Shown here: in pieces, positions 1-64,000 of the stretch
How positions within the stretch are numbered: the stretch's first letter is position 1
How the letters are laid out: every line of letters starts with the position of its first letter
Assembly: GCA_003290465.1 (NCBI GenBank)
Contig: CP030759.1
Location: 784,672 to 848,671 of the forward strand
DNA from: Candidatus Sumerlaea chitinivorans
GTDB taxonomy: Bacteria > Sumerlaeota > Sumerlaeia > Sumerlaeales > Sumerlaeaceae
Reading direction: 5' to 3'
Length of the DNA: 64,000 nucleotides
Program-made: the position numbers and the translations under genes
The notes under the pieces: model-generated
The model's input: only the letters and a program-made list of their open reading frames with translations
Told to the model about the DNA's origin: nothing
The model's database searches: none

Positions 1-895
1 GAAGGCGTGCTTGGAGAAGAGGATCATCCCTACGCCAGAGAAGTGTTGGGGAAAGAAGTAAAATGCGGAGCACCATATCCGCGATCACGCAGTACTCAAC
101 TCGCTTGCGCCTGGCGGGTGAATAGTTATCCTCCAAAAACACCTTGAGCCCGCTAAACAAGCGCTTGCACGCTTCGGCTCGCTTTTGGGGCGCACTTTCA
201 CCTTGAGTGTGGATGAGCGTGACTTCAGGGGCGTAGAAAACTTCGAAACCGGCTCGCCTCATTCGCCAACACAGGTCGGTGTCCTCAGCATAGAAGAAGT
301 ATCGCGAACTGAAGCCGCCAACACTATCCCACGCTGCGCGCGGAATCAGCATTGCCGAACCCATCACCCAATCGACGGATCTTAGGGAGCTATGGGCGGT
401 ACGGGAGCCGAACCCTAAGCGCTTACGTGCGTATTTGACTAAGCCCGCACAAATGGAATGGGCGGACCAATAGCTCCACATGGTGGGGAAGCGGTAGGCG
501 GAGAGTTGTTCGACCCCGTTCTCGTAGGTTAGACGCGGGGCCACAATGCCAACAGGTCTGCGTTGACCCAGTAGCCTCTGGGCCGTCGCAAGCCACCTCT
601 CAATCGCGCCCTCTGGGACAATGATATCAGGATTGAGAATACATAAAAACTCTCCATGGGCCTCTTGCGCCCCGAGATTGCATCCAAGTCCATAACCCAG
701 ATTTGTGTCGGAGCGGATCAGAGCAATCGGTAGGTCCTGCAGGTCTTGCCAATCGGAATTGGGCGATGCGTTGTCGACAACAATGATCTCGTGTGGGATA
801 GTGACATTTTGGAGCGACGCAAGCAGCCGGCGCACCAAGTGACTTGTCTGGTAGTTTACGATTACAAAGGAGATCAGACAATCGGCCTTACCCAT
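1..895 (-). CDS. Family 2 glycosyltransferase, rhamnosyltransferase-like (3' end beyond window)
   Basis: This reading frame is open from an ATG at 895 to the window edge, so the C-terminus is missing and about 298 residues are visible. It is a GT-A fold glycosyltransferase of the WbbL/COG1216 type, which normally adds a sugar to a lipid-linked glycan on the cytoplasmic side of the membrane. The N-terminus reads SFVIVNYQT, followed by the nucleotide-sugar site IIVVDNAS. Further on are LNPDI in the DXD position and FFYAEDTDLCWRMRRAGF, the usual acceptor-site signature of this family. A PMT-like glycosyltransferase gene lies 116 bases upstream on the same strand, suggesting a surface-polysaccharide group. 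The sugar donor and acceptor cannot be told from sequence. Confidence 0.85.
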   Translation of the reverse strand, partial: MGKADCLISFVIVNYQTSHLVRRLLASLQNVTIPHEIIVVDNASPNSDWQDLQDLPIALIRSDTNLGYGLGCNLGAQEAHGEFLCILNPDIIVPEGAIERWLATAQRLLGQRRPVGIVAPRLTYENGVEQLSAYRFPTMWSYWSAHSICAGLVKYARKRLGFGSRTAHSSLRSVDWVMGSAMLIPRAAWDSVGGFSSRYFFYAEDTDLCWRMRRAGFEVFYAPEVTLIHTQGESAPQKRAEACKRLFSGLKVFLEDNYSPARRKRVEYCVIADMVLRILLLSPTLLWRRDDPLLQARL

Positions 896-1011
896 TCCAA
901 CCCTTTCCGCCGTAGACGACGCTGTCGTGTACAAATCTAAGCGTCACCATCTACCCATGATCACTTGATAGCAAGAAGCGAGTAGGACTGAGAAACAGTA
1001 CAACCATTGTC

Positions 1012-2649
1012 CTAACGGCGGGTTACGTCTGTCGACAGTGAGAAGCTTGGGCGCAGTGATTGTTCAAGGCGTGTGCTTAGCGCTCCTCCCTTGCGGCAAT
1101 ACAAGCGGAATTTTGGATCACTGGATTCCAAAAGCGGGTGAGCGGCGTAATTGTTATTGAACCACTGGACGATAGGATGTGAGGCCGGGGCTGGATTGTC
1201 GAGCATGTTGATCACCAGCAATTCAGGATGTGTGCGCTCAAGTTGGTGCAGAGTTCGTTGGGAGAGAGTCTGAGTCGTTGGGCCATATAAAAGAGGAATG
1301 ACAAAGAATACGCCAGTGGGCGGACGTTTAGAGGATGCCTCATATAGGGTCGGGGTATTCCCCCAAACGAAAAAGGTCTCTGTTGGTGTGAGGATGCGGG
1401 CTATGCGTTTTCCAAGTGTTTCTTCATTCACAAAACAGGGACCATACTTCCGGAGGGACCACTCGACAGGTGAGTGGAGCAAATCAGCACCGAAGGTGCA
1501 TGCCCGCCAAATTGTTAACACGATTAACGCCCCCACCCACACGGCTCCTACTTCTTTACTCAGAGAGCGGCGCAGTCTCACACCTGCCACTGGCAGGAGA
1601 ATTGCAAGCCATGGAAGCCAGAGTTGGTAGTAGTGTGGATACCACCTGCCCGGTAAGCCAATCACCGAAGGCAATAGCGCCACTATGCACACGATGTGCC
1701 AGATTGAGTGGCTCCGCCTTTTGGCCATTAGTACCGAGCACGCAACCGCCGCTGCGAGGACCCAAGGGATCAAATCGCGCATCTCGACCGGAAGAAGATT
1801 CACTGGCAGATATGCTTCGAAGATATTCTGCAGTGGATTCTGGGCATACCATCGATTCCAGCGGAACATAATCTGGAGAAATTCGGACAACGAATTTTGA
1901 AAGTAGAGTACCGTGATTGCGGCAGCTATGGGCAATGCCACTCCAGCGCTGAACACAAGAATCGTTTGCAGCCAACTCCATCGTAAACGATTCGCGGCCA
2001 CCGGAGAGACTAGGAACCGATTGCGGGGATGTGTGGCTTCGATTAGTATGCTTGTGCCTACCCATGGGGCAATCACGGGCTTAAGTAGAAGCCCGACTCC
2101 AAACAGCACACCCGCAGTGAGTCTGGAGTGCAAAAAGGTAGAAGGGGAGGAATGTGTCTGTGGCAAAAGCAAGACAACCATCGCCCAAACGACCACAGCA
2201 TTTAGAAACACTTCGGTGTTTGGCTGGTTGGCTTGCAGTTCGAGATGTTGACTCAAAACAGTCCATGCAAAGGCAGCCCAGATGCCTGCTGTCCGACTGT
2301 GGGTCAAAATCTGGGCTAAGCGATAAACCCCGACCATCGTGGCAACCGATGGGACGATCCATAGCCAATACCGCATCCACGGGCCACTGGTGGTAAAAGC
2401 CGCGGCACAAGCGTATAGCCAGTAAATTGCTGGAGGTTTAATGTCCCACAAATCAGAGTAAAGTTTGCGTCCTGCTACCAATTCTCGCCCGATAACGGAA
2501 TACACGGCAAGGTCGGTCTCTGGGGGTTCGGTAAGGGTACGCAGGCGAGTGATTGCGAGAAGGACCGCAAACAGAAACAGCATAAGATGCCGCTTTCGCC
2601 CAATCGCGGCGACAGCCTTTATACTAAGTGAACGATGCATCCGCCCCAT
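1012..2649 (-). CDS. Multi-spanning PMT/ArnT-like (GT39-type) glycosyltransferase
   Basis: This is an integral membrane protein of about 545 residues with many hydrophobic segments. Near the N-terminus is PETDLAVYSVIGRELVAG, followed by DLWDIKPPAIYW. These match the first periplasmic loop of PMT_2/ArnT-like enzymes, where an acidic residue is thought to be catalytic. Such enzymes transfer a sugar from a polyprenyl-phosphate donor to lipid or protein outside the cytoplasmic membrane. A hydrophilic C-terminal part of about 130 residues follows the membrane core. I chose the ATG at 2649; ATG 2640 and TTG 2661 are also possible. All overlap the 3' end of prmA, so the two genes are probably co-transcribed. 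The substrate is unknown. Confidence 0.75.
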   Translation of the reverse strand: MGRMHRSLSIKAVAAIGRKRHLMLFLFAVLLAITRLRTLTEPPETDLAVYSVIGRELVAGRKLYSDLWDIKPPAIYWLYACAAAFTTSGPWMRYWLWIVPSVATMVGVYRLAQILTHSRTAGIWAAFAWTVLSQHLELQANQPNTEVFLNAVVVWAMVVLLLPQTHSSPSTFLHSRLTAGVLFGVGLLLKPVIAPWVGTSILIEATHPRNRFLVSPVAANRLRWSWLQTILVFSAGVALPIAAAITVLYFQNSLSEFLQIMFRWNRWYAQNPLQNIFEAYLPVNLLPVEMRDLIPWVLAAAVACSVLMAKRRSHSIWHIVCIVALLPSVIGLPGRWYPHYYQLWLPWLAILLPVAGVRLRRSLSKEVGAVWVGALIVLTIWRACTFGADLLHSPVEWSLRKYGPCFVNEETLGKRIARILTPTETFFVWGNTPTLYEASSKRPPTGVFFVIPLLYGPTTQTLSQRTLHQLERTHPELLVINMLDNPAPASHPIVQWFNNNYAAHPLLESSDPKFRLYCRKGGALSTRLEQSLRPSFSLSTDVTRR

Positions 2650-3503
2650 TCGCCAAGGCAATCTCGCGCAGCAACCCTAAGTCCGTGGGCGCTCAGCGCC
2701 TCTTCGATCTCTCTTCTCTCAGCCTCAAGAAATCCAGTCACAACTGTGAAAGAGTGCAGACTGAGAAACTGTTTTATAGTTGGTACAAGGGGGAGCAGAT
2801 GCTGAGGAAGCATGTTACACAGAACAAGATCAAATGGGTGAACTCTGAAAGCACTCAGCTCTGCAACTGCGATCGAGACTTGTTCGGATGAAATTCCATT
2901 TAGGCGTAAATTCAAGGCAGCGTTCTCTGCAATGAGTGGGTCGTTGTCCACTCCGAGGCACCATTTAGCCCCAAGCTTAGCACAAGCAATGCACAGGATT
3001 CCGCTGCCGGTTCCCACGTCAAGGACAGTCATTCCGGCCTTGAAGACTGTGCGAAGCATCGTCAGACAGAGTTGCGTTGTCGCGTGGGTCCCAGTTCCAA
3101 AGGCCATTCCGGGTTCAATGATGAGCGAAACCTTTCCACGAAACCCATTAGTGTCCGCGGCCCATGGAGGGCAAATCACATAATCCGGGGGTACGTGCAC
3201 AGGGACGAAAAACTGCTTCCATTTTTCGTTCCAGTTTTCGCGTGGAACCAGCCCAAAGCCTACCGTGACCGATTGAGGATCGAGCCCGGTCTGCGTGAGC
3301 CACTCTTGGAATGCTGTGTGGAAATTCTCTCTCGACGTCTGGGCGGGAAGGTAAATCTTCCAAGAGGTAGCGCCTTCGGCCTCTGATTCGTTTATTCCCA
3401 AGACGTCCCACTCTGCAAGAAACTCCCACAAACGCTCAGACGTTAGCTGAGAATGCTTTCGACACTCAATTTCGACGCACAACCAATCGTTTTCCACCGG
3501 CAC
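2619..3503 (-). CDS. prmA: Ribosomal protein L11 methyltransferase
   Basis: The 294-residue product fits PrmA, which methylates lysines and the N-terminus of ribosomal protein L11 in the cytosol. The linker and Rossmann parts show EPGMAFGTGTHATTQLCL, the family signature, then the SAM site VLDVGTGSGILCIACAKLGA. LVLCNMLPQHLLPL sits where PrmA usually has its NILA-type motif, so this motif is slightly divergent. The N-terminal 90 or so residues form the L11-binding region. The start is a GTG at 3503. The gene faces away from accB across about 120 bases and overlaps the downstream glycosyltransferase gene. Confidence 0.9.
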   Translation of the reverse strand: MPVENDWLCVEIECRKHSQLTSERLWEFLAEWDVLGINESEAEGATSWKIYLPAQTSRENFHTAFQEWLTQTGLDPQSVTVGFGLVPRENWNEKWKQFFVPVHVPPDYVICPPWAADTNGFRGKVSLIIEPGMAFGTGTHATTQLCLTMLRTVFKAGMTVLDVGTGSGILCIACAKLGAKWCLGVDNDPLIAENAALNLRLNGISSEQVSIAVAELSAFRVHPFDLVLCNMLPQHLLPLVPTIKQFLSLHSFTVVTGFLEAERREIEEALSAHGLRVAARDCLGEWGGCIVHLV

Positions 3504-3626
3504 AGCTTATCCTCGCGACTGCAACTTCCTACATGTCGTTCTTAACATTTCTTATTGCACCCAACTCACTAAGCGCACCAAATAAGCAATCGTTAATGAT
3601 TCCGAATGTGGAGAAAGTGGATCTGC

Positions 3627-4229
3627 ATGGCTGAGGAAACGGCAAAGAAAAAGAAGACAGCTCCCTCGGGTCAACTGTCGTTTAGTGTGAGGGACATCAA
3701 AGAGCTTTTCATCCTGATGAAAGAAAATGACATTGCAGAGCTGAACATCGAGCAGGGGGGCACGAAAATCCACGTCGTGAGTTTGCGGGGCCAAACAGCA
3801 GCCCAACAAGTACCACAGGTCGTGCCCGTTGTACCAAGTGTGGCGCCGGTGAGCGTGGTGAGTCCCCCGCCAATTGCTGCAGGAGCTCCGCCGATGGATG
3901 CTGGGTTAGAAGTCCCGGCTCAGCCGTCAACGCCGGCGACGGCAGCTCCCGCCGAAGCCCCTACAACGGAATCTGAACCTCCCGCGCATTGGAAAACAGT
4001 TCGTTCTCCGATGGTCGGTACCTTTTATCGTGCTCCAGCGCCAGATGCACCACCCTTCGTTGAGGTTGGCGACCGCGTGAAGGAAGATACCACGCTCTGC
4101 ATCATTGAAGCGATGAAGCTGATGAACGAGATCAAAGCAGAGATGCGGGGGCGCGTCGCGAAAATCCTTGTGGAAAACGGCATGCCGGTCGAGTACAACC
4201 AGCCGCTGTTCTACATTGAGCCAGAATGA
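3627..4229 (+). CDS. accB: Biotin carboxyl carrier protein of acetyl-CoA carboxylase
   Basis: AccB carries the biotin that AccC carboxylates in the first step of fatty-acid synthesis. The C-terminal biotinyl domain contains [11 protein letters not shown], with the modified lysine at about residue 164 of 200. The thumb-like [16 protein letters not shown] segment precedes it. The N-terminal region is lysine-rich and then resembles the usual AccB start ([20 protein letters not shown]). A proline/alanine/valine-rich linker of about 70 residues connects the two parts. I prefer ATG 3627 to an in-frame ATG 21 bases earlier because the protein then begins with a normal MAEE sequence; the nearest Shine-Dalgarno-like stretch is weak. 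accC follows after 93 bases. Confidence 0.93.
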
Positions 4230-4322
4230 GGCGCCTTGGCGCAAATCTGTGCTTCAAGTAACACGCGAGAGTATAGAGTCTAAACAACACATCATCAATT
4301 ATCGAATTGAGCTGAAGTTGGT

Positions 4323-5663
4323 ATGTTCCGAAAAATCCTGATCGCAAACCGCGGTGAAGTGGCGCTTCGAATCATACGCGCTTGTAAAGAACTCGGAATC
4401 CAAACCGTGGCAGTGTATTCGGAAGCAGATGCGGACTCACTGCACGTAAAATTCGCGGACGAGGACGTCTGCATTGGTCCAGCACCCTCGAGCGAAAGTT
4501 ACTTGAACATCGCTCGGATCATTAGCGCTGCAGAAATCACTGACGCAGAGGCAATTCATCCCGGGTATGGATTCCTTGCCGAGAACGCGCGCTTTGCGGA
4601 GCTTTGTGAAACATGCAAAATCAAATTTATCGGTCCTAAGCCTGACGCGATTCGCAGAATGGGCGATAAAGCGGAGGCGAAACGGACCATGCGAGAGGCC
4701 GGCGTTCCATGCGTGCCTGGAAGCGATGGGATTGTCACCGATCAGAAAGAGGCACGTGCAATTGCGGATGAAATCGGTTATCCGGTCATTATTAAGGCCG
4801 CGGCTGGGGGAGGCGGTCGCGGAATGAGGGTGGCACATACGCCGATCGCATTATCTACGGCATTTGTGACCGCCCAAGCAGAAGCCGAAAAAGCGTTCGG
4901 AAATCCCGGCGTGTACATTGAGAAGTACATCGAGAATCCAAAACACGTGGAGGTCCAGATTCTCGCCGACGAGCATGGAAATGTCCTCCATTTCGGCGAG
5001 CGTGATTGCAGTGTCCAGCGGCGTCATCAGAAGCTGATCGAGGAGAGCCCGTGTGCCATTCTTGACCCGGAGACTCGACGGCGGATCGGCGAAGCCGCAG
5101 TGCGTGCTGCTCGAGCGGTAGGTTATCAAAATGCCGGCACCATCGAGTTCCTCATGGATAAGGACAAGAATTTCTACTTTATGGAAATGAACACCCGAAT
5201 TCAGGTGGAGCACCCGGTCACCGAAGAGGTTACGCACTTTGATTTGGTGCAAGCTCAGATTCGAATTGCGGCAGGCGAAAAACTTACGCTTAAGCAAGAA
5301 GACATCACTCTTCACGGACATGCCATTGAGTGCAGAATCAATGCGGAAGACCCATACCGCAATTTTATGCCAAGTCCCGGCCGACTCACCACCTACCACG
5401 TTCCGGGTGGCCCCGGTGTGCGTGTAGATTCACATTGTTACGAAGAGTACACAATTCCTCCGTTCTACGACTCCATGATTGCGAAGCTCATCACGTGGGC
5501 CCCCACGCGCGAAGAATGCATTGCACGCATGCGCCGTGCATTGGACGAATTTGTGATTGAGGGAATTGCCACCACGATTCCATTCCATAGAGAAGTTATG
5601 GATAGTGAGGAATTTCGGAGCGGCCGCTTCGGCACGAATTTCGTTGAGCGATTCTGGAAATAA
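4323..5663 (+). CDS. accC: Biotin carboxylase subunit of acetyl-CoA carboxylase
   Basis: AccC uses ATP and bicarbonate to carboxylate biotin on AccB. The 446 residues match the usual length of about 450. The N-terminus [19 protein letters not shown] is the classical biotin-carboxylase opening. The glycine-rich ATP-grasp loop [13 protein letters not shown] lies near residue 160, and [18 protein letters not shown], with active-site residues, lies near residue 290. ECRINAEDP and the C-terminal domain are intact. The gene runs behind accB and ends before a strong terminator hairpin shared with the convergent fusA gene. accA and accD are not in this window. Confidence 0.96.
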
Positions 5664-5727
5664 GTGCCGAAGAGTTGCGAGCTGCTTCAGGGGCAAACGC
5701 ATTCAATAGAGAATTGTGAACAGAAAA

Positions 5728-5757
5728 AGAGGAGTAGCGATTTCCCGCTACTCCTCT
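5728..5757. terminator. Bidirectional rho-independent terminator between accC and fusA
   Basis: A perfect 12-base stem (arms 5728-5739 and 5746-5757) encloses a six-base loop. On the plus strand it is followed by CTCGTTTT, and on the minus strand by CTTTTT. It sits between the convergent ends of accC and fusA, so it probably terminates both, more strongly on the fusA side. Confidence 0.85.
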
Positions 5758-5796
5758 CTCGTTTTGTGCGTAAAACGCGAGGAGGACATTTGCCAG

Positions 5797-7896
5797 CTAT
5801 CGGTTCACAATGTCCTGTCCAGTGATTTTCTCGAAGATGGCGCGTGGAACTTTTTCATAATGTGAGAACTGCATCGTATATGTTGCTCGCCCCTGAGTTC
5901 GGCTTCGCAAATCTGTTGCATAGCCAAACATCTCGCTCAGCGGGACGTTTGCCCGAACGACTTGGGCGTTGCCACGCCGCATTGTCTCTTCGATTTTGCC
6001 TCGACGCGAGGTGAGGTCGCCTAAAACATCGCCGAAAAACTCCTCCGGGGTTACGACCTCGACAAGCATTATCGGCTCCAGCAGTTCTGGATCGCACTTG
6101 CGGGCCCCCTCCTTGAATGCAATGGACCCGGCAAACTCGAACGCCATTTCGCTGGAATCGACCGGGTGGAATGAGCCGTCCACCAAGGTGACCTTAATAT
6201 CCACCATCGGATAGCCGGCAAGCACTCCAGTTTTCATTGCGCCGACCACACCCTTTTCTACCGCTGGGATGTATTCTTTGGGGACGACTCCGCCCACAAT
6301 TTCGCTGTGGAACTCGAAGCCAAATCCGGGTGGCATTGGCTCGATGCGCAGAACCACATGACCATATTGGCCGCGTCCACCACTTTGGCGAATGTACTTG
6401 CCCTCGGCCCGATCAATGGATTTCGTAATTGTTTCACGATACGCGACCTGCGGTCGCCCCACATTTGCTTCGACTTTAAATTCTCGGCGGAGACGGTCCA
6501 CGATAATCTCGAGGTGCAATTCGCCCATACCGCTGAGGATCGTCTGGTTCGTTTCCTCGTCGGTATGGACGCGGAATGTCGGGTCCTCCTCAGCCAGCCG
6601 CTGAAGCGCGGTGCTAAGCCGATCCTGATCTTGTTTCGTTTTCGGTTCGACCGCAATGTGAATAACTGGCTCAGGGAATGTCATCGGCTCCAAAAGGATC
6701 GGATGGTCTGGATCACACAGCGTATCGCCTGTCTGCGTGTACTTGAAGCCGACGGCAGCAGCGATATCGCCAGTGCGCACCTCGTCGAGCGGTTCCCGGT
6801 CGTTTGCATGCATGAGCAGGATACGGCCAACGCGCTCGGTTTTATCCTTCGAACTGTTGAACACATAGGAGCCTGAGCGCAGCAGCCCGCTGTAAACGCG
6901 GAAGTAGGTCAGTTTCCCCACATGGGGATCCGTCATGATCTTGAACGCAAGAGCCGCAAACGGCTGGTTGTCGTCGGGCCTGCGTTCTTCAATTTCCCCC
7001 GTTTCCGGGTTCTCACCTGTGACCGCGGGAATATCGAGGGGAGAGGGGAGATAATCGATCACCGCATCCAGTAGCGGTTGAACACCTTTATTTTTGAACG
7101 ATGAGCCACACAGCACCGGAGTAATCTTGGCGCTTAGGACGCTTTGGCGGAGTAAAGGTTTGAGTTCCTCTGGCGAGAAGTCATGGTTTTCTTGTTGGAG
7201 ATACTTCTCCATGAAGGAGTCGTCGTACTCCGCGATGGCTTCGAGCATTTTTGCATGCCACTCAATAGCTTGCTCCCGGTACTCGTCTGGTATCTCGGCA
7301 ACCTCGTACCGCGTTCCTTTCCATTCGTCCTCGAGGGGCCATAGTATAGCCTTCATCGCAACGAGATCAATGACACCCCGGAACGAATCCTCGACGCCAA
7401 CGGGAATCTGAATGGGAACGGGGTGGCAGCCAAGGCGATCGCGCATCATTTCAACCGTGCCGAAGAAGTCTGCGCCGATTCGATCCATTTTGTTCACAAA
7501 CGCGAGCCGCGGCACCCCATATTTGTCAGCTTGGCGCCAGACGGTCTCGCTTTGAGGTTCCACGCCGCCCACGGCGCAAAAGAGTGCAATCGCACCGTCG
7601 AGAACGCGGATAGACCGTTCGACTTCGACCGTAAAATCCACGTGTCCGGGCGTATCGATAATGTTAATATGGTGATCGCGCCATGTGCACTGAGTAGAAG
7701 CCGAGGTAATCGTGATCCCTCGCTCCCGTTCCTGTTCCATCCAGTCCATTTCGGCCGCACCCTCGTGAACCTCACCAATCTTATAGGTGCGCCCTGTGTA
7801 GAACAAAATGCGCTCCGTCGTAGTCGTTTTGCCTGCGTCGATGTGAGCCATGATGCCAATGTTGCGAACACGACTCAGAGGAGTTTTGCGTCCCAC
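5797..7896 (-). CDS. fusA: Translation elongation factor G
   Basis: EF-G is the cytosolic GTPase that drives ribosomal translocation and helps recycle ribosomes. The 699 residues match the full length. The G1 loop [12 protein letters not shown] is at residues 17-28, the switch II motif DTPGH at 81-85, and NKMD at 135-138. Domains II to V follow, including YRETI and the GRGQYGHV segment of domain IV. The start is a GTG at 7896, with AAGGAA upstream. The gene stands alone here, without rpsL, rpsG or tuf, so it is outside the usual str operon. A second EF-G elsewhere in the genome is possible. Confidence 0.96.
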
Positions 7897-8089
7897 GGTT
7901 TATCAATTCCTTCCAGCTTGAGTTTCTTAGGCACAGTGGGTTAGGAATCTTGGTCCTACCCGCAAAAGCCGGTCTGCTGTACAGAACACCGCGTGGGTTT
8001 ATTTCGGACTCGGGAACTTCGCAGGGGGATTTACCAGATTTGTAACGTTTTTCGAATGGGGTGAGTTCGCGGCGATTAATGAGGAGAGC

Positions 8090-10078
8090 CTAATCTCCTA
8101 CGCGTTGGCCTTTAAGTCTCTGAGTCAAGCGTGTGAAGCTTTGAAACAGACCGCCGATTTCCCTAATTCCGAAAAACTTACAGGCAAGTAGGTACACCAA
8201 AGCGCCAACAATGCTAATCGCGGTGAGTCTTGTCAGTTCAGGCAACTGAAGAGCCCGCAACCATCTAACGTGTGGTCGATCGTCGTAGATCACGAAGCGT
8301 ACATTGGCCGAATCAAAGGTCCCAGCCATCTGGGCTACAAGAAAGGCAGGCTCAGCGGGAGGTGTGGTCCCAGCTGGAATCGGACGCCGATAGACCTCGA
8401 CAAGAAGCTCCGGCGTAGAAGCGCCTCCCGTCCACGTCGCCTGTGCTAAGCGTAGCCAGGCATGACACGTACCACGCGGAGCAAAAACCACGACCACACG
8501 GTTTTTGCTAAAGTCCACAGTGGGAACTGGCGAGTCCTCTTGGCGTAACAAGCTCCAGAAACGTTGGAATTCCTGCTGCTCGCAAAGAACTAACGACCCG
8601 CCTGCATCATAGCGCGCACTGACATGAGCAGGGAACTCCCGCCCTTGTTCCAAGATAGCGATTTTCGGTTGGGTCAGAGTCAAAAGAGGCCACACAAACG
8701 CAGCCATAGCAAGCGATGCCCCCAACATCCGCCCACAATAGAGAAGTAGGTCGGGAAGCAGCGTCCACTCAAGTCGCTTACGCAGTGCGTTCAACGAGAG
8801 AGCAAGGGTGAAGACATACGTCACAGCCGAGCTCAGTGCGATCCCCGGGATGCCAAACCACCTCATGAAAAGGAAATTCAAGGCGATATTCAGGACAACA
8901 CCAGCTATGTTGATCCATGCAGGAGTTCGGGTGTCCTTGAGAGCGTAAAATATTCGAGTCGCAAACACCACAAGAGCGTAGGGGACAATAGAGAGTGCAT
9001 AGAGTGCCAGGAAACGGCTTGTGAATAGACTATCTGCATAGTGGAACTGACCCCGTTCAAACAGAACTCGGGTAATCGGCTCGGCCAGAAGGCAAATACC
9101 AACGGAAATCGGCAGAAGTGCTAAAGTTGTCCACCGAACCCCGCGGCTCATGGTCTCGAGAAACTGCGCGCGGTCATCTTTTGCTGCATGCTCAGCAAGC
9201 GTCGGGTAGAGAACAGTCGCAATCGAAACAGCGATAATGCCGTAGGGCATCATCACAAGCTGAAAGCAAAACGTATACGTGGTGTAGCCGCCCCCAACCG
9301 AATAAAGGAGGTTTGTGCGCACAGCTGTTGCCACAAGGTTGGCAGCTGCCACCACAAGGACCGGAAGGCTTAGGGTCACGACAGATCCCAACAGGGGGTC
9401 CCGAAGCGAAAAGCGTGGCCGGATTGGCATCCGGATCTTGAGAAGCCACGGTACCTGCACCAATGCCATGGCCGCGATGCCTGCTGTCGTCCCAACCGCT
9501 AAGCCCGTTACACCAACCCAACCCATGCGATAGAGAAGTAGCGTAGTGATCACAACAACGTTGTTTAGGATAGGGGCAGCGGCGGTGATTCCGAAAATCT
9601 TGTGAGAGTTCAAAATGGCCATGAAAACAGCATTCAGGCCGTAGAAGAACATTTGGGGTGCGAAGAAGCGAAAGAAGTACACCGATAGCTCACGACTGGC
9701 AGCCGCATGACTGCTTTTTCCGAGTGCTGTCAGTAGGCCAACGATTTGTGGCGCAAGCGCAACTGCAGCTGCCGAAACAATCGCGAGGATTCCTCCCACG
9801 TAACCCAAGAGGAGATTTGCGGTGCGCCACGCTTCCGGCGAACTTTTGCCGTGTCGCTGTTGCTCGCGAACAAGTAGGGGGATCAGGATGGAACTCAGAA
9901 CGCCGCCGATGATGAATTCGTAAAGGATGTTTGGAATGGTGTTTGCGAGCTGATATGCGTCATCGAATCGCCCACTCCCAAGAATGGCCGCAAAGGCCAT
10001 TACTCTTAGCAAGCCCGTGATGCGGCTAAGTAATGTGAGAAACGAAAACGTCGTCGTATGGCGAAGTACTTTGTTCAC
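8090..10078 (-). CDS. murJ: Lipid II flippase MurJ with a periplasmic PrcB-like insert
   Basis: MurJ flips the peptidoglycan precursor lipid II across the cytoplasmic membrane. Residues 1 to about 466 form the MATE-like membrane core, opening with TTTFSFLTLLSRITGLLRVM and containing GRFDDAYQLANTIPN, typical of the family. The product is 662 residues long, against about 510-550 for most MurJ proteins. The excess is a soluble stretch of about 140 residues (roughly 470-608, bases 8255-8671) between the last two membrane helices. With standard MurJ topology that loop faces the periplasm. It contains VDFSKNRVVVVFAPRGTCHA, then LLVEVYRRP and PAFLVAQMAG, which resembles the PrcB C-terminal family. 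The start is GTG 10078. The gene is divergent from the E2-like gene. The MurJ call is firm; the insert's identity is inferred. Confidence 0.9.
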   Translation of the reverse strand: MNKVLRHTTTFSFLTLLSRITGLLRVMAFAAILGSGRFDDAYQLANTIPNILYEFIIGGVLSSILIPLLVREQQRHGKSSPEAWRTANLLLGYVGGILAIVSAAAVALAPQIVGLLTALGKSSHAAASRELSVYFFRFFAPQMFFYGLNAVFMAILNSHKIFGITAAAPILNNVVVITTLLLYRMGWVGVTGLAVGTTAGIAAMALVQVPWLLKIRMPIRPRFSLRDPLLGSVVTLSLPVLVVAAANLVATAVRTNLLYSVGGGYTTYTFCFQLVMMPYGIIAVSIATVLYPTLAEHAAKDDRAQFLETMSRGVRWTTLALLPISVGICLLAEPITRVLFERGQFHYADSLFTSRFLALYALSIVPYALVVFATRIFYALKDTRTPAWINIAGVVLNIALNFLFMRWFGIPGIALSSAVTYVFTLALSLNALRKRLEWTLLPDLLLYCGRMLGASLAMAAFVWPLLTLTQPKIAILEQGREFPAHVSARYDAGGSLVLCEQQEFQRFWSLLRQEDSPVPTVDFSKNRVVVVFAPRGTCHAWLRLAQATWTGGASTPELLVEVYRRPIPAGTTPPAEPAFLVAQMAGTFDSANVRFVIYDDRPHVRWLRALQLPELTRLTAISIVGALVYLLACKFFGIREIGGLFQSFTRLTQRLKGQRVGD

Positions 10079-10232
10079 GCTTGCGCGAAACGATTGACGC
10101 GTTCGTCAGGCTCGGTCAATTTCGATATTGTTAGCTTCACGCGGACTTTCTCGAATAGCAATCCAAGCCGTTTCCTATTAGAGTAACGCTGCGTGTTTGA
10201 ATCTTTATGTCCATTCAGTGGGTGGATTGAGC

Positions 10233-11447
10233 ATGGCCCTAATTAGAATGCCTCGACTAAGCGATTCTATGGAAGAAGGAAAACTCCTGAGATGGTGCGT
10301 TCGACCGGGTGATTTTGTAAAAGTTGGCGACGTCATTGCCGAAATTGAAACTGACAAAGCCAATATGGAGATTGAGGCCGTTGAGCAGGGATGGATTGCT
10401 GAGCTCTTTGGCAAGCCGGGGGATCTGATTCCGGTCGGAGAGCCAATCGTGCGTCTCACTTCGTCTCTTGAGGAGGTTGCGAAAGCTGAGGGGAGTAACG
10501 CCCACGTTCCAGCGGAGACCATTCTTCTTGAAGACATTGTAGGTACTGAGACCGAGCTGCCAACCGATGCGGACGGTTCGAGAGCCTCTTGTTCAGCTGA
10601 CAATGCCTCCCCCCTTGCGAAACAACGCGCTGCGGAGTTGGGAGTTGACATCGCTACGGTGCAGGGGACGGGGCCAGGTGGTCGGGTCATGGAAGCAGAT
10701 GTTGTGGCGGCCGCAAAGGTTGTAAAGCGAAGTGGGATGGTCTCAGCGCAGGAGACTGGCACGATCGCTTTGAGCGAACTCCAACAGGTTGCCACAGAGA
10801 GGCAAAATCAGTCACATGACGAATGCCCACCGCCGTGTTGCGCTCAGATGGTAGATTCACGGGGGCTATCTTTGCGCACGCTGATAAACGCGGGCTCGGT
10901 CGCCGGGTGGCTACCCGCCCTTCAAGCACGTCTCAATCTTCCAGCAGGATGTCATGGCGACCATCTGATTCCGCCAATTGTGGCCAAGGCGGCCGTGCAT
11001 GCGCTGGACAGCGTACCAGAACTTCGCGATCAAATTACTCATCCAGAAGCAACACGAGGAACCGCGGCCTTTGCCGTGCGATGCCGCGATCGTGTGCTTT
11101 ACCCCGTCATGCGAGCAATCCATGCGTTAAGTCTGGGCGAGGCGATTCGCAACTATTGGGAACTACGAGAAAGGTGTTTGGCTGGGTCACTTCTTGAGAG
11201 CGAGTGTCGGGGCGCAGAGTTTGTCGTCGACGATCTGCGCCCGTGGGGTGTGGAAGCACCGACCATTTACGTGCGCCAGCACTCTGTCCCCGTAGTTTGC
11301 GTCGGCGCAGCGGTGGGAATGGAGCCTTCCTTCTGGACCATTTCAGCTTCTTTTGCCACGGGCGACAAGCTTGATCCAGCCTTAGTCGCAGAATTTTTAC
11401 GGTCTTTGCGTTTGTTCCTCGAACAACCCGTGCTCATGTGTCAGTGA
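10233..11447 (+). CDS. Lipoyl-domain E2-like acyltransferase with degenerate catalytic domain
   Basis: The 404-residue protein has the layout of a pyruvate/2-oxoacid dehydrogenase E2 subunit. Residues 1-75 are a lipoyl domain with ETDKANMEIEAV, where the lipoylated lysine would be K42. After a linker comes a peripheral-subunit-binding domain (ASPLAKQRAAELGVDI, then GTGPGGRV). The C-terminal 190 residues align with the E2 inner core, including PIVAKAAVHALDSVPELRDQ. However, where active E2 enzymes have HxxxDG this protein reads GDKLDP, so the catalytic histidine is absent. lipB and lipA follow directly, which makes it a likely lipoylation substrate. No E1 or E3 gene is visible. I chose ATG 10233, where the lipoyl domain begins, over an upstream start at 10197. 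Confidence 0.8.
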   Translation: MALIRMPRLSDSMEEGKLLRWCVRPGDFVKVGDVIAEIETDKANMEIEAVEQGWIAELFGKPGDLIPVGEPIVRLTSSLEEVAKAEGSNAHVPAETILLEDIVGTETELPTDADGSRASCSADNASPLAKQRAAELGVDIATVQGTGPGGRVMEADVVAAAKVVKRSGMVSAQETGTIALSELQQVATERQNQSHDECPPPCCAQMVDSRGLSLRTLINAGSVAGWLPALQARLNLPAGCHGDHLIPPIVAKAAVHALDSVPELRDQITHPEATRGTAAFAVRCRDRVLYPVMRAIHALSLGEAIRNYWELRERCLAGSLLESECRGAEFVVDDLRPWGVEAPTIYVRQHSVPVVCVGAAVGMEPSFWTISASFATGDKLDPALVAEFLRSLRLFLEQPVLMCQ

Positions 11448-11521
11448 GAGAGAAAGGATTTGTTCCGACGAGATGGTTAGCTTCATTGGGCACCCAAGCG
11501 TATAGGCAAGAGACGATACCG

Positions 11522-12259
11522 ATGACGCTTGCTCCCGAAGTCTTATGCGTTGATTCCGGGCTGAACGCGGAATGGTGGGGAACCTGTGATTATTTTGCTG
11601 CGTTGTCGCGCATGGAGGCGCTGCAACATTCACTCATTGAAGGTAGAGGGGAGAACGTTGTCGCTTACCTCGAGCACCTACCAGTGATAACGTATGGCCG
11701 GGCGACTCCACGTGAGGATTTGCCGCGAGTGAAATTCGAATGCCCTGTGGTAGAGGTCCCGCGCGGTGGGCTCGCCACATATCATGGTCCCGGGCAACTC
11801 GTCGGTTATTGTATCGTCAATCTTCGACTCCAACAGGGGGACAGCTCACCGGACATTCATTCATATATTCGCGCGCTCGAGCAGGCGCTTATCGAGTTCA
11901 TACGCGACACGTGGGAACTCCCGGCGGTGCGTAGTCTTGGCCGTACGGGTGTGTGGGTTCACGCCCACAACGGGCAGCTCCGAAAGATCGCGTCCATTGG
12001 CATCCACGTGCGCCGCTGGGTCACCTCTCATGGCTTTGCTCTCAATCTCGCCTCCGACCTCTCGATGTTCCGCAAGATCGTCCCATGTGGCATACGCGAT
12101 GCGGAAATGACTTCTGTAGAACGTGAATTGCGGGAGCGTGGGCGACTCTCTGAGGCGCAGCTTGTGACGCAAGGCGACGCCCTTAGAAGAATAGCGAAGC
12201 TTTTTCATCCCTATCTCGTAACACAATTCCGAGCTGGTGGCTGGCTATCTGAGTCCTAA
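11522..12259 (+). CDS. lipB: Lipoyl(octanoyl) transferase
   Basis: LipB moves the octanoyl group from acyl carrier protein to lipoyl domains in the cytosol. RGGLATYHGPGQLVGYCIVN and VRRWVTSHGFALNLASDL are the family signatures. The catalytic lysine is in LRKIASIG and the catalytic cysteine in IVPCGI, so the enzyme looks active. I chose ATG 11522, giving 245 residues with a normal N-terminus. An in-frame start at 11438 would overlap the end of the E2-like gene and add 28 residues of atypical sequence. The gene lies between a lipoyl-domain protein and lipA, a coherent protein-lipoylation cluster. Confidence 0.94.
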   Translation: MTLAPEVLCVDSGLNAEWWGTCDYFAALSRMEALQHSLIEGRGENVVAYLEHLPVITYGRATPREDLPRVKFECPVVEVPRGGLATYHGPGQLVGYCIVNLRLQQGDSSPDIHSYIRALEQALIEFIRDTWELPAVRSLGRTGVWVHAHNGQLRKIASIGIHVRRWVTSHGFALNLASDLSMFRKIVPCGIRDAEMTSVERELRERGRLSEAQLVTQGDALRRIAKLFHPYLVTQFRAGGWLSES

Positions 12260-12291
12260 AGTAGACGCCTAACCAAGTGACAGAAAGAACA

Positions 12292-13170
12292 ATGCAACAA
12301 GTAGAACTGCGCAGACATCCCGAGTGGATCCGCGCCAAAATGCCTGACACAGGGCACTTTGCGCAGACCGTGTCCATCCTGCGTTCATTGAACCTACACA
12401 CCGTCTGCGAGGAAGCAGAGTGTCCGAATCGCGGCGAATGCTACGCACATCGAACGGCGACTTTTATGATTTTGGGCAATGTCTGCACTCGGCGCTGCTC
12501 ATTTTGTGCAGTCACTAAAGCCAATCCGCAAGCTGCGCCTCCAGATCCGGAAGAGCCAGCACGGCTTGCAGAGGCTGTTGTGCGCTTAGGACTTCAGCAC
12601 GTCGTCATTACCAGCGTGAATCGCGACGACCTGCCGGACCAAGGGGCAGGCCATTTTGCAGCGTGCGTTTGTGCCGTGAAAAGCCGCGTACCAGAAGCGC
12701 GAATCGAGGTCCTAATCCCTGATTTTCGTGGTGACCGTGAATTGCTTCGAACAGTGGTTCATTCACCCATCACTGTCTTGAATCATAACGTGGAGACGGT
12801 TCCCCGACTTTACCCTAAAGTCCGGCCGGGTGCACGCTACGATCGCTCTGTGCTCCTGCTTTACGAGGCAAAGCGCATGCGCCCGGATTTGGTTACGAAG
12901 ACGGGTCTAATGCTTGGCATGGGGGAAACCGCAGATGAGATTCGGGCGGTCCTTGCTGATTTGCGGGAAGTCAACTGTGACGTACTGACGTTGGGCCAAT
13001 ACCTATCCCCTTCTGCCGAAAACGTTCCGGTTGCACGCTACGTTCACCCCACCGAATTTGCGGCTTGGGGGGAGGAGGCCCGTGCGATGGGATTTGCTCA
13101 CGTGGAATCTGGCCCCCTGGTGCGAAGTTCCTATCACGCATGGAGCCACGTGCCGACGAATCGAGGCTGA
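12292..13170 (+). CDS. lipA: Lipoyl synthase (radical SAM)
   Basis: LipA inserts two sulphur atoms into the octanoyl chain placed by LipB. Both iron-sulphur clusters can be read. CEEAECPNRGEC is the auxiliary-cluster CX4CX5C motif, and CTRRCSFC is the radical-SAM CX3CX2C motif. TSVNRDDLPDQGA and the C-terminal RSSY, which provides the conserved serine, are present. About 292 residues is normal. I prefer ATG 12292; an in-frame GTG at 12277 has no better ribosome-binding site. The gene follows lipB by about 30 bases and is surely co-expressed with it. Confidence 0.96.
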   Translation: MQQVELRRHPEWIRAKMPDTGHFAQTVSILRSLNLHTVCEEAECPNRGECYAHRTATFMILGNVCTRRCSFCAVTKANPQAAPPDPEEPARLAEAVVRLGLQHVVITSVNRDDLPDQGAGHFAACVCAVKSRVPEARIEVLIPDFRGDRELLRTVVHSPITVLNHNVETVPRLYPKVRPGARYDRSVLLLYEAKRMRPDLVTKTGLMLGMGETADEIRAVLADLREVNCDVLTLGQYLSPSAENVPVARYVHPTEFAAWGEEARAMGFAHVESGPLVRSSYHAWSHVPTNRG

Positions 13171-13346
13171 TTTGACGCCCATGCCCCAAAGAAGCTTATT
13201 TTTAAAATGCTAAGTCATCGTGGATTTTGATATTTCTTCAGCAACCTCAAGGAATAGTCGAGTTCTCTTAGAAGGGGTCTTGCAAACACAACGTCCCACA
13301 AGATGTTTTCTTGCCTTTATAAACTCCCAGATTGAGGAACTCATCC

Positions 13347-15242
13347 GTGGTCTTGGTACAGGATTTTCTGCTCTACTTATGGATTGCCGCCCTTGCGTAC
13401 GGGGTGGGGTTTAGGAGCCTCCGTGCCACCGGATGGATTGCGTCTGGGGGTGCGGAGACATTCTGGCTAAGCACAACGCTTGGCTTGGGGTTTCTGACGG
13501 CATTAGTTTTTGCTTTAGGCTGTTTCCATCTCTTTACGCCGCTGGTCGTCTTTGGCATTTTGGTCCTTCTGACCGCTTGGCTCCTCTCACAGGGTGAACA
13601 CAAGTTCCATAATGGCTCTGCGGCTGAGATGTTTTTGCGCTTTGTGAAGGCAGGCCTCGGGCTTGCTCGCCGGTATCCTCTACGAACTGTAGCGCTCGGG
13701 GTGGTGGTTTTTGCAGCTTTTCTGGGGTGCGGTGCGCCTGAGGTTCGGGGTGACCCGATTATTTACCACATCACGGAAGCATGGCTCTTCGTCGTGAATC
13801 GGGGCCACGTGAATATCCCGTCGTCGGCACTCACCTACATTCCTCAGAATCAGCAGCTTCTTTACGCGCTTGCCCTTTTGCTCGGCTCAGACTCCCTCGC
13901 AAAACTCTTTCACTGGACTATGGGGGTGTTGCTGCTTGCTGGTACTTACGTAGGGGCCTTGCGACTGGGATTGGAGAGGAAGAGTGCACTCATTTCCTCA
14001 CTCTTAGTTGCGTTGGTTCCTACGTGGTTTTATCTCGCCACCACTACTTATATAGACTTGGCCACGGCGAATTACCTTTTGGCCAGTGTCTATTTAGGCA
14101 CGATAGGGTTATGGACCACCGCTTCCAACCGAACGTTCTCAGGTATTCTTGCAGGCTTTTGCCTCGGAATGGCGGTCGGAACGAAATACACTGCTGGAGT
14201 TGTTGGAGCGCTTCCTCTCCTCGTAGCCTCGGCTTACCTCGGAATCGTTACTCAGCGAAAGAGCGGGCGCTTGAACTGGCACGATATCGCCTCACCCCTC
14301 GTTGTCCTCGCCGTCACAGCATGTGTTGTTTTTGCGCCGTGGCTTGTCCGCAATTGGCTTTGGACAGGCAATCCTGTTGCTCCCAGTTTTATGAGATGGC
14401 TCGGCCCAGTTGACGCCCCGGAGGAAACCAAGGCTTCTCCAGACATCCAAGCCTTTGCTCTGGGTGCTGACTGGACGATCAGCGGTATGTTGCAATCTTA
14501 TGCCCACATGTTCTGGGCGTTTACGGATTACGGCAATTACTTGCCAGTCATTGCTTTGCTTTTGGGGCTGAGTCATTTAGCCGTGCGTGCTCTGAGGGGA
14601 AGGAAGGACGAGCTTTGCGAGGATGTTCACACGGTAGTGCACTCCCTGATCATCTTTCTTGTGATCGCTTTTCTGCTCGGTGTTCCGCTTGCCTCGGTTC
14701 GGCGCGATTCGCGTTATGTGATGTGCCACACGGCAATCTTGGCAATGTTAGTTGTATATTTCTTCGAGATCACAGTTACCAGTCTGGCAACTTACGAACG
14801 TAAGTTGCGCCGTTTTGCCGGTGGGGTCGTTGGCTTACTCTTTGGTGCATGGGTCATCGCAAGCTACTGGAAGTACCAGGACTTGCGGGAGATTTGCTGG
14901 CCAGTGTTCGATCGCCAAAGTCGTGAGAGGTACTGCGCTGCTCGCCTCTCGAACTACTACGCAAACCTTAGGGTTGGGGACCTTGTGAAACCCGAGGAGG
15001 GGAAAGTGGTTGGTGCAGCCTATCCAGCGCGCGTTCATTATGTGCTGGGGGGAAATCCGGTAACTCCGGACTTGCTAAGGCGACAGGTCACCGAGCATCT
15101 CGTCCCGGAGGATCTTGCACCACTGCGCAGACAAGGGGTTCGCTTCCTTTTTGGCAAGGTCGCACCTACGCTCCAGCCGTACGTGAGACTGCGCGGATAC
15201 GCAGCGAATCGCCCGCTCTGGGAGATTGTTCGGGAACCCTGA
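13347..15242 (+). CDS. Multi-spanning PMT/ArnT-like glycosyltransferase
   Basis: This is a second large membrane protein of the PMT_2/ArnT type, about 631 residues with roughly a dozen hydrophobic segments. GDPIIYHITEAWLF lies where these enzymes carry the acidic residue of the first periplasmic loop. Hydrophilic sequence follows the last helix and ends near REPstop. Such proteins glycosylate lipids or proteins on the outer face of the cytoplasmic membrane with polyprenyl-phosphate sugars. A GTG at 13347 is the likely start; a TTG at 13332 is the alternative. It ends 14 bases from the convergent nusB, leaving no room for a terminator. Donor and acceptor are unknown. Confidence 0.7.
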   Translation: MVLVQDFLLYLWIAALAYGVGFRSLRATGWIASGGAETFWLSTTLGLGFLTALVFALGCFHLFTPLVVFGILVLLTAWLLSQGEHKFHNGSAAEMFLRFVKAGLGLARRYPLRTVALGVVVFAAFLGCGAPEVRGDPIIYHITEAWLFVVNRGHVNIPSSALTYIPQNQQLLYALALLLGSDSLAKLFHWTMGVLLLAGTYVGALRLGLERKSALISSLLVALVPTWFYLATTTYIDLATANYLLASVYLGTIGLWTTASNRTFSGILAGFCLGMAVGTKYTAGVVGALPLLVASAYLGIVTQRKSGRLNWHDIASPLVVLAVTACVVFAPWLVRNWLWTGNPVAPSFMRWLGPVDAPEETKASPDIQAFALGADWTISGMLQSYAHMFWAFTDYGNYLPVIALLLGLSHLAVRALRGRKDELCEDVHTVVHSLIIFLVIAFLLGVPLASVRRDSRYVMCHTAILAMLVVYFFEITVTSLATYERKLRRFAGGVVGLLFGAWVIASYWKYQDLREICWPVFDRQSRERYCAARLSNYYANLRVGDLVKPEEGKVVGAAYPARVHYVLGGNPVTPDLLRRQVTEHLVPEDLAPLRRQGVRFLFGKVAPTLQPYVRLRGYAANRPLWEIVREP

Positions 15243-15256
15243 GGAGATCCTCTTGT

Positions 15257-15715
15257 TTAGGGTGTACGGGCACTCCGGATTTCAAAGTCAGGTTTCCCGT
15301 GTTTCTTAACAATTTTGTCGAGGACGCCGTTGATAAATGCCGGCGCCTGATCAGGAGCGTAAAGTTTTGCGAGCTCCAAGTACTCGTTGATGGTAACGCG
15401 TGGCGGGATGTCTGCCTTGTGAAGTATTTCCACCGCACCAAGGAGCAAGAGGGACCTTTCCACAAGCCCGAGGCGCTCCAAACGCCAATGCTCGAGCACA
15501 CTTTGAATCTCCGCCTCCAGCTGGGGGCGGTGTGAATCCACCAGCTTAGCCAGCTCCTTGGTGAAATCTGGCAGTTGGGCCCACTGCGGATTCATTGTTG
15601 TGAGAAGCTCGAGCGTCTCGTCCATGGAATAGCTGGTGCACAATTGAGCAAACGTGGCTAACATGGCCAGTCGTCGGGCTTCGCGTCGCTTTGGGCGTGG
15701 AGACGTGTTGTTCAT
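15257..15715 (-). CDS. nusB: Transcription antitermination factor NusB
   Basis: NusB binds boxA RNA with ribosomal protein S10 and supports antitermination on rRNA operons. The 152 residues form the all-helical family fold. The conserved C-terminal part contains LVERSLLLLGAVEIL and PPRVTINEYLELAKLYA, followed by AFINGVLDKI. The N-terminus starts with a basic stretch (RPKRREARRLAM), as expected for the RNA-binding side. The start is ATG 15715. The gene overlaps nothing and is followed on the same strand direction by no obvious partner; ribH, which often lies next to nusB, is absent. Confidence 0.92.
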   Translation of the reverse strand: MNNTSPRPKRREARRLAMLATFAQLCTSYSMDETLELLTTMNPQWAQLPDFTKELAKLVDSHRPQLEAEIQSVLEHWRLERLGLVERSLLLLGAVEILHKADIPPRVTINEYLELAKLYAPDQAPAFINGVLDKIVKKHGKPDFEIRSARTP

Positions 15716-15813
15716 TGTGGTCTCTTTTCTAAAAGAAGCTGCATTGAAGTGAGGGTTTCAACAGTTTCGTGATAAGTTGACTCGCATCGCATGGCAGGGG
15801 CGTGCACCTATCG

Positions 15814-17169
15814 CTAATTCAGCGTAAGCGCCTGCGTGAGACGCAAATAGTGTGGCTGAAACGCCGGGTCATTTTGCGCAAAATAGTCGTTGAGAGCGTT
15901 GTAAATGATGATTGCTGTGAGGCGCTGAAAACGCGGATTTACGAGGTAGCGCAACTCGTCTGTGTTCGTAATGAATCCGACCTCGATGAGAACTGCCGGC
16001 ATGTAGAAGTTCTTTAAGACGACGAAGTTGGCGCTCTTAATGCCCCGCACGTATGCAGCGAAGTAGGGATGCTGCTGAAACCGCGTGAGAAGAGATTTTG
16101 CAACAAGGTAGCTTTCGTACTGCCAATCTTCCAGTTTTCCCCGCTCGAGGTCTGTAAGTATTTGTCTCAGGAGAGGCGTCCCCTGCGTTGTTGGGCCGCC
16201 ATTCGTTCCTACATCCATATTCTCACGTTCAGCGACTGCTTTTGCTGCAGCGTCAGCCGTTCCTTTTTCGCTCAAATAAAAAAACTCGATTCCACGAGCG
16301 TTGGGATTTCCCGCGCCGTCGTTCATGTGAAGTGATAGAAAGAGGTCGCCTTGGTTTTGTTCTGCAAAGCGAACGCGGTCTTCTAAACTGAGCAAACGAT
16401 CATCGGTGCGCGTCAAAAAGGCTACCATGTTCGGCGACCCATCGATTACCTTCTTAAGGTGATACGCAAATTGCATGGTGAGGTCTTTTTCGAGAACAGG
16501 TTGTCCCCCGATCAAGATCGGTGCTTTTGCGCCTTGGTTGGCCCCGCCATGTCCCGGGTCTATGATGATGTACTTCTTTTTTCCTGACGAGCCCGATCGG
16601 TTGCCCAATCGCTGAGGCTCCGGGATGCTGGGTGTATGAATCACGACTTGTTGATCGCGAATGACGATGGGATTTGTGGGCGTGACTGAGCTTAGCTCCG
16701 TGGAATAGGTGACGTTGGCTGAATCGGTTGGAGGTGGTGTGGGTAGCTCGGCCTTAAATACCGTGTCTATGATCAGGCGTGGTGGTGAGTCAAGTTTGTG
16801 CACGGCAAATTCTGCGTTCAGATTCTTGACGTAGAAAACAAATCGCAGAACTCCATACTCAGGATACGAGATCGCCTCAACTTGTCGAAGAAGTGCGTCG
16901 TCGATCGGCAAAATTCGGCGTTTGTAGACGAGCGAGATTCCATAGACGTCTACGTAGAAATAGCCTTTATCCTTAATTGCGTCGACGCTGTGATAGAGGG
17001 GAGATTGGTCGAACTCGACGAGGAACCTATTGAATGTGGGGTGGGAATCCCACGAAATTCGCGTGACCTGAGTGGCAATGGCTCCCGAGCAAACACATGT
17101 GACAAGCAGTCCCCAGAGGCAAAAGACAAGGCGTTGGCCCCGCCACAGCATACGGTAGCTCGAACTCAC
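15814..17169 (-). CDS. Periplasmic N-acetylmuramoyl-L-alanine amidase (AMIN + Amidase_3)
   Basis: This enzyme cleaves the bond between N-acetylmuramic acid and L-alanine in peptidoglycan, usually at division sites. A signal peptide of about 33 residues is followed by an AMIN domain (residues about 36-140). A proline-rich linker leads to the zinc-dependent Amidase_3 domain from about residue 199. The zinc ligands are H207 in DPGHGG, E227 in VLEKDLT and H281 in SLHMND. The catalytic glutamate E396 lies in LIEVGF. The domain order is that of AmiC-type enzymes. The start is GTG 17169. A TPR protein gene lies just upstream on the same strand. Confidence 0.92.
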   Translation of the reverse strand: MSSSYRMLWRGQRLVFCLWGLLVTCVCSGAIATQVTRISWDSHPTFNRFLVEFDQSPLYHSVDAIKDKGYFYVDVYGISLVYKRRILPIDDALLRQVEAISYPEYGVLRFVFYVKNLNAEFAVHKLDSPPRLIIDTVFKAELPTPPPTDSANVTYSTELSSVTPTNPIVIRDQQVVIHTPSIPEPQRLGNRSGSSGKKKYIIIDPGHGGANQGAKAPILIGGQPVLEKDLTMQFAYHLKKVIDGSPNMVAFLTRTDDRLLSLEDRVRFAEQNQGDLFLSLHMNDGAGNPNARGIEFFYLSEKGTADAAAKAVAERENMDVGTNGGPTTQGTPLLRQILTDLERGKLEDWQYESYLVAKSLLTRFQQHPYFAAYVRGIKSANFVVLKNFYMPAVLIEVGFITNTDELRYLVNPRFQRLTAIIIYNALNDYFAQNDPAFQPHYLRLTQALTLN

Positions 17170-17266
17170 GCAACTCCTCGTTTATTGTCTGTTGCGAGTT
17201 TTGCCTCAGTATTCAATTGCCCGGTCAGAGGCGTTGCTCCTGCAAACTTGGTCTTACCTGTCACGC

Positions 17267-17767
17267 TTAAGAGGCTGCCAAGGTTGCCAGGTGGGCTTCT
17301 ACTTGTTTCTTGGCGTCCTCACTTTCAGCAGTGGCGAGGAACTTTTCCCAGGCTTGCTTTGCATCGTCGACCTTCCCTGCTCGCTCAAGGCACAAGGCAA
17401 GATTGTACCAAGCATCTGCAAATGATGGATCGTCCGTTACCGCGCTCTTGAGCAAACGGATTGCCTTAGCCCAATCTTCTTTGTGAATCGCGGTCCAAGC
17501 AAAATTGAAATAATCCACGGCATCCCGAGGCTTCATGCCAATTTTTTCCGCGATCTCCAGCTGAAGGAGCGCGTCCTCGAGATCGAGGCGGTTTTCGTTG
17601 TCCCAATGCACAAGCGAGTGGTAAAGCGTGAAACCGTACCGGCGCATGGCTTCGTCAAGGTTTTCCCGGACAACTTGCCGATACCTTTCTAATTCCGCAT
17701 CGTAAAGATCCTGCTCGAACGCGCTGTCGTCTTGAACACCATTTACGAGGTCGGATTTGTCAGTCAT
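17267..17767 (-). CDS. Tetratricopeptide-repeat protein
   Basis: The predicted cytosolic protein of 166 residues has an acidic, glutamate-rich N-terminal half and at least two TPR units towards the C-terminus. The clearest unit reads DAWYNLALCLERAGKVDDAK, preceded by AWTAIHKEDWAKAIRLLKSA. TPR proteins act as protein-protein adaptors; no partner can be named. I chose ATG 17767 because a further upstream start at 17812 adds only atypical sequence. The gene lies about 100 bases upstream of the amidase gene on the same strand. Confidence 0.75.
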   Translation of the reverse strand: MTDKSDLVNGVQDDSAFEQDLYDAELERYRQVVRENLDEAMRRYGFTLYHSLVHWDNENRLDLEDALLQLEIAEKIGMKPRDAVDYFNFAWTAIHKEDWAKAIRLLKSAVTDDPSFADAWYNLALCLERAGKVDDAKQAWEKFLATAESEDAKKQVEAHLATLAAS

Positions 17768-17909
17768 GAGGAGCCCACCACTCTTTTCAGTAATTGTTTC
17801 TTCCCACGCCACCTTTTCCGAAAGGTGAACTCTTGGGATCTCTTCGCAACGATCGCAGCACTATAGTGTTTGCTGCCAACTTTTATTTTCGCCCCAGCGG
17901 ACCGGCCGA

Positions 17910-19031
17910 CTACTCTGTCCCTGCACTGGGGGGAGATGGGGGAGAGGCTTCGTTTTCATAACCTTTCACTATGCACTCTGTGGGAGTAACGGTCAGAGGT
18001 GACGTTGCAACGTGCCCGCTCAGGCAATGTACGATGCTTAGGATGTGCTGAGCGATTGTTTCAGGGGGCCATAAGACAGTGGGTAGGTTTTGCGTCCAAG
18101 GGTAGCGGACCGCCGGCCACGCAATAGCGACGAGCTTCAGAGTCTCGGAAAAACGTTGGGTATTCAGAGCTGTGCTCAGCGCTGTGAGTGCCCCATAGGT
18201 CAACTCTGTTCCCACAAGGACAATCCCATCGGGAAGCTGACCTTGACACTCATTGAACAAGTCGAGCATGGCGCGGTAGCCCCCGCCGCTTCGAGCGGTT
18301 GCGTGGTAGATGAACTCTGGTTTCAAGGTTGCACCTTGTTGGATTACACTCTCACGAAGCCCACCAAGCAATTGCTGCATGGAAGGTGTGTCTGGACTCT
18401 CTGGAAGGAGAGCTCCAAGGACTTCGCCTGCGGTGGGACAAAGTGCCTTAGCTGCCAGTTTTCCGGCCGCAGAAAAGTCCAGAGATACGAAGAGCGTCTC
18501 ACTGTTTAAAGGCTCCTTGCCCACAACCAGCACCGGATGCACGGCGCTGGCATCCGCAATGAATTCAGCAAGGCTCGAAGGTGGATCGTAAAATATCTGA
18601 ACAGCGATGTGAGGCCGAAGGACCGATTCATATAAAGCTGTGCTGTCCGCCGGATAGGGATTGAGCTTACACTCCATAGGGTGCGGGACGCTCGGCTGCA
18701 AAGCAAGAAAGATTGCGTCGGGTGGGACGTAGTCGAACTCAAACCGAGGCGGCTGATAGTAAACTTCGATGACACGGTGTTGAATCGGGGTGACTGCCCG
18801 TCCGGCGGGTTCGAAATGTTCTTGCACAAATGTACCTTTCCCTTGTTTGCGTGCGATGAGACCGTCGCGCTCGAGTTGGTCAAGTGCGTGGGACACGGTG
18901 GAGTAACTCAGACGAAATTTGCGCATGAGTTCATTCTGAGAGTAGAACAGTTGCCCGGGTTGGAATCGTCCTCGCTCGATTTGCGAACGCAGTAATCGGT
19001 ACAGCTTTATGTATCGTGCGTCAGAAGTCAT
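17910..19031 (-). CDS. GntR-type transcription regulator with LacI-like ligand-binding domain
   Basis: The N-terminal 65 or so residues are a GntR winged helix: LLRSQIERGRFQPGQLFYSQ, then SYSTVSHALDQLERDGLIAR and KQGKGTFVQ. The rest, about 270 residues, has the alternating pattern of a periplasmic-binding-protein/LacI-type sensor domain, for example FVSLDFSAAGKLAA and DGIVLVGTELTYG. This is the AraR-like arrangement, in which a small ligand controls DNA binding. The adenosine deaminase gene starts divergently about 120 bases away, so a nucleoside or sugar ligand is a reasonable guess. The start is ATG 19031; a GTG at 19058 is possible. Confidence 0.8.
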   Translation of the reverse strand: MTSDARYIKLYRLLRSQIERGRFQPGQLFYSQNELMRKFRLSYSTVSHALDQLERDGLIARKQGKGTFVQEHFEPAGRAVTPIQHRVIEVYYQPPRFEFDYVPPDAIFLALQPSVPHPMECKLNPYPADSTALYESVLRPHIAVQIFYDPPSSLAEFIADASAVHPVLVVGKEPLNSETLFVSLDFSAAGKLAAKALCPTAGEVLGALLPESPDTPSMQQLLGGLRESVIQQGATLKPEFIYHATARSGGGYRAMLDLFNECQGQLPDGIVLVGTELTYGALTALSTALNTQRFSETLKLVAIAWPAVRYPWTQNLPTVLWPPETIAQHILSIVHCLSGHVATSPLTVTPTECIVKGYENEASPPSPPSAGTE

Positions 19032-19153
19032 GTTTGAGGTCGGTAGTTTCAGGAGCACACGGTGGGACGCGCTGTCAACAAGCTGAGCGTTGTTCTCTCC
19101 TCGGAGGTGTGAAATCAGAACAAAACCAAGACGATAATGTAAAACAATAGCTT

Positions 19154-20260
19154 ATGGAAGAAACAAAGAAAAATCAGCAACCCATCACTGAAGAGTTCCT
19201 CCAACGTCTACCGAAGACGGAGTTGCATTGTCATCTGGACGGTTCCCTGCGCATCGAGACGATTCTCGAGCTTGCTGAAAAGCAAAAAGTACGCCTTCCC
19301 GCCGACGATCCAGACAAGCTGCGTCAGCATGTTGTCGTTCCCGAAGACTGTAAGAGTCTGGTGGATTACCTGAAGGCCTTCGATATCACTTTATCTGTGC
19401 TGCAAGAGGCCGATGCCCTCGCTCGTGTCGCCTACGAGCTTGTGGAAGACTGTGCGAAAGAAAACGTCCGCTATCTTGAGGTGCGGTATTCGCCGATTCT
19501 TCATACCCAAAAGGGGCTGCGACTAACGCAAATCGTCGATGCCGTGCTCGATGGGTTGCAGGCGGGCGAACGCGACTTCAACGTGAAGACGGGCGTGATC
19601 ATCTGTGGGATGCGAAATATTAATCCGGAGACGTCTTACCGACTTGCCGAGCTCGCCATCGCGTACAAAAACCGTGGCGTGGTCGCGTTCGACCTTGCTG
19701 GAGCAGAAGAAGACTATCCTGCCAAAAAGCACAAAGATGCGTTCTTCTTGATCCTGAACAACAACATCAATTGCACGTTGCACGCGGGAGAAAGCTATGG
19801 GCCGGAGTCAATTCACCAAGCTCTTCACTACTGTGGGGCTCATAGAATCGGTCACGGCACGCGCCTCAAAGAAGACGGAGATTTGCTCAACTACGTGAAC
19901 GATCACCGGGTGCCGCTTGAGATATGTCTCACTTCGAACGTGCAGACTAAAGCCGTGAAGAGTTTTGAGGAGCATCCGCTTCGTTTCTACTACGACTATG
20001 GGCTGCGAACGACGATCAACACAGATAATCGTCTCATGAGCGACACGACTGTGACGAAGGAGCTTTACCGCGCCCACAAGTATTTGGGGTTCACCCTCGA
20101 GGAAATCGTCGATCTGATCGTGTTTGGTTTCAAGAGCGCTTTCCTGCCCTACCGGGTCAAGGTTAAGCTCTTACGGAAGGTGTTGGAAGAGTTAAACCAG
20201 TTGATGCTTGAGCCCAAGACGCAAAAATTACACACGAGTGCGCAAGCGGAGGCTCTGTAA
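19154..20260 (+). CDS. add: Adenosine deaminase
   Basis: The enzyme hydrolyses adenosine to inosine in purine salvage. The 368 residues carry the complete metal and catalytic set. H25 and H27 are in LHCHLDGS, H210 and E213 in TLHAGES, H234 in IGHGTRL, and D291 in NTDNRLMS. SNVQT before the last metal ligand is also conserved. The protein is cytosolic, with no signal peptide. It starts at ATG 19154 and is read away from the GntR-type regulator, which may control it. The downstream 390 bases contain no convincing gene. Confidence 0.92.
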   Translation: MEETKKNQQPITEEFLQRLPKTELHCHLDGSLRIETILELAEKQKVRLPADDPDKLRQHVVVPEDCKSLVDYLKAFDITLSVLQEADALARVAYELVEDCAKENVRYLEVRYSPILHTQKGLRLTQIVDAVLDGLQAGERDFNVKTGVIICGMRNINPETSYRLAELAIAYKNRGVVAFDLAGAEEDYPAKKHKDAFFLILNNNINCTLHAGESYGPESIHQALHYCGAHRIGHGTRLKEDGDLLNYVNDHRVPLEICLTSNVQTKAVKSFEEHPLRFYYDYGLRTTINTDNRLMSDTTVTKELYRAHKYLGFTLEEIVDLIVFGFKSAFLPYRVKVKLLRKVLEELNQLMLEPKTQKLHTSAQAEAL

Positions 20261-20655
20261 GGCGTGGTGGAGCACTCGCTTTTTGGCAATGGGAAGGCAG
20301 GGGCAGAACCTATATCCCAACATTGCCTTTCACTGGGTTGAGAACCAATGGGGGCAGGGGGGACAAGCGCCAGTTGCCTGGAGGAATCATAATTCATTTT
20401 TCTTCGTCAAAGACGTCGGGGGCAAGGAAGATTTCTTTAGACAATCAAAATCACGAGGTGCTCCCTTTTCTTTTTAGCCAAGAATCACCTGAATGCCTAC
20501 CTCCAGTCCAATCTTTGCGTGGGACAAAGGCGAGTTGCGTCTCACCGATCCCTATCGAGGAAGCAGGTTGCCGGTCTACGATGCGACTCGAGACCGGTCT
20601 CACAGGAGCTTCTCCTTGACCAGCACTACCGCCGTTGTCAGGAACACATCTGCTG
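20261..20655. other. Gene-free interval after add
   Basis: This 395-base stretch separates add from the FtsX-like permease gene. Overlapping short frames run through it on the plus strand, but none has a convincing family signature. A GGAGG at about 20380 is not followed by a usable start codon. I see no hairpin with a T-run and no tRNA. It may hold the promoter of the permease gene or a decayed coding remnant. Confidence 0.5.
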
Positions 20656-21954
20656 ATGCCGTTACACAGTTTTTTCTATCTTCTCTGGGTTGCCCTTGCT
20701 GAGCGTAAGGGCCGAGTGTTAGCTGCAATCGGAGTCGTGGCGGTTACGGTTGCGGTAGTAACAGTGAGTCTTTCTTTTGGCTTCGGATTTCTCTATGGTG
20801 CGATCCAAAGAGCCGAAGCGCTTTTCCCTCGGAGCACAATAGTCGTTAAGCCGCGCTCGCTCGACGTAATGATGTTCCGCTTTAATGCGGGAGCTCTGTC
20901 CGACGAAGTAGTGGAACGGCTGCAAAGACTTGAAGGCGTGAGCACCGTGGCGCGGCAATTGAGTTTGAAGATGCCGCTTCGGGCTGAAGGCGAGATACTC
21001 GGAAACCAGCTTACAACAGATGCCGTGGTGGTGGGAATAGATGAACAGTTTGTGGCGAGAGACCTACACAAGCCGGAGGTCTTTCATTACGACCCGCTGA
21101 GTACAACTCCTATCCCCTGTGTTGTCCCACGGTTTTTCCTCGACATGTACAACCTTGCTTATGCGGATTCCATGGGACTCCCCAAGATCAATGAGGCCTT
21201 TGCGATAGGCAAGACGTTTACGCTTGTTTTGGGAGAAACGTATCTTCTGGGTGGGGGAGATGCTGCAGCTGGGCAACGCGGTGAGGTTTTGTGTCGGGTA
21301 GTGGGATTTACAGATAACCCCTTCCTTTTGGCTGGAGTGCTGATTCCGTTAAATCATGCAAAGGCTTTGAATCAGTGGTATCGCGGGAATCTGCCAAGCT
21401 CCTACACGGCCTTGTACGTCGAGGTTGCAGATTTAGGAAAAATCGACGAGGTCACAAGTGCCATTCGGACCTTAGGATTCACAGCAGAAAGTCAACGCGA
21501 GAGCATAGAAAAGTTTCTTTTCGTTGCTCGTTCGGCAATCGCGGCAATCTTCCTGTTTGCCGCCCTCTTAGTCGGTATCGCATCCCTGAGCATTGTTCAC
21601 ACGGTTGCGCTCAGCTTGTATCAGCGCCGCGGAGAGTTTGGGCTGATGCGTGCGGTGGGTGTGACGAAACGCCACTTGATGGCCCTGCTCATCGGCGAAG
21701 CGGCAATTATGGCCTTGGCTGGCGGTGCAATCGGAGTGGGGTTGGTGTTTCTGGGGGGACGCGAGCTTGAAGCCACTGCGGGGGCTTGGCTTCCTCGCTC
21801 CACATTCATTCCACAGCAGATTTTCCTCTTGGATTGGCGAGTGGCATTGGGAGCTCTTTCTGTGGGCGTTCTCATCAGTGTTGGTGCGGTTTTACCTTTG
21901 TTCTGGCGAGTGATTTCTACGCCGCCAGTTCGGATGCTTACAGAAACAGGCTAA
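20656..21954 (+). CDS. FtsX/MacB-type ABC transporter permease
   Basis: The 432-residue protein has one N-terminal transmembrane helix, a large extracytoplasmic region of about 240 residues, and three C-terminal helices. The FtsX-family core reads LFAALLVGIASLSIVHTVAL, then RRGEFGLMRAVGVTKRHLMA, which is the coupling-helix region that contacts the ATPase. Related LolC/E and MacB permeases extrude or detach lipoproteins, peptides or lipids. No ABC ATPase gene is adjacent, so its partner must be encoded elsewhere. I chose ATG 20656, since residues before it are not membrane-like. A hairpin terminator follows downstream. Confidence 0.82.
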   Translation: MPLHSFFYLLWVALAERKGRVLAAIGVVAVTVAVVTVSLSFGFGFLYGAIQRAEALFPRSTIVVKPRSLDVMMFRFNAGALSDEVVERLQRLEGVSTVARQLSLKMPLRAEGEILGNQLTTDAVVVGIDEQFVARDLHKPEVFHYDPLSTTPIPCVVPRFFLDMYNLAYADSMGLPKINEAFAIGKTFTLVLGETYLLGGGDAAAGQRGEVLCRVVGFTDNPFLLAGVLIPLNHAKALNQWYRGNLPSSYTALYVEVADLGKIDEVTSAIRTLGFTAESQRESIEKFLFVARSAIAAIFLFAALLVGIASLSIVHTVALSLYQRRGEFGLMRAVGVTKRHLMALLIGEAAIMALAGGAIGVGLVFLGGRELEATAGAWLPRSTFIPQQIFLLDWRVALGALSVGVLISVGAVLPLFWRVISTPPVRMLTETG

Positions 21955-22038
21955 TCTGGGGTTCTTGGCAAGGATATCACTCAGTTCGGCGTCGGCTGGC
22001 GACGGGGGAGCACGAGCACTGGCATTTTAAAAAAAGAA

Positions 22039-22071
22039 GAGCGCTGGCCACTTGCCTTGCGACCAGCGCTC
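22039..22071. terminator. Terminator between FtsX-like permease and pseudopilin genes
   Basis: A nine-base perfect stem, GAGCGCTGG with CCAGCGCTC, has a 15-base loop. It is preceded by a run of A (a T-run on the minus strand) and followed on the plus strand by AAGTTTT. It lies between two convergent genes and probably serves both, chiefly the minus-strand pseudopilin gene. Confidence 0.8.
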
Positions 22072-22104
22072 AAGTTTTAACTTTCTCGGCTTTCGAGCGA
22101 CTAA

Positions 22105-22743
22105 TTAGCGACCCGATTTGCCTTTCCAACGAATGATGTCACCAGGAGAGATTGTCCCGTTTGTCGGGTCATACTCAATGAACGGTGACGGATACGTGGG
22201 CGTCAGAACCGCATATTTCTGGTCTGGGCCAAGACTGAAGACCAACCAACCGCCATCATCGGTGTACCAGTTTGTCGCTGGGCTAAAGAAGTCCGGATAA
22301 TACTGGAAAAAGATTGCAGCCGTGGAAGCAGAGATGGCGTCCAGTTGGCCAAGAACGCCCTCGGAGTCTGACGCTGGGTTGCGCCCCCAGAGGACCAACA
22401 CACGGTTTAGCACATCGGCATCCACGTTGTTAAACGGATCCGGAATGACCGAAGTGATGTAGGCAATAGGGGTGGTGAACTGTGCATTGATGCGAGTCCG
22501 GGTCCACGCAGCGCTTGGGCGATAAGTTCGGCCGAGCTTATTGTTGTCCACCAGATAAGCTTCGATGGCGGTTGCAAAGCTACGCATGTCGGCTTTTACC
22601 CGGCTAACCTTTGCGCGTGTTTGCGCTTCCAAGAAGTTTGGAACCGCGATGGCTGCCAAGATGGCAATAATTGCGACAACGATCAGAAGCTCGATGAGCG
22701 TAAAACCAGCCCTCGAGTCCTTTTTGATGTATTGTGTAATCAT
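22105..22743 (-). CDS. GspG-like type II secretion pseudopilin / type IV pilin-like protein
   Basis: The N-terminus is a class III prepilin leader. After a short basic leader comes G|FTLIELLIVVAIIAILAA, cleaved before the phenylalanine, with the conserved Glu at position 5. The long N-terminal helix continues through LEAQTRAKVSRVKADMRSFA, as in GspG and the many pseudopilins of Planctomycetes, Omnitrophota and Sumerlaeota. The globular part contains SLGPDQKY and ends in GDIIRWKGKSGR. Such proteins are methylated, inserted in the inner membrane and assembled into a pseudopilus. The ATG at 22743 has GGAGAGG eight bases or so upstream. No secretion ATPase or secretin gene is nearby. Confidence 0.88.
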   Translation of the reverse strand: MITQYIKKDSRAGFTLIELLIVVAIIAILAAIAVPNFLEAQTRAKVSRVKADMRSFATAIEAYLVDNNKLGRTYRPSAAWTRTRINAQFTTPIAYITSVIPDPFNNVDADVLNRVLVLWGRNPASDSEGVLGQLDAISASTAAIFFQYYPDFFSPATNWYTDDGGWLVFSLGPDQKYAVLTPTYPSPFIEYDPTNGTISPGDIIRWKGKSGR

Positions 22744-22835
22744 GAAAGACCTCTCCTTTCGTGGATTATGGATGTCGGACAGTGCGAGGAGTCAAAATGA
22801 ACGCCGATTGCGCACTTCCAGCATCTCTTACTTCA

Positions 22836-22863
22836 ATTCTAAACCATCACTTTCGAGCGTAAA
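22836..22863 (-). promoter_or_regulatory. Candidate sigma-70-type promoter of the pseudopilin gene
   Basis: Read on the minus strand, TTTACG (22858-22863) and TAGAAT (22836-22841) are 16 bases apart. The -10 matches consensus at five of six positions and the -35 at four of six. It would give a leader of roughly 85 bases before the pseudopilin ATG at 22743. Confidence 0.4.
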
Positions 22864-22924
22864 TTCAATAAAAAAATTCATGATCTTGCATTTTCTTTGG
22901 TGTTGAAGCATTGAAGACGGTAGG

Positions 22925-22936
22925 TTAGCATGCTAA
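22925..22936. repeat. Perfect 12-base palindrome, possible operator
   Basis: TTAGCATGCTAA is fully self-complementary and lies between the two divergent pseudopilin genes. Its size and place suit a dimeric regulator site, but no other copy was noticed in the window and no regulator can be named. Confidence 0.35.
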
Positions 22937-23120
22937 GGTCAAACCGATCGAAATTGGCCCAGCTTGCACCTGCCGAAGTAATTTTCCAGCCACATTGAGT
23001 GCAGCAATTGAGCGGTTTCGTCAGACGAACGGCTACAAATTTGTACGTAGAATCTTACCACATGAGGCGTCCGGGACCTGCTTTTGAACTTGTTGACGAT
23101 TACCAGAGCTGGGCGTGAAG

Positions 23121-23486
23121 ATGACATTTGTGTTTATGCAGCGACCGCAAGGAAAAGGCTTTTCTCTCTTGGAGATGGTGCTTGTCGTTACCGTTCTTCT
23201 CCTCCTCACGACGTGGTATTTCCGGCCATGGGAAGCCCGCGCTCCATTTGGGGTAGGTTCTCGCCCAGGGGACGAAATTCATTCTGTACACTTGGCTACG
23301 GCATGTCTTGCCCAGCGCGCAAGTTTTCGCTCTGCGGTTGAGATATTGCGTGCTCAAAGGAGTTCGGATTCCATAACCACGCAAGCGCTCGAAAAGGCCG
23401 GAATTCGGATGCCGTTGTGTCCCGCGGGTGGGAAGTATCTGCTCTCGCCCCAAGGAGTGCTCAGCTGCACCCTGCATGGGGAATGA
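23121..23486 (+). CDS. Minimal pseudopilin-like protein
   Basis: The 121-residue product carries a prepilin signal: a basic/polar leader ending in GKG, then FSLLEMVLVVTVLLLL with Glu at position 5. Instead of a large globular domain it has about 85 residues. Its end, CPAGGKYLLSPQGVLSCTLH, resembles the cysteine-pair C-terminal motif of short pseudopilins in Planctomycetes and Omnitrophota. The two cysteines probably form a disulphide outside the membrane. ATG 23121 is preferred; a GTG two codons earlier is possible. It is read away from the larger pseudopilin gene, 377 bases off. Confidence 0.65.
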   Translation: MTFVFMQRPQGKGFSLLEMVLVVTVLLLLTTWYFRPWEARAPFGVGSRPGDEIHSVHLATACLAQRASFRSAVEILRAQRSSDSITTQALEKAGIRMPLCPAGGKYLLSPQGVLSCTLHGE

Positions 23487-23732
23487 GTGTGTAATGTGGG
23501 CCGAAGGGCTAAGTTGACTGGGAGTGTTTCCGACTGACAGTTTCCTTGGTCCGCTGAGGAGCGCGAGACGTCAGCAAAAGCCGCCATGCTTATATCGAGC
23601 TCCGAGCTGCGAAGATGCGGGTGCGGTGTGCAGACGAGGAAAAAGTGTCGAGAGGGAAAATGAATTTATGTCAAAACTGTATTTCGCGAACGACGGATGG
23701 GCGCTCCTTGGTTCCCATCCTTCAGACAGTGT

Positions 23733-23809
23733 GGGCCTATAGCTCAGATGGTTAGAGCGCGCCCCTGATAAGGGCGAGGTCGGTAGTTCGACTCTACCTA
23801 GGCCCACCA
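23733..23809 (+). tRNA. tRNA-Ile (anticodon GAT)
   Basis: All four arms fold. The acceptor GGGCCTA pairs with TAGGCCC, with discriminator A and an encoded CCA end. The D arm is GCTC/GAGC, and the anticodon loop CTGATAA sits on the stem CGCCC/GGGCG. The T loop TTCGACT is standard. It stands alone, not inside an rRNA spacer. Confidence 0.97.
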
Positions 23810-23919
23810 CCTTTTGCCTTCCTGATGTGTTGCTCACCGTGACGCGCTTGACAAGAACGTCTCTCCTTTGTTCGGGTTGCGACGAGATCAGACGTTCATT
23901 AAACAATGGAGATATCCTT

Positions 23920-24666
23920 GTGAACCGGAGAACGAAGTTTTCACTCGCTGTGGTTGGCATTCTGATTGCATGGGCTACAGCTCAAGCTGGGACATCCTCC
24001 CCCGAAGTGAGTCAAGCCCTTGCCGAAATTGAGAAAGCGTACGCACAAGTGCCTGGGTTTCAAGCAGAGGTCACTACGCGTCATCAGACACAGGAAAGCG
24101 ACGTGGTAGCCACACGTGTTCTCACTGTCTCCAAGAAATTCGGTTGGAAAATCGTCGACTGGGTCGGCGACCAAAGGCGCGAAATCATCAACGACTTTCG
24201 CACGAATTATGTTTATCTCCGTGAGCAAAAGAAGGTCCTCAAACTCACTGCGACATCCCCTGAATTAGAACAGGAATTTCGCAAACCCGTCGTAGAGTTG
24301 AACCCGGTCTTCCTGTTGGACCGTAACTCGCTCCGCCTCGTATCGACAGAGGAATTTGAAGGCGAGCCGGTCTACCATTTCTCCGGGACGACAACGACCC
24401 AGATGATGCAACGCGGAAAGCCTGTCACCGTTGAAGTCGACGCGTGGGTGTCACGGCATGATGGAATCCCGCGGAAGACCGTGGAAAAAATTGGTAACGC
24501 AAAAGGAACCACGATTTACCGACGAGTGAGTATCCGTCCCGATCTCACAGCTGAAGATTTCCATTTCCAGAAGCCTCAGGACGTTGCCGAGCTCAGCATT
24601 CCATTAGGCGAAGCTGAAACGGTCGCTGAGGAAGAAAAGACCACTGGAAACACAAAGAGTAACTAA
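23920..24666 (+). CDS. LolA-like secreted protein
   Basis: The 248-residue product begins with an N-terminal signal peptide (basic NRRTKF, then a hydrophobic core ending in ATAQAG). The mature part follows the COG2834 outer-membrane lipoprotein-sorting pattern: an amphipathic helix (SQALAEIEKAYAQVPGFQAE), then antiparallel strands such as FRTNYVYLREQKKVLKL and WVSRHDGIPRKTV. LolA proteins shield lipoprotein acyl chains in the periplasm, but this broader family also has unknown roles. The start is GTG 23920, chosen because GGAG lies eight bases upstream; the frame is open further upstream only with atypical sequence. It ends convergently with the cohesin-like gene. Confidence 0.65.
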   Translation: MNRRTKFSLAVVGILIAWATAQAGTSSPEVSQALAEIEKAYAQVPGFQAEVTTRHQTQESDVVATRVLTVSKKFGWKIVDWVGDQRREIINDFRTNYVYLREQKKVLKLTATSPELEQEFRKPVVELNPVFLLDRNSLRLVSTEEFEGEPVYHFSGTTTTQMMQRGKPVTVEVDAWVSRHDGIPRKTVEKIGNAKGTTIYRRVSIRPDLTAEDFHFQKPQDVAELSIPLGEAETVAEEEKTTGNTKSN

Positions 24667-24821
24667 GCGTGGGCGTTAACCGCGAAAGTCTCGGTCGCGC
24701 AACGCCTAATAGCCCGAGCAAAGAAGCGCTTGGGAGGAAGATCGGGGATTAAACTTCGCGCACGGCTGCGCGGTACGCGCCCTCTGATTGTTGTGGGTGG
24801 GGAGCCGGCGCCATGTTTCTG

Positions 24822-26300
24822 CTATTGAACTTCAAGGGGGCGTTTCTCACGCACTTCGGACGTTTGGTCAGAGTCCTCCACCCGCATGCGGACTCCTGCG
24901 AGGGTGGTGGCTTCCTTAGGATAATCTGCTAAGATGTTATGCGACAAATAGGTTACGGCTGTCGTAGGGTAAATCCCCGGTTCATTCCGCACTAAAACAA
25001 TATCACTGGTCCGCGCGGACTGTTTTGCCCGAAATGTGATCTGGGCTAACGTCCCCTGACTCCGGAGCGGACGAACCTCCGTGGCCTCATCGTAAATGAT
25101 CACGCCCTTTTCGTTGTCCGCGAAATTTTCTCGATGGAAATCGAATGGGAAATCTGTGTGAGCGAAGCCATCGGCGATGTTGATGCCACGCTTGATCCAG
25201 TTTCCCTTGTCAGCATCCACGACCTCGAATACCTTTGGATCGAACTGAATGTATAAGCGCACGCGGTCGAAGGGCGTGTGTAGCGGATTATCCAAGACGA
25301 CGTCCACTGTGAATTTCTCGCCCACTTCTACTTGCTCCCTTTCTGAGACCAAGAGCAATCGTGCCGTGGGCTCAGGAGGACGAACTCGCCCTGCGGTGAC
25401 AACGAGCCCTCGTTTACCTACCTGAGCCACGTAGGGTTTGCTGGACTTTGGTCGGATAAGCACCGTTCCGTTGACGACACCATCCGGCGCACCGGGAGCT
25501 GTGCCCAAAATGCTTGTACCGTTTGCCCGAATATCTGTTGAATCCTCGCCTCCAAGAACAAATCGAATTTCCGCGAGATCTGTCGCAGCCAACGCCTCCC
25601 AATAACATGTCGCGATCGGCCGAGAACGGAACTTCTGAAGTTGTTGCAGACGAAGATGAAACGACACTTCGCCATTCTGGCTATCGTCCACGTACTCGAC
25701 ATTCCCAAGTAAGTAATCCGCGATTGGTGAAAAATCGACTGCCAAGAGATTGAGATTTCGAGCGGGGAATCGCATAACCACGACAAACTCATCCGCCATA
25801 CCATCCTTGCAGTCCACCATGATGTCAGTTCGGAACGTTTCTCCCTCGTTCACGACGCTATCGTAAGGCCTAAGGTAGATGATGCTCCGGGCCTCGCTCC
25901 GCGCTGCAGTGGGTTGTTGCGGTGGAGCTTGGGCAGGCTGAGCTGGCGCCGTCTGAGTCGGAGGTGTATACACTTGGACCGGGCCTTGGGGGATCGGGGC
26001 GCCGGGTTGCGGAAGTGGTAAGCTGGTCCCGGGTGCGGAGGGAGCGGTGATCCCTTGCTGGCGAGCAGCCGCCGCACGTCGCGCCTCTTCTTCTTGTCGT
26101 CGCTTATTCTCCTGAATGATTTGCTCAATGCGTCGCTGATGGAGCTTGATGCGCTCTTCGCGGCTCATTGCTCGTAACTGCTCAAGTGTTGGAGTGGGTT
26201 CCGGTCCTTGCGGAGGTGTTGGATTTTGCCCCAAACACACCGCCGTAGCGATTACGAGCAAAAGTGTAAGCGGAATGATGACACGTCGTTGGTTTCTCAT
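24822..26300 (-). CDS. Secreted protein with two cohesin-like beta-sandwich domains
   Basis: The 492-residue protein starts with a signal peptide (RNQRRVIIPLTLLLVIATAV). Next come a charged, probably coiled-coil helix rich in Arg and Glu (LRAMSREERIKLHQRRIEQI onward) and a proline/glutamine-rich linker. Two similar beta-rich modules follow, one from about residue 140 and one from about residue 325. Each opens with a VNEGETF/VEVGEKFTVDVVLDN-type strand typical of cohesin-like domains, and the second has VRLYIQFDPKVFEV. Cohesin folds mediate cell-surface protein contacts or scaffold enzymes; no dockerin is visible in this window. I chose ATG 26300 because it places the signal peptide at the terminus. 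It faces away from the methyltransferase gene. Confidence 0.65.
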   Translation of the reverse strand: MRNQRRVIIPLTLLLVIATAVCLGQNPTPPQGPEPTPTLEQLRAMSREERIKLHQRRIEQIIQENKRRQEEEARRAAAARQQGITAPSAPGTSLPLPQPGAPIPQGPVQVYTPPTQTAPAQPAQAPPQQPTAARSEARSIIYLRPYDSVVNEGETFRTDIMVDCKDGMADEFVVVMRFPARNLNLLAVDFSPIADYLLGNVEYVDDSQNGEVSFHLRLQQLQKFRSRPIATCYWEALAATDLAEIRFVLGGEDSTDIRANGTSILGTAPGAPDGVVNGTVLIRPKSSKPYVAQVGKRGLVVTAGRVRPPEPTARLLLVSEREQVEVGEKFTVDVVLDNPLHTPFDRVRLYIQFDPKVFEVVDADKGNWIKRGINIADGFAHTDFPFDFHRENFADNEKGVIIYDEATEVRPLRSQGTLAQITFRAKQSARTSDIVLVRNEPGIYPTTAVTYLSHNILADYPKEATTLAGVRMRVEDSDQTSEVREKRPLEVQ

Positions 26301-26464
26301 CCGATTTAACCCTACCTGATTGAGCATACTACTGTAAGATGCAAGAGCAATGCCAAAAGCAAAGGGGTTCCCTGCGGCCTCGAGATTGTTTTCGGTAAAC
26401 ACTCAACCAACAATCCAATTCCTCATTTGCAAATGGCCATGGTGCATCGGCATATGAGCCATGT

Positions 26465-27226
26465 ATGCGGAATGACGAGTACTCGCGCATGTTTGCGGTG
26501 GAAGACACCTTTTGGTGGTATGTTGCTCTGCGGCGCTTCCTCGTGCGCGAAACGCACAAGCGCCTTGGAACTTTCGGCAACGATCGGAATACCCAAAGGG
26601 AAGAACCATGGATTTTAGATGCGGGTTGTGGAACGGGGGCAAATCTTAACGCTCTGAGCTGCTTCGGGAGGTGCATTGGGGTAGATATTTCCCCGACCGC
26701 CCTGAATCTCGCTCGCAGACGCGGGCTAAGCAATTTGGCGCGGGGATCTGTGCTCCAACTACCGGTTCGCCCGGAATCGGTGGATGTCCTACTTTCGATC
26801 GACGTCCTCTACCATGTGTGGGTGAAAGATGATTTGGCGGCTCTTATGGAGTACCATCGGGCCCTGCGGCCGGGAGGATGGCTCATTGTGCATGTGGCGG
26901 CCCATGAGTGGTTGCGCGGCAGTCACGATGAGGTGGTCATGACCCGCCACAGATATACGTTGAAGGAACTGGTAGAACGTGTTGAAAGCGCTGGGTTCCG
27001 CGTCCACAGGCAAACGTACCGCAACACTTTCGTGTTACCGCTTATGTTGATTGCTCGTGTTCTTGGCCGCGGGAAATCTAAATCGGAATCGGATCTCCGC
27101 CCTCTGCCGAGATGGTTGAACACCCTGCTACTTGTAGTGATGAAAGTAGAAGAATTCGTACTGAGTTTCACCAATTTGCCGATTGGCAGCTCGGCTTACG
27201 TGGTAGCGCAGAAACCACTCACGTAA
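26465..27226 (+). CDS. Class I SAM-dependent methyltransferase
   Basis: The product of 253 residues has the SAM-binding motif I LDAGCGTGANLNAL, then the acidic GVDISPTALNLARRRG, and motif III near LRPGGWLIVHVAAHEW. The N-terminus EYSRMFAVEDTFWWYVALRR is a recurrent lead-in of methyltransferases found near glycan and lipid genes. A weak hydrophobic stretch near the C-terminus (TFVLPLMLIARVLG) may touch the membrane. The substrate is unknown. It ends 28 bases from the convergent SPOUT methyltransferase gene. Confidence 0.82.
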   Translation: MRNDEYSRMFAVEDTFWWYVALRRFLVRETHKRLGTFGNDRNTQREEPWILDAGCGTGANLNALSCFGRCIGVDISPTALNLARRRGLSNLARGSVLQLPVRPESVDVLLSIDVLYHVWVKDDLAALMEYHRALRPGGWLIVHVAAHEWLRGSHDEVVMTRHRYTLKELVERVESAGFRVHRQTYRNTFVLPLMLIARVLGRGKSKSESDLRPLPRWLNTLLLVVMKVEEFVLSFTNLPIGSSAYVVAQKPLT

Positions 27227-27254
27227 GGTGACCGGTGTTAGAAGAAAGCCATCC

Positions 27255-27827
27255 TTAACGCCGCGGTGCCAGCAGCCGGTCGAGAATAATCGCCACTGCG
27301 GCCCGCACCGAAAGATGATTGTACTCCGTTGGGCCCACAATCGGTTCAAGAATATGATCCATGTCGAGTAAGAGTTCGGGATGAATGCCCCACCCCGTCC
27401 CGAAAATGAGGCAGACAGGGGGGGAATCCTCGTTGAGAATTCGTGTGAGTTCTCCATAGCGGAGGGTGTTGGGATAGCGCCGCGCGCTTGTTGCGATCCA
27501 TAACGGTTCACGCCCCGAGTCTTGTTTGATTTGCTCGGCCACCTCGCCCAAATCCGGAACAATGGCTACGGATTCTAAGGCCTCTTTGCGATTGGGATTG
27601 TACGTGGCTCCCCAACCCTCTTCCCAATGAGTAAGAATTCGTTCTGCTAACCACCGTTGCGCAAGGATCGGTGTAACCACGAAGTATTTGGCGACACCAT
27701 AAGTGCGACAGGAACGTGCAATGTCGTGGATATCCAAGTTCGTGACCGAAGTGCACACCACATTATTTCTTCGGTCCCGCATCGGGTAGTGAAGGAGAGC
27801 GATGTAAATTTTTGCCGCCATTTTCAT
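27255..27827 (-). CDS. SPOUT-class RNA methyltransferase (PF09936 type)
   Basis: The 190-residue protein matches the family described as SAM-dependent RNA methyltransferase in Pfam (Methyltrn_RNA_4). IYIALLHYPMRDRRNNVVCT, then TNLDIHDIARSCRTYGVAKY, mark the N-terminal half. LIFGTGWGIHPELL and EYNHLSVRAAVAIILDRLL mark the C-terminal knot that binds SAM in SPOUT enzymes. In some bacteria this gene lies with trmD and rimM, hinting at a tRNA or rRNA target, but no target is established here. The start is ATG 27827, with a second ATG two codons later. Confidence 0.85.
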   Translation of the reverse strand: MKMAAKIYIALLHYPMRDRRNNVVCTSVTNLDIHDIARSCRTYGVAKYFVVTPILAQRWLAERILTHWEEGWGATYNPNRKEALESVAIVPDLGEVAEQIKQDSGREPLWIATSARRYPNTLRYGELTRILNEDSPPVCLIFGTGWGIHPELLLDMDHILEPIVGPTEYNHLSVRAAVAIILDRLLAPRR

Positions 27828-28026
27828 GCCAAGCGTTCAACTTTATGGGGCATTGTGCGCAAGCAAAAAGGTTTTTTCTGCGCTCTGGCATGCAATGCCC
27901 GACGTATAGGTTGGGTACTATATTTTGTACCAAAGGGCCGCTGTGAATACAATAGCCTTGATTATTCCGGACGCCCGTGGCATGCAGTGCGTCAATCGGG
28001 AATTACTGTGCCGAGGCGATACCCCA

Positions 28027-28950
28027 ATGAAGAAAATCATCAGCCCATACGCTCGTAGTACGCTTTGGATGGCTGACGTGCTTCGCAAAGTTCCGGCTGA
28101 TTGGACTTGGCCGCTCAGCGTCGCCGTCGGGCGCTTGCTTTACTGGACACGTAGCGGAAGGCGACGCGAGGTGCTCAGGGCATACAAAAAGCTCTGCGAA
28201 GTGGCGCATCTGGAACGATCGGCCGAGAGCCTCACAAAAGCGTTTTTCGACCGGCAACTGATGCTCATGACGGCCAACTACATTCTTCAAGGCATGCCGC
28301 CGGAACGTTTTGAACAGCTTTGCGATTTCGATGGGCTTGATGGAGTTCGTGAGGCCCTCTCGGAAGGTAGGGGAGTCATCGTGACGTGCTTTCACATTGG
28401 CACTCACCTGCTCTCATTCGCGAAATTGGAAAGGTAAGGCTACCCGTTGACGACCCTGCGCCCAGCTTTTATGCGCGACATTTCGGACCCACGTTTGCGA
28501 CGCATGCTATTTATCCATAACGGCGCCATCTACGTTGGTGATTCGACGGGTTTAGCCTCCCCAGTGCGGGAGGTGGCGAAAACGCTACGCAAGGGTTACA
28601 TAGTCGGGATTGCTCCTGATGGCGATCAAGGAGGGGGGCTAACGGATATCAGCGTTTTGGGCGGGAATTACCCGATCCGACGCGGGCTGGTCGAGATTGC
28701 AAAGGTGGCGCGGAGCCCCATGGTCTTTGCTTTTGGTGTTGTCCGAAACAAAAAGTTCTACGTCAAATACGACGCTCCGTGGTTTGTCCGCGATGGCGAC
28801 GATGCGGGAGCGGTTGCAGAAGCGTTTTTGCAGGATTGCGCCCGCAAGTTTGAAGAGGTAATTTTAAACTACCCGGAGTGTGTTTGGTGGACTCGCCCCT
28901 TGTGCCAAGCTTTGGGGCTTAAGTCTGCCAGTTCTGCGAGCGAGGACTAA
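28027..28950 (+). pseudogene. LpxL/HtrB-like lysophospholipid acyltransferase interrupted by an in-frame TAA
   Basis: Two open segments, 28027-28437 and 28438-28950, are in the same frame and are separated only by a TAA at 28435-28437. Together they give one acyltransferase of about 307 residues with the LpxL/HtrB layout. GRGVIVTCFHIGTHLL is the active-site histidine region before the stop. GYPLTTLRPAFM, then GIAPDGDQGGG, follow it. LpxL-type enzymes add acyl chains to lipid A or related glycolipids in the inner membrane. The acid residue expected four residues after the histidine also appears replaced. The stop could be a one-base change (CAA to TAA), a sequencing error or a true truncation. 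No shift of frame is needed. The start ATG 28027 follows a long upstream open frame. Confidence 0.75.
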
Positions 28951-29015
28951 GAGGCAGGGTGTCCTCTCCATTTTCCAAGCTGATTTCGCTTGCGAGATAT
29001 TTGGTGAAGACCCAC

Positions 29016-29045
29016 TTGACAGAGTTTTTTGTGCGGTGCGAGAAT
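29016..29045 (+). promoter_or_regulatory. Candidate sigma-70-type promoter before the XPB-like helicase gene
   Basis: A consensus TTGACA at 29016-29021 is followed after 18 bases by GAGAAT at 29040-29045, which fits four of six -10 positions. It would leave a leader of roughly 150 bases before the helicase start. The spacing is one base over the optimum. Confidence 0.45.
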
Positions 29046-29205
29046 AGCAGAGATTAGAGTTGTGTTTCGAGCCAGTGTGGTGAAGACGGAGTTACGGCCA
29101 ATGGCGAGGCTCCGATTTCCGACGAGCTTTTGAAGGCGTCGTGGTCGCTTCATCAGCGCGAAAAGTTATTTTGCAACTTGAGGAATGAAACAGGAGTCAG
29201 GAGTG

Positions 29206-30996
29206 ATGTTCAGACCCGAGAACCCAATCATCGTGCAGTCCGATATGACGGTACTGCTCGAGACGATGGGACCGCTTTACGAGCAGGCCCGGGATTTCCT
29301 CGGCCAATTTGCAGAACTCAGAAAGAGCCCTGAGTATCTGCATACCTATGCAATCACTCCGCTATCGTTGTGGAACGCGGCTTCTGCAGGTCTGAAGCCA
29401 GATGCGATTATTCAAGAGCTCAAACGTCTCTCCAAGTACGATGTTCCGCAGAATGTCCTGACCGAGATTCGCGAGCAGATGGCTCGCTACGGCAAGATTC
29501 GGTTGGTAAAGGACGATGCGACTGGGGACCTCCTGCTTGTATGTGACGATAAATTTGCGATTGAAGAAATTCTGGCCTCACCGCACGTTCGCCCGTTTAT
29601 TTCTCAGAGAGTTAGCGAGAACACCCTGCTTCTTGAACCCGGAGTCCGGGGGCGGGCAAAGCAAGCGCTGATCAAAATTGGCTACCCTGTCGAAGACCTC
29701 GCAGGGTATACTGAGGGGGACCCGCTTCCGTTTTCCTTACGTTCAAAAACTCGGCTGGGTGCCAATTTCGCCTTGCGCGAGTATCAGCGGGACGCCGTTG
29801 AGACTTTCTGGGCTGGCGGTTCCCCTGCGGGGGGGAGTGGTGTGTTGGTTCTCCCATGCGGGGCTGGGAAGACCGTAATCGGAATGGCGTGCATGGAGAA
29901 GATCCAACAGCATACGCTGATCCTTACGACCAACATAACTGCTCTTCGCCAGTGGATTCGGGAGTTGTTAGACAAGACCACTCTCACTGAGGACCAAATT
30001 GGTGAATACAGCGGCGAGGTCAAAGAGGTCCGGCCGGTAACCGTAACAACCTATCAAATCATGACTTATAAGAAAGCTAAGGGGGACAACTTTCCCCACA
30101 TGGAGCTTTTTCAAAAATACAACTGGGGACTCATCATCTACGACGAAGTGCACTTGCTTCCGGCCCCTGTGTTCCGTGCGACGGCTGAAATCCAAGCACG
30201 CCGCCGCCTTGGCCTGACTGCGACCCTCGTGCGGGAAGACGGAAAGGAAGATGACGTCTTTTCGCTTATCGGCCCCAAGCGTTTTGATAAGCCATGGAAA
30301 GAACTCGAGCAACAAGGGTGGATTGCCAAAGCGCTCTGCATGGAAATTCGTGTGCCATTAGCTGAGGACAAGCGTTTAGAATATGCAACCGCCGAGCTGC
30401 GCTCAAAGTATCGTATTGCGATGGAAAACCCCGTGAAGCTCGAAGTGGTCAAGCGACTACTCGAAAAGCATGCGGGCGATAACGTGTTGATTATCGGCCA
30501 GTATTTAGACCAGCTCGAGCAAGTTCGCGCCATGACCGGAGCCCCAATTATCACTGGAGAAACCCCAAACGCGGAACGCGAAGCTCTCTATGCCGATTTT
30601 AAGAGTGGGCGTCAGAAGGTTCTGGTCGTGTCGAAAGTGGCCAATTTTGCCGTGGACTTGCCAGATGCCAACGTCGCCATCCAAATTAGCGGGACCTTCC
30701 GTTCTCGCCAAGAGGAAAGCCAAAGGGTCGGCAGGGTCTTGCGACCGAAGCCGGGCGACAATTATGCTTATTTCTACTCGATTGTCACGAAGGACACGAA
30801 GGATCAGGACTGCGCCAAGCGCCGTTCACTCTTCCTGACAGAACAAGGGTATCGCTACAAAATAAAAGTTTTGGACGAGGCCTCCCTCAACACTGAGACG
30901 TTTGATTTCAACGAAGCGGAGGACCTTATCGGCACTGCGGAATCTATTGAGGTTGAAAACGAGGAAGAGTTCGATGATGCGCTCGCCGAGACCTAA
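29206..30996 (+). CDS. XPB/Ssl2-type superfamily 2 DNA helicase
   Basis: The 596-residue protein is a bacterial XPB-like 3'-5' helicase. An N-terminal region of about 190 residues carries the XPB-type damage-recognition-like part. Motif I is LPCGAGKTVIGMA, motif II is IIYDEVHLLPA, and motif III is GLTATLVREDGKEDD, which includes the RED motif that marks XPB. The second RecA-like domain has VVSKVANFAVDLPDANVAIQ and motif VI SRQEESQRVGRVLRP. XPB opens DNA in repair or transcription in eukaryotes; bacterial forms have helicase activity but an unsettled role. ATG 29206 is preferred since GGAG lies nine bases upstream. Its partner gene starts 21 bases downstream. Confidence 0.9.
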   Translation: MFRPENPIIVQSDMTVLLETMGPLYEQARDFLGQFAELRKSPEYLHTYAITPLSLWNAASAGLKPDAIIQELKRLSKYDVPQNVLTEIREQMARYGKIRLVKDDATGDLLLVCDDKFAIEEILASPHVRPFISQRVSENTLLLEPGVRGRAKQALIKIGYPVEDLAGYTEGDPLPFSLRSKTRLGANFALREYQRDAVETFWAGGSPAGGSGVLVLPCGAGKTVIGMACMEKIQQHTLILTTNITALRQWIRELLDKTTLTEDQIGEYSGEVKEVRPVTVTTYQIMTYKKAKGDNFPHMELFQKYNWGLIIYDEVHLLPAPVFRATAEIQARRRLGLTATLVREDGKEDDVFSLIGPKRFDKPWKELEQQGWIAKALCMEIRVPLAEDKRLEYATAELRSKYRIAMENPVKLEVVKRLLEKHAGDNVLIIGQYLDQLEQVRAMTGAPIITGETPNAEREALYADFKSGRQKVLVVSKVANFAVDLPDANVAIQISGTFRSRQEESQRVGRVLRPKPGDNYAYFYSIVTKDTKDQDCAKRRSLFLTEQGYRYKIKVLDEASLNTETFDFNEAEDLIGTAESIEVENEEEFDDALAET

Positions 30997-31017
30997 ACAG
31001 CCGAGGAATTTGAGAGC

Positions 31018-33744
31018 ATGAAACTCCGCACAATTCTTCAAGGGCTCCCTGCTGAAAGACTAATTGCGATTGCGAATGCGTGGCAACTGCCGTTACCGGC
31101 GGGTATGGATCCCTCCACTCCGGAAGGCCACAACAAGTTGGTCGAGTACCTTTACCCGCGGATGCAAGCAACAAGGTATTTTCGGGCTGCTTTTGCGAAG
31201 TTGACCCCGCAGCAGCAAGATGCATTGCGGCTTTTGGCCGTGCATGGCGGAGAACTGCCGCTGACCGAGCTTGCAATTCGGTGTTTCGACGGCGACGAGT
31301 CCCTCGCCGAAGCCGAGCTTCGGCAACTTGCGGAAAATGGCTTCATCTGCATCGAGTCGGGAGAGGAGCCCTACGCCATTCTCCCAGAGGGAATTTTCTA
31401 CCACTTTGAAGTTGGGGCCCACCTGAGCGGTTTTCTCGGGGCGATCCTTCACAAATTGCCCAAAGCCAACTTGCTGCAAATCGCGGAGCAAATCTTCGGA
31501 TCGAAAACCAAATCACTATCTCGAGAGCAATTGGTTCGGTTGCTGCGCAGACAGCTACTCGATCCAGATTTCCTGAGACAATACATCGCTTCGCTCCCTC
31601 ACGAAGAAGCCCAGCTTTTGGAAATCCTAATTGAGAAAAACGGCTATGCGCTGTACGGCGACCTGCTCGAGGCTCGTGGGCGGCGGCGGTTTGATCTCAC
31701 ACGTACCGAGCAACTCAACTCCCTGATTGGTTCGCGCGGGCTGGCGTATGTGGTCTCGCGTGGGACAAACAAGTATGCAGACGTCGTGATCATTCCCCGC
31801 GATATCCTTTTTATCCTTCAACATGACTATACCCCCGACATGCGTACGCTTCGTGAGCTGGACGCATTGGGGGCTTCGGCAACCGAGTTTAGTCCTGCTG
31901 TTGTGTATGACAACAGCCATTTGGTTTTGCGGGATTTGGTTCTGTTAGCCAACTTCATTCACACGCAGGACATCCGAGTTTTGACCACTGGGGGGGTCAG
32001 CAAGTCCGACCTCAGAAGAGCGCTTGTCTTACTGAGCAGTGGGAAAAGCCTCAAGTATGCAACCTTCCTCGTGGGTTATCTGTTGTATGCAAAGTTTCTC
32101 ATTCAGGTGGGGCAGTTCTGGAAAGTCTCGGATGCCTTTCTCGAAGCGCTTGAGAATCCCGCGCATATTTACAGCGATCTCTTTACGTGGTGGCTCGAAG
32201 TTAACGATTGGAATGAGGCCATCCCGGACGGAATTGCGTGGGAAGAGGAGCAGCGCACCCGTGGGTTTTTAGGATTGATTGAGATTCGCCACCGCGTGCT
32301 GGAGGCACTCTACGCCACTCAGCGAGACCGGTGGATTTCCTATGCAAAATTCGAGGAAATGCTCCTCCCTCAGGTTGTCGCGGTGCTACTGGCGAGCGGC
32401 GACAAATGGAATGAGAAGTTGGCAACCCAAGTCGGCCTGAGAGTCTTGCGAGCGGTAATCACGGAGCCACTTTCCTGGCTCGGCTTGGTCGTCCTTGGGG
32501 CCTCGGAGGTTGATGCGTTTGCCGAAGAACAGGACGAGAAAGAAGCGAAGAGCTCAGTCTCCCGTTCAAGCAGGGCTGCGCAAAAAGGTGAGTTGGCGCT
32601 CCGACTGTCAGATCTTGGACAAAGTTTATTTCAAAGCGGTGCTATCCGTCCTCGGGAAGCGTTCCACGAAATGTCTGTGGAAGAGTTCCCACTTCAATAT
32701 TCGGCGGAGTGGTTCTTCGTACAACCAAATATGGAAATTGTGGCTCCGCCGGATTTGCGACTCGATAAGCTTTATTTCCTCACCTCATTTTGTCGAGTCC
32801 GCAATGTTGACGTGATGACGAGCTTTGAGTTGTCGCGTGAGACCTTGCGCGCAGCTCTGGATAGAGGTGTTCATCCAGAGGAAATTCTCGATTTCCTCAA
32901 TCAGCATTCGCGTCCTGCTGTCCCAGAAACGGTGAAACGCTTGATCAGCGACTGCTCGGAAAAACATGGGGAGGCGCTACTTGGTTTAGCCGGCGGCTAC
33001 CTTGTGAGCGATCAACCCGCCGTCATCGAAGAGGTCCGGGCAAACCCCAAATTAGCACCATTCATTCGCGAAGTCATCGGGGATAAGGGCATGGTGTTTG
33101 TGCCCGACGTTGATCTCTCTAAATTAGCAAAGGAAATGCGGGCAGCGGGACTCATGCCGCGATTGGAGACCGGCACGGTACAAGCGACGCGTGACGGTCG
33201 CTATCACATCAGTATTTCCCCGGAAGATTTGCTCGACCTCATTGGACTGATCCGACTCGTGCGGGTTCTTGAGGACGAACTCGATGCTGACATTACCAAC
33301 CAGAAAGCTGCAGCTCTCGCGCAAAAGCTGGAGCCAGAAGGGGGTGCTTTCTTCGCCTTGCGTGGGACAGGCGAAGCAATTGCAAATGTTTTTGAAAAGC
33401 GCCTGTTGGCTGCTCTCCAGAAGATGCGCGACCAGATTGAAGAAAAGTATAAGGATCAACTCTCACGATTGGTTGCGAAGTCGGTGGCTCACCGCGGCCC
33501 GACACGGTATCACTACCGTGGTCAGAATCCAGCTGTCGAACGTAAGGATATCATAGCATTGCTGAAATTTGCAGCAGATTATGAGCTCGAAGCCGAGATC
33601 CAGTATGTGAAACGCAACGAAAACGAAGTGACGTTGCACATTTACCCCAAGAGCTTTGAGGGCAATCGAATTTACGCGTACTGTGTGGAGTCTGACCAAG
33701 ATTCCATGTATTCTCTCGATCGCATTCTCCGAGCAAAGCTTTAG
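31018..33744 (+). CDS. Helicase-associated (Helicase_C_3) partner of XPB
   Basis: This 908-residue cytosolic protein follows the XPB-like gene by 21 bases. Residues about 560-720 match the helicase-associated domain PF13625: FVQPNMEIVAPPDLRLDKL, then SFELSRETLRAALDRGVHPE and EILDFLNQHSRPAVPETVKR. The N-terminal half is helical with winged-helix-like patches. The last 60 or so residues (EAEIQYVKRNENEVTLHIYP, then AYCVESDQDSMYSLDRI) have the spacing of a WYL-type ligand/nucleic-acid sensing domain; this is my inference. Actinobacteria also pair an XPB gene with a protein of this family. The two proteins likely act together on DNA. The function is not known. Confidence 0.75.
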   Translation: MKLRTILQGLPAERLIAIANAWQLPLPAGMDPSTPEGHNKLVEYLYPRMQATRYFRAAFAKLTPQQQDALRLLAVHGGELPLTELAIRCFDGDESLAEAELRQLAENGFICIESGEEPYAILPEGIFYHFEVGAHLSGFLGAILHKLPKANLLQIAEQIFGSKTKSLSREQLVRLLRRQLLDPDFLRQYIASLPHEEAQLLEILIEKNGYALYGDLLEARGRRRFDLTRTEQLNSLIGSRGLAYVVSRGTNKYADVVIIPRDILFILQHDYTPDMRTLRELDALGASATEFSPAVVYDNSHLVLRDLVLLANFIHTQDIRVLTTGGVSKSDLRRALVLLSSGKSLKYATFLVGYLLYAKFLIQVGQFWKVSDAFLEALENPAHIYSDLFTWWLEVNDWNEAIPDGIAWEEEQRTRGFLGLIEIRHRVLEALYATQRDRWISYAKFEEMLLPQVVAVLLASGDKWNEKLATQVGLRVLRAVITEPLSWLGLVVLGASEVDAFAEEQDEKEAKSSVSRSSRAAQKGELALRLSDLGQSLFQSGAIRPREAFHEMSVEEFPLQYSAEWFFVQPNMEIVAPPDLRLDKLYFLTSFCRVRNVDVMTSFELSRETLRAALDRGVHPEEILDFLNQHSRPAVPETVKRLISDCSEKHGEALLGLAGGYLVSDQPAVIEEVRANPKLAPFIREVIGDKGMVFVPDVDLSKLAKEMRAAGLMPRLETGTVQATRDGRYHISISPEDLLDLIGLIRLVRVLEDELDADITNQKAAALAQKLEPEGGAFFALRGTGEAIANVFEKRLLAALQKMRDQIEEKYKDQLSRLVAKSVAHRGPTRYHYRGQNPAVERKDIIALLKFAADYELEAEIQYVKRNENEVTLHIYPKSFEGNRIYAYCVESDQDSMYSLDRILRAKL

Positions 33745-33789
33745 GAAATTTCGTCTTACCTAAATCTGCCGTAAGCGGGGTAGAAAAGT

Positions 33790-35256
33790 GTGCGCTGGGA
33801 TGCAGTTCTTGATAAGCAGCTAATCAAAAGCAGGCTTACGGCCGGGAGCAAGGTTCTTCTTGGTGTATCGGGCGGAGCAGATTCCATGTGTCTGCTCGTC
33901 GCGATGGCAGAGGCAGCGGAGGAGCTAGGATTTATCTGCCGTGCTCTGTACGTGAATCACTTAACGCGCCCCACGACCGGAGCGGAGTATGAGTTGGTTT
34001 TCTCCCAATGCAGGAAACTTGGCGTGCCTTGCGGCTATCGAGAGATTGAGCGCCTGACCAAAAAAACCACTGGGAAGACAATCGAAGAGTACTTACGTGA
34101 GCAGCGCTATCAATGCCTCATGACCGAAGCTTGTGAGAGCGGATGCAAGACGATTGCGTTGGGACACACTGCGGACGATTTGGTGGAGACTTTTCTCATG
34201 CATCTCGTGCGTGGGGCTGGCGCCCATGGTCTGAGCTTTGAAAGAAAGAGCAAGTTGGGGACACTGGATCTCCTTCGTCCTCTCTGGGCAACGCCGCGAA
34301 CGAGAATCCTCACTTATTTGCAAGAACGAGATGTGAAATTTGTCGAAGATGAGTCGAATGCGCTTCTTGAGTTTACACGCAATCGCATCCGCCACGTGCT
34401 GCTTCCTTTGTTAGAACGGGAGTTTAATCCCCGTGTGCGCGAGACGCTGTTTCGCACCGCCACTCAGCTTACTCAAGTGCATGCTTATGTGGAGAAGGTT
34501 GCACTTCGAAAGCTGCGCTACTACAGCAGGCTTACAGGGGATCCGACTCGGTTGCCTGCAGAGCGGCTTCAGCGTTTACCGGAAATTCTTCAAGCAGAAA
34601 TCGTTCGCTTATGGCTCCAGCAGTCCTGCGGATGCGTTACGAAGCCATCAAGTAGGGAATTGCAGCAGATCTTGAGGATGGTGAAGGGCACAGAGACTCG
34701 AAGAACTATGCTTCGTGGCGGCGCCATGGTTCTCTCGAGCGGCGGGCAACTAATTTATGTGTCAGCCCTTCAAGATGTGAGGCCCATCGGTTCTGTTTCC
34801 GGCGGCTCCCTCATACCTCAAATAAATGTGGAACTCGCGCGGCGCTGGGTGGAAAAAGAAGCTCAGTCGGTGTTGGCTTATCTCGAAAAACCGATGGAGC
34901 TGAGTCCGACGCCCGACAAGCCAAACTCCTACGTGGCACGCGTGAAATGCCTCGACGGTAAAGTGCGCCGGATTCACGTGGAATTGCCAAAAGAAGATGC
35001 GCAAGCGGATGGCAAGGCGGCTTTGGACGCAGCGACGCTGCTTTATTTGCGAAACCGCCGCCCGGGGGATAGGATCTCTCGGTCGAAACGACTAAAATCC
35101 TTACTGATTGAGCAGAAAATCCCATCGTATGTTCGAGATTTCGTCGTGCTTCTTGTCGACAGTAAGGAGCAACTTCTGGGCATTGTCGGATTTCCAGAGC
35201 TGACTGAGGCTATCACAAAGAAAAGTGGTTTAGTGGTTCGCATCGAGACCGAATAG
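33790..35256 (+). CDS. tilS: tRNA(Ile)-lysidine synthase
   Basis: TilS converts cytidine 34 of the CAU-anticodon isoleucine tRNA to lysidine, using ATP and lysine. The PP-loop SGGADS is at residues 27-32. GHTADDLVETFLMHLVRGAG and the arginine-rich ESNALLEFTRNRIRHVLLP follow, both typical. The C-terminal TilS_C domain reads LRNRRPGDRISRSKRLKSLL. At 488 residues it is full length. The start is GTG 33790. The target tRNA is not in this window. smpB follows about 100 bases downstream. Confidence 0.95.
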   Translation: MRWDAVLDKQLIKSRLTAGSKVLLGVSGGADSMCLLVAMAEAAEELGFICRALYVNHLTRPTTGAEYELVFSQCRKLGVPCGYREIERLTKKTTGKTIEEYLREQRYQCLMTEACESGCKTIALGHTADDLVETFLMHLVRGAGAHGLSFERKSKLGTLDLLRPLWATPRTRILTYLQERDVKFVEDESNALLEFTRNRIRHVLLPLLEREFNPRVRETLFRTATQLTQVHAYVEKVALRKLRYYSRLTGDPTRLPAERLQRLPEILQAEIVRLWLQQSCGCVTKPSSRELQQILRMVKGTETRRTMLRGGAMVLSSGGQLIYVSALQDVRPIGSVSGGSLIPQINVELARRWVEKEAQSVLAYLEKPMELSPTPDKPNSYVARVKCLDGKVRRIHVELPKEDAQADGKAALDAATLLYLRNRRPGDRISRSKRLKSLLIEQKIPSYVRDFVVLLVDSKEQLLGIVGFPELTEAITKKSGLVVRIETE

Positions 35257-35358
35257 GTAGACGTGTCTGGTTAGCTCTGGCGGATAGGGGACGATGCTTG
35301 GCCCCTCTGCTGCGTGAATTTCATCAGGGGTTTCAAGTTACATACCGCGGGCCATAAA

Positions 35359-35829
35359 ATGTCGAACAAGGATTCCATACGTCTGATTGCCACAAATCGG
35401 CGAGCGCATCACGACTATCACATTCTCGATACGATCGAGGCCGGCCTCGTTCTGACTGGAACGGAGGTAAAGTCGTTACGTGCTGGCAAAGCGAGTCTTG
35501 CAGAAGCCTATGCGGGCTTTGAGCGGGGAGAGGCGTACCTGTATAACATGTTCATTAATCCGTATGAAAAAGGTAATCGTTACAACCACCCCGAGCGACG
35601 TCCCCGGAAACTGTTGCTTCATCGGTCAGAAATCAATCGGCTAATAGGGCAAGTATCCCAGAAAGGCTACACGCTGGTTCCCCTGCGACTATACTTTCGA
35701 GGTCAACATGCGAAAGTTGAACTTGGATTGGCACGCGGAAAGAAAAGCTACGACAAACGCGAAGATATTAAGGAGCGTGACGTGAAGCGCGAGCTGGACC
35801 GAGCCATGAAGGACGCGCTTGGACGTTGA
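35359..35829 (+). CDS. smpB: SsrA-binding protein SmpB
   Basis: SmpB binds tmRNA and delivers it to stalled ribosomes for trans-translation. The 156-residue product has DYHILDTIEAGLVLTGTEVK, then SLRAGKASLAEAYA, and NPYEKGNRYNHPERRPRKLL. The C-terminal GLARGKKSYDKREDIKERD is the conserved tail that mimics a codon-anticodon helix. I chose ATG 35359, where the normal N-terminus begins, over an upstream in-frame start at 35314. The ssrA gene itself was not seen in the window. Confidence 0.96.
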   Translation: MSNKDSIRLIATNRRAHHDYHILDTIEAGLVLTGTEVKSLRAGKASLAEAYAGFERGEAYLYNMFINPYEKGNRYNHPERRPRKLLLHRSEINRLIGQVSQKGYTLVPLRLYFRGQHAKVELGLARGKKSYDKREDIKERDVKRELDRAMKDALGR

Positions 35830-35930
35830 CTCCATTCGCTCCGTATTCCGTCGGCGCAGCACTGATTGATCTTGAACGCAAAGGGTTTGTAGATTTACCT
35901 TCTTATTATAAACACAGCGAGGAGTACGGA

Positions 35931-36131
35931 ATGGCTTCCAAGAGCCCACGAAGTTTCCTTCTCAGCGAGTCCAACGATGAATGTTGGGAGGAGCTACTCG
36001 TTGTGGCGATCAAGCAGCGGCTTGCTGCGACGGAAGAAGATGGACTGACGGTTGATGTGTTGCTTCCGTCAAAAGACCAAGACGACGATTTCGAGCAACT
36101 TCTGGGGAGCAACGTCTTGCGACGCTGTTGA
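35931..36131 (+). CDS. Small acidic hypothetical protein
   Basis: A 66-residue frame starts at ATG 35931, with GAGGAG seven bases upstream, a good ribosome-binding site. The product is acidic (clusters SESNDECWEE and DQDDDFEQ) and has no membrane segment or known motif. It lies between smpB and the O-antigen ligase gene on the same strand. The frame is open further upstream to 35826, but without such a site. It may be a real small protein or chance; I do not recognise it. Confidence 0.4.
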   Translation: MASKSPRSFLLSESNDECWEELLVVAIKQRLAATEEDGLTVDVLLPSKDQDDDFEQLLGSNVLRRC

Positions 36132-36278
36132 GAATACTCCGGAGCTCTTGGAGCAGGAGTGCGTAGGCGAAGAAGGCAGCTCGCCCCAGACACCGAGGGT
36201 GTCTGTACGGGAAGCAGAAAAAGTGTACTATCGGGAGGGGACGGCAAGTGTGATGCAAGAGAATCGGAGCAGGTAGAT

Positions 36279-37739
36279 TTGCGTCTTCGATGGTTAGGAA
36301 ACAGTGACCAGTGGTCGGCTTATGGGCGAAAGTTGTTTGTCCTGTCTTTGCTGGCAGGATTGCTTCTTCTTCCTAACTTTGTGATACCTCGTGTCGGAAC
36401 GCAAAACCCAGCGATCCATTCGAAAGAACTAATGTCTCGCTTTCTCGTCGCATGGATGGCGGGGGTTTTTTTTCTGGGATGTTGGCGTACAAGAAAAAGA
36501 GATCTCCATTTTGTTGAACTCGGAATCCTTGGTTTAGTGGTAGCCAACCTCTTGTCGTGCCTCAGCAGTTCTCATGCCGTTTTCTGCTTTGGCGAATCGT
36601 GGCATTTGTGGGGCTTTGCGCTCTTGGCGGTGGCAGTAGCGCTTGTGAATATCAATCTAAAGGAGCGCCAACAGATCATACTTGTGGCTGTAGGTGCTGC
36701 GGTCATCGCTGCGGCCTACGGGTTTTGTGTTTATTGGGGCTTCGATTTTCTTCGGACCTATTATCCTTTTGCGTATGCGAAGGGGGATGCGAGGAACTAC
36801 GTCCATTCGTTTCTCGGAAACCCTGAGTATTTTGGTAGCTACATGGCTGCGGTGGGAATTCTCGCTTTTGGGCATATTCTCCGCCCAAATAGCCGCTGGC
36901 CTGTGCGGGCAGCCTGGGCGATCTTATGCATGTTTTTCCTCTTGGCGATCGTTTTGAGCGGAACACGCAGCGCGTTTCTTGCATTCGCAGTTGGGGCTGG
37001 TTTCTTGCTGAAAAGAACCATAGCCATCCTGAGTCCGTCGCACCGAAGGTACGCCTTGCTCGGGTTGGTTGGATTTCTTGCTCTGGCGACCACAGTTGTA
37101 GCAGTTCTTTCCTTCCCCAACCCGCTGAATGTACGGCGGATGCGGTTGGCTCAGCGATTTGTCCAAGTCTTCGACCTGACTTCCCCGTCTGTGCGCGAGC
37201 GAATTCTCTTTTACACAATCTCGGGGCGACTCATCCGAGAGTATCCCGTGCTTGGAGTGGGACCGGGGGCGTTCAAACTCTACTTTTATCCCACCGTAGA
37301 GAAGCTTGTCGAAGAGGATCCGCGTGCCGGGTTTCGGCGTTTCGCCGAAACGCTTCAAGGGCGGATTGCAGAACATGCTCACAACGATTACTTAGAAATT
37401 TGGTCCGAAACGGGTAGCGTGGGGATTGGAGTGTTTCTATTCCTCATCGCCTCGTTGTTTGTGCGCTACATAAAAGGGCCGAAGAACGTTACTATTTTAA
37501 TAAAGGGGGACATCGCGGGGCCTTCTGATCTGGCTTGGGTGAGGTTTCAGCGGGACCTCTTTTTTGCCACGTTGCTCGCGATTCTGGTGAACGGTTTCTT
37601 CAGCTTCCCACTTCATCTGCCGGTTCGTGCCTTTCTGTTCTGGGTGTGTGTCGGATGTTTCTTGGCGGCGGACCGCGAACTCCGTGAGCGAACACTCAGT
37701 GTTTATCAGCGTTCAGCATCCTCTTTGGCTTCTGATTAG
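36279..37739 (+). CDS. O-antigen ligase / Wzy_C-family polymer transferase
   Basis: The product is a membrane protein of about 486 residues with ten or more hydrophobic segments. The large periplasmic loop near the C-terminal third holds the Wzy_C signature HAHNDYLEIWSETG, preceded by a conserved FLGNPEYFGSYMAAVG and SGTRSAFLAF. Proteins of this family ligate O-antigen to lipid A-core, polymerise glycans or glycosylate pilins. The start is most likely TTG 36279, since GGAG lies nine bases before it. The frame stays open upstream to 36159 but encodes an arginine-rich, atypical segment. The gene supports a diderm envelope with surface glycans. Confidence 0.82.
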   Translation: MRLRWLGNSDQWSAYGRKLFVLSLLAGLLLLPNFVIPRVGTQNPAIHSKELMSRFLVAWMAGVFFLGCWRTRKRDLHFVELGILGLVVANLLSCLSSSHAVFCFGESWHLWGFALLAVAVALVNINLKERQQIILVAVGAAVIAAAYGFCVYWGFDFLRTYYPFAYAKGDARNYVHSFLGNPEYFGSYMAAVGILAFGHILRPNSRWPVRAAWAILCMFFLLAIVLSGTRSAFLAFAVGAGFLLKRTIAILSPSHRRYALLGLVGFLALATTVVAVLSFPNPLNVRRMRLAQRFVQVFDLTSPSVRERILFYTISGRLIREYPVLGVGPGAFKLYFYPTVEKLVEEDPRAGFRRFAETLQGRIAEHAHNDYLEIWSETGSVGIGVFLFLIASLFVRYIKGPKNVTILIKGDIAGPSDLAWVRFQRDLFFATLLAILVNGFFSFPLHLPVRAFLFWVCVGCFLAADRELRERTLSVYQRSASSLASD

Positions 37740-37837
37740 CGCAGCGTTCCGTTTTGCTGCTTTATGCTTGAGCAAAATGCGCACAGCTTTCTTAGGTCAA
37801 AGTCTACCGTCAGTTCTTATGTGGAAAGGAGATGAAA

Positions 37838-38959
37838 ATGAAAAAGCGTCTACTCCGTGGCCGCGTGATAGATCCGCCCCCGGTGGGACCCGGATGGAAA
37901 GTTGCGGACCTGGTCGACGAATGCTTCTTGGCATACAATGCGGCCCGGCTGCGAGAGGCAGCGCAACTCTTGGTAACAAAGTGTCTCAATGAGGATGTGA
38001 CGATCGGTATGACCCTGACGGGAGCGCTGACGCCCGCGGGTTTAGGTGTGTCATGCATTATCCCCCTGATTGAGGCGGGCTTTGTGGACTGGATCATCTC
38101 CACCGGCGCAAACCTTTACCACGATACCCATTTCGGTCTGGGCCTCCCCCTTCATGTTGGCCGTCCCAATGTGGACGATGTTACGCTTCGTAAGGAAGGT
38201 GTGGTGAGGATCTATGACATCTTATTCGACTACAATGTCTTGCTCCGCACGGACGAGTTTTTCCGGCGGATTTTCGATGCGCCTGAGTTTCAGCGAACGA
38301 TGGGGACAGCTGAGTTTCACTACTTGTGTGGCAAATACATTGCCGAGCGGGAACGAGTTTTAGGGCAAAAGAAACGGTCGCTTCTTTCAGTGGCGTATGA
38401 GTACGGCGTGCCCGTGTACACGTCCTCGCCCGGCGATAGTTCCATCGGCATGAATATCGCAGAGAAGTACTTTACCGGCAGCAAACTGCGGATTGATCCA
38501 ATCTATGACGTGAATGAGACAACCGCAATCGTTTTGGCGACAAAACGCGGGGGAGGCAAAAGTGCAGTGTGGATCCTTGGAGGAGGATCACCTAAAAACT
38601 TTGCACTCCAGACGGAACCTCAAATCCAAGAAGTCCTGAAAATTGATGAGAAAGGCCACGATTATTTCATTCAGATAACTGACGCGCGACCCGATACTGG
38701 AGGTCTAAGCGGGGCTACGCCAAGCGAAGCCGTAAGTTGGGGTAAGATCGACCCCGCCCAGCTCCCAGATACAGTGGTATGCTATTGCGACTCGACGATT
38801 GCTTTGCCGTTGCTCACGGCTTATGCACTTGAGCGTCATGCCCCTCGACGGCACAAACGGCTGTATGAGCGAAGGGGGGAATTCATGCAACTTCTGGAAC
38901 GTGAATTCCACCTTGCCCAAAAACGCGAAGCGAGACGCAAGAAACGCATAAAGAAGTAA
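37838..38959 (+). CDS. Deoxyhypusine synthase family protein
   Basis: The 373-residue cytosolic protein belongs to the NAD-dependent deoxyhypusine synthase family. [20 protein letters not shown], then [19 protein letters not shown], mark the N-terminal half. [15 protein letters not shown] and [14 protein letters not shown] mark the C-terminal half, and the lysine in EAVSWGKI matches the catalytic lysine of the human enzyme. In eukaryotes and archaea it modifies eIF5A/aIF5A with spermidine. Bacteria lack that target, and some bacterial homologues make homospermidine instead. ATG 37838 is preferred because AAAGGAG lies six bases upstream. The C-terminus is very basic ([11 protein letters not shown]). 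Confidence 0.85.
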
Positions 38960-39081
38960 GTCCACGGCATCTACTGCGTAGCGGCTGTCTCCCTAGAGAA
39001 GCGTGGGAACGTGGAGGCGCGCTGCCCCGGAAGGGGATTTGCGGTTGACGATGGTGGGCCCGCTCGGACTTGATCGAATAG

Positions 39082-39852
39082 ATGACAGAGCGTTTCCGGA
39101 CGCGGGCCTACGTCCTCGAGGCTCGCGACTATCGTGAGTCTTCGCTCCTGCTGGGATTGTTGACGGAAGAGCGTGGGCCTGTGCGCCTTGTTGCACGTGG
39201 GGTCCGTTCGCAGAAAAAGACTTCGGAACGAGCCATCGACCTGTTTGCACGAGGAGAATGCGTATTTAGTCTCCGCGCAAGCTCAGATCTTGGGACATTG
39301 ATCCTCTGGGAAACCGAGGAACAACACAGTGGTCTGAGGCATTCGCTGGTTGGTTATGCTTTTGCTGCCTTTTGGGGGGAGACCGTATTGGCAATCTTGC
39401 CGCCGCTCGAGCCAGCCAAGGACGTTTTTGAGCTCTCTTGCTCTTTTTTCCACGTGCTGGAGGGGGGGCTTCCAACAGCCCAAGGCGTTGCTCATCATTT
39501 CTTGAGGTTACTTGCTGTGGAGGGGTTCGAAATTTCAGTGGACCGCTGCGTCGCCTGCGGTGCGAAAGCCCCGCTCGCATATTTCTCTTGGGACCGATTG
39601 GCATCCCTCTGCGCGAAGTGCATTGCGCCTACGGAACGTGCGTTCCCCCTCGATCCTCATGTCAGTTTGGCGTTAGCGGAAGCCTCTCGAGTTCCGGAGC
39701 AGGGACCTCTTATCCCCAAAGAGAGTCAGTCAAAATCTCTTTTGTCGTTAGCTGTCTTCACCGAAGAGCTTATTCGGCGACTCTGTGACACGCGCCTACG
39801 CACGGCACCGTTTTTACGAGACGTGTTGGCCAAGCAATCTTCAGAGGAGTAA
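39082..39852 (+). CDS. recO: DNA repair protein RecO
   Basis: RecO helps load RecA on gapped DNA with RecR and RecF. The 256-residue protein opens with an OB-fold: FRTRAYVLEARDYRESSLLL, then GLLTEERGPVRLVARGVR. The helical C-terminal part contains a zinc finger made of CVAC and CAKC. The order and spacing are normal for the family. It starts at ATG 39082 and ends before an uncharacterised helical protein gene. recF and recR are not in the window; recN is about 10 kb away. Confidence 0.88.
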   Translation: MTERFRTRAYVLEARDYRESSLLLGLLTEERGPVRLVARGVRSQKKTSERAIDLFARGECVFSLRASSDLGTLILWETEEQHSGLRHSLVGYAFAAFWGETVLAILPPLEPAKDVFELSCSFFHVLEGGLPTAQGVAHHFLRLLAVEGFEISVDRCVACGAKAPLAYFSWDRLASLCAKCIAPTERAFPLDPHVSLALAEASRVPEQGPLIPKESQSKSLLSLAVFTEELIRRLCDTRLRTAPFLRDVLAKQSSEE

Positions 39853-39956
39853 GCTACGATTCCTGTTGCGAAGACGGATCAGCTTTCTCACGCTGTAACC
39901 ACCAAGTTGTAGGGTGTCGGGTGTGTGTGCAATCTCCAGAGGAGGGCCATGAGAAA

Positions 39957-40991
39957 ATGGCGGGAACCACTAAACCGCATGACCGCAATGTCGACGGTAT
40001 CCTTCATTATTTACGCGACTATCTCAGCATTCGGCAGCAACAAGCGATCCGCATCAATCCTCGTATCGCAAACGTGATAGATGACGTCGTGTGGTCGCAA
40101 GTTGAGAATCTTCGCCAAGTGCTCACCGGGTTGAAAAGCTTCGGTCCCGAGCGCGTCCGTGTTGCGGATATTCTGGCAGGGGATGACGACTTGCGTCGCA
40201 AGGCGTTATTCAGTCACAGTGACCAGAACTCGATTGTGCACGAGATCATCAACAGGCCTGAGGAGCAGCGGGGGAGAGTTGCCGAGTTGGCCATCCACGA
40301 CATGCGAACTCTCTTCCGTTCGATGGACCCAACCTTAGAGCATATCGTGGAGCTCATTCAGCACTGGCTATTGTGGGATTTGCCCGATGCTGCGGACCTG
40401 TTTCATTTTGATCTGCAAATGCATCGGTGTGCATATTTCCGGACAAATCCGCTGACAGATGAAATTCGGGACCGTTACAAAGCTGCGCTTCACAAGAGAC
40501 CAGATGAAACGGTGACGGAACGAGATATCTTGGCATTCGAGCTGAAACGACTCGAACACATTTTAAACAACTTTGTCACGCGACGGGCTGAAGAAAAAGC
40601 CTACATGATGATCATTCGCCGCGATGAACAGGTTGGTAGCGCGTCCAGTCAGGAAATATTGGCCCTCGCCGAACGTCTGAAGTTCATTGAAAGCCTCGAA
40701 AGCAGCGATGGTCCTGTGCCAGCAGAATTAGCTGAGAAGTACGCTCGTGTTTTGGGGTGCGCGCGAGACGAAGTCACACGTAACGCGATAGTCGACTACG
40801 AAAAAAAATTGGTGGCGGAAGGAAAGCGGCGCCTCCATCGCTACATTGAGGACGATCGCTACCTTGGTGAACCGTACGACTATAAAAAGGCACAGATGGT
40901 TCACCTCCAAGAGCGCTTTCGTGCGGAGGTGGCAAAGTGCCAGCCCCTCCTCGGAGAGGCGAATAAAGAACAGTCTTCCGGTGGGGAGTGA
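39957..40991 (+). CDS. Uncharacterised helical cytosolic protein
   Basis: The 344-residue product has no signal peptide and no membrane segment. It is strongly charged and predicted helical throughout, with repeated patterns such as RINPRIANVIDDVVWSQVEN and ELIQHWLLWDLPDAADLFHF. The C-terminal third has YEKKLVAEGKRRLHRYIEDD. I recognise no family and no catalytic motif. ATG 39957 is chosen; AGGAGG lies about a dozen bases upstream. It sits behind recO on the same strand, 104 bases away, and in front of an SMP-30 protein gene. Its role cannot be inferred. Confidence 0.7.
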   Translation: MAGTTKPHDRNVDGILHYLRDYLSIRQQQAIRINPRIANVIDDVVWSQVENLRQVLTGLKSFGPERVRVADILAGDDDLRRKALFSHSDQNSIVHEIINRPEEQRGRVAELAIHDMRTLFRSMDPTLEHIVELIQHWLLWDLPDAADLFHFDLQMHRCAYFRTNPLTDEIRDRYKAALHKRPDETVTERDILAFELKRLEHILNNFVTRRAEEKAYMMIIRRDEQVGSASSQEILALAERLKFIESLESSDGPVPAELAEKYARVLGCARDEVTRNAIVDYEKKLVAEGKRRLHRYIEDDRYLGEPYDYKKAQMVHLQERFRAEVAKCQPLLGEANKEQSSGGE

Positions 40992-41040
40992 CGCGCCGAA
41001 GGGGACTAAATGCCTGGTCTGAAAGAGAGTCGTATCCTGC

Positions 41041-41877
41041 ATGAGGGAAAGTGTGAGAGCAGAAATCCGGCAAGTAGCTGATGGGCTTGTTTTCCCGGAA
41101 GGCCCAGTGTGGCATCCGGACGGCTACCTTCTTTTCTCGGATGTTCATGGGGCGACAATCGAGCGACTTAAACCCGACGGTGGGACGGCAACATGGTGGT
41201 CGGTAGGAAAAAAGACGAATGGGCTGATTCTGAGTCCGGACCGCCGCAAGATCATCGCGTGCTGCTACAGTGAGCGGGAGCTGCTCGAAATTGATGCGGA
41301 AACACGTGAGTATCGGGTAATTACCCGGGAGTGCGATGGAAGGCCTTATGTAAACGTGAACGATGTGGCCGCAGATTCGAATGGTTTTATCTACTTCTCG
41401 GATCCCAAGTGGAATCCCGCACCCGACGATGTGCAAGGCGTGTATTGCGTCCGGCCCGATGGAACGGTGTTTTTGGCTGCCCACCTTGACCAGCAGCCGA
41501 ATGGTCTGGTCGTGAGCCCTGATGAGCGTTACTTGTATGTTGCGCGTTCGGGAGCAGATCACATCGTACGGTTTCAGCGCCGTTCCGACGGGACACTTAC
41601 CGACATGGTGATTTTCGTGGAGCTTGAGCGAGGAGCAGAACCTGACGGGATGACTGTGGACAGTTCGGGGAATTTATATATTGCTGAAGCCGGGACTGGG
41701 CGCCTGACGGTTGTAGCGGAGAGTGGCCAGATTCTCGGGCAGGTCCAGGTATGCGAGCGGATGGCGACGAATTGTGAATTCCACGGTCAAGACTCGGATC
41801 TACTCTATGTCACAGGCGGAGGAAAGCAGGGGACTCGCCAAGGCCGCGTCTGGGAGCTACGATTGATCTGGGGCTAA
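41041..41877 (+). CDS. SMP-30/gluconolactonase-like hydrolase
   Basis: The 278-residue protein folds as a six-bladed propeller of the SMP-30/gluconolactonase family, which hydrolyses sugar lactones with a divalent metal. The metal-ligand positions are all visible: E in LVFPEGPVWHPDG, N in YVNVNDVAADSNG, N in QQPNGLVVSPDERYLY and D in AEPDGMTVDSSGN. No signal peptide is evident, so it should be cytosolic. The natural substrate is unknown. It ends before the terminator of the convergent sucC operon. Confidence 0.85.
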   Translation: MRESVRAEIRQVADGLVFPEGPVWHPDGYLLFSDVHGATIERLKPDGGTATWWSVGKKTNGLILSPDRRKIIACCYSERELLEIDAETREYRVITRECDGRPYVNVNDVAADSNGFIYFSDPKWNPAPDDVQGVYCVRPDGTVFLAAHLDQQPNGLVVSPDERYLYVARSGADHIVRFQRRSDGTLTDMVIFVELERGAEPDGMTVDSSGNLYIAEAGTGRLTVVAESGQILGQVQVCERMATNCEFHGQDSDLLYVTGGGKQGTRQGRVWELRLIWG

Positions 41878-42013
41878 AGAAGCATTAGTCGTGAATGGAC
41901 AGAAAATCGGTAGCTTTTCCAGTGAGTCGTTTAGCGGCTAGCTGATGCGATGTGGGCTGGGAGATGTTCCTGAGTTTTGGAAGAGCCACCATTGAGTGAA
42001 TGTCCGCGCAAAA

Positions 42014-42054
42014 AACCGGCGCGAGTGTCGCCTACGCAAACACCCGCGCCGGTT
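42014..42054 (-). terminator. Rho-independent terminator of the sucC operon
   Basis: The arms AACCGGCGCG (42014-42023) and CGCGCCGGTT (42045-42054) form a ten-base GC-rich stem, extended inward by GTGT/ACAC after one mismatch. On the minus strand the helix is followed by a run of six T. It lies just after the sucC stop codon. Confidence 0.88.
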
Positions 42055-42058
42055 GCGA

Positions 42059-43213
42059 TTAAGCCTGACGCATTGAAAGTTCCACAGCCTTTTTGGCCCC
42101 CTCGCTCATTGTCGGAACCGAAATCAGCGCGGTATCGCGAAGCATTTCTCGCGCTTTTTCTTCGTTCGTTCCGCTGAGACGAATGACAATCGGGATCTTC
42201 CATTTGGGGAATTGCTTGAGTGCTTCGAGTATTCCCTCGGCCACCAGATCGCAGCGGACAATTCCCCCAAAGATGTTAAAGAAGATGGTGTTTACGTTTT
42301 TATCGCTGATGATGAGCTTCAATGCCTGAGCAACCTGCTCGCTTTTCGCTCCACCGCCGATGTCGAGGAAGTTTGCGGGCTCCCCGCCGTAATGCTTGAC
42401 GATGTCCATCGTGGCCATCGCCAGTCCCGCTCCATTGACAATGCATCCGATCTTCCCGTCGAGCTTGACGTAGTTGAGTTTCAACTGTCGAGCTTTCCGC
42501 TCAAGAGGAGCCTCCTCGGCTACGTCTCGCATTTTCGCAATGTCGGGATGACGATAGAGTGCATTATCGTCGAAGTTCATTTTGGCATCAGCGGCGATCA
42601 CTCGTTCTTCACCAGTCAGCACTAAAGGGTTGATCTCGGCGAGCGAGCAGTCGTTGTCCACGAAGCTTTTGTAGAGCCCTCGCACCACCGAACGGAAGGA
42701 CTCAACCGCCGCCTTCGGCAGGCCGAGAAAGAATACCATCTCGCGTATTTGGGCATCGGTGAGGCCAAGCAGAGGCTCGACTGGAGAGAAGAGTATCTTC
42801 TCTGGGGTTTCGGCAGCTACTTGTTCAATCTCCACACCACCAGCCGCACTTGTCATGAATACGGGCTTTTTTCGTGCGCGGTCCACAATGATGCCGAGAT
42901 AGATTTCGCCACGAATGTCGAGCCCTTGCTCAACGAGAACCTTTTTTACTTTTTCGCCTTTGATGGTCATGCCAAGGATCTGTTCTGCAACCGGCCTCAC
43001 CTCGTCTTCGTTACGGACGAGCTTGACGCCGCCAGCTTTTCCTCGGCCACCCACAAGCACTTGTGACTTGATGACTAACGGATATCCAACGGTGGAGCTC
43101 AGCTTTTTAGCGGCCTCAACCGCCTTCTCAGGTGTGCGCACAACGATGCCTTGAGGCACCGGTACGCCGTATTTTTTGAGGATAGCTTTTGCTTGGTACT
43201 CGTGGATCTTCAT
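42059..43213 (-). CDS. sucC: Succinyl-CoA synthetase, ADP-forming, beta subunit
   Basis: SucC binds the nucleotide in the step that turns succinyl-CoA to succinate with ATP or GTP synthesis in the citric acid cycle. KIHEYQAKAILKKYGVPVPQ is the ATP-grasp start of the family. LVGGRGKAGGVKL, NPLVLTGEERVIAADAKMNF and NIFGGIVRCDLVAEGI follow, with the ATP-grasp metal site intact. The 384 residues match the usual length. It lies 12 bases downstream of a decarboxylating dehydrogenase gene. sucD, normally next to sucC, is not here. Confidence 0.95.
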   Translation of the reverse strand: MKIHEYQAKAILKKYGVPVPQGIVVRTPEKAVEAAKKLSSTVGYPLVIKSQVLVGGRGKAGGVKLVRNEDEVRPVAEQILGMTIKGEKVKKVLVEQGLDIRGEIYLGIIVDRARKKPVFMTSAAGGVEIEQVAAETPEKILFSPVEPLLGLTDAQIREMVFFLGLPKAAVESFRSVVRGLYKSFVDNDCSLAEINPLVLTGEERVIAADAKMNFDDNALYRHPDIAKMRDVAEEAPLERKARQLKLNYVKLDGKIGCIVNGAGLAMATMDIVKHYGGEPANFLDIGGGAKSEQVAQALKLIISDKNVNTIFFNIFGGIVRCDLVAEGILEALKQFPKWKIPIVIRLSGTNEEKAREMLRDTALISVPTMSEGAKKAVELSMRQA

Positions 43214-43225
43214 GCTGGATGAATC

Positions 43226-44305
43226 CTATTCCGCGACAAATGCTGCTACCATGTCTCCGACTTCGGTTGTTGTGTAGCCCATTTTGCCTGCAGCCAAACT
43301 CTTGAGCTTAGTTCCGGTGACTTTCATCACCGCCTGCTCAATCGCTGCTGCAGCGGCATCTTCGCCTAAAGTTTCGAGCATCATTTGCCCGGCGCAGATT
43401 GCTGCCAGCGGGTTGATCACGTTCTTGCCGGTATATTTGGGCGCACTACCACCAATCGGTTCAAACATGGAAACCCCACCCGGATCCGGGTTGATGTTTC
43501 CGCCGGCCGCAATGCCCATGCCGCCCTGAATCATGGCCCCAAGGTCAGTGATGATGTCACCAAACATGTTGCCGGTAACAATCACGTCGAACCATTCCGG
43601 ATTCTTAACAAACCACATGGTTGTGGCATCCACGTGGGCATATTCGCGCTTAATGTCGGGGAATTCTTTTTCTCCCATTTCGTGGAAGGCGCGTTCCCAC
43701 AAGCCGTAGACGTAGGTCAAAACGTTGGTCTTGCCTACAAGCGTGAGAGTTTTCTTTTTGTTCCGCTTCCGGGTGTAGTTGAAGGCGTACCGTAAGCAGC
43801 GGTCGACACCGAACCGGGTGTATACGGCTGTCTGCGTTGCTACCTCTTGTGGGGTGCCAAAATGTGCAACGCCGCCCATTCCAGCATAGAGATCCTGCGT
43901 GTTCTCACGCACGACGACGAAATCAATGTCCTCTGGCCCCTTGTCCTTGATCGGGGTTTCTACGCCCGGATAGAGTTTCACGGGTCGAAGGTTGATATAT
44001 TGGTCGAGCGCAAAGCGCAGTTTGAGCAGAATCCCTTTCTCAAGGATACCCGGTTGAACGTCGGGGTGGCCAATTGCACCGAGATAGATTGCATGGAACT
44101 TTTTCAGCTCTTCGATTGCTGAGTCGGGCAAGGTCTCGCCAGTGCGCTTATATCGCTCACCGCCAAAATCGTATTCCGTAAAATTGAGTTTGAACCCAAA
44201 CTTTGCTGCTGCAGCGTTGAGAACTTTGACCCCTTCACGAACCACTTCGGGTCCAGTTCCGTCGCCCGGGATAACGGCGATATTGTAGCTTCGCGTGGTG
44301 GTCAT
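43226..44305 (-). CDS. Isopropylmalate/isocitrate dehydrogenase-family enzyme
   Basis: This NAD(P)-dependent beta-decarboxylating dehydrogenase has 359 residues. [17 protein letters not shown] opens it. The substrate loop reads [20 protein letters not shown], then [15 protein letters not shown] and the metal site [20 protein letters not shown]. The loop resembles LeuB of actinobacteria and tartrate/malate dehydrogenases more than NADP isocitrate dehydrogenase. LeuB is the best match, but the tight operon with sucC raises the possibility of an isocitrate role. No leuA, leuC or leuD is nearby. ATG 44305 is the start. Confidence 0.85.
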
Positions 44306-44401
44306 AAAATCTTTTGCTCAACCTCCGAATCGTTTTCGCGTTATTCTTGAGCCAAACGCTTGGGGATAGCTGCTGGGTTGTCAAAACGAAAACAACAGAA
44401 T

Positions 44402-46834
44402 CTACTCTCTGAGCGGAGGCCGGTGGGGCATTTCCTCCACGCCTATCTTGGGGTGTTCCGATGCGGCGTCGTCAGGGCGCCCAGTTGGTTCAAGTTGAAC
44501 TTCGAGGGAGACCCTTTCCCCACAGAAAGCGATCCCATCAGTGAGCAAGGTGACAGGTGTTTCCGTATCTCGGACCGAGACGGGGCGAGCCGGCAAGTGC
44601 CAGATTACTCTCCGAGGTGGAACCCTCCAATCGGCGTCAAAGTTGATTCGCGAATAGCCCTTGAAGAATTCCACACGCAACTGGACCTTGCCAAAGTAAG
44701 TGGGGGCATTTTGTAGAGACACAGACTGACCGGGGCAGGTCCAACTCTTTGGCAACAGGCGGGTCAAGTGCAGTTCATCGTCAGCTTCCTCGATGAGAAG
44801 CCCTCGCATGAGGAGTAACCATTCGGCTGCTGCCCATCCATGGTGTCCGTCACCCATACAGCCCCCCAATGTTCTCGGGTGAATCGCCTCCGGCCAGCAC
44901 CACGTGGGGGAGGCCAGTTCAAGCATGTAGTCGATTAGGCGAAAAGCTTCCTCGTCTTTCAGCTGCACGAGGCATTGCGCCACCTGCATTGTTAGGTAGG
45001 AGTTGATCCCACTATGGATCATCTCTTGGTAGAACCCGTCGCCGTGGAATAAATGATTGCGGATGAATTCAAGGGTACGTCGTAGCCATTGGGTCTCAGT
45101 AATCGAAAACAACTGGAGTGGATAAGCTGCACAGATATTCCCAATCATGCCAGCGTCTGGAGGTCTTCCCGGTGCAGCGGGAAGAGCATGAACCTCGCTG
45201 TGCTCAATGTCCTTCTGAATCGCGTGCAAAATGTCCCGACGATACGATTCAGCCCACGATTGGAATTTTTCGGCATCCTCCCGAATGCCTAAGACGCGGG
45301 CCGCTTCCAATGCATCTTCGAGCCCCTTAAGCGACCAGAAGTTATCCCAATAGTAATGATCATTGGGACCTAAATGTTCTGCACTAAATCCAGCGGGCAT
45401 GAGGCCACGCGGCTTCGTTTTTGAAACCGTCACATCGTGCCGTTTTTTCTCAATCCAGATCGCTCCTCGCCGCACCGCAGGGTACAAGTCTCGTAGGCAG
45501 TTCACATCTCCAGTGAGTCTGTAGTGTTCCATAATGGACCAAATGGCCTGACCCGTGGAATCCCACTCGCCTTTTTGTGAGCAGAAATAGCCGTTTTTCC
45601 ATTGTTTCAGCGGGTAAAATGAGAGGACCTGCGCAACCTCTTGATGATAACCGAGCCGGGATAATGCGCTCAACATATAAGCGGCGTCACGAAACCAATG
45701 GCGATGATAGGTAAAGGGACCTGCGGTTATTTCGTAGCCATCGTTCAGCAATAAGAGGAACGCCTTATTTGCATTGAAGCACTGCTGATAGCGAGCGTCA
45801 GGAACTTCTATCTGTAACCCCCTCGCCAGCTTTTCGGACCATTCTCGGCGTGTGTCCTCCCGAGTCATCAGCAGGTGCTCTCCGCGCACTGTCTGAAGAG
45901 GAAAGAATCGCGGATGAGTGGGTTCCAGCGGCATCACGGCAATGCGGCTCATGGACTGCCCCGGCTGTAGCGTTGTGGGATAGGACACGCACGCATTCGC
46001 TAAGCCAACGGGACAGTGCACAATGGGGTCGCTTTTCGAACGTCGGGGAAATAGGTGGGCGACATCGCCGTCTCGATGGGTCGACAAGAGCCATTTGGCG
46101 GGTTTCTCTATAAGCGCAACAGCCAACTGATCCTCCACAAGGAGAAAACCTTGGGTGTGGTAGGCAAGGCGCTTGATAATACTGATTCCCTCGGGATTCG
46201 TGGGCCGGAGAGCAAAAATAAGGGAGCAGGGTAGGGGGGACGAAGTCTGATTTGTCAGCGTCGCAAGATGAACAATGCAAGCCCGCCCTTCCACAGATAC
46301 TGCCCAGTCCTCGGTCACGAGTGTGGCCGCTGGAAACTTCATGGTAGTCCGAATCCACGGGATTCCCTCCACAAGCTCCTGCGAAACTTGAGTATCCGGA
46401 AGTCGGGAAGGGAATCGAAGCTGCTGATCGACCTCAAGCCAAGTGTCCAGGGACCACCCGTTCGGCCACGGCGTGACGGCTCCACGCGGATCCACGATCG
46501 CTTCCCGCTGTCCGCCAAGCACTCCCACAGCAGTCCAATTCCTGTGGGTTAAGTTGAGGTACGTGACATTCATGGCGCGGGGGATGAAAGACGAGTCGTG
46601 AGGATCGGATTGTCGCTCCATCCAATAGGGCCAAACCCAGTCGCTATTGACGGAAAGAACGTGCAGATTGAGTAGACCTCGTAATTGCATGAGCACGCCA
46701 GCGGGGATCAGCTCATTCGGGATTGTCACCTCGGAAGGGCGGTTTAGGTTTCGAAGTGCTTCCACGTACTCAAGGCCGTGTTCGACCCGATAATACCGCC
46801 GCAGATAGTTGATCAGGTACTTCAGAAAAAACAT
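44402..46834 (-). CDS. Glycoside hydrolase with (alpha/alpha)6 barrel, glycogen-debranching-like
   Basis: The 810-residue product has an N-terminal beta-rich domain and, from about residue 340, a six-hairpin barrel. HWFRDAAYMLSALSRLGYH is the substrate-binding RD segment of glucoamylase/debranching-type enzymes. WDSTGQAIWSIMEHYRLTGD and YYWDNFWSLKGLEDALEAAR follow. A C-terminal beta domain contains LHLTRLLPKSW, then VQLRVEFFKGYSRINFDADW. No signal peptide is evident, so it is probably cytosolic. It may act on alpha-glucans or another oligosaccharide; the exact family cannot be fixed. ATG 46834 has AGGAG upstream. The dehydrogenase gene follows after 96 bases. Confidence 0.75.
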   Translation of the reverse strand: MFFLKYLINYLRRYYRVEHGLEYVEALRNLNRPSEVTIPNELIPAGVLMQLRGLLNLHVLSVNSDWVWPYWMERQSDPHDSSFIPRAMNVTYLNLTHRNWTAVGVLGGQREAIVDPRGAVTPWPNGWSLDTWLEVDQQLRFPSRLPDTQVSQELVEGIPWIRTTMKFPAATLVTEDWAVSVEGRACIVHLATLTNQTSSPLPCSLIFALRPTNPEGISIIKRLAYHTQGFLLVEDQLAVALIEKPAKWLLSTHRDGDVAHLFPRRSKSDPIVHCPVGLANACVSYPTTLQPGQSMSRIAVMPLEPTHPRFFPLQTVRGEHLLMTREDTRREWSEKLARGLQIEVPDARYQQCFNANKAFLLLLNDGYEITAGPFTYHRHWFRDAAYMLSALSRLGYHQEVAQVLSFYPLKQWKNGYFCSQKGEWDSTGQAIWSIMEHYRLTGDVNCLRDLYPAVRRGAIWIEKKRHDVTVSKTKPRGLMPAGFSAEHLGPNDHYYWDNFWSLKGLEDALEAARVLGIREDAEKFQSWAESYRRDILHAIQKDIEHSEVHALPAAPGRPPDAGMIGNICAAYPLQLFSITETQWLRRTLEFIRNHLFHGDGFYQEMIHSGINSYLTMQVAQCLVQLKDEEAFRLIDYMLELASPTWCWPEAIHPRTLGGCMGDGHHGWAAAEWLLLMRGLLIEEADDELHLTRLLPKSWTCPGQSVSLQNAPTYFGKVQLRVEFFKGYSRINFDADWRVPPRRVIWHLPARPVSVRDTETPVTLLTDGIAFCGERVSLEVQLEPTGRPDDAASEHPKIGVEEMPHRPPLRE

Positions 46835-47045
46835 TTTGGCTGATTTACTCCTTCCGAGCTTATCTTAGCCAGTCGAGTGGTCATTTGTCTTCAATTAATG
46901 ACAATACTGCGAATCCCGTGGCTCTCGTGCCACAGCGTTTTCTATGGTCTCGCTCACCACGCATTTTCTTTTGAGGAAAATCCATGGCTCTTGGTTTACT
47001 TAGAGCGTCATGCCGTATGCAAAGCATGAGGCCACTACTAAACCC

Positions 47046-48290
47046 ATGAAGATAGCGTTTTTCACGAACAACTACAAGCCGTTCGTGGGGGGGGTGCCCA
47101 TTGCTGTCGAAAATTTAGCGAAAGGACTGCGCAGACGCGGCCATCGCGTACTGATCTATGCACCAGAGTATGAGGGAGAAGTTGCGGACGAGCCGGATGT
47201 TTACCGGGTCCTTTCCATTAAGAACTTCAATTCAACGCCCTTTTCGCTTCCTCTTCCTCTCACGGTTCGGCCGCACGCAGATCTTGCTGACTTGGAATTC
47301 CTCGATATTGTGCATGTGCACCACCCATTTCTCTTAGGAATGACAGGGTTGCAACTGGCCCGTGCCCAGCATGTGCCAGTAGTTTTTACGTATCACACCC
47401 AATACGAAAAGTACACGCATTACCTGCCTTTTCCGGAAAAAATGACAGCTGAAATTGCGGTGGGATTGAGCACCCGTTTCTGCAATTGCTGCGATACTGT
47501 GATTGCACCTTCGAGTGACATCCGCAAGACTCTGGAAGAAAGGGGAGTTAAAGTACCCATCGAGGTCATTCCCACTGGGATAGACCTCCGGGCGTTTCGA
47601 GGCGGATCCCCGGCCAAGTTTCGTGGCGAAGTGGGTACGAATCCAGACACGACAGTTGTGCTTACTGTCAGTCGGCTTGCGCGAGAGAAAAACATTAGCT
47701 TTCTCATCCGTGCGTTTGCAGATTTCCACCGCATCGTGCCGCAGTCTGAGTATTGGCTGGTGGGAGAGGGAGATGCTCGGAGTGAGCTGGAGGAACTTGC
47801 CCAAGAGCTCGGAGTTGGAGACTGTGTTCGGTTTCTGGGGACGCTACGCGGCAAGAGGCTTGTGAGTGCCTATAAGGCCGCTAATCTTTTCGTGTTTGCA
47901 TCGACGACCGAGACTCAAGGGCTTGTTGTCGCCGAAGCCATGGTAGCAGGCTTGCCGGTGGTGGCTGTGGAAGCACCGGGAGTTCGAGACATCGTGCTCG
48001 CGAATCGTGGGGGGTTTTTGGTTCCGGAAGGGGACTTCGTCGCGTTTGTCCAACGTATGATTCAACTAATTCAGAACCCTCTACTTTGGAGAGAGATTTC
48101 GGAAGAAGCAAAAAAAAGAGGTCGGCAATTTTCGATTACGGCCACAGTGGACAGAGTAGAGCGACTCTACACACGTTTAATCAAATCGCCACCGACACCC
48201 GCCAAAATTGAGCGGTTCATGCTATTGCGGGAGTTTTTACGCTACCACTTCGAGAAATTCGTCGAGGAAGTTGATCGAATTTTACCATAG
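47046..48290 (+). CDS. Family 4 glycosyltransferase, diacylglycerol/phosphatidylinositol type
   Basis: This is a GT-B fold retaining glycosyltransferase of 414 residues. KIAFFTNNYKPFVGGVPIAV is the N-terminal Rossmann start. DIVHVHHPFLLG and FTYHTQYEKYTHYLPFP lie in the acceptor half, as in the glycolipid mannosyl- and glucosyltransferases. The donor half has VLTVSRLAREKNISFLIRAF, LVGEGDARSELEELAQELG and SSTTETQGLVVAEAM with the catalytic glutamates. Such enzymes act at the inner face of the membrane on diacylglycerol or phosphatidylinositol lipids. ATG 47046 is the natural start; an upstream ATG at 47010 would add 12 residues. Confidence 0.88.
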   Translation: MKIAFFTNNYKPFVGGVPIAVENLAKGLRRRGHRVLIYAPEYEGEVADEPDVYRVLSIKNFNSTPFSLPLPLTVRPHADLADLEFLDIVHVHHPFLLGMTGLQLARAQHVPVVFTYHTQYEKYTHYLPFPEKMTAEIAVGLSTRFCNCCDTVIAPSSDIRKTLEERGVKVPIEVIPTGIDLRAFRGGSPAKFRGEVGTNPDTTVVLTVSRLAREKNISFLIRAFADFHRIVPQSEYWLVGEGDARSELEELAQELGVGDCVRFLGTLRGKRLVSAYKAANLFVFASTTETQGLVVAEAMVAGLPVVAVEAPGVRDIVLANRGGFLVPEGDFVAFVQRMIQLIQNPLLWREISEEAKKRGRQFSITATVDRVERLYTRLIKSPPTPAKIERFMLLREFLRYHFEKFVEEVDRILP

Positions 48291-48396
48291 CCTGGGGCCA
48301 AGCTGTCTGCGGGAAAGTAGATGCATTGTAAACCTATTGAATATAGTATCCATTCGATTCGCGCCGCGACTATTCTGAGGAAATGCGATTTGGGGA

Positions 48397-48424
48397 TTGC
48401 AAGATCGCAGCAATCGAATATATA
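48397..48424 (+). promoter_or_regulatory. Candidate promoter before the uncharacterised 48475 gene
   Basis: TTGCAA (48397-48402) and TATATA (48419-48424) are 16 bases apart in an AT-rich stretch just upstream of the next gene. Each hexamer matches consensus at four of six positions. It is a weak but well-placed sigma-70-type candidate. Confidence 0.35.
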
Positions 48425-48474
48425 TCACATTGAGCTGTCAATAGGTGTACATAACGACGGGAGTGGTTTAAGCC

Positions 48475-49281
48475 ATGAAGATAGAGACCTCCTTTCCCAT
48501 TGCCGCGGTTAGCGGGCGGCTGGGAGACTCGGATGTAGTAATTGTAAAAAGGGGCAATAAGTGCTACGCGCGCAAGTATTCGCCACCCAAGAACCCGCAG
48601 ACAGCTGATCAAGTGGCAGTCCGCCGCTTTCTGGCCAATGCTACCAAGGCGTGGTCATCGTTAACGGTTCGCCAGCGTGAGGGCTGGGCTGACTACGCCA
48701 AGCGGTATTCAGTTTCCGCCTTTGGGCAAGAATTAAACCCCTACAATATGTTTTCAAAGGTACAATACTACAGGCAGGCATTAGGAATGGCGTTACTATT
48801 GGACCCACCGACGCTTGCGCCTCCGCCGCGTCCTGCTGCAATCATCCAACGACCTGCTGCCACGACCGACGAATTTCGCTTTGTGCTTCAGCACTCAATT
48901 GCGAAGCGAGATGATTACGTGGTGACATTCGAAATTACCCCCGCAATGCCTTCCACTGGACGAAAACCGCGAAGCATCGAGTTTCGCATGATCCGCCATG
49001 TGGGGGCAGCGTCGTTCTTCGCCTTACTTGCCCCCACACATCCGTACATCATTTCGGGAGCTCGATTTGAAGTAAACCACGGTCAGCGCTACGGTGTTCG
49101 CGCTCGAATTGTCACTGCGGAAGGGGTTCCTGGGGAAGTCTTGGAGACGGATTTTGTAAAAGTCATTCAATGGGGGCTGCGTCCAAACCGGCCCGATGAG
49201 GCGGACGCAGAAGTCGAAACCGACTTGTTCTCGGTTCAAGCAGAGACTCCGTGTGATTCGCCGGAAGGCAAAGACTCTTGA
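48475..49281 (+). CDS. Uncharacterised two-part protein
   Basis: The 268-residue protein has no signal peptide or membrane helix. Its N-terminal 100 residues have short strands (VSGRLGDSDVVIVKRGNKCY) and then KNPQTADQVAVRRFLANATK, followed by aromatic-rich helices WSSLTVRQREGWADYAKRYS and NPYNMFSKVQYYRQAL. The Asn-Pro-x-Thr, Gln, Arg-Phe pattern recalls uncharacterised DUF6266-like proteins, but I cannot confirm it. The C-terminal half is beta-rich and fibronectin-like (RYGVRARIVTAEGVPGEV). It stands between a GT4 gene and recN. No function can be assigned. The start is ATG 48475. Confidence 0.7.
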   Translation: MKIETSFPIAAVSGRLGDSDVVIVKRGNKCYARKYSPPKNPQTADQVAVRRFLANATKAWSSLTVRQREGWADYAKRYSVSAFGQELNPYNMFSKVQYYRQALGMALLLDPPTLAPPPRPAAIIQRPAATTDEFRFVLQHSIAKRDDYVVTFEITPAMPSTGRKPRSIEFRMIRHVGAASFFALLAPTHPYIISGARFEVNHGQRYGVRARIVTAEGVPGEVLETDFVKVIQWGLRPNRPDEADAEVETDLFSVQAETPCDSPEGKDS

Positions 49282-49369
49282 ACGTTGCAGGGTGGTGCTG
49301 TAGCCCTTTTGACAGGATACGACGCAGAATGGGTGAAGCAAGATTCCAAAATCTTGCGAGAGCTGTTTT

Positions 49370-51121
49370 ATGCTCAAATTGCTAAAAATACGCGACTTCG
49401 CAATCATCAGTGAACTCGAAATTGAGTTCGATCGGGGCTTTACAGCGATCACGGGAGAAACCGGGGCTGGCAAATCGCTTCTGCTTGGTGCCATCCGGCT
49501 ATTACTTGGCGACCGCGCCAGCGCAGACATCGTGAGAGCGGGCGCAGCGAAGAGTAGGCTTGAGGCGCTCCTGAGCTCCGTGCCGACCTCAGCTCGAAAT
49601 TGGTTGGCCGAGCAAGGAATTGGTGAGGATCAATCGGTGGACGAAGTCATCCTGCGCCGGGAGATTAGCGCCAGCGGAGTGTCGCGTCATTTCATTAACG
49701 GGAATGTTGTGACCTTGGCCCAGCTTCGACAATTCGGCGAGGGGCTAATCGATTTGCATGGCCAAAACGAGCATACGTCCCTTGTGAGGCCAGAAGTGCA
49801 GCTCGAGTTGCTCGACGCTTTCGGCGATTGCGTGTCCCTGCGCGATACTTACCGGCAATGTTATGAGGAATGGCAAACAGCAGTGCGGCGACGAGACGCT
49901 TTGGTTGTAGACGCTCGCGAGCTCGAACGGAAACGCTCGTTTCTTCGCTTTCAAGTTGAGGAAATTGAAGCAGCTCACCTGAGTGTGGGTGAGGAAGAGG
50001 AGCTTACGCTGGAGCGCGCTCGGTTGCAAAGTGCTGAGCGACTGCGAGAGATCGCCCTCCAAGCCACAGACGTGCTCTACGAAGGGGAGAAATCAGGGGC
50101 AAGTGTAGGAGCTCTCGTTGCTTCTGTTGCAAGAATGCTCGCGCAGGCCGAGAATCTGGACCCTACGCTTAGTGCTCTCCGCTCGCAAGCCGAGGAACTT
50201 CGTTTTGCAGTGGAGGATCTGGCGTCACGCCTTCGCGATTACGGAGCACAGCTGGTGAGTGATCCGGCTCGTCTCGAGTGGGTTGAGGAGAGACTGGAGC
50301 TAATTCGCGCCCTGAAACGAAAGTACGGCAACACGATTGAAGAAATCCTGCAAGTTGGCCACAAACTGCGCGCAGAATTGGATGAACTCGAAAACTATGA
50401 GGTGAGTTTAGCGACAGCCGAGGCCGAGGTTGAGCAGGCTCTGAAAAGCGCCCTCTCCGCTGCGCACAAACTGCGGGCCCGAAGACTCGAGGTTGCACGA
50501 GAATTCAGCAGACAGGTAACAAATGAGATGCAGGACCTGAGTCTGGGGGGAGCAGAATTTGTTGCACGAGTGTTCGCGCGTCGGCGTGGTTGCGATAGCT
50601 CTGGGGTGGACGTAGAGTATTCTCCAGATTTTGCAATTTCGGAGGAAATTGCGGGAGAAGAATTGGGACCCACAGGGGCCGAACAGGTGGAATTCGTCGT
50701 GAAGTTGAATCCCGGCGAACCAGCTCTTCCGCTTCGGAAAGTCGCCTCAGGTGGGGAGCTCAGTCGCATCATGTTGGCGGTCAAGGCAGTCTTAGCCGAG
50801 AAGGACCAAATCCCCGTTCTGATCTTTGATGAGGTCGATACCGGAATCAGTGGTGAAGCCGCAACGCGGGTAGGAGAAAAACTCGCTTCGTTAGGCACGT
50901 CTCATCAAGTATTGTGCGTGACGCACCTTCCGCAAATCGCAGCACGGGCCGACCAGCATATCGTGATCAGGAAAGGTGAGAAGGGCGGCCGAACAGTGGT
51001 GACCGCAGAATTGCTTCAGGGTAGTGCGCGGGAAAGAGCGATTGCAGAGATGCTAAGCGGGCAAACCCCGGACGCAGAGTCCTTACGCTACGCAAAGCGG
51101 CTACTGACGGGGCGTCGTTGA
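49370..51121 (+). CDS. recN: DNA repair protein RecN
   Basis: RecN is an SMC-like ATPase that aids double-strand break repair. The 583 residues contain Walker A GETGAGKSLLLGAIRLLLG near residue 30, a long coiled-coil middle, the signature VASGGELSRIMLAVKAVLAE, and Walker B VLIFDEVDTGISGEAATRVG. THLPQIAARADQH near the end is the D-loop/H-loop region. The protein starts with LKLLKIRDFAIISELEIEFD, as usual for the family. ATG 49370 is the start. tRNA-Gly lies 47 bases downstream. Confidence 0.95.
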   Translation: MLKLLKIRDFAIISELEIEFDRGFTAITGETGAGKSLLLGAIRLLLGDRASADIVRAGAAKSRLEALLSSVPTSARNWLAEQGIGEDQSVDEVILRREISASGVSRHFINGNVVTLAQLRQFGEGLIDLHGQNEHTSLVRPEVQLELLDAFGDCVSLRDTYRQCYEEWQTAVRRRDALVVDARELERKRSFLRFQVEEIEAAHLSVGEEEELTLERARLQSAERLREIALQATDVLYEGEKSGASVGALVASVARMLAQAENLDPTLSALRSQAEELRFAVEDLASRLRDYGAQLVSDPARLEWVEERLELIRALKRKYGNTIEEILQVGHKLRAELDELENYEVSLATAEAEVEQALKSALSAAHKLRARRLEVAREFSRQVTNEMQDLSLGGAEFVARVFARRRGCDSSGVDVEYSPDFAISEEIAGEELGPTGAEQVEFVVKLNPGEPALPLRKVASGGELSRIMLAVKAVLAEKDQIPVLIFDEVDTGISGEAATRVGEKLASLGTSHQVLCVTHLPQIAARADQHIVIRKGEKGGRTVVTAELLQGSARERAIAEMLSGQTPDAESLRYAKRLLTGRR

Positions 51122-51167
51122 ATGAGCGATGCTTTTTTGCTGTAAAACGCTACCGGTCTCCATTCGA

Positions 51168-51243
51168 GCGGGAGTAGCTCAGTTGGTAGAGCACTAGCCT
51201 TCCAAGCTTGTGGTCGCGGGTTCGAATCCCGTCTCCCGCTCCA
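51168..51243 (+). tRNA. tRNA-Gly (anticodon TCC)
   Basis: The acceptor GCGGGAG pairs with CTCCCGC, with discriminator T and an encoded CCA. The D arm is GCTC/GAGC. The anticodon loop CTTCCAA sits on the stem CTAGC/GCTTG, which has a G-T wobble pair. The T arm is GCGGG/CCCGT with loop TTCGAAT. The cloverleaf is otherwise standard. Confidence 0.96.
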
Positions 51244-51340
51244 ATTTCTTTCGCAGCCGTCATCGGAATCCCGCTCTCTACGGTCGGAGATGGGCACTGG
51301 CGGGAGAGCTTGAGCATTTCCTCACGTGCCCAAAAAAAAA

Positions 51341-51370
51341 TCCCGTTTGGCTGGCTTGCGCCAAACGGGA
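51341..51370 (-). terminator. Rho-independent terminator of the hsp20 pair
   Basis: An eleven-base perfect stem (51341-51351 with 51360-51370) has an eight-base loop. On the minus strand the helix is followed by nine T. It lies just after the stop of the second hsp20 gene and should end that operon. Confidence 0.9.
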
Positions 51371-51396
51371 AATCAGTCCACCGCCTACGCCCGAGT

Positions 51397-51786
51397 TTAT
51401 TTAATCTCGATTTTCCTTGGTTTTGCGACTTCTGCCTTAGGAAGCACCAGCTTCAGCACTCCGTTTTCGTAGGTGGCTGTAATCTTTGAGGAATCGATGG
51501 ATTCGCCAAGGATGAAGGAGCGTTTGTACGCTTGCGGGCGCCGCTCCTTCACGAGCACTTCATAATTCGATAGATCCTCAGCTTTTCGCCAACCCGTTAC
51601 AGTGAGTTCGTCGTGGTCAACCGTCACCTCAATCTTGTCACGCTCTACACCAGGCATCTCGAGATCCACGACCACTTTTTCATCTGTCTCAAACACACTG
51701 CAATAGGGTTGGGTGAACCGTGGACCGCGATTTTCCTGATGCGCAGTGCTCGGAGCATTCTGTTCACGACGTACCAGCTTCGTCAT
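51397..51786 (-). CDS. Small heat-shock protein Hsp20, second gene of pair
   Basis: The 129-residue protein is an alpha-crystallin-domain chaperone that keeps unfolding proteins soluble. The domain begins at YCSVFETDEKVVVDLEMPGV, has DHDELTVTGWRKAED as the central strands, and ends with YENGVLKLVLPKAEVAKPRK. The tail KPRKIEIK has the I-x-I motif used for assembly. The N-terminal arm is short. It follows the first hsp20 gene by 26 bases with AGGAGGG before the start, so the two are surely co-transcribed. Confidence 0.92.
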   Translation of the reverse strand: MTKLVRREQNAPSTAHQENRGPRFTQPYCSVFETDEKVVVDLEMPGVERDKIEVTVDHDELTVTGWRKAEDLSNYEVLVKERRPQAYKRSFILGESIDSSKITATYENGVLKLVLPKAEVAKPRKIEIK

Positions 51787-51811
51787 GGTCTCGCCCTCCT
51801 TTCCTCTTGTG

Positions 51812-52267
51812 TTATTTCACCTCGATAGCGATCTGACGAGGCTTGGCCTCTTCACGGATTGGAGCATGGATTTCGAGCACGCCATCAGTAAACGTTGCTG
51901 TGATCTTCTCCGGGTCCACTGGATTCGGGAATTCGATCACCCGTTCGAAGGAGCCAAACACCCGCTCGCGCCGATGGTAGTCGCCTTGCTTCACATCCGT
52001 CTCTTCTTTCTTCGTGCCGCGGATGAACAACCGGTTATTAAGGATCGAGATCTCGACATCTTCCTTCTTCAGGCCCGGCAAGTCCGCGCGCACGATGAAC
52101 TTCTCGTTATCTCGCAGGACGTCCACCGGCGGAACGAAATCGCCTTCAAACAAGGCGCTCGACCCCGCTGGGCTCAGAGCCTGCGAGAACAAACGATTGA
52201 CTTCTTCCTGAAGCTCAACAAGCTCCCTCCATGGATTCCAGCCGCGAGTTGTTACTGGCAGTGTCAT
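51812..52267 (-). CDS. Small heat-shock protein Hsp20, first gene of pair
   Basis: The 151-residue chaperone has an N-terminal arm with WNPWRELVELQEEVNRLFSQ. The alpha-crystallin domain follows, with PPVDVLRDNEKFIVRADLPG and NRLFIRGTKKEE, then FTDGVLEIHAPIREEAKPRQ. The tail ends in IAIEVK, an I-x-I-type motif. AGGAGGG lies about eight bases before ATG 52267. The upstream 60 bases contain a sigma-54-like promoter element, so expression may depend on RpoN and an activator rather than on the usual heat-shock sigma factor. Confidence 0.93.
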   Translation of the reverse strand: MTLPVTTRGWNPWRELVELQEEVNRLFSQALSPAGSSALFEGDFVPPVDVLRDNEKFIVRADLPGLKKEDVEISILNNRLFIRGTKKEETDVKQGDYHRRERVFGSFERVIEFPNPVDPEKITATFTDGVLEIHAPIREEAKPRQIAIEVK

Positions 52268-52319
52268 TGGCGATCCCTCCTTTTCCCGATCAATGTCTTA
52301 ATTTACACCCATCCGCTCT

Positions 52320-52335
52320 TGCAGTGACTGTGCCA
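52320..52335 (-). promoter_or_regulatory. Sigma-54-type promoter of the hsp20 operon
   Basis: On the minus strand, TGGCACAGTCACTGCA matches the -24/-12 consensus TGGCACG-N4-TTGCW at ten of twelve defined positions, with the GG and GC dinucleotides exactly spaced. Transcription would start about 43 bases before ATG 52267. Sigma-54 promoters need an enhancer-binding activator, and none is encoded nearby. No CIRCE element was seen. Confidence 0.5.
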
Positions 52336-52525
52336 AGGTTCTATTTTTGCAAACGATTGAGTTAAAGAAACTTACGTCGAGAAAACAGTTTTGTATTGGC
52401 AGAGTTGTGCCAAACGGAAACAAATGCGTGGGGCTTGACGAAAAGGGCGTGTCGAAGTGACGCAGACCTCGCTCAAGTTGATTGCTTGACGCCCAGCACT
52501 TCGCGCAGGGAGGACGGTTTCTGCT

Positions 52526-53692
52526 GTGTTGATAATCACGCTCACATACCTTGTCGCGCTTGCATGGTTTGCTCTCTGTTGGGAAGGCTGGCGAGGGCGC
52601 CGTTCGTTGGTTCGTTTGGAACAGGTCTCTCCGCTTTCAGATGCCGAGCGACGTTCCTTTCCATTCATTTCGGTAGTTATCGCTGCGCGCAATGAAGAAC
52701 GCACGATTCGCCAAGGTCTTCTCTCGCTCCTTCAACAGGACTATCCGTGTTTCGAGATCATTGTTGTCGATGACCGTTCGGAGGACGCGACGGCCAATGT
52801 TTTGCGAGAGATGTTGGAATCTGCCCCACCCGGCAGGCTGAAAGTGATAGAAAACAAAGAGCATCCTACCGGGTGGCTTGGGAAATGCCATGCTCTTCAT
52901 CTTGGCGCACAGGTGGCGACCGGGGAGTACTTGCTCTTCACAGATGCTGATGTGGTTTTTGCCCCCGACGTTCTGCGGCGGGCCGCCCGCCTGCTCGTGT
53001 CCGAGCGAGTCGACATGCTGTGTGTGTTTCCGAGGATGATCGTTCGTTCCTTACCAGAGAAGCTTTTTGTAGCTGCATTTGCCCAACTTTTCTTTTTCGC
53101 GTTTCGTCCGTGGCGAGCAATGCAAAGGAGGTCCAACGCTTTTGTTGGCGTTGGTGCCTTCAATCTCGTTCGAAAGTCTCTTTATCAACGTTTCGGAGGA
53201 CATCGCCTCCTTCGACTTAAGGTCGTAGACGATGTGGCGTTAGGGAAACTTGTGAAGTACTCGGGTGGGCGTGTCCTCGTTGCTCAAGGCGGAAGTTTGC
53301 TAAGTGTCCGTTGGCAAGACTCCCTCTGGGGGTTCATCCGGGGAGTTGAGAAAAATGCGTTTGCAGGAATGAGGTTTAGCGTTTTTCGGACGGTTGGCGT
53401 TGCGGTCGCCCTCCTCTGTCTGTATTGGGGGCCGTGGGTTACTGCTTGGGTAGGATCATCTCCCTCTCTTACCGTAGTCGCTTGGATCGCGTGCAGTCTA
53501 CAGATACTTGCCTGCGTCGCCACATGTATTGAGCTTGGATTCTCATGGACTTTGGCGCCGCTCGTGCCTCTCGGAGTAGGATTTGTGATGTTTGCTCTGC
53601 TGCGTTCGATGATTCTCACCCTAAAGCGCGGTGGTGTCGTTTGGCGGGATGATTTTTACTCGATTGCTGAGTTACGTCGATTTTGGGATTGA
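52526..53692 (+). CDS. Membrane-anchored family 2 glycosyltransferase, HpnB/CrtQ-like
   Basis: The 388-residue protein starts with one membrane helix, then a GT-A domain: ISVVIAARNEERTIRQGLLS, FEIIVVDDRSEDAT and LLFTDADVVFAPDVL, with DAD as the metal motif. VVDDVALGKLVKYSG and LLSVRWQDSLWGFIRGVEK lie in the acceptor half, the latter with a QxxRW-like element. Two or three helices end it. This plan is shared with hopanoid-linked HpnB and carotenoid CrtQ-type transferases, but neither pathway is visible here. The start is GTG 52526, with GGAGG a dozen bases before. The acceptor is unknown. Confidence 0.82.
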   Translation: MLIITLTYLVALAWFALCWEGWRGRRSLVRLEQVSPLSDAERRSFPFISVVIAARNEERTIRQGLLSLLQQDYPCFEIIVVDDRSEDATANVLREMLESAPPGRLKVIENKEHPTGWLGKCHALHLGAQVATGEYLLFTDADVVFAPDVLRRAARLLVSERVDMLCVFPRMIVRSLPEKLFVAAFAQLFFFAFRPWRAMQRRSNAFVGVGAFNLVRKSLYQRFGGHRLLRLKVVDDVALGKLVKYSGGRVLVAQGGSLLSVRWQDSLWGFIRGVEKNAFAGMRFSVFRTVGVAVALLCLYWGPWVTAWVGSSPSLTVVAWIACSLQILACVATCIELGFSWTLAPLVPLGVGFVMFALLRSMILTLKRGGVVWRDDFYSIAELRRFWD

Positions 53693-53749
53693 AATTCCAA
53701 TATAACAACCATTAACTTAAGCACAAAATAACATGCAGCCTTGTTTTTT

Positions 53750-53761
53750 CTCATTAATGAG
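53750..53761. repeat. Perfect 12-base palindrome upstream of the GH20 gene
   Basis: CTCATTAATGAG is fully self-complementary and lies about 110 bases before the GH20 start, in an AT-rich leader. It may be an operator. With the T-run TTTTTT just before it on the plus strand, it could also act as a weak minus-strand terminator. Confidence 0.35.
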
Positions 53762-53872
53762 GGGCAATTTAACAGCGATTAGTCTCTGAAGGTGGGGCGG
53801 TGGCAGTTCCTCACCAACGGGAAAGCAGCTGTCGAATCAAATAATATGCAATGAAGGAGAACGAAGAGGGTT

Positions 53873-56761
53873 ATGATGCGGGGCATGTGGAACATCGCTT
53901 TAGGGGTACTTTTGACGATTGGAGTAACCGGAATGACGGAAGCGGCGCAGAAGAAGGTGATCTCCGTCCAGCGTAACGGAATCGAGGTGTGGGCTGGTTC
54001 GACTGACGGTTTTGAGGTAAGGGTGGACGGTATTCCATTCCTGCGCAAGATGACGCTCTACGTGGTTAAGCCGCGGTGGGTCGGCAGGTACTATGGCTTC
54101 GAGGACGACCCAGAACTTCTTTCACGTGTGCGTCTGGTAGAGCGGCAAGATGGCTCGGCGCAGATTGTTCTGCCGATTCAAAGCCCGATTCGCGCAGTCC
54201 AGGGCCAGGTCCAAGTCGAGGTATTTCCTGATCGTCGACTTAAGTTATCTACTAACCTTGATCTTACTTCGAATGTTCAGGCTTTCGTCGAGCATCAATT
54301 TGGCCGGATCGGTGCGGGCTGGGTGATGGGGCGAGACTATAGCGCCGAGCTTCGGGACGGTAGCACGACGCACGGTGTGGCACCCATCGTACCTCGCTCC
54401 TCGAAAATTGCCGAGTCGCTTATTGCTGATCGCTTTCGCCGCTTAAACCTTGCCACACCCATTGGCGAGGTACGGATGCAGGCTACTGGTGATGTACGTT
54501 TTGTCCTTATAGATTATCGCCTCAATCCGTATGCCGACGAAGACAAGTCCTACTGGTTTGGTGTTCTTGAGACACCCCTGCCGTCCCAAAAGAAAGTCTC
54601 TTATTCCGTTGAGATGCAATTTCCAGAGCCAAGAACCTCAACTCATAGCGCAAGACTGACGACGACAACGGCGCTAAAGGCAGCTGAGTTAGCACTTTCT
54701 CCGGACGCTCCCCCTGATTTGATCATCCCGACTCCGAAATCTCTGCGTTGGCACGATGGCACAGTGCCTGTTGGGAACACGTTGACGGTTTCTGTGAAAG
54801 CACCATCCAGCGCCCTCGAATCGGAGATCGTGGCGCTTGCGAAAGACAGCTTAGATTTTTGGATGACGCGAGCCGGAATCTCCCTCACATTCGATGCGAC
54901 GCCGAATACAAGCCCATGCCTAAATCTGGTGCTGGATCCGACGCTCGCGAGCGCTCCTCATGGGCAGGCGCCTGAGTTTTACCGACTGGACACCACTTCC
55001 TCCGCGCTGCGGATCGAAGCCCCGACGACGAGCGGTTTGTGGGCTGGCCTGCGATCATTCGTTCAGCTGATGCGGAGTTCGGAAAATGAAGCATCGGTAC
55101 GTCGCTGCGAGATCGAAGACTACGCCTCGCTCCCTGTGCGCGCTATCCATTTCTTCAGTGGCAAAGATGCGCGCGATTTGCAGGTTCGCATGGTCCGTGA
55201 GATTTTGGGCCTGCTCAAGATCAACACGCTTGTCTACCAGTGCGAGTATGTGAAGTGGGATTGCCTCAAAGAAATTCATCATCCGCGGTATGGAATGGAC
55301 AAGGCCGACGCGGCGGCAGTGCGCGATGAAGCGCGACGGCAACGGATAGAAATCATCCCATTGGTGAACTCTTTTGGCCACATGGAGTGGTTGCTCGACA
55401 ACGACCACTACCGGCACCTTGCCGACAATCCTAAGAAGCCCTACGCCTATGACCCCTCCAATCCGCGTGTCTACGAGATCTGCGAACGGATTTATTCCGA
55501 GGTGATCGACTTTTTCCGCCCGAAGACGATCCACATCGGCCACGACGAAATTACGATAGGCGGATTCCCCCAAAAGCCGGAAAACAAAAAGGTCGGGGCC
55601 ACAAAGTTAATCGTGAAGGACATCCGGCATTACCACAATTTCCTCGCGCGTAGAGGAATTCGCACCATGATTTGGGGCGACTTGTTCTTAGGTCCGGGTG
55701 AAGGCGTCGGTGCTTGCTTCGCCGAAAGCGTTGCGGAAGCAAAGGAGCGGCGACGTGGCATCCCGCGTGACATTATCATCGCCGACTGGCATTATGATCC
55801 CGCGCCAATTAAGGAATTTGTTAGTCTGAGCATTTTCAACGAGGAAGGGTTCGATACTTTGGCCTGCCCGTGGTATCGGCCAGACAATGTTGTGCTGTTT
55901 GCTAAGGCTGCCGCTTTGGAATATGAAAAATCACACTCGAAAACGAAGGGGGACAAGAATTCGAGCGCAAGACGTGGGCAGACTCTGGGGGTGATGCAAA
56001 CCACCTGGGCAGGGTATTCGTTCGACGAGAAATCTTTCCATGAGAACCCAGAGCAATACTCCGCCTACGTGCTCGCGGCGGAGGCTGCTTGGACTGGGGG
56101 CTATGATTCCGCAGCCCAAGTGCCATTCAATTATGAGCAAGAGTTCTTGCGTCTATGGGGGGCCTCAGTTTTTCCGAACGGAAGTCGCGGTTGGTTTGCC
56201 GATCTTTCCCCCCTTGCGAATTACCGACTACCCGCCGGTACCGGGCAGGACATCCTCGATGTGCCCGAATGGTCCAGCATGAAAGATTTCCCCAAAGGGG
56301 AGGTTCACTTTGGGCGCTTCCGCTTCCTGATTCCTTCGATTGGTGACCGGCCTGCGGCGGTGCTGCTCGATGGGGCGTTCAACCCGCCGGGTCAGTGGCC
56401 CAAAGAACTTGTGCTCGATCTCAATGGCAGGGCAAACTTGCTGGCGTTTGCAGTCGCAGCGAGCCTTCCGCTTCAGAACGGAACTGTGATTGCCCGAACA
56501 AAAGTTAAATATGAAAGCGGGCGCGAGGCCTCAATTGATTGGAAAATCGGTGGCACCGTTTTCTCGCTCGACGATCCAAGAGTGGGAGCAGAAACGCCTG
56601 TGCTTTGGAAGAACAGCGAGAGCGGGAAAGCCCCGCGCGTGGTTCATGGATATTTGTGGCATAACCCATACCCCAATGAGACAATTCGCTCACTGGTTTT
56701 TGAGAGCGCAAATAGTGGGAGCGGGCTTCTGATCTTTGGAATTACCGGTTTACAACCGTAG
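53873..56761 (+). CDS. Secreted family 20 glycoside hydrolase (beta-N-acetylhexosaminidase-like)
   Basis: The 962-residue protein has a signal peptide (MRGMWNIALGVLLTIGVTGM, then TEAAQ). An N-terminal beta-rich region of about 250 residues is of unknown type. A GH20b-like domain starts around LIIPTPKSLRWHDG (near residue 283). The TIM barrel runs from about residue 420. It carries the catalytic Asp-Glu pair D558-E559 in HIGHDEI, where Asp orients the substrate acetamido group and Glu is the acid. VNSFGHMEWLL and GVMQTTWAGYSF line the pocket. A C-terminal beta domain of about 180 residues follows. GH20 enzymes release terminal N-acetylhexosamine, for example from chitin fragments. The true substrate is unproved. 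Confidence 0.85.
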   Translation: MMRGMWNIALGVLLTIGVTGMTEAAQKKVISVQRNGIEVWAGSTDGFEVRVDGIPFLRKMTLYVVKPRWVGRYYGFEDDPELLSRVRLVERQDGSAQIVLPIQSPIRAVQGQVQVEVFPDRRLKLSTNLDLTSNVQAFVEHQFGRIGAGWVMGRDYSAELRDGSTTHGVAPIVPRSSKIAESLIADRFRRLNLATPIGEVRMQATGDVRFVLIDYRLNPYADEDKSYWFGVLETPLPSQKKVSYSVEMQFPEPRTSTHSARLTTTTALKAAELALSPDAPPDLIIPTPKSLRWHDGTVPVGNTLTVSVKAPSSALESEIVALAKDSLDFWMTRAGISLTFDATPNTSPCLNLVLDPTLASAPHGQAPEFYRLDTTSSALRIEAPTTSGLWAGLRSFVQLMRSSENEASVRRCEIEDYASLPVRAIHFFSGKDARDLQVRMVREILGLLKINTLVYQCEYVKWDCLKEIHHPRYGMDKADAAAVRDEARRQRIEIIPLVNSFGHMEWLLDNDHYRHLADNPKKPYAYDPSNPRVYEICERIYSEVIDFFRPKTIHIGHDEITIGGFPQKPENKKVGATKLIVKDIRHYHNFLARRGIRTMIWGDLFLGPGEGVGACFAESVAEAKERRRGIPRDIIIADWHYDPAPIKEFVSLSIFNEEGFDTLACPWYRPDNVVLFAKAAALEYEKSHSKTKGDKNSSARRGQTLGVMQTTWAGYSFDEKSFHENPEQYSAYVLAAEAAWTGGYDSAAQVPFNYEQEFLRLWGASVFPNGSRGWFADLSPLANYRLPAGTGQDILDVPEWSSMKDFPKGEVHFGRFRFLIPSIGDRPAAVLLDGAFNPPGQWPKELVLDLNGRANLLAFAVAASLPLQNGTVIARTKVKYESGREASIDWKIGGTVFSLDDPRVGAETPVLWKNSESGKAPRVVHGYLWHNPYPNETIRSLVFESANSGSGLLIFGITGLQP

Positions 56762-56812
56762 AGCTCCAGCTCCCCGGTTTGACGGGATCGAAATTGCAGG
56801 ATGCTGAGCGCC

Positions 56813-58114
56813 TCAGCTCAGGAAGATTGCCTCCATGCGTTTTCGGAGGTTTGTCTTGCGAACACGCTCGGGAAAGATCACCCGGCGGATATGCGCTGTG
56901 GCTCGCGCGAGCCCTTCGATGATGGGTGAGACCTCGTGAATGTCGCGGTAGACGCTCTTTGCACGCTGTACTTCGATCATGATATGGCGAGCAGGATCGG
57001 TTGTCCGTGGAGAATAAGGTTGATACGCCACACTGCGACTTTCGTCGAGGACAAAGTAGTATCGAGAGTCTAACCCAAGCGCTTCGATTTCTCTCTTCGC
57101 CTTACGGATGCGCGAGGCGAGATTTGTTACGCCAGAGATGTCGATCGTCTTAAACAGATTTCGCTCACACAGACGTGATGCAAGATCACTGAGAATGGGA
57201 TCTGGGGCCTCTTGCCACTGAGCGATGTTTGTCATCAATGTGTCGTCCGTCACTCCAAGATAATGGGGCAGTGCGATTTGGTCGCCTGCGCACAACAGTT
57301 CTGCTAAAAGTGGAGTCACAAGTTGTGCATCGATTTGCTTGGACATCAGAAGTTCTCGTGCACGTCGCAGAAGTAAAATCAGCATGTTCTCAGCCGCTCG
57401 GACTGTTTTGTGGAGGTAAACCTGGGTAAACATGTGGTATCGTGCTTGAAGGTATTTTTCCACAGGGTGAAGCCCGTTGGGGGCGATAACAATGCGTTCC
57501 CCATGTTGGTCGAGTCGAAGCACCTTCAGGAGTCGCTCTAAGTCGTAGATACCGTACTTAACCCCCGTCATAATGCTATCCCGAAGGAGGTAGTCGAATC
57601 TGTCTGCGTCCAGTTGCGAGGTGATGATTTGGGAAAGAAACGGGGGCTTGCTCCGCCCCAAAAGGATCTGCGAAACCATCCGGGGCAATGCAGGGGAATA
57701 GGCTGCTAATGCGCGATGGACTTTAGTATTTGGATTCAGCAAAATGAGTTGAGTCCAATGTTCATGATGGATGCCAGTCACGGCTTCGAAGAGGTGGGAA
57801 AACGGGCCGTGGCCAATGTCATGAAGTAACGCGGCACAGCGCACAGCGATTGACTGCTGGGGGGAGATAGGCCACTCTTTGCGGAGCTGTTGAAGAATTC
57901 GAGTCGCTATCCACATCACCCCCAATGAATGGGTAAAACGACTATGCTCAGCCCCTTGGTAGGCGAGTGAGGCGAAACCTAACTGACGAATGCGACGGAG
58001 ACGTTGGAGCTCGGGGGTATCGATGAGCTCCATCAGGAGGCGGTCCTCGCGCGATGTCTTATCAAGCGCAATAATGTCATGCACGGGGTCGCGATAAAGT
58101 TTTTCGATAATCAT
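56813..58114 (-). CDS. HD-domain phosphohydrolase, SAMHD1/dGTPase-like
   Basis: The 433-residue cytosolic protein belongs to the SAMHD1-like HD family (COG1078), whose members hydrolyse dNTPs. IEKLYRDPVHDIIALDK opens it. The metal site consists of H in HSRFTHSLGVM, HD in LLHDIGHGPFSH and the distal D in ITSQLDADRFDYLLRDS, all present. RDSIMTGVKYGIYDLERLL follows, as in characterised homologues. The C-terminal third is less conserved. The start is ATG 58114. It ends close to the convergent GH20 gene, with no clear terminator between. The physiological nucleotide is unknown. Confidence 0.9.
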   Translation of the reverse strand: MIIEKLYRDPVHDIIALDKTSREDRLLMELIDTPELQRLRRIRQLGFASLAYQGAEHSRFTHSLGVMWIATRILQQLRKEWPISPQQSIAVRCAALLHDIGHGPFSHLFEAVTGIHHEHWTQLILLNPNTKVHRALAAYSPALPRMVSQILLGRSKPPFLSQIITSQLDADRFDYLLRDSIMTGVKYGIYDLERLLKVLRLDQHGERIVIAPNGLHPVEKYLQARYHMFTQVYLHKTVRAAENMLILLLRRARELLMSKQIDAQLVTPLLAELLCAGDQIALPHYLGVTDDTLMTNIAQWQEAPDPILSDLASRLCERNLFKTIDISGVTNLASRIRKAKREIEALGLDSRYYFVLDESRSVAYQPYSPRTTDPARHIMIEVQRAKSVYRDIHEVSPIIEGLARATAHIRRVIFPERVRKTNLRKRMEAIFLS

Positions 58115-58216
58115 GAGCGCCTCCAGATTCTCGCCAGAGTATTAGTAGATGTAACCTGATAGTTAACCTCAGGACGGAAGACAACCGGGATTTGTGGATT
58201 CAGCGGTTTTACCCAA

Positions 58217-58238
58217 GGGGAACCGCGGGGGAACCGCG
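58217..58238. repeat. Perfect tandem duplication of an 11-base unit
   Basis: GGGGAACCGCG occurs twice without a gap (58217-58227 and 58228-58238) in the 250-base region between the HD gene and a small secreted-protein gene. It may be a regulatory site or simple slippage. Confidence 0.5.
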
Positions 58239-58362
58239 TTGGAGCGCAGGCTGTTCTGAAAATGTGGTCATTCACGTTTGATAAGTGCTGCACGAATTTT
58301 GGAGTTGCTCGGGAAAAGCCGCAAGATGCTACATTCGTGCCGAAGCGAGAAAGGAATACGCG

Positions 58363-58752
58363 ATGCAGCGAATGTGGGTTGTCTTGTCTCTGACTGTTTT
58401 GGTCCTGCATCTGGAAAGCGTTTCGCTGGCCAAATCATGGCTAAGCCCAAATGGGATTGTTCATGCAACTGGATCAGTCGTGCGCAAGGTTGCTGAGGTA
58501 CCAATGTCGGCTGGCCGATTTCTCGTCGGCGGGGGAAAGAAAATTGCACGCGGAGTCGGCGCAGACAGAATTCCTAACCACGTGCGGACAGCAGATGAGA
58601 AATTAGGCACGATGGCCCGCACCGCGACCACACCAGTCAGAAAGTATGTCATTCAACCACTCTCGAATGGTGTGGTTCAACCGACACGCCAGAAAGTTGC
58701 CCGCGTTTGGCCATTTACTTGGCTTTCTAAAACGATTGCAGGTTCGAAATGA
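58363..58752 (+). CDS. Small basic exported hypothetical protein
   Basis: The 129-residue product has a signal peptide (QRMWVVLSLTVLVLHLESVS, then LAK) and a basic mature part without cysteines. The mature sequence has repeating T/V/P-rich blocks such as ATTPVRKYVIQPLSNGVVQP. I know no family for it. ATG 58363 is chosen because the signal peptide begins there; the frame is open to 58285. It overlaps the next gene by four bases (ATGA), so the two are translationally linked. Confidence 0.6.
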   Translation: MQRMWVVLSLTVLVLHLESVSLAKSWLSPNGIVHATGSVVRKVAEVPMSAGRFLVGGGKKIARGVGADRIPNHVRTADEKLGTMARTATTPVRKYVIQPLSNGVVQPTRQKVARVWPFTWLSKTIAGSK

Positions 58753-59510
58753 AAGCAGCCACCCGATTCTGTGCCGTGATTTGTCTCGTTGGGTTTTGCG
58801 TCCTTGGCGCGAATGGATCGGATTTGTTGACTCCAGCGTTCAGTAGTCTGCCTGACGACGGTCCTGTCCTCGGCACGCTGGCACCTCTGGATCTGAACGA
58901 GATAGCCGAAGAGATCACAGACAGTGTGACATTCAAACTGGATACGTACGCACACGTTCGGGCTATGCCATGGAATTGGAGGGGCGCAGGAGACGCCTCA
59001 ATGGAATGTCAGGTGGCTTTCACGCCAACTGCACTTTACGTCGAAGGCACGTTTGCTGACGATTATCCGTTTTGCCAACCGATGTTACGTCCCAGCAAAC
59101 CGGATTGGTGGGGGATCGGTTATGGAGCAGACGGGATAGAGTTTATTCTCGAGGATGCAACGACGAGCACTCGCACTGTGCGCTTCCTCCTTAACTTTAG
59201 CTCACGAGCGGTCGCTCCTCGGGTGGAGCTCGCACAGTCCTTGACAGGTACGCCCCCCGGTTTTGTCGGCGGAGCAGCAATTGAGCTGCGGGATGGGGAA
59301 GTACCTCCGTGGCTCTCAAGAGAAGAAGCGGCACAAACCGAGTTGGTTCACTTTCGCGCGGCAGTTCCATTATCAGTTCTTGCAAGCCCCCGCTTCTTGA
59401 ACGCACCGCTACGTGTGACGTGTCGCCTCCACGATCGGGATGGTGATATATCGACGTATAAGATGCTGGAAGCGACGGAGCTACATAAACCTGTGATTTT
59501 CGGCCAATGA
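58749..59510 (+). CDS. Secreted protein with a CBM9-like beta-sandwich
   Basis: The 253-residue protein has a signal peptide (KAATRFCAVICLVGFCVLGA, then NGSD). From about residue 80 the pattern resembles carbohydrate-binding family 9/DOMON-like modules: ALYVEGTFADDYPF, then WWGIGYGADGIEFILED and VRFLLNFSSRA. The CBM9 link is inferred from strand order and the DGIE motif, not proven. The start overlaps the previous gene's stop in an ATGA. With the upstream exported protein it forms a two-gene unit, perhaps for surface glycan binding. Confidence 0.6.
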   Translation: MKAATRFCAVICLVGFCVLGANGSDLLTPAFSSLPDDGPVLGTLAPLDLNEIAEEITDSVTFKLDTYAHVRAMPWNWRGAGDASMECQVAFTPTALYVEGTFADDYPFCQPMLRPSKPDWWGIGYGADGIEFILEDATTSTRTVRFLLNFSSRAVAPRVELAQSLTGTPPGFVGGAAIELRDGEVPPWLSREEAAQTELVHFRAAVPLSVLASPRFLNAPLRVTCRLHDRDGDISTYKMLEATELHKPVIFGQ

Positions 59511-59540
59511 GTGTTGTGGCGAGAAGTGGCTGAGAGAGCG

Positions 59541-60335
59541 CTACGAAGATAGAGCGCTGAGATGGTTCACAGGACTGGCTCCTTGACCCACGACGACTGC
59601 TTGCTCAATGGCTCGCCGGATGAATGTTCGCCCAAACGCAACAGCTTCGCGCACGTCCATACCTCGAGCAAGCCCGACACAGATAGCTGAGGATAACGCA
59701 CAGCCACTGCCGTGGGTGTGACGCGTTGCAATTCGAGGCGCACGCAGCAGCTCGATCTCATCTCCGATGCAGAGCACGTCGGTCACCACGTCGGCGTCAA
59801 AGGTTGCGTCGCCCCCTTTGACCAACACAGCCGACGGCCCCAAGCCAGCAATGCGGCGGGCTGCAGCAATAGCATCGTTCAGATTTTGAATGGGATGATT
59901 CGCAAGAATTGCCGCCTCAGGACAATTCGGAGTGACAAGCGTGGCCCGTGGCACAAGTTTTTCGCGTAGCAGATCAATGGCATCTTCCGCCAGAAGACGG
60001 GCTCCAGTTGTGGAGACCATGACCGGGTCAACCACAACGGGCAATTCGGGCACCTTGGCAAGTTCTTCTGCGACGACAAGAATGACGGATTGGTTTGCCA
60101 GCATTCCTGTTTTAGCTGCGTCGCATCCGAGATCGCTCAAGACGATGCGGATCTGCTCACGGACGAACTCAGAAGGGACCTCATGGATTGCGCTCACCCC
60201 CAGCGTGTTCTGCGCAGTCAAGGCGGTGATTGCACTCATTCCGTAGGCGCCAAGAACCGTGAATGTCTTTAAATCGCCTTGAATGCCAGCCCCGCCCCCC
60301 GAGTCACTGCCAGCAATCGTAAGACATTTCACCAT
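59541..60335 (-). CDS. thiD: Hydroxymethylpyrimidine/phosphomethylpyrimidine kinase
   Basis: ThiD phosphorylates HMP and HMP-P for thiamine synthesis in the cytosol. The 264-residue product begins CLTIAGSDSGGGAGIQGDLK, the substrate loop. ITALTAQNTLGV follows, then VVVDPVMVSTTG. VTPNCPEAAIL and the anion hole with catalytic Asp RHTHGSGCALSSAI are complete. ATG 60335 gives the usual N-terminus; upstream in-frame starts at 60347 and 60383 are possible. No other thiamine gene or TPP riboswitch was found beside it. Confidence 0.94.
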   Translation of the reverse strand: MVKCLTIAGSDSGGGAGIQGDLKTFTVLGAYGMSAITALTAQNTLGVSAIHEVPSEFVREQIRIVLSDLGCDAAKTGMLANQSVILVVAEELAKVPELPVVVDPVMVSTTGARLLAEDAIDLLREKLVPRATLVTPNCPEAAILANHPIQNLNDAIAAARRIAGLGPSAVLVKGGDATFDADVVTDVLCIGDEIELLRAPRIATRHTHGSGCALSSAICVGLARGMDVREAVAFGRTFIRRAIEQAVVVGQGASPVNHLSALSS

Positions 60336-60396
60336 CCGTTGAACCATGACAAAAATAAACGGAGTGCTGTGTTGGTAAATCAAGCCGGATCATGGC

Positions 60397-60482
60397 GCCG
60401 AAGTGGCGGAATGGCAGACGCAGAGGACTCAAAATCCTCCGTGGGCAACCACGTGTGGGTTCGACTCCCACCTTCGGCACCA
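60397..60482 (+). tRNA. tRNA-Leu (anticodon CAA)
   Basis: This 86-base class II tRNA has the acceptor GCCGAAG/CTTCGGC, discriminator A and an encoded CCA. The anticodon loop CTCAAAA sits on the stem GAGGA/TCCTC, giving CAA for UUG codons. The long variable arm (about CGTGGGCAACCACG) and T loop TTCGACT are clear. Confidence 0.96.
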
Positions 60483-60561
60483 TTTTCTGTTAGTCCTTGC
60501 GGCTCACCACGACTCGGCAGTCTTCGCAACATTTCAGACCTAATTGCCGGGGAGGAACAGA

Positions 60562-62235
60562 ATGAATTGGTTCGGTGATCTTTTTTTTGTGCAATCCGCG
60601 GCTCAAGCAGTCGTTGTGCTGCTGCTTGTTTCGGCCGTGGGGCTGGCCTTCGGAAGTGTGCGTGTGTTTGGAGTCAGCCTCGGCATTGGGGGAGTTCTTT
60701 TCGCAGGATTGTTGTTCGGCCACCTAAAAATCTCTTTGGATGAACACGTACTCGAATTTGCGCGAGAATTTGGGCTGATTCTTTTCGTCTACACGATTGG
60801 GATGCAGGTTGGGCCAGGCTTCTTCAGTTCTCTTCGACGGGAGGGGTTGCCGTTAAATCTTCTTGCGGGTTCAGTGGTGCTTGGGGGCGTCCTTTTGGCA
60901 TATCTGATTTATAGGTTTGGGAACGTGCCGGTTCCGGTCGTTGCCGGGCTTTTTGCAGGGGCCACGACGAATACGCCCGCTTTGGCTGCGGCTCAGCAGG
61001 CTTTAAAAGATGTCCCGAATCTTGATCCAGTGGTTCGTACTCAACCCGGCCTCGCCTACGCCATCGCCTATCCTTTCGGCATCATGGGAATCATCATAAC
61101 GATGCTCCTAATCCGATATGTTTTTCGGATCAATCCGCAGGAGGAGGCGGCCCGTTTCTTGAGTCTGCAGCGTGCTGCGATCCCCAAGCCCGCCACCATG
61201 AATATCGAGGTCCAAAACCCCAATCTCGAAGGGCTCCCGTTAGAGAAAGTACCTGTGATTTCTGACGGAGGCGTTGTCGTATCCCGCATTCTGCACGACA
61301 ATAGGGTTGAGGTTGCCCAGCCTGACACGATCTTGCATGTCGGGGATATCTTGCTTGCGGTAGGCCCTAAAGAGAAACTTGAAGAAGTGCGGCTTATTGT
61401 CGGACGGGAAAGCGCAGTAGACGTCAAAAGCGTTCCAAGTCGAATCACCACTCGCCGAATTGTGGTTACGCGCAAATCGGCTGTGGGAAAGACCTTGGAT
61501 GAGCTTGAAACTCCAAGGCTCTACGATGTGAACCTCACGCGAGTCAGCCGCGCGGAGATTGAATTCACTCCAACCCCCGATTTTCGCCTTCAGTTTGGTG
61601 ATACTGTGCTTGCGGTTGGCGAAGAGCATGCAATTCAGAAGGTTGCGGACGAACTTGGAAATTCGCCAAAGCAACTCAACCACCCTCAGATGATCCCTAT
61701 TTTGTTGGGAATTGTGCTTGGTGTAATTGTGGGGAGCTGTCCTATTTTTCTTCCCGGATTGCCGGCTCCTGTCAGGCTTGGTTTAGCGGGTGGCCCCTTG
61801 CTGATTGCTATCTTGCTGAGTCGCTTAGGACGTCTTGGGCCACTCGTGTGGTACATGCCGATTAGTGCGAATTTCATGCTGCGTGAGCTGGGAATCGTTT
61901 TGTTCCTTTCCTGCGTGGGACTTCGTGCAGGAGACCAGTTTGTTGCAACTCTGACCCAAGGTGATGGGTTTCGCTGGCTTCTTTACGGCGCCATGATCAC
62001 TCTCATTCCAATCCTCACCGTGGCTTTCATTGCCCGGTATTTCATGAAGCTGAACTATGCCTCGCTGTGCGGATTATTAGCGGGGTCGATGACTGATCCG
62101 CCTGCATTAGCTTTCGCTGGTGCAACCACGGGCTCCGAGGCTCCTTACATTTCCTACGCCACCGTGTACCCTCTTGTCATGTTGATGCGCGTGCTGGGGG
62201 CGCAAGCGCTTGTTTTAATGCTAATGCGCTTGTAG
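60562..62235 (+). CDS. AspT/YidE-family transporter with two TrkA-C domains
   Basis: The 557-residue membrane protein has two blocks of five to six helices separated by a cytosolic region. The first block contains GLILFVYTIGMQVGPGFFSS and AGATTNTPALAAAQQ. The middle, residues about 200-375, has two TrkA_C/RCK_C modules, for example VSRILHDNRVEVAQPDTILH and DFRLQFGDTVLAVGEE. The second block repeats the pattern with LFLSCVGLRAGDQFV and GLLAGSMTDPPALAFA. This is the aspartate:alanine exchanger superfamily, so an anion or amino-acid exchange role is likely. The substrate is unknown. ATG 60562 has a GGGGAGG site before it. Confidence 0.85.
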   Translation: MNWFGDLFFVQSAAQAVVVLLLVSAVGLAFGSVRVFGVSLGIGGVLFAGLLFGHLKISLDEHVLEFAREFGLILFVYTIGMQVGPGFFSSLRREGLPLNLLAGSVVLGGVLLAYLIYRFGNVPVPVVAGLFAGATTNTPALAAAQQALKDVPNLDPVVRTQPGLAYAIAYPFGIMGIIITMLLIRYVFRINPQEEAARFLSLQRAAIPKPATMNIEVQNPNLEGLPLEKVPVISDGGVVVSRILHDNRVEVAQPDTILHVGDILLAVGPKEKLEEVRLIVGRESAVDVKSVPSRITTRRIVVTRKSAVGKTLDELETPRLYDVNLTRVSRAEIEFTPTPDFRLQFGDTVLAVGEEHAIQKVADELGNSPKQLNHPQMIPILLGIVLGVIVGSCPIFLPGLPAPVRLGLAGGPLLIAILLSRLGRLGPLVWYMPISANFMLRELGIVLFLSCVGLRAGDQFVATLTQGDGFRWLLYGAMITLIPILTVAFIARYFMKLNYASLCGLLAGSMTDPPALAFAGATTGSEAPYISYATVYPLVMLMRVLGAQALVLMLMRL

Positions 62236-62261
62236 GGGGATGGCGGGAGTCTGGTACCCCA

Positions 62262-62393
62262 ATGGCGCTGCTCGAAGAGGGCCTCGTAATTCCAATGCAT
62301 GAAATAGGAGGAGAAACGTTGACGCAGGGGGATTTTATGCCTTATGCTAATCCGCGAAAGGTATCGCCTGCACCGAGTAGTTGGGGAAAATAA
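62262..62393 (+). CDS. Possible small protein, 43 residues
   Basis: A frame from ATG 62262 to TAA 62391 encodes 43 residues, starting ALLEEGLVIPMHEIGGETL. An inner TTG at 62319 has AGGAGGAG five bases upstream, the best ribosome-binding site in the interval, and would give a 24-residue peptide. The tail is proline- and basic-rich (YANPRKVSPAPSSWGK). No homology is recognised. It could be a real small gene ahead of the J-domain gene, or chance. Confidence 0.3.
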   Translation: MALLEEGLVIPMHEIGGETLTQGDFMPYANPRKVSPAPSSWGK

Positions 62394-62450
62394 GCAAGCA
62401 ACTGAGGGGCTACATCTTTGCGCCACAAGCTTTGAAGCAAGAGGACGAAG

Positions 62451-63185
62451 TTGGGCAAGACGTACTACGAAATTCTTGGCGTATCGCGATCCGCTGGTGA
62501 ACGTGAGATCAAGGCTGCCTATCACCGGCTTGCGCGTTCTTTGCACCCCGACAAAGCTGCGACACCGGAAGAGCGCAAGCGGATGGAGGACGAGTTTGCC
62601 CTTATCTCACAAGCCTACAATGTTCTCAAAGACAAAGAGAAACGGGCACAGTATGACAAGACCTTGGAAGTGCAGCAGCAAACGGCGGGGGGAAGCGCAC
62701 AGAAGCCAAGCGGCGCGGACTCAAGCGGTGTCCGGGGTCCTGTGGGTGCAGCGGCTGCAATAGAAAGAAATCGTGCTGCCGTGGCCCGGCGGGCATACTT
62801 GCGTGGGCTCCAAGCATTTGCTACAGGCGATTACGAGCGTGCGGCTGAGTTTTTTGAAGTCGCGATCAAAAACAAGGACGATGAACCTAACTATTACGCG
62901 AAGTTAGCGCAGACGTTGCTGCGCGCCCAGCGAAGTTTTTCTCGGGCGACGGAAGCAATTCAGCGCGCCATTGAGCTGGACCCTTACAACACAGATTATC
63001 GCCTTATCCTCGCCGAACTATATGAGCAAACCGGTATTAAATCCTTGGCACAGAAAACCTACGAAGAAATCCTCAAGTGGGACCCAACTAATCAGCGGGC
63101 CTTAGCCGCGCTTGCGTCAACACGGCCGCTGACTTTTTCGGAGAAGCTGAAGCGGGCAATTAAAAGTTTCTTGGGCCGGAGCTGA
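62451..63185 (+). CDS. J-domain protein with C-terminal TPR region
   Basis: The 244-residue protein has an N-terminal J domain ([23 protein letters not shown] at 32-34) that stimulates Hsp70 ATPase. From about residue 110 a TPR region follows: [20 protein letters not shown] and [20 protein letters not shown], then [14 protein letters not shown]. It lacks the Gly/Phe and zinc regions of a full DnaJ. The start is TTG 62451 with GAGGA five bases before. dnaK starts eight bases downstream, so the two are co-expressed and likely partners; the TPR may deliver particular clients. Confidence 0.9.
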
Positions 63186-63193
63186 CCACAGAT

Positions 63194-64000
63194 ATGGAGC
63201 GCGTCATCGGCATTGATCTCGGCACCACCAACTCGGTCGTTGCTTATTTTGAGCAGGGCAGACCCGTCGTCATTCAAAATGCAACGGGGGGTAAGATCAC
63301 TCCCTCGGTGGTTTGGTACAAGTCGCCGGGTGAAATTGTGGTTGGAGAGCTGGCGAAGCGACAAGCACTTACGAATCCCAAGCAGACCATCCGCTCCGTG
63401 AAGCGTTTCATGGGAGCTCGATTCTCCGAGCTTGGAGAAAAGCGCCGTGGAATTACCTATGATCTGGTAGAAGGTCCCGACGATTCCGTTCTAATCGATG
63501 TGGGCTGGTGTCGGGTTACCCCCGAGGAAGTTAGTGCTGAGATCTTAAAACATCTCAAGAGGACGGCCGAAGAGTTTTTTGGCGAGCCGGTGGACAAAGC
63601 CGTTATTACCGTGCCCGCCTACTTCAATGATAACCAACGGGCGGCAACAAAACGCGCCGGCGAACTTGCTGGCCTTGATGTTCTTCGCATCATTAATGAG
63701 CCGACCGCTGCTGCGCTGGCCTACGGTGTGGACCGCTCCTCCGAGCAGAAAATTGCAGTGTTTGATTTCGGGGGCGGAACCTTTGATGTTACTATCCTCG
63801 AAATTGATAAAGACGTTTTTGAGGTAAAGTCTACCCGAGGCGACACGTTTCTTGGTGGCGACAACATCGATGACCTGATTGTGGAAGCCCTTATTTCGCG
63901 GTTTCGTGCCGAGACAGGGGTTGACTTGAGTTTGGACATCGCAGCTCTTCAGCGGCTTCGGGAAGCAGCCGAACGAGTGAAATGCGAATTATCTGGGACA
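63194..64000 (+). CDS. dnaK: Chaperone DnaK, N-terminal part (runs off window)
   Basis: DnaK is the Hsp70 ATPase that folds and protects proteins. The first 269 residues are visible, beginning [20 protein letters not shown]. The phosphate loops [20 protein letters not shown] and [14 protein letters not shown] are present, as is [20 protein letters not shown]. The N-terminal ATPase domain is normal up to the window end, and the substrate domain is cut off. It follows the J-domain gene by eight bases. No grpE, hrcA or CIRCE is visible. Confidence 0.96.

Follow-up and report, generated by a model that had tools for sequence, protein, structure and literature searches.

The murJ gene of Candidatus Sumerlaea chitinivorans, from a family of uncultured Sumerlaeota, encodes the membrane protein that moves cell-wall precursors to the outer side of the membrane. 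It lies in the window analysed here, a stretch of 64,000 nucleotides from a single-contig genome of 3.29 Mb, and raises the question of why the product of a core cell-wall gene should carry a large extra segment. A sequence-only reading of this DNA had placed that segment between the last two membrane helices of the 662-residue product, on the periplasmic side, and had likened it to PrcB, a family known from surface protease complexes. We therefore asked whether the segment is a real insertion, what it is related to, and what a domain at this site might do for a lipid II flippase.

An insertion between the last two helices of MurJ

The murJ product matched the TIGR01695 MurJ model over residues 4-467 with 310.9 bits (cut-off 235.55) and is the sole MurJ above cut-off in its genome, where two further matches scored 34 and 22 bits. 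The Pfam MurJ family (PF03023) covers residues 29-471, and this match ends where the insert begins. The gene and its parts are as follows:

8090..10078, minus strand: murJ gene, 662 aa, GTG start; lipid II flippase of the MOP superfamily
8672..10078, minus strand: MurJ core, TM1-TM13, residues 1-469, from the Pfam MurJ match (29-471), predicted helices and PDB MurJ chains that align to residue 469
8672-8767, minus strand: TM13, residues 438-469, a predicted helix
8255..8671, minus strand: inserted periplasmic segment, residues 470-608, between TM13 and TM14
8174..8245, minus strand: TM14, residues 612-635, a predicted helix kept throughout the family and followed by a basic cytoplasmic tail

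The extra segment was thus confirmed where the sequence-only reading had put it, at residues 470-608 (window 8671-8255), and it adds about 140 residues. Across 44 aligned MurJ frames, the TM13-TM14 loop measured 140-145 residues in the six full-length members of the family and 0-17 residues in every other MurJ, which indicates a real and conserved insertion. The nearest relative outside the family, G010 (42% identity), has a loop of 8 residues. The likeness to characterized MurJs (6cc4, 7waw and 5t77) is otherwise extensive, with 14 helices, a core spanning residues 4-469, the arginines R18 and R24, and the TM13-TM14 hairpin itself.

The insert was present at the same site in all seven Sumerlaeaceae genomes with a murJ match, which represent six genera. 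Six of these genes are complete and the seventh (G007) is divided between two contigs, with the insert located in its C-terminal piece; in an eighth family genome (G006), which is 66% complete, murJ was not found. Since independent genomes carry the insert at one locus, contamination or assembly error was ruled out as its origin, and by parsimony we infer one insertion event in the ancestor of the Sumerlaeaceae. A second, divergent MurJ-like gene was seen in one family genome (G005:C70:67925-69442), where a 544 aa frame scored 222.9 bits, slightly under the TIGR01695 cut-off; it matches the entire model and therefore apparently lacks the insert.

MurJ has 14 helices with its N- and C-terminus both in the cytoplasm. 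This topology, together with the basic tail beyond TM14, places the TM13-TM14 loop in the periplasm, in support of the location proposed earlier. The structure models were built with only three sequences and were both poor (mean pLDDT about 52); at this low confidence, the full model has 14 membrane helices and MurJ structures as its best PDB matches, and the insert is predicted to consist of strands and one helix, with no membrane span, between TM13 and TM14.

Relationship of the insertion to PrcB

When the inserts were compared by hhalign with a set of 13 PrcB proteins, the probability was 97.6 and the score 73.3 over 99 columns (insert columns 29-133), compared with a best score of 23.7 in 100 column-shuffled control runs. 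The aligned elements comprise the first strand, a tryptophan-containing helix with the conserved aromatic (EFQRFW aligned with EWENLW), a P-x-(V/I)-(D/N)-F strand, typically P-x-VDF, and later strands. Two features within the insert are defined by these profile matches:

8285..8599, minus strand: PrcB-like domain proper, residues 494-598, delimited by hhalign; a strand, the helix EFQRFWSLL, the VDFSKNRVVVVF strand and more strands
8480..8596, minus strand: match to NCBIfam NF033596 (denti_PrcB), residues 495-533, E = 4.6e-5, 23.3 bits

NF033596, which models the PrcB subunit of dentilisin from Treponema denticola, matched five of the seven inserts when these were searched alone, although weakly (best E-value 4e-6), and in six-frame genome searches it matched the murJ frame in four genomes. 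The scores of 23-25 bits are under the equivalog cut-off of 125, so that the inserts do not qualify as dentilisin PrcB equivalogs. The earlier proposal of a resemblance to PrcB thus holds at the level of these profiles and of the insert profile described below, but not for the Pfam family to which it had been tied: none of the seven inserts matched PrcB_C (PF14343; gathering cut-off 24 bits), even at E-values up to 10, and PF14343 had no match in the host genome or in 40 genomes of the phylum. The inserts miss PF14343 because their C-terminal signature has diverged. The PrcB_C motifs, a TGGY-type motif after the VDF strand and an LTQPY-type motif later, are replaced in the inserts, with TGGY becoming PRGxTTAT and TQPYHIV becoming PxxPAFLVA. 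The insert is therefore best described as a diverged homologue, below Pfam-grade membership. The individual motifs named in the sequence-only reading fared in the same mixed way; VDFSKNRVVVVF and VEVYRRP are positioned as the same elements in PrcB, whereas GTCHA, which sits where PrcB has TGGY, is not conserved within the family and is no PrcB signature.

The reciprocal search led to the same protein family. When 386 genomes were searched with a profile built from the seven inserts, the seven MurJs came first at E < 1e-53, followed by other proteins at E-values of 7e-8 to 0.008, which were mostly PrcB-like proteins and included no MurJ. Nineteen of the matches were scanned, and 11 were above the PF14343 cut-off, two more matched weakly, and several others had the same motifs; L039 and L040 scored 31 bits with the insert profile. 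When the search was widened to three more phyla (2-4 genomes each), one additional PrcB-like match was found. Two matches in the 386 genomes, a Mur ligase (L066) and L067, were judged to be due to chance, as were Pfam matches to capsid and turret domains, each of which was seen with a single insert and reached E 4e-4 at best. Searches of PHROGs and of PDB sequences with the insert gave no credible match.

It could be argued that the insert is a beta-rich domain without relation to PrcB, whose likeness to it is coincidental, given that PF14343 was missed, that the NF033596 matches were weak, and that structure comparison was empty: Foldseek with the insert model (pLDDT about 52) returned nothing under E 0.001, and its acetyltransferase matches, at E above 0.4, were dismissed as meaningless. 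The profile matches in both directions, an alignment that spans the domain in full and the low scores of the shuffled controls nevertheless make this very unlikely. Together, the profile comparisons support the assignment of the insert to the PrcB superfamily by homology, and we are highly confident in the overall anatomy of a PrcB-homologous insert that faces the periplasm.

Constraint on the insertion

Between genera, the inserts are 18-42% identical, compared with 51-66% for the core. In two genomes of one genus, pN was 0.15 in the core, 0.30 in the insert and 0.47 in the TM13/TM14 flanks, and pS for the insert was 0.87, a saturated value. Purifying selection acts on the insert within this genus, though less strongly than on the core. 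Its faster divergence fits either weak constraint or changing partners. One reading is that the PrcB-derived domain was inserted once and has been tolerated as a self-folding unit, without any role in flipping. The rapid divergence between genera, the loss of the PrcB_C signatures and the fact that a loop of just 0-17 residues suffices in other MurJs are compatible with such a passive decoration. However, the insert persists in six genera, its reading frame unbroken, and its pN is far under pS and lower than that of the flanking helices, and we therefore regard passive decoration as unlikely.

Altered cavity residues in the MurJ core

Three cavity arginines, R18, R24 and R255/R270, are essential in studied MurJs (PMC9973255). 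R18 and R24 are retained in the family MurJs, but R270 (E. coli; TM8) is replaced by Q, I or V in seven of seven and by S in G010, so that the set of three arginines is incomplete. A different arginine, R254 in TM7, is invariant in the seven family MurJs and G010 and absent from all other aligned MurJs. In addition, R52, R53 and E57 are replaced by Y, E and G in the family. The altered core positions correspond to residues 53, 54, 58, 254 and 273 of the protein encoded at window 8090-10078, and the change is common to the family and G010. The presence of the arginine change in G010, whose loop is short, indicates that it predates the insertion.

These replacements raise the possibility that the protein is a MurJ paralogue for another lipid-linked sugar rather than the flippase of lipid II, with the inserted domain as part of that other pathway. 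We consider this improbable, since the TIGR01695 equivalog cut-off is passed, no second such gene is present in the host genome, R18 and R24 are kept, and, judging from the alignment, R254 in TM7 may replace the lost R270. Because the third arginine is essential elsewhere but falls outside the family model's cut-off, the claim of lipid II flipping is lowered rather than dropped.

A possible docking or sensing role at the lipid groove

TMs 13 and 14 of MurJ form a hydrophobic groove that is thought to hold the undecaprenyl tail of lipid II (PMC9973255, PMC6465408). As the inserted domain is on the outer end of the TM13-TM14 hairpin, it is well placed for the exit of the flippase or for an adjacent partner, and this suggests that a factor beyond the membrane may tether or regulate the flippase. 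PrcB of T. denticola offers a precedent, being a lipoprotein that interacts with the protease PrtP and is required for its expression or presence (PMC8167434). Like the MurJ insert, PrcB is extracytoplasmic, but it is a free lipoprotein, while the MurJ domain sits inside a membrane protein, has diverged TGGY and TQPY signatures, and scores under both curated cut-offs.

PrcB-like domains also occur in other proteins recovered here. L051:949-1791 and L064:1465-2475 encode proteins with an anti-sigma-like cytoplasmic part in which the PrcB-like domain is probably the outer part; as in the MurJ family, an inner-membrane protein thus bears a PrcB-like module on its outer face, although they are single-span regulators rather than transporters and their matches are under curated cut-offs. 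Together with the PrcB lipoprotein, they suggest that PrcB-type domains recur as outward-facing modules of envelope proteins. Other arrangements were a 1001-residue protein with several PrcB-like domains in tandem (L061:91-3093) and a CsgG-type protein, also with a weak LpoB match, that carries a PrcB_C domain at its C-terminus (L065:598-1797).

In the mechanism that we propose, a domain of the PrcB superfamily was inserted once, in the family ancestor, into the periplasmic loop of the TM13-TM14 hairpin, and would fold in the periplasm beside the groove from which the lipid tail of lipid II exits. There it would serve for protein docking, in the way that PrcB serves the PrtP protease, and keep MurJ close to a partner in the periplasm or the membrane. 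The most plausible candidates for this partner are the peptidoglycan synthases, an envelope hydrolase and an envelope protease. The flipping of lipid II would thereby be coupled to its use. We rate such a docking role, drawn by analogy with PrcB, as having about an even chance of being correct. Some observations temper it. The TGGY and LTQPY signatures have mostly disappeared from the inserts, and a binding surface inherited from PrcB may therefore be lost too. Furthermore, the conserved neighbours of murJ are not cell-wall genes, which counts against docking. The locus is orthologous across the family; fusA adjoins murJ in four genomes, and the order of accB, accC, a lipoyl-domain protein, lipB and lipA is kept in the two longest loci (L031 and L032).

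A second possibility is that the domain acts as a sensor or gate, which would open or close the flippase on binding of a small ligand, of a fragment of peptidoglycan or of the headgroup of lipid II itself. Its location at the exit of the TM13-TM14 groove is consistent with this, as is the outer position of the PrcB-like domains in L051 and L064, where a sensor is expected. On the other hand, no conserved ligand-binding motif was found among the inserts, in which the residues that never vary (G, P, F, L and V) are of the kind usual in the core of a fold, and we know of no PrcB domain that binds a peptidoglycan fragment, the lipid II headgroup or a similar ligand. We thus hold protein docking to be the likeliest role, with ligand sensing, which is on the unlikely side, second and passive decoration third. 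The complete picture is offered only tentatively: the flippase would carry its own periplasmic domain for docking or sensing at the lipid-groove exit, this domain would couple the flipping of lipid II to an outside partner, and one of the three cavity arginines would have moved from TM8 to TM7 in the same lineage.

Comparison with other MurJ proteins and significance

Compared with the MurJs of known structure, the family proteins have 140-145 extra residues between TM13 and TM14, have lost R270 and gained R254, and have R52, R53 and E57 replaced. A MurJ with added domains has been described in mycobacteria, where MviN (MurJ) carries a carbohydrate-binding domain and a regulatory pseudokinase that recruits FhaA and has an inhibitory effect on peptidoglycan synthesis (PMC12599244). 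The suggestion that a regulated or scaffolded lipid II flippase would be without precedent was therefore too strong, and a MurJ with an accessory domain is already known in principle. The two architectures are nevertheless distinct: the mycobacterial pseudokinase lies at about residues 710-942, past the MurJ core, whereas the Sumerlaeaceae MurJ has its PrcB-like domain within the TM13-TM14 loop, ends about 30 residues past TM14, and has no kinase-like domain according to Pfam. No report of a PrcB domain in any MurJ was found in the open-licence papers searched, and both the type of domain and the TM13-TM14 site appear to be new, at least to us.

It is not settled how cells coordinate the flipping of lipid II with the use of this precursor beyond the membrane. 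A periplasmic domain set into the hairpin of the lipid groove provides a bait for a partner and allows the capacity of this hairpin to transmit control to be tested. The PrcB family, known from the protease complex of a pathogen, at the same time gains a place in a core cell-wall enzyme.

Follow-up and report, generated by a model that had tools for sequence, protein, structure and literature searches.

Two arrangements related to the locus considered here have already been described: dead paralogues of the E2 acyltransferase, of the E3BP type, and the lipoyl relay, in which LipL or LIPT1 passes the lipoyl group on from GcvH. Some organisms pass lipoate through a single relay protein, whereas others assemble it on its final site. 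On why they differ, an argument reported in part of a review holds the GcvH relay to be a make-do device (PMC7253636) and, for genomes devoid of LipL, passages of another paper allow for as yet unrecognised amidotransferases or a broader LipM (PMC10332631). The literature searched gave us no account of a dead E2 encoded within a bacterial lipoate operon, and the main text of a paper on Sumerlaeota (PMC8092238) contains no word starting with "lipo".

The window, i.e., the whole stretch of 64,000 nucleotides that was analysed, spans positions 784672-848671 of the single contig (C1; 3,289,105 bases) of the genome of Candidatus Sumerlaea chitinivorans (G000). The gene for a pseudo-E2 (pE2) lies at 10233-11447 on the forward strand and encodes, from its ATG, a protein of 404 aa made of a lipoyl domain, a linker, a peripheral-subunit-binding domain (PSBD), a second linker and a degenerate E2 core; an in-frame TTG is also present 36 bases upstream of the ATG. 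It is followed on the same strand by lipB (octanoyl transferase, 11522-12259), whose likely start, the ATG at 11522, was inferred from orthologue lengths (the longest lipB ORF starts at a GTG at 11438, within the pE2 gene), and by lipA (lipoyl synthase, 12277-13170), recognised by profile matches; 74 bases separate the pE2 stop from the lipB ATG and 17 bases separate lipB from lipA. The initial annotation, which had the gene directly preceding lipB and lipA without any E1 or E3 neighbours, thus described the window's locus accurately. On the other side of pE2 lies the divergent murJ (8090-10078, reverse strand, assigned by Pfam), a neighbour shared by five genomes of the family (G000, G001, G007, G002 and G003). 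The MurJ of the window bears a C-terminal extension of approximately 190 residues (about 472-662) that has no Pfam match, and the MurJ of L044 is similarly long. A promoter and terminator scan of positions 10080-13340 gave no more signals than shuffled sequence.

The lipoyl domain of pE2 (residues 4-75; 10242-10457, forward strand, as for all parts of the gene) matches PF00364 (Biotin_lipoyl) with 75 bits and holds the predicted lipoylation site, K42 (codon AAA, 10356-10358), in a DKA motif; the surrounding segment reads ETDKANME and the acceptor lysine is invariant across 11 alignment rows, in keeping with the annotation of this domain as intact. No match of pE2 to the GCV_H domain was obtained with Pfam at E 0.001. 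The PSBD occupies residues 125-157 (10605-10703; Pfam E3_binding, 53 bits). The degenerate core, residues 206-404 (10848-11444), is modelled with the E2 core fold and gives a weak Pfam match to 2-oxoacid_dh, 32.6 bits over residues 244-360, that covers only profile positions 59-180 of 232; positions 1-58 are also unrecognised and the loss is thus wider than the active-site motif.

At residues 377-382 (11361-11378), alignment with active E2s bears out the annotated replacement of the active-site HxxxDG: the DHRxxDG of active cores reads GDKLDP in pE2. The comparison of the C-terminal domain with active cores that had been proposed alongside places a histidine in the catalytic column of 31/31 active cores and of none of the six full-length family orthologues, whose residues there are D, A, S, D, P and S, identically in three MAFFT modes of core-only alignments. 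The 31 active cores were picked from the same loci by their HR/HK motif, so that their histidine count is partly a matter of choice and the real test lies in the pE2 column. HxxxDG is missing from all six orthologues, in each of which the DG is also out of register. Since the histidine column separates the active cores from the orthologues in this way, the alignments point to a family-wide defect and not to chance damage to one gene.

A displaced catalytic histidine in the window's pE2 was considered and rejected after all histidines had been listed and the orthologues aligned, none being near the site. That pE2 should still be an acyltransferase, by way of a displaced residue, is extremely improbable: the fold is kept and histidines do occur, six of them at residues 241-350 of the window's protein, two at +3 and +4 from the catalytic column in G007 and one at +12 shared by G001 and G007, so that a displaced histidine is conceivable in these two genomes, but the window's pE2 has none after residue 350, a position 28 residues short of D378 in the catalytic column, the segment around that column is free of histidine in G002, G003 and G005 in the core-only alignment, and the DG register is lost in 6/6. 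An earlier alignment had placed the +12 histidine shared by G001 and G007 in the catalytic column itself, ahead of a gap; core-only alignments with the 31 active cores show the loop to be present. The pE2 of the window is very probably not an acyltransferase.

The AlphaFold2 (AF2) model of the window's pE2 (mean pLDDT 79.4) retains the E2 core fold, with best Z scores of 22.9 to 7b9k and 9j1w and with ten-residue blocks of the core at pLDDT 83-96, except for two at 62 and 65 and the last one at 78; the model of the G002 pE2 (mean pLDDT 68.2) retains it as well (best Z 21.0). Both input alignments held 17 E2s retaining the histidine, and this evidence for the fold is therefore weaker than an independent prediction. 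On these models, a role for pE2 as a structural core partner is possible; the core that would serve it is fast-evolving, however, and core and PSBD alike are absent in 2/8 genomes of the family.

Nor does the cell appear to lack the enzymes themselves. A search of the G000 genome for E1, E3 and a second, active E2, which the initial annotation had called for, recovered all of them, outside the window's span in every case. Two intact E2 cores (286 bits) are found at C1:1678210 and C1:2589839; one of these E2s carries two lipoyl domains and a PSBD and adjoins AceE (L088; 1375 bits, cut-off 860), and the other is one gene away from SucA (L089; 1020 bits to TIGR00239, cut-off 770). One canonical E3 is encoded at C1:2243036 (558 bits, cut-off 408.8) and GcvH at C1:741776. 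With two intact E2s, an E3, AceE and SucA at hand, pE2 is therefore not needed as the acetyltransferase of the cell. No alpha/beta-type E1 was found in G000; besides SucA, PF00676 matched there only weakly and twice, with 29 and 21 bits.

The family was sampled with eight genomes from seven genera and compared with 32 genomes from outside it; G002, G003, G004 and G005 appear to be records L055, L044, L058 and L040. The lipoyl protein is present in 8/8 family genomes, as a full-length pE2 in six (G000, G001, G007, G002, G003 and G005) and as a bare lipoyl ORF in two (88 aa in G004 and 85 aa in G006), from which core and PSBD are missing. It lies upstream of lipB-lipA in 7/8 genomes, either directly (G000, G001, G007 and G004) or with an E3-like gene in between (G002, G003 and G006), and in G005 it stands with its E3-like neighbour on a different contig from lipB-lipA. 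G005, the sole family genome without the lipoyl protein at that place, has an 81-aa 4Fe-4S ferredoxin ORF (L115:7521-7766) directly before lipB-lipA. In a tree of E2s, which includes one junk row (E2_G026, a wrong-strand ORF with a very long branch), the six pE2s form one clade with support 100/99 and long branches, and a single loss is therefore the simplest reading. Across the 32 outside genomes, E2 core matches covering at least 200 profile positions all score at least 196 bits and no comparable dead E2 was seen with PF00198, a search that cores decayed like those of G002 and G007 would escape; the PF00198 scores of the pE2s themselves are 57, 47, 32 and 22 bits in four, with no match in G002 and G007.

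The domains of pE2 evolve at different paces: mean pairwise identity over 15 pairs is 56% for the lipoyl domain, 55% for the PSBD and 29% for the core. A comparison of G001 with G007 gives 37% identity for the pE2 core, 89% for that of the pyruvate dehydrogenase (PDH) E2 and 47% for LipB. Such a fast core would fit a relic in decay, a former PDH E2 left without its E1 partner and surviving as a hitch-hiker in the lipB-lipA operon; the alpha/beta-type E1 not found in G000 fits with this, as does G027, a genome of another family in which an intact E2 adjoins lipA, an arrangement that an ancestor might have had. A relic is nevertheless very unlikely, as the frame is open in 6/6 orthologues over deep divergence, the core has pN of 0.43-0.54 below pS of 0.74-0.79 (pS is saturated; synonymous sites are saturated in most comparisons, and pN was set against pS with no dN/dS for this reason), and the lipoyl domain with its lysine survives even where all else is lost.

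A few other loci deserve mention. G010, a genome of another family that has no E2 core match, encodes an 80-aa lone lipoyl ORF after lipB-lipA (L108:6704-6946), only 27-34% identical to the pE2 lipoyl domains. Contig C139 of G004 carries a 674-aa fused alpha-beta E1 (L153:8786-11112) and directly after it a 101-aa lone lipoyl ORF, with an acylating-aldehyde-dehydrogenase-like gene some 4.5 kb away and no E2 core match on the contig; judged from its genes, it is possibly an E1 system without an E2. Apparent LipB-LipA fusions, with LipB-like and LipA matches in one frame, occur at L111:7437-8852 (G023) and on C729 of G014.

The PSBD had been annotated as intact too; this holds for its fold, with the glycines, the GR and the D kept, but not for the paired basic positions of helix 1, which read K-Q in the window's pE2. 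We take this basic pair to matter for the binding of E1 and E3, Arg135 being presumably the residue concerned in the Bacillus protein. By profile, paired basic residues in helix 1 are found in 0/6 pE2s as against 31/34 intact E2s (Fisher p 2e-5, for rows that are related to each other), and one of the three exceptions among the intact E2s is the E2 beside lipA in G027. Left out of this count beforehand were L014, L024, L026, L030 and L033, of which L026 and L033 gave no ORF, together with the family's 2-oxoglutarate dehydrogenase (OGDH) E2s. In part of a paper, charged side chains of PSBD helix 1 are described as forming an electrostatic zipper to E3 (PMC9974300).

These observations bear on the reading of pE2 as an E3 adaptor comparable to E3BP, whose dead core would join or decorate an active core and whose PSBD would bring E3, above all to OGDH. 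Domain order and the predicted inactivity of the core are as in E3BP, and the model compares with human E3BP (6h60) at Z 21.6, active E2s reaching up to 22.9. The OGDH-type E2 is without a PSBD in 6/6 family genomes tested (G000, G001, G002, G003, G004 and G005), five of which have a pE2 with a PSBD; in the portions of the source drawn upon here, eukaryotic E2o has no PSBD, MRPS36 being proposed in its stead, and the eukaryotic PDH complex uses a dead E2 paralogue (PMC9974300). Yet the basic pair of helix 1 is absent in all six pE2 PSBDs, G004 combines a PSBD-less OGDH E2 with no pE2 PSBD at all, the PDH E2 retains its own PSBD in 7/7 genomes and the lipB-lipA neighbourhood would be left unexplained, so that we regard an adaptor as unlikely. 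Part of the same paper states that prokaryotic E2o retains the PSBD (PMC9974300), to which its loss from this family's OGDH E2 is relevant; G021 and G033, genomes of another family whose E2s group with the family's OGDH-type E2s in the tree, retain the domain. The OGDH-type E2 of G000 (L089:9827-11083) has an Ala/Pro-rich linker (0.36 A+P), as described for eukaryotes.

True as it is for the window's locus, the absence of E3 neighbours does not extend to the family as a whole: in 4/8 genomes, an E3-like protein minus its catalytic residues adjoins the lipoyl protein. These pseudo-E3s, at L083:6879-8303, L086:7159-8583, L087:7281-8735 and L085:9032-10453, are encoded in G002, G003, G005 and G006; a profile search found none in the other four genomes, G000 included. 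They score 125-315 bits against the dihydrolipoyl dehydrogenase model (cut-off 408.8), they have lost the C-terminal HxHP histidines, and the redox-active CxxxxC is replaced in all four by GGAxxHExxxP, with an invariant His-Glu at the site of the redox cysteines. CxxxxC is present in 26 of 29 other E3-like rows, and the three rows without it (L146, L147 and L151) stem from ORFs that were mispicked or truncated; L146 does show the motif in a separate reading, while L147 and L151 are unread. A profile built from the four pseudo-E3 sequences gives 645-755 bits for its own members and at most 267 bits for all else in the 40 genomes; in the tree, they form one group apart from 26 E3 rows, and owing to their long branches the position of this group is unsure. 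A soluble transhydrogenase (SthA), which we considered on the assumption that the HxxTIP-like motif of the pseudo-E3s might mark one, was set aside, as all four score better against the model for dihydrolipoyl dehydrogenase.

In the genome of G006, 66% complete, no E2 core, no canonical E3 and, a match to the lipoyl ORF itself apart, no GcvH was found, and its three PF00364 matches are the 85-aa lipoyl ORF, a 196-aa frame that is presumably a biotin carrier and one match under the cut-off; the 85-aa ORF is likely to be the only lipoyl acceptor among these three. It stands with the pseudo-E3, lipB and lipA, and we estimate the probability that the PDH, OGDH, GCV and E3 loci are all missing by chance at about 1%, if independent at that completeness. 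This speaks for a carrier that is its own end user, the lipoylated domain serving a reaction of its own, sometimes with a pseudo-E3 as partner, and handing nothing to the E2s. The single grouping of the pseudo-E3s and their invariant His-Glu would fit a conserved partner, and a precedent is provided by LarG, an H-protein-like carrier of Pelobacter for which part of a paper proposes an electron-transfer role of its own (PMC3543383). Against an end user, the pseudo-E3 was not found in half of the family, the window's genome included, neither a partner enzyme nor a reaction came to light and G006 is one incomplete genome; such a carrier is, in our judgement, rather doubtful.

Another protein of possible relevance to the route of the lipoyl group is an LplA-like protein, lig2, which is encoded besides LipB in 8/8 family genomes. 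Outside the family, a comparable score was obtained in 1/32 genomes (G012, 153 bits), the others giving at most 49 bits or no match. Pairwise identity is 41-54% over seven of the eight sequences; the gene is divergent from aceE in G000 and G001 and lies on a contig without any E2 found in G004 and G006. The nearest PDB sequences of lig2 are lipoate-protein ligases (E 1e-11), with a weaker match to lipoyltransferase 1 (2e5a; E 2e-5). All seven lig2 sequences read (that of G007 is unread) contain QGPGC where three aligned ligase chains have a D-x-(G/N)-N-like motif. In passages of the review mentioned above, the C-terminal domain of the ligases is required for lipoyl-AMP synthesis, LIPT1 is a half-ligase working as a transferase, and the assignment of function by sequence within the LplA-type fold is called perilous (PMC7253636). 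As lig2 is 238-248 aa long in six of the seven read (the ORF of G003 being longer on its N side), there is no room in it for that C-terminal domain and, by analogy with LIPT1, lig2 is plausibly a transferase.

The claim that pE2 is a lipoyl carrier rather than an acetyltransferase is thus well supported by the sequences: HxxxDG and the catalytic histidine are present in 0/6 orthologues and two genomes keep the lipoyl domain only. The lipoyl domain is constant and precedes lipB-lipA in 7/8 genomes, which argues for a part played in lipoate assembly itself or by way of it and makes a relay the favoured reading. We tentatively prefer, short of confidence, the view that pE2 may be a dedicated lipoyl carrier for the LipB-LipA machinery, a dead E2 paralogue that the family has retained from its ancestor onwards. 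LipB would place octanoate on K42 of pE2, LipA would insert two sulfurs at the K42-bound octanoyl group and lig2 would then pass the lipoyl group from pE2 to the working E2s, just as, in the relay already described, LipL and LIPT1 pass it on from GcvH; the pE2 core would be a fold retained for assembly and no enzyme. A more elaborate version, which we hold to be possible at best, is that the dead E2 and, in half of the genomes, a dead E3 were turned into a lipoate-building scaffold for LipB and LipA, served by an LplA-derived transferase and shrinking to a bare lipoyl domain in the end lineages, that is, a relay hub not derived from GcvH.

Several observations weigh against a relay through pE2. 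Since the lipoyl ORF itself is the sole acceptor found in G006, incomplete as this genome is, a relay there would appear to lack a delivery target; the remaining seven genomes possess GcvH, which usually serves as the hub; gene order is no proof of a shared pathway, and in G005 pE2 and lipB-lipA are on separate contigs; and a free lipoyl carrier leaves the folded core and the PSBD, kept in 6/8 genomes, unexplained. Were the relay reading true, an E2-derived hub with its natural stages (a full dead E2, the same with a dead E3, a bare domain) would make the question of why lipoate is relayed testable.

In comparison with E3BP/PDHX of the eukaryotic PDH complex, pE2 shares the order of lipoyl domain, PSBD and core, the loss of the transferase histidine and the retained E2 fold, as far as E3BP is described in part of the source (PMC10156792), but is bacterial, has lost the basic pair of its PSBD, is encoded with lipB-lipA and has shrunk in two genomes to its lipoyl domain alone; the likeness is one of architecture, the E2 and pE2 trees having held no eukaryotic sequences. 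Active E2p of the mitochondrial type (TIGR01349) is the best NCBIfam match of pE2, spanning residues 4-402, but at 126.6 bits it misses the cut-off of 445 and the active-site motif is gone. With the GcvH/GCSH hubs (LipM-LipA-LipL and LIPT2-LIAS-LIPT1), pE2 has in common an acceptor tied to an octanoyl transferase and a lipoyl synthase, together with an LplA-like protein of the size of a catalytic domain; by contrast, pE2 derives from an E2 and not from an H protein, GcvH is encoded besides it in 7/8 genomes, and the relay is here a proposal. Finally, LbpA of sulfur oxidisers, encoded with sLpl(AB), LipS1/S2 and LipT, is likewise a carrier encoded with assembly genes and sometimes beside a flavoprotein-like gene, according to sections of the source (PMC10332631); LbpA, however, resembles GcvH, and LipT is a flavoprotein regarded as a candidate for delivering electrons (PMC10332631), whereas pE2 is E2-derived and its assembly genes are lipB and lipA.
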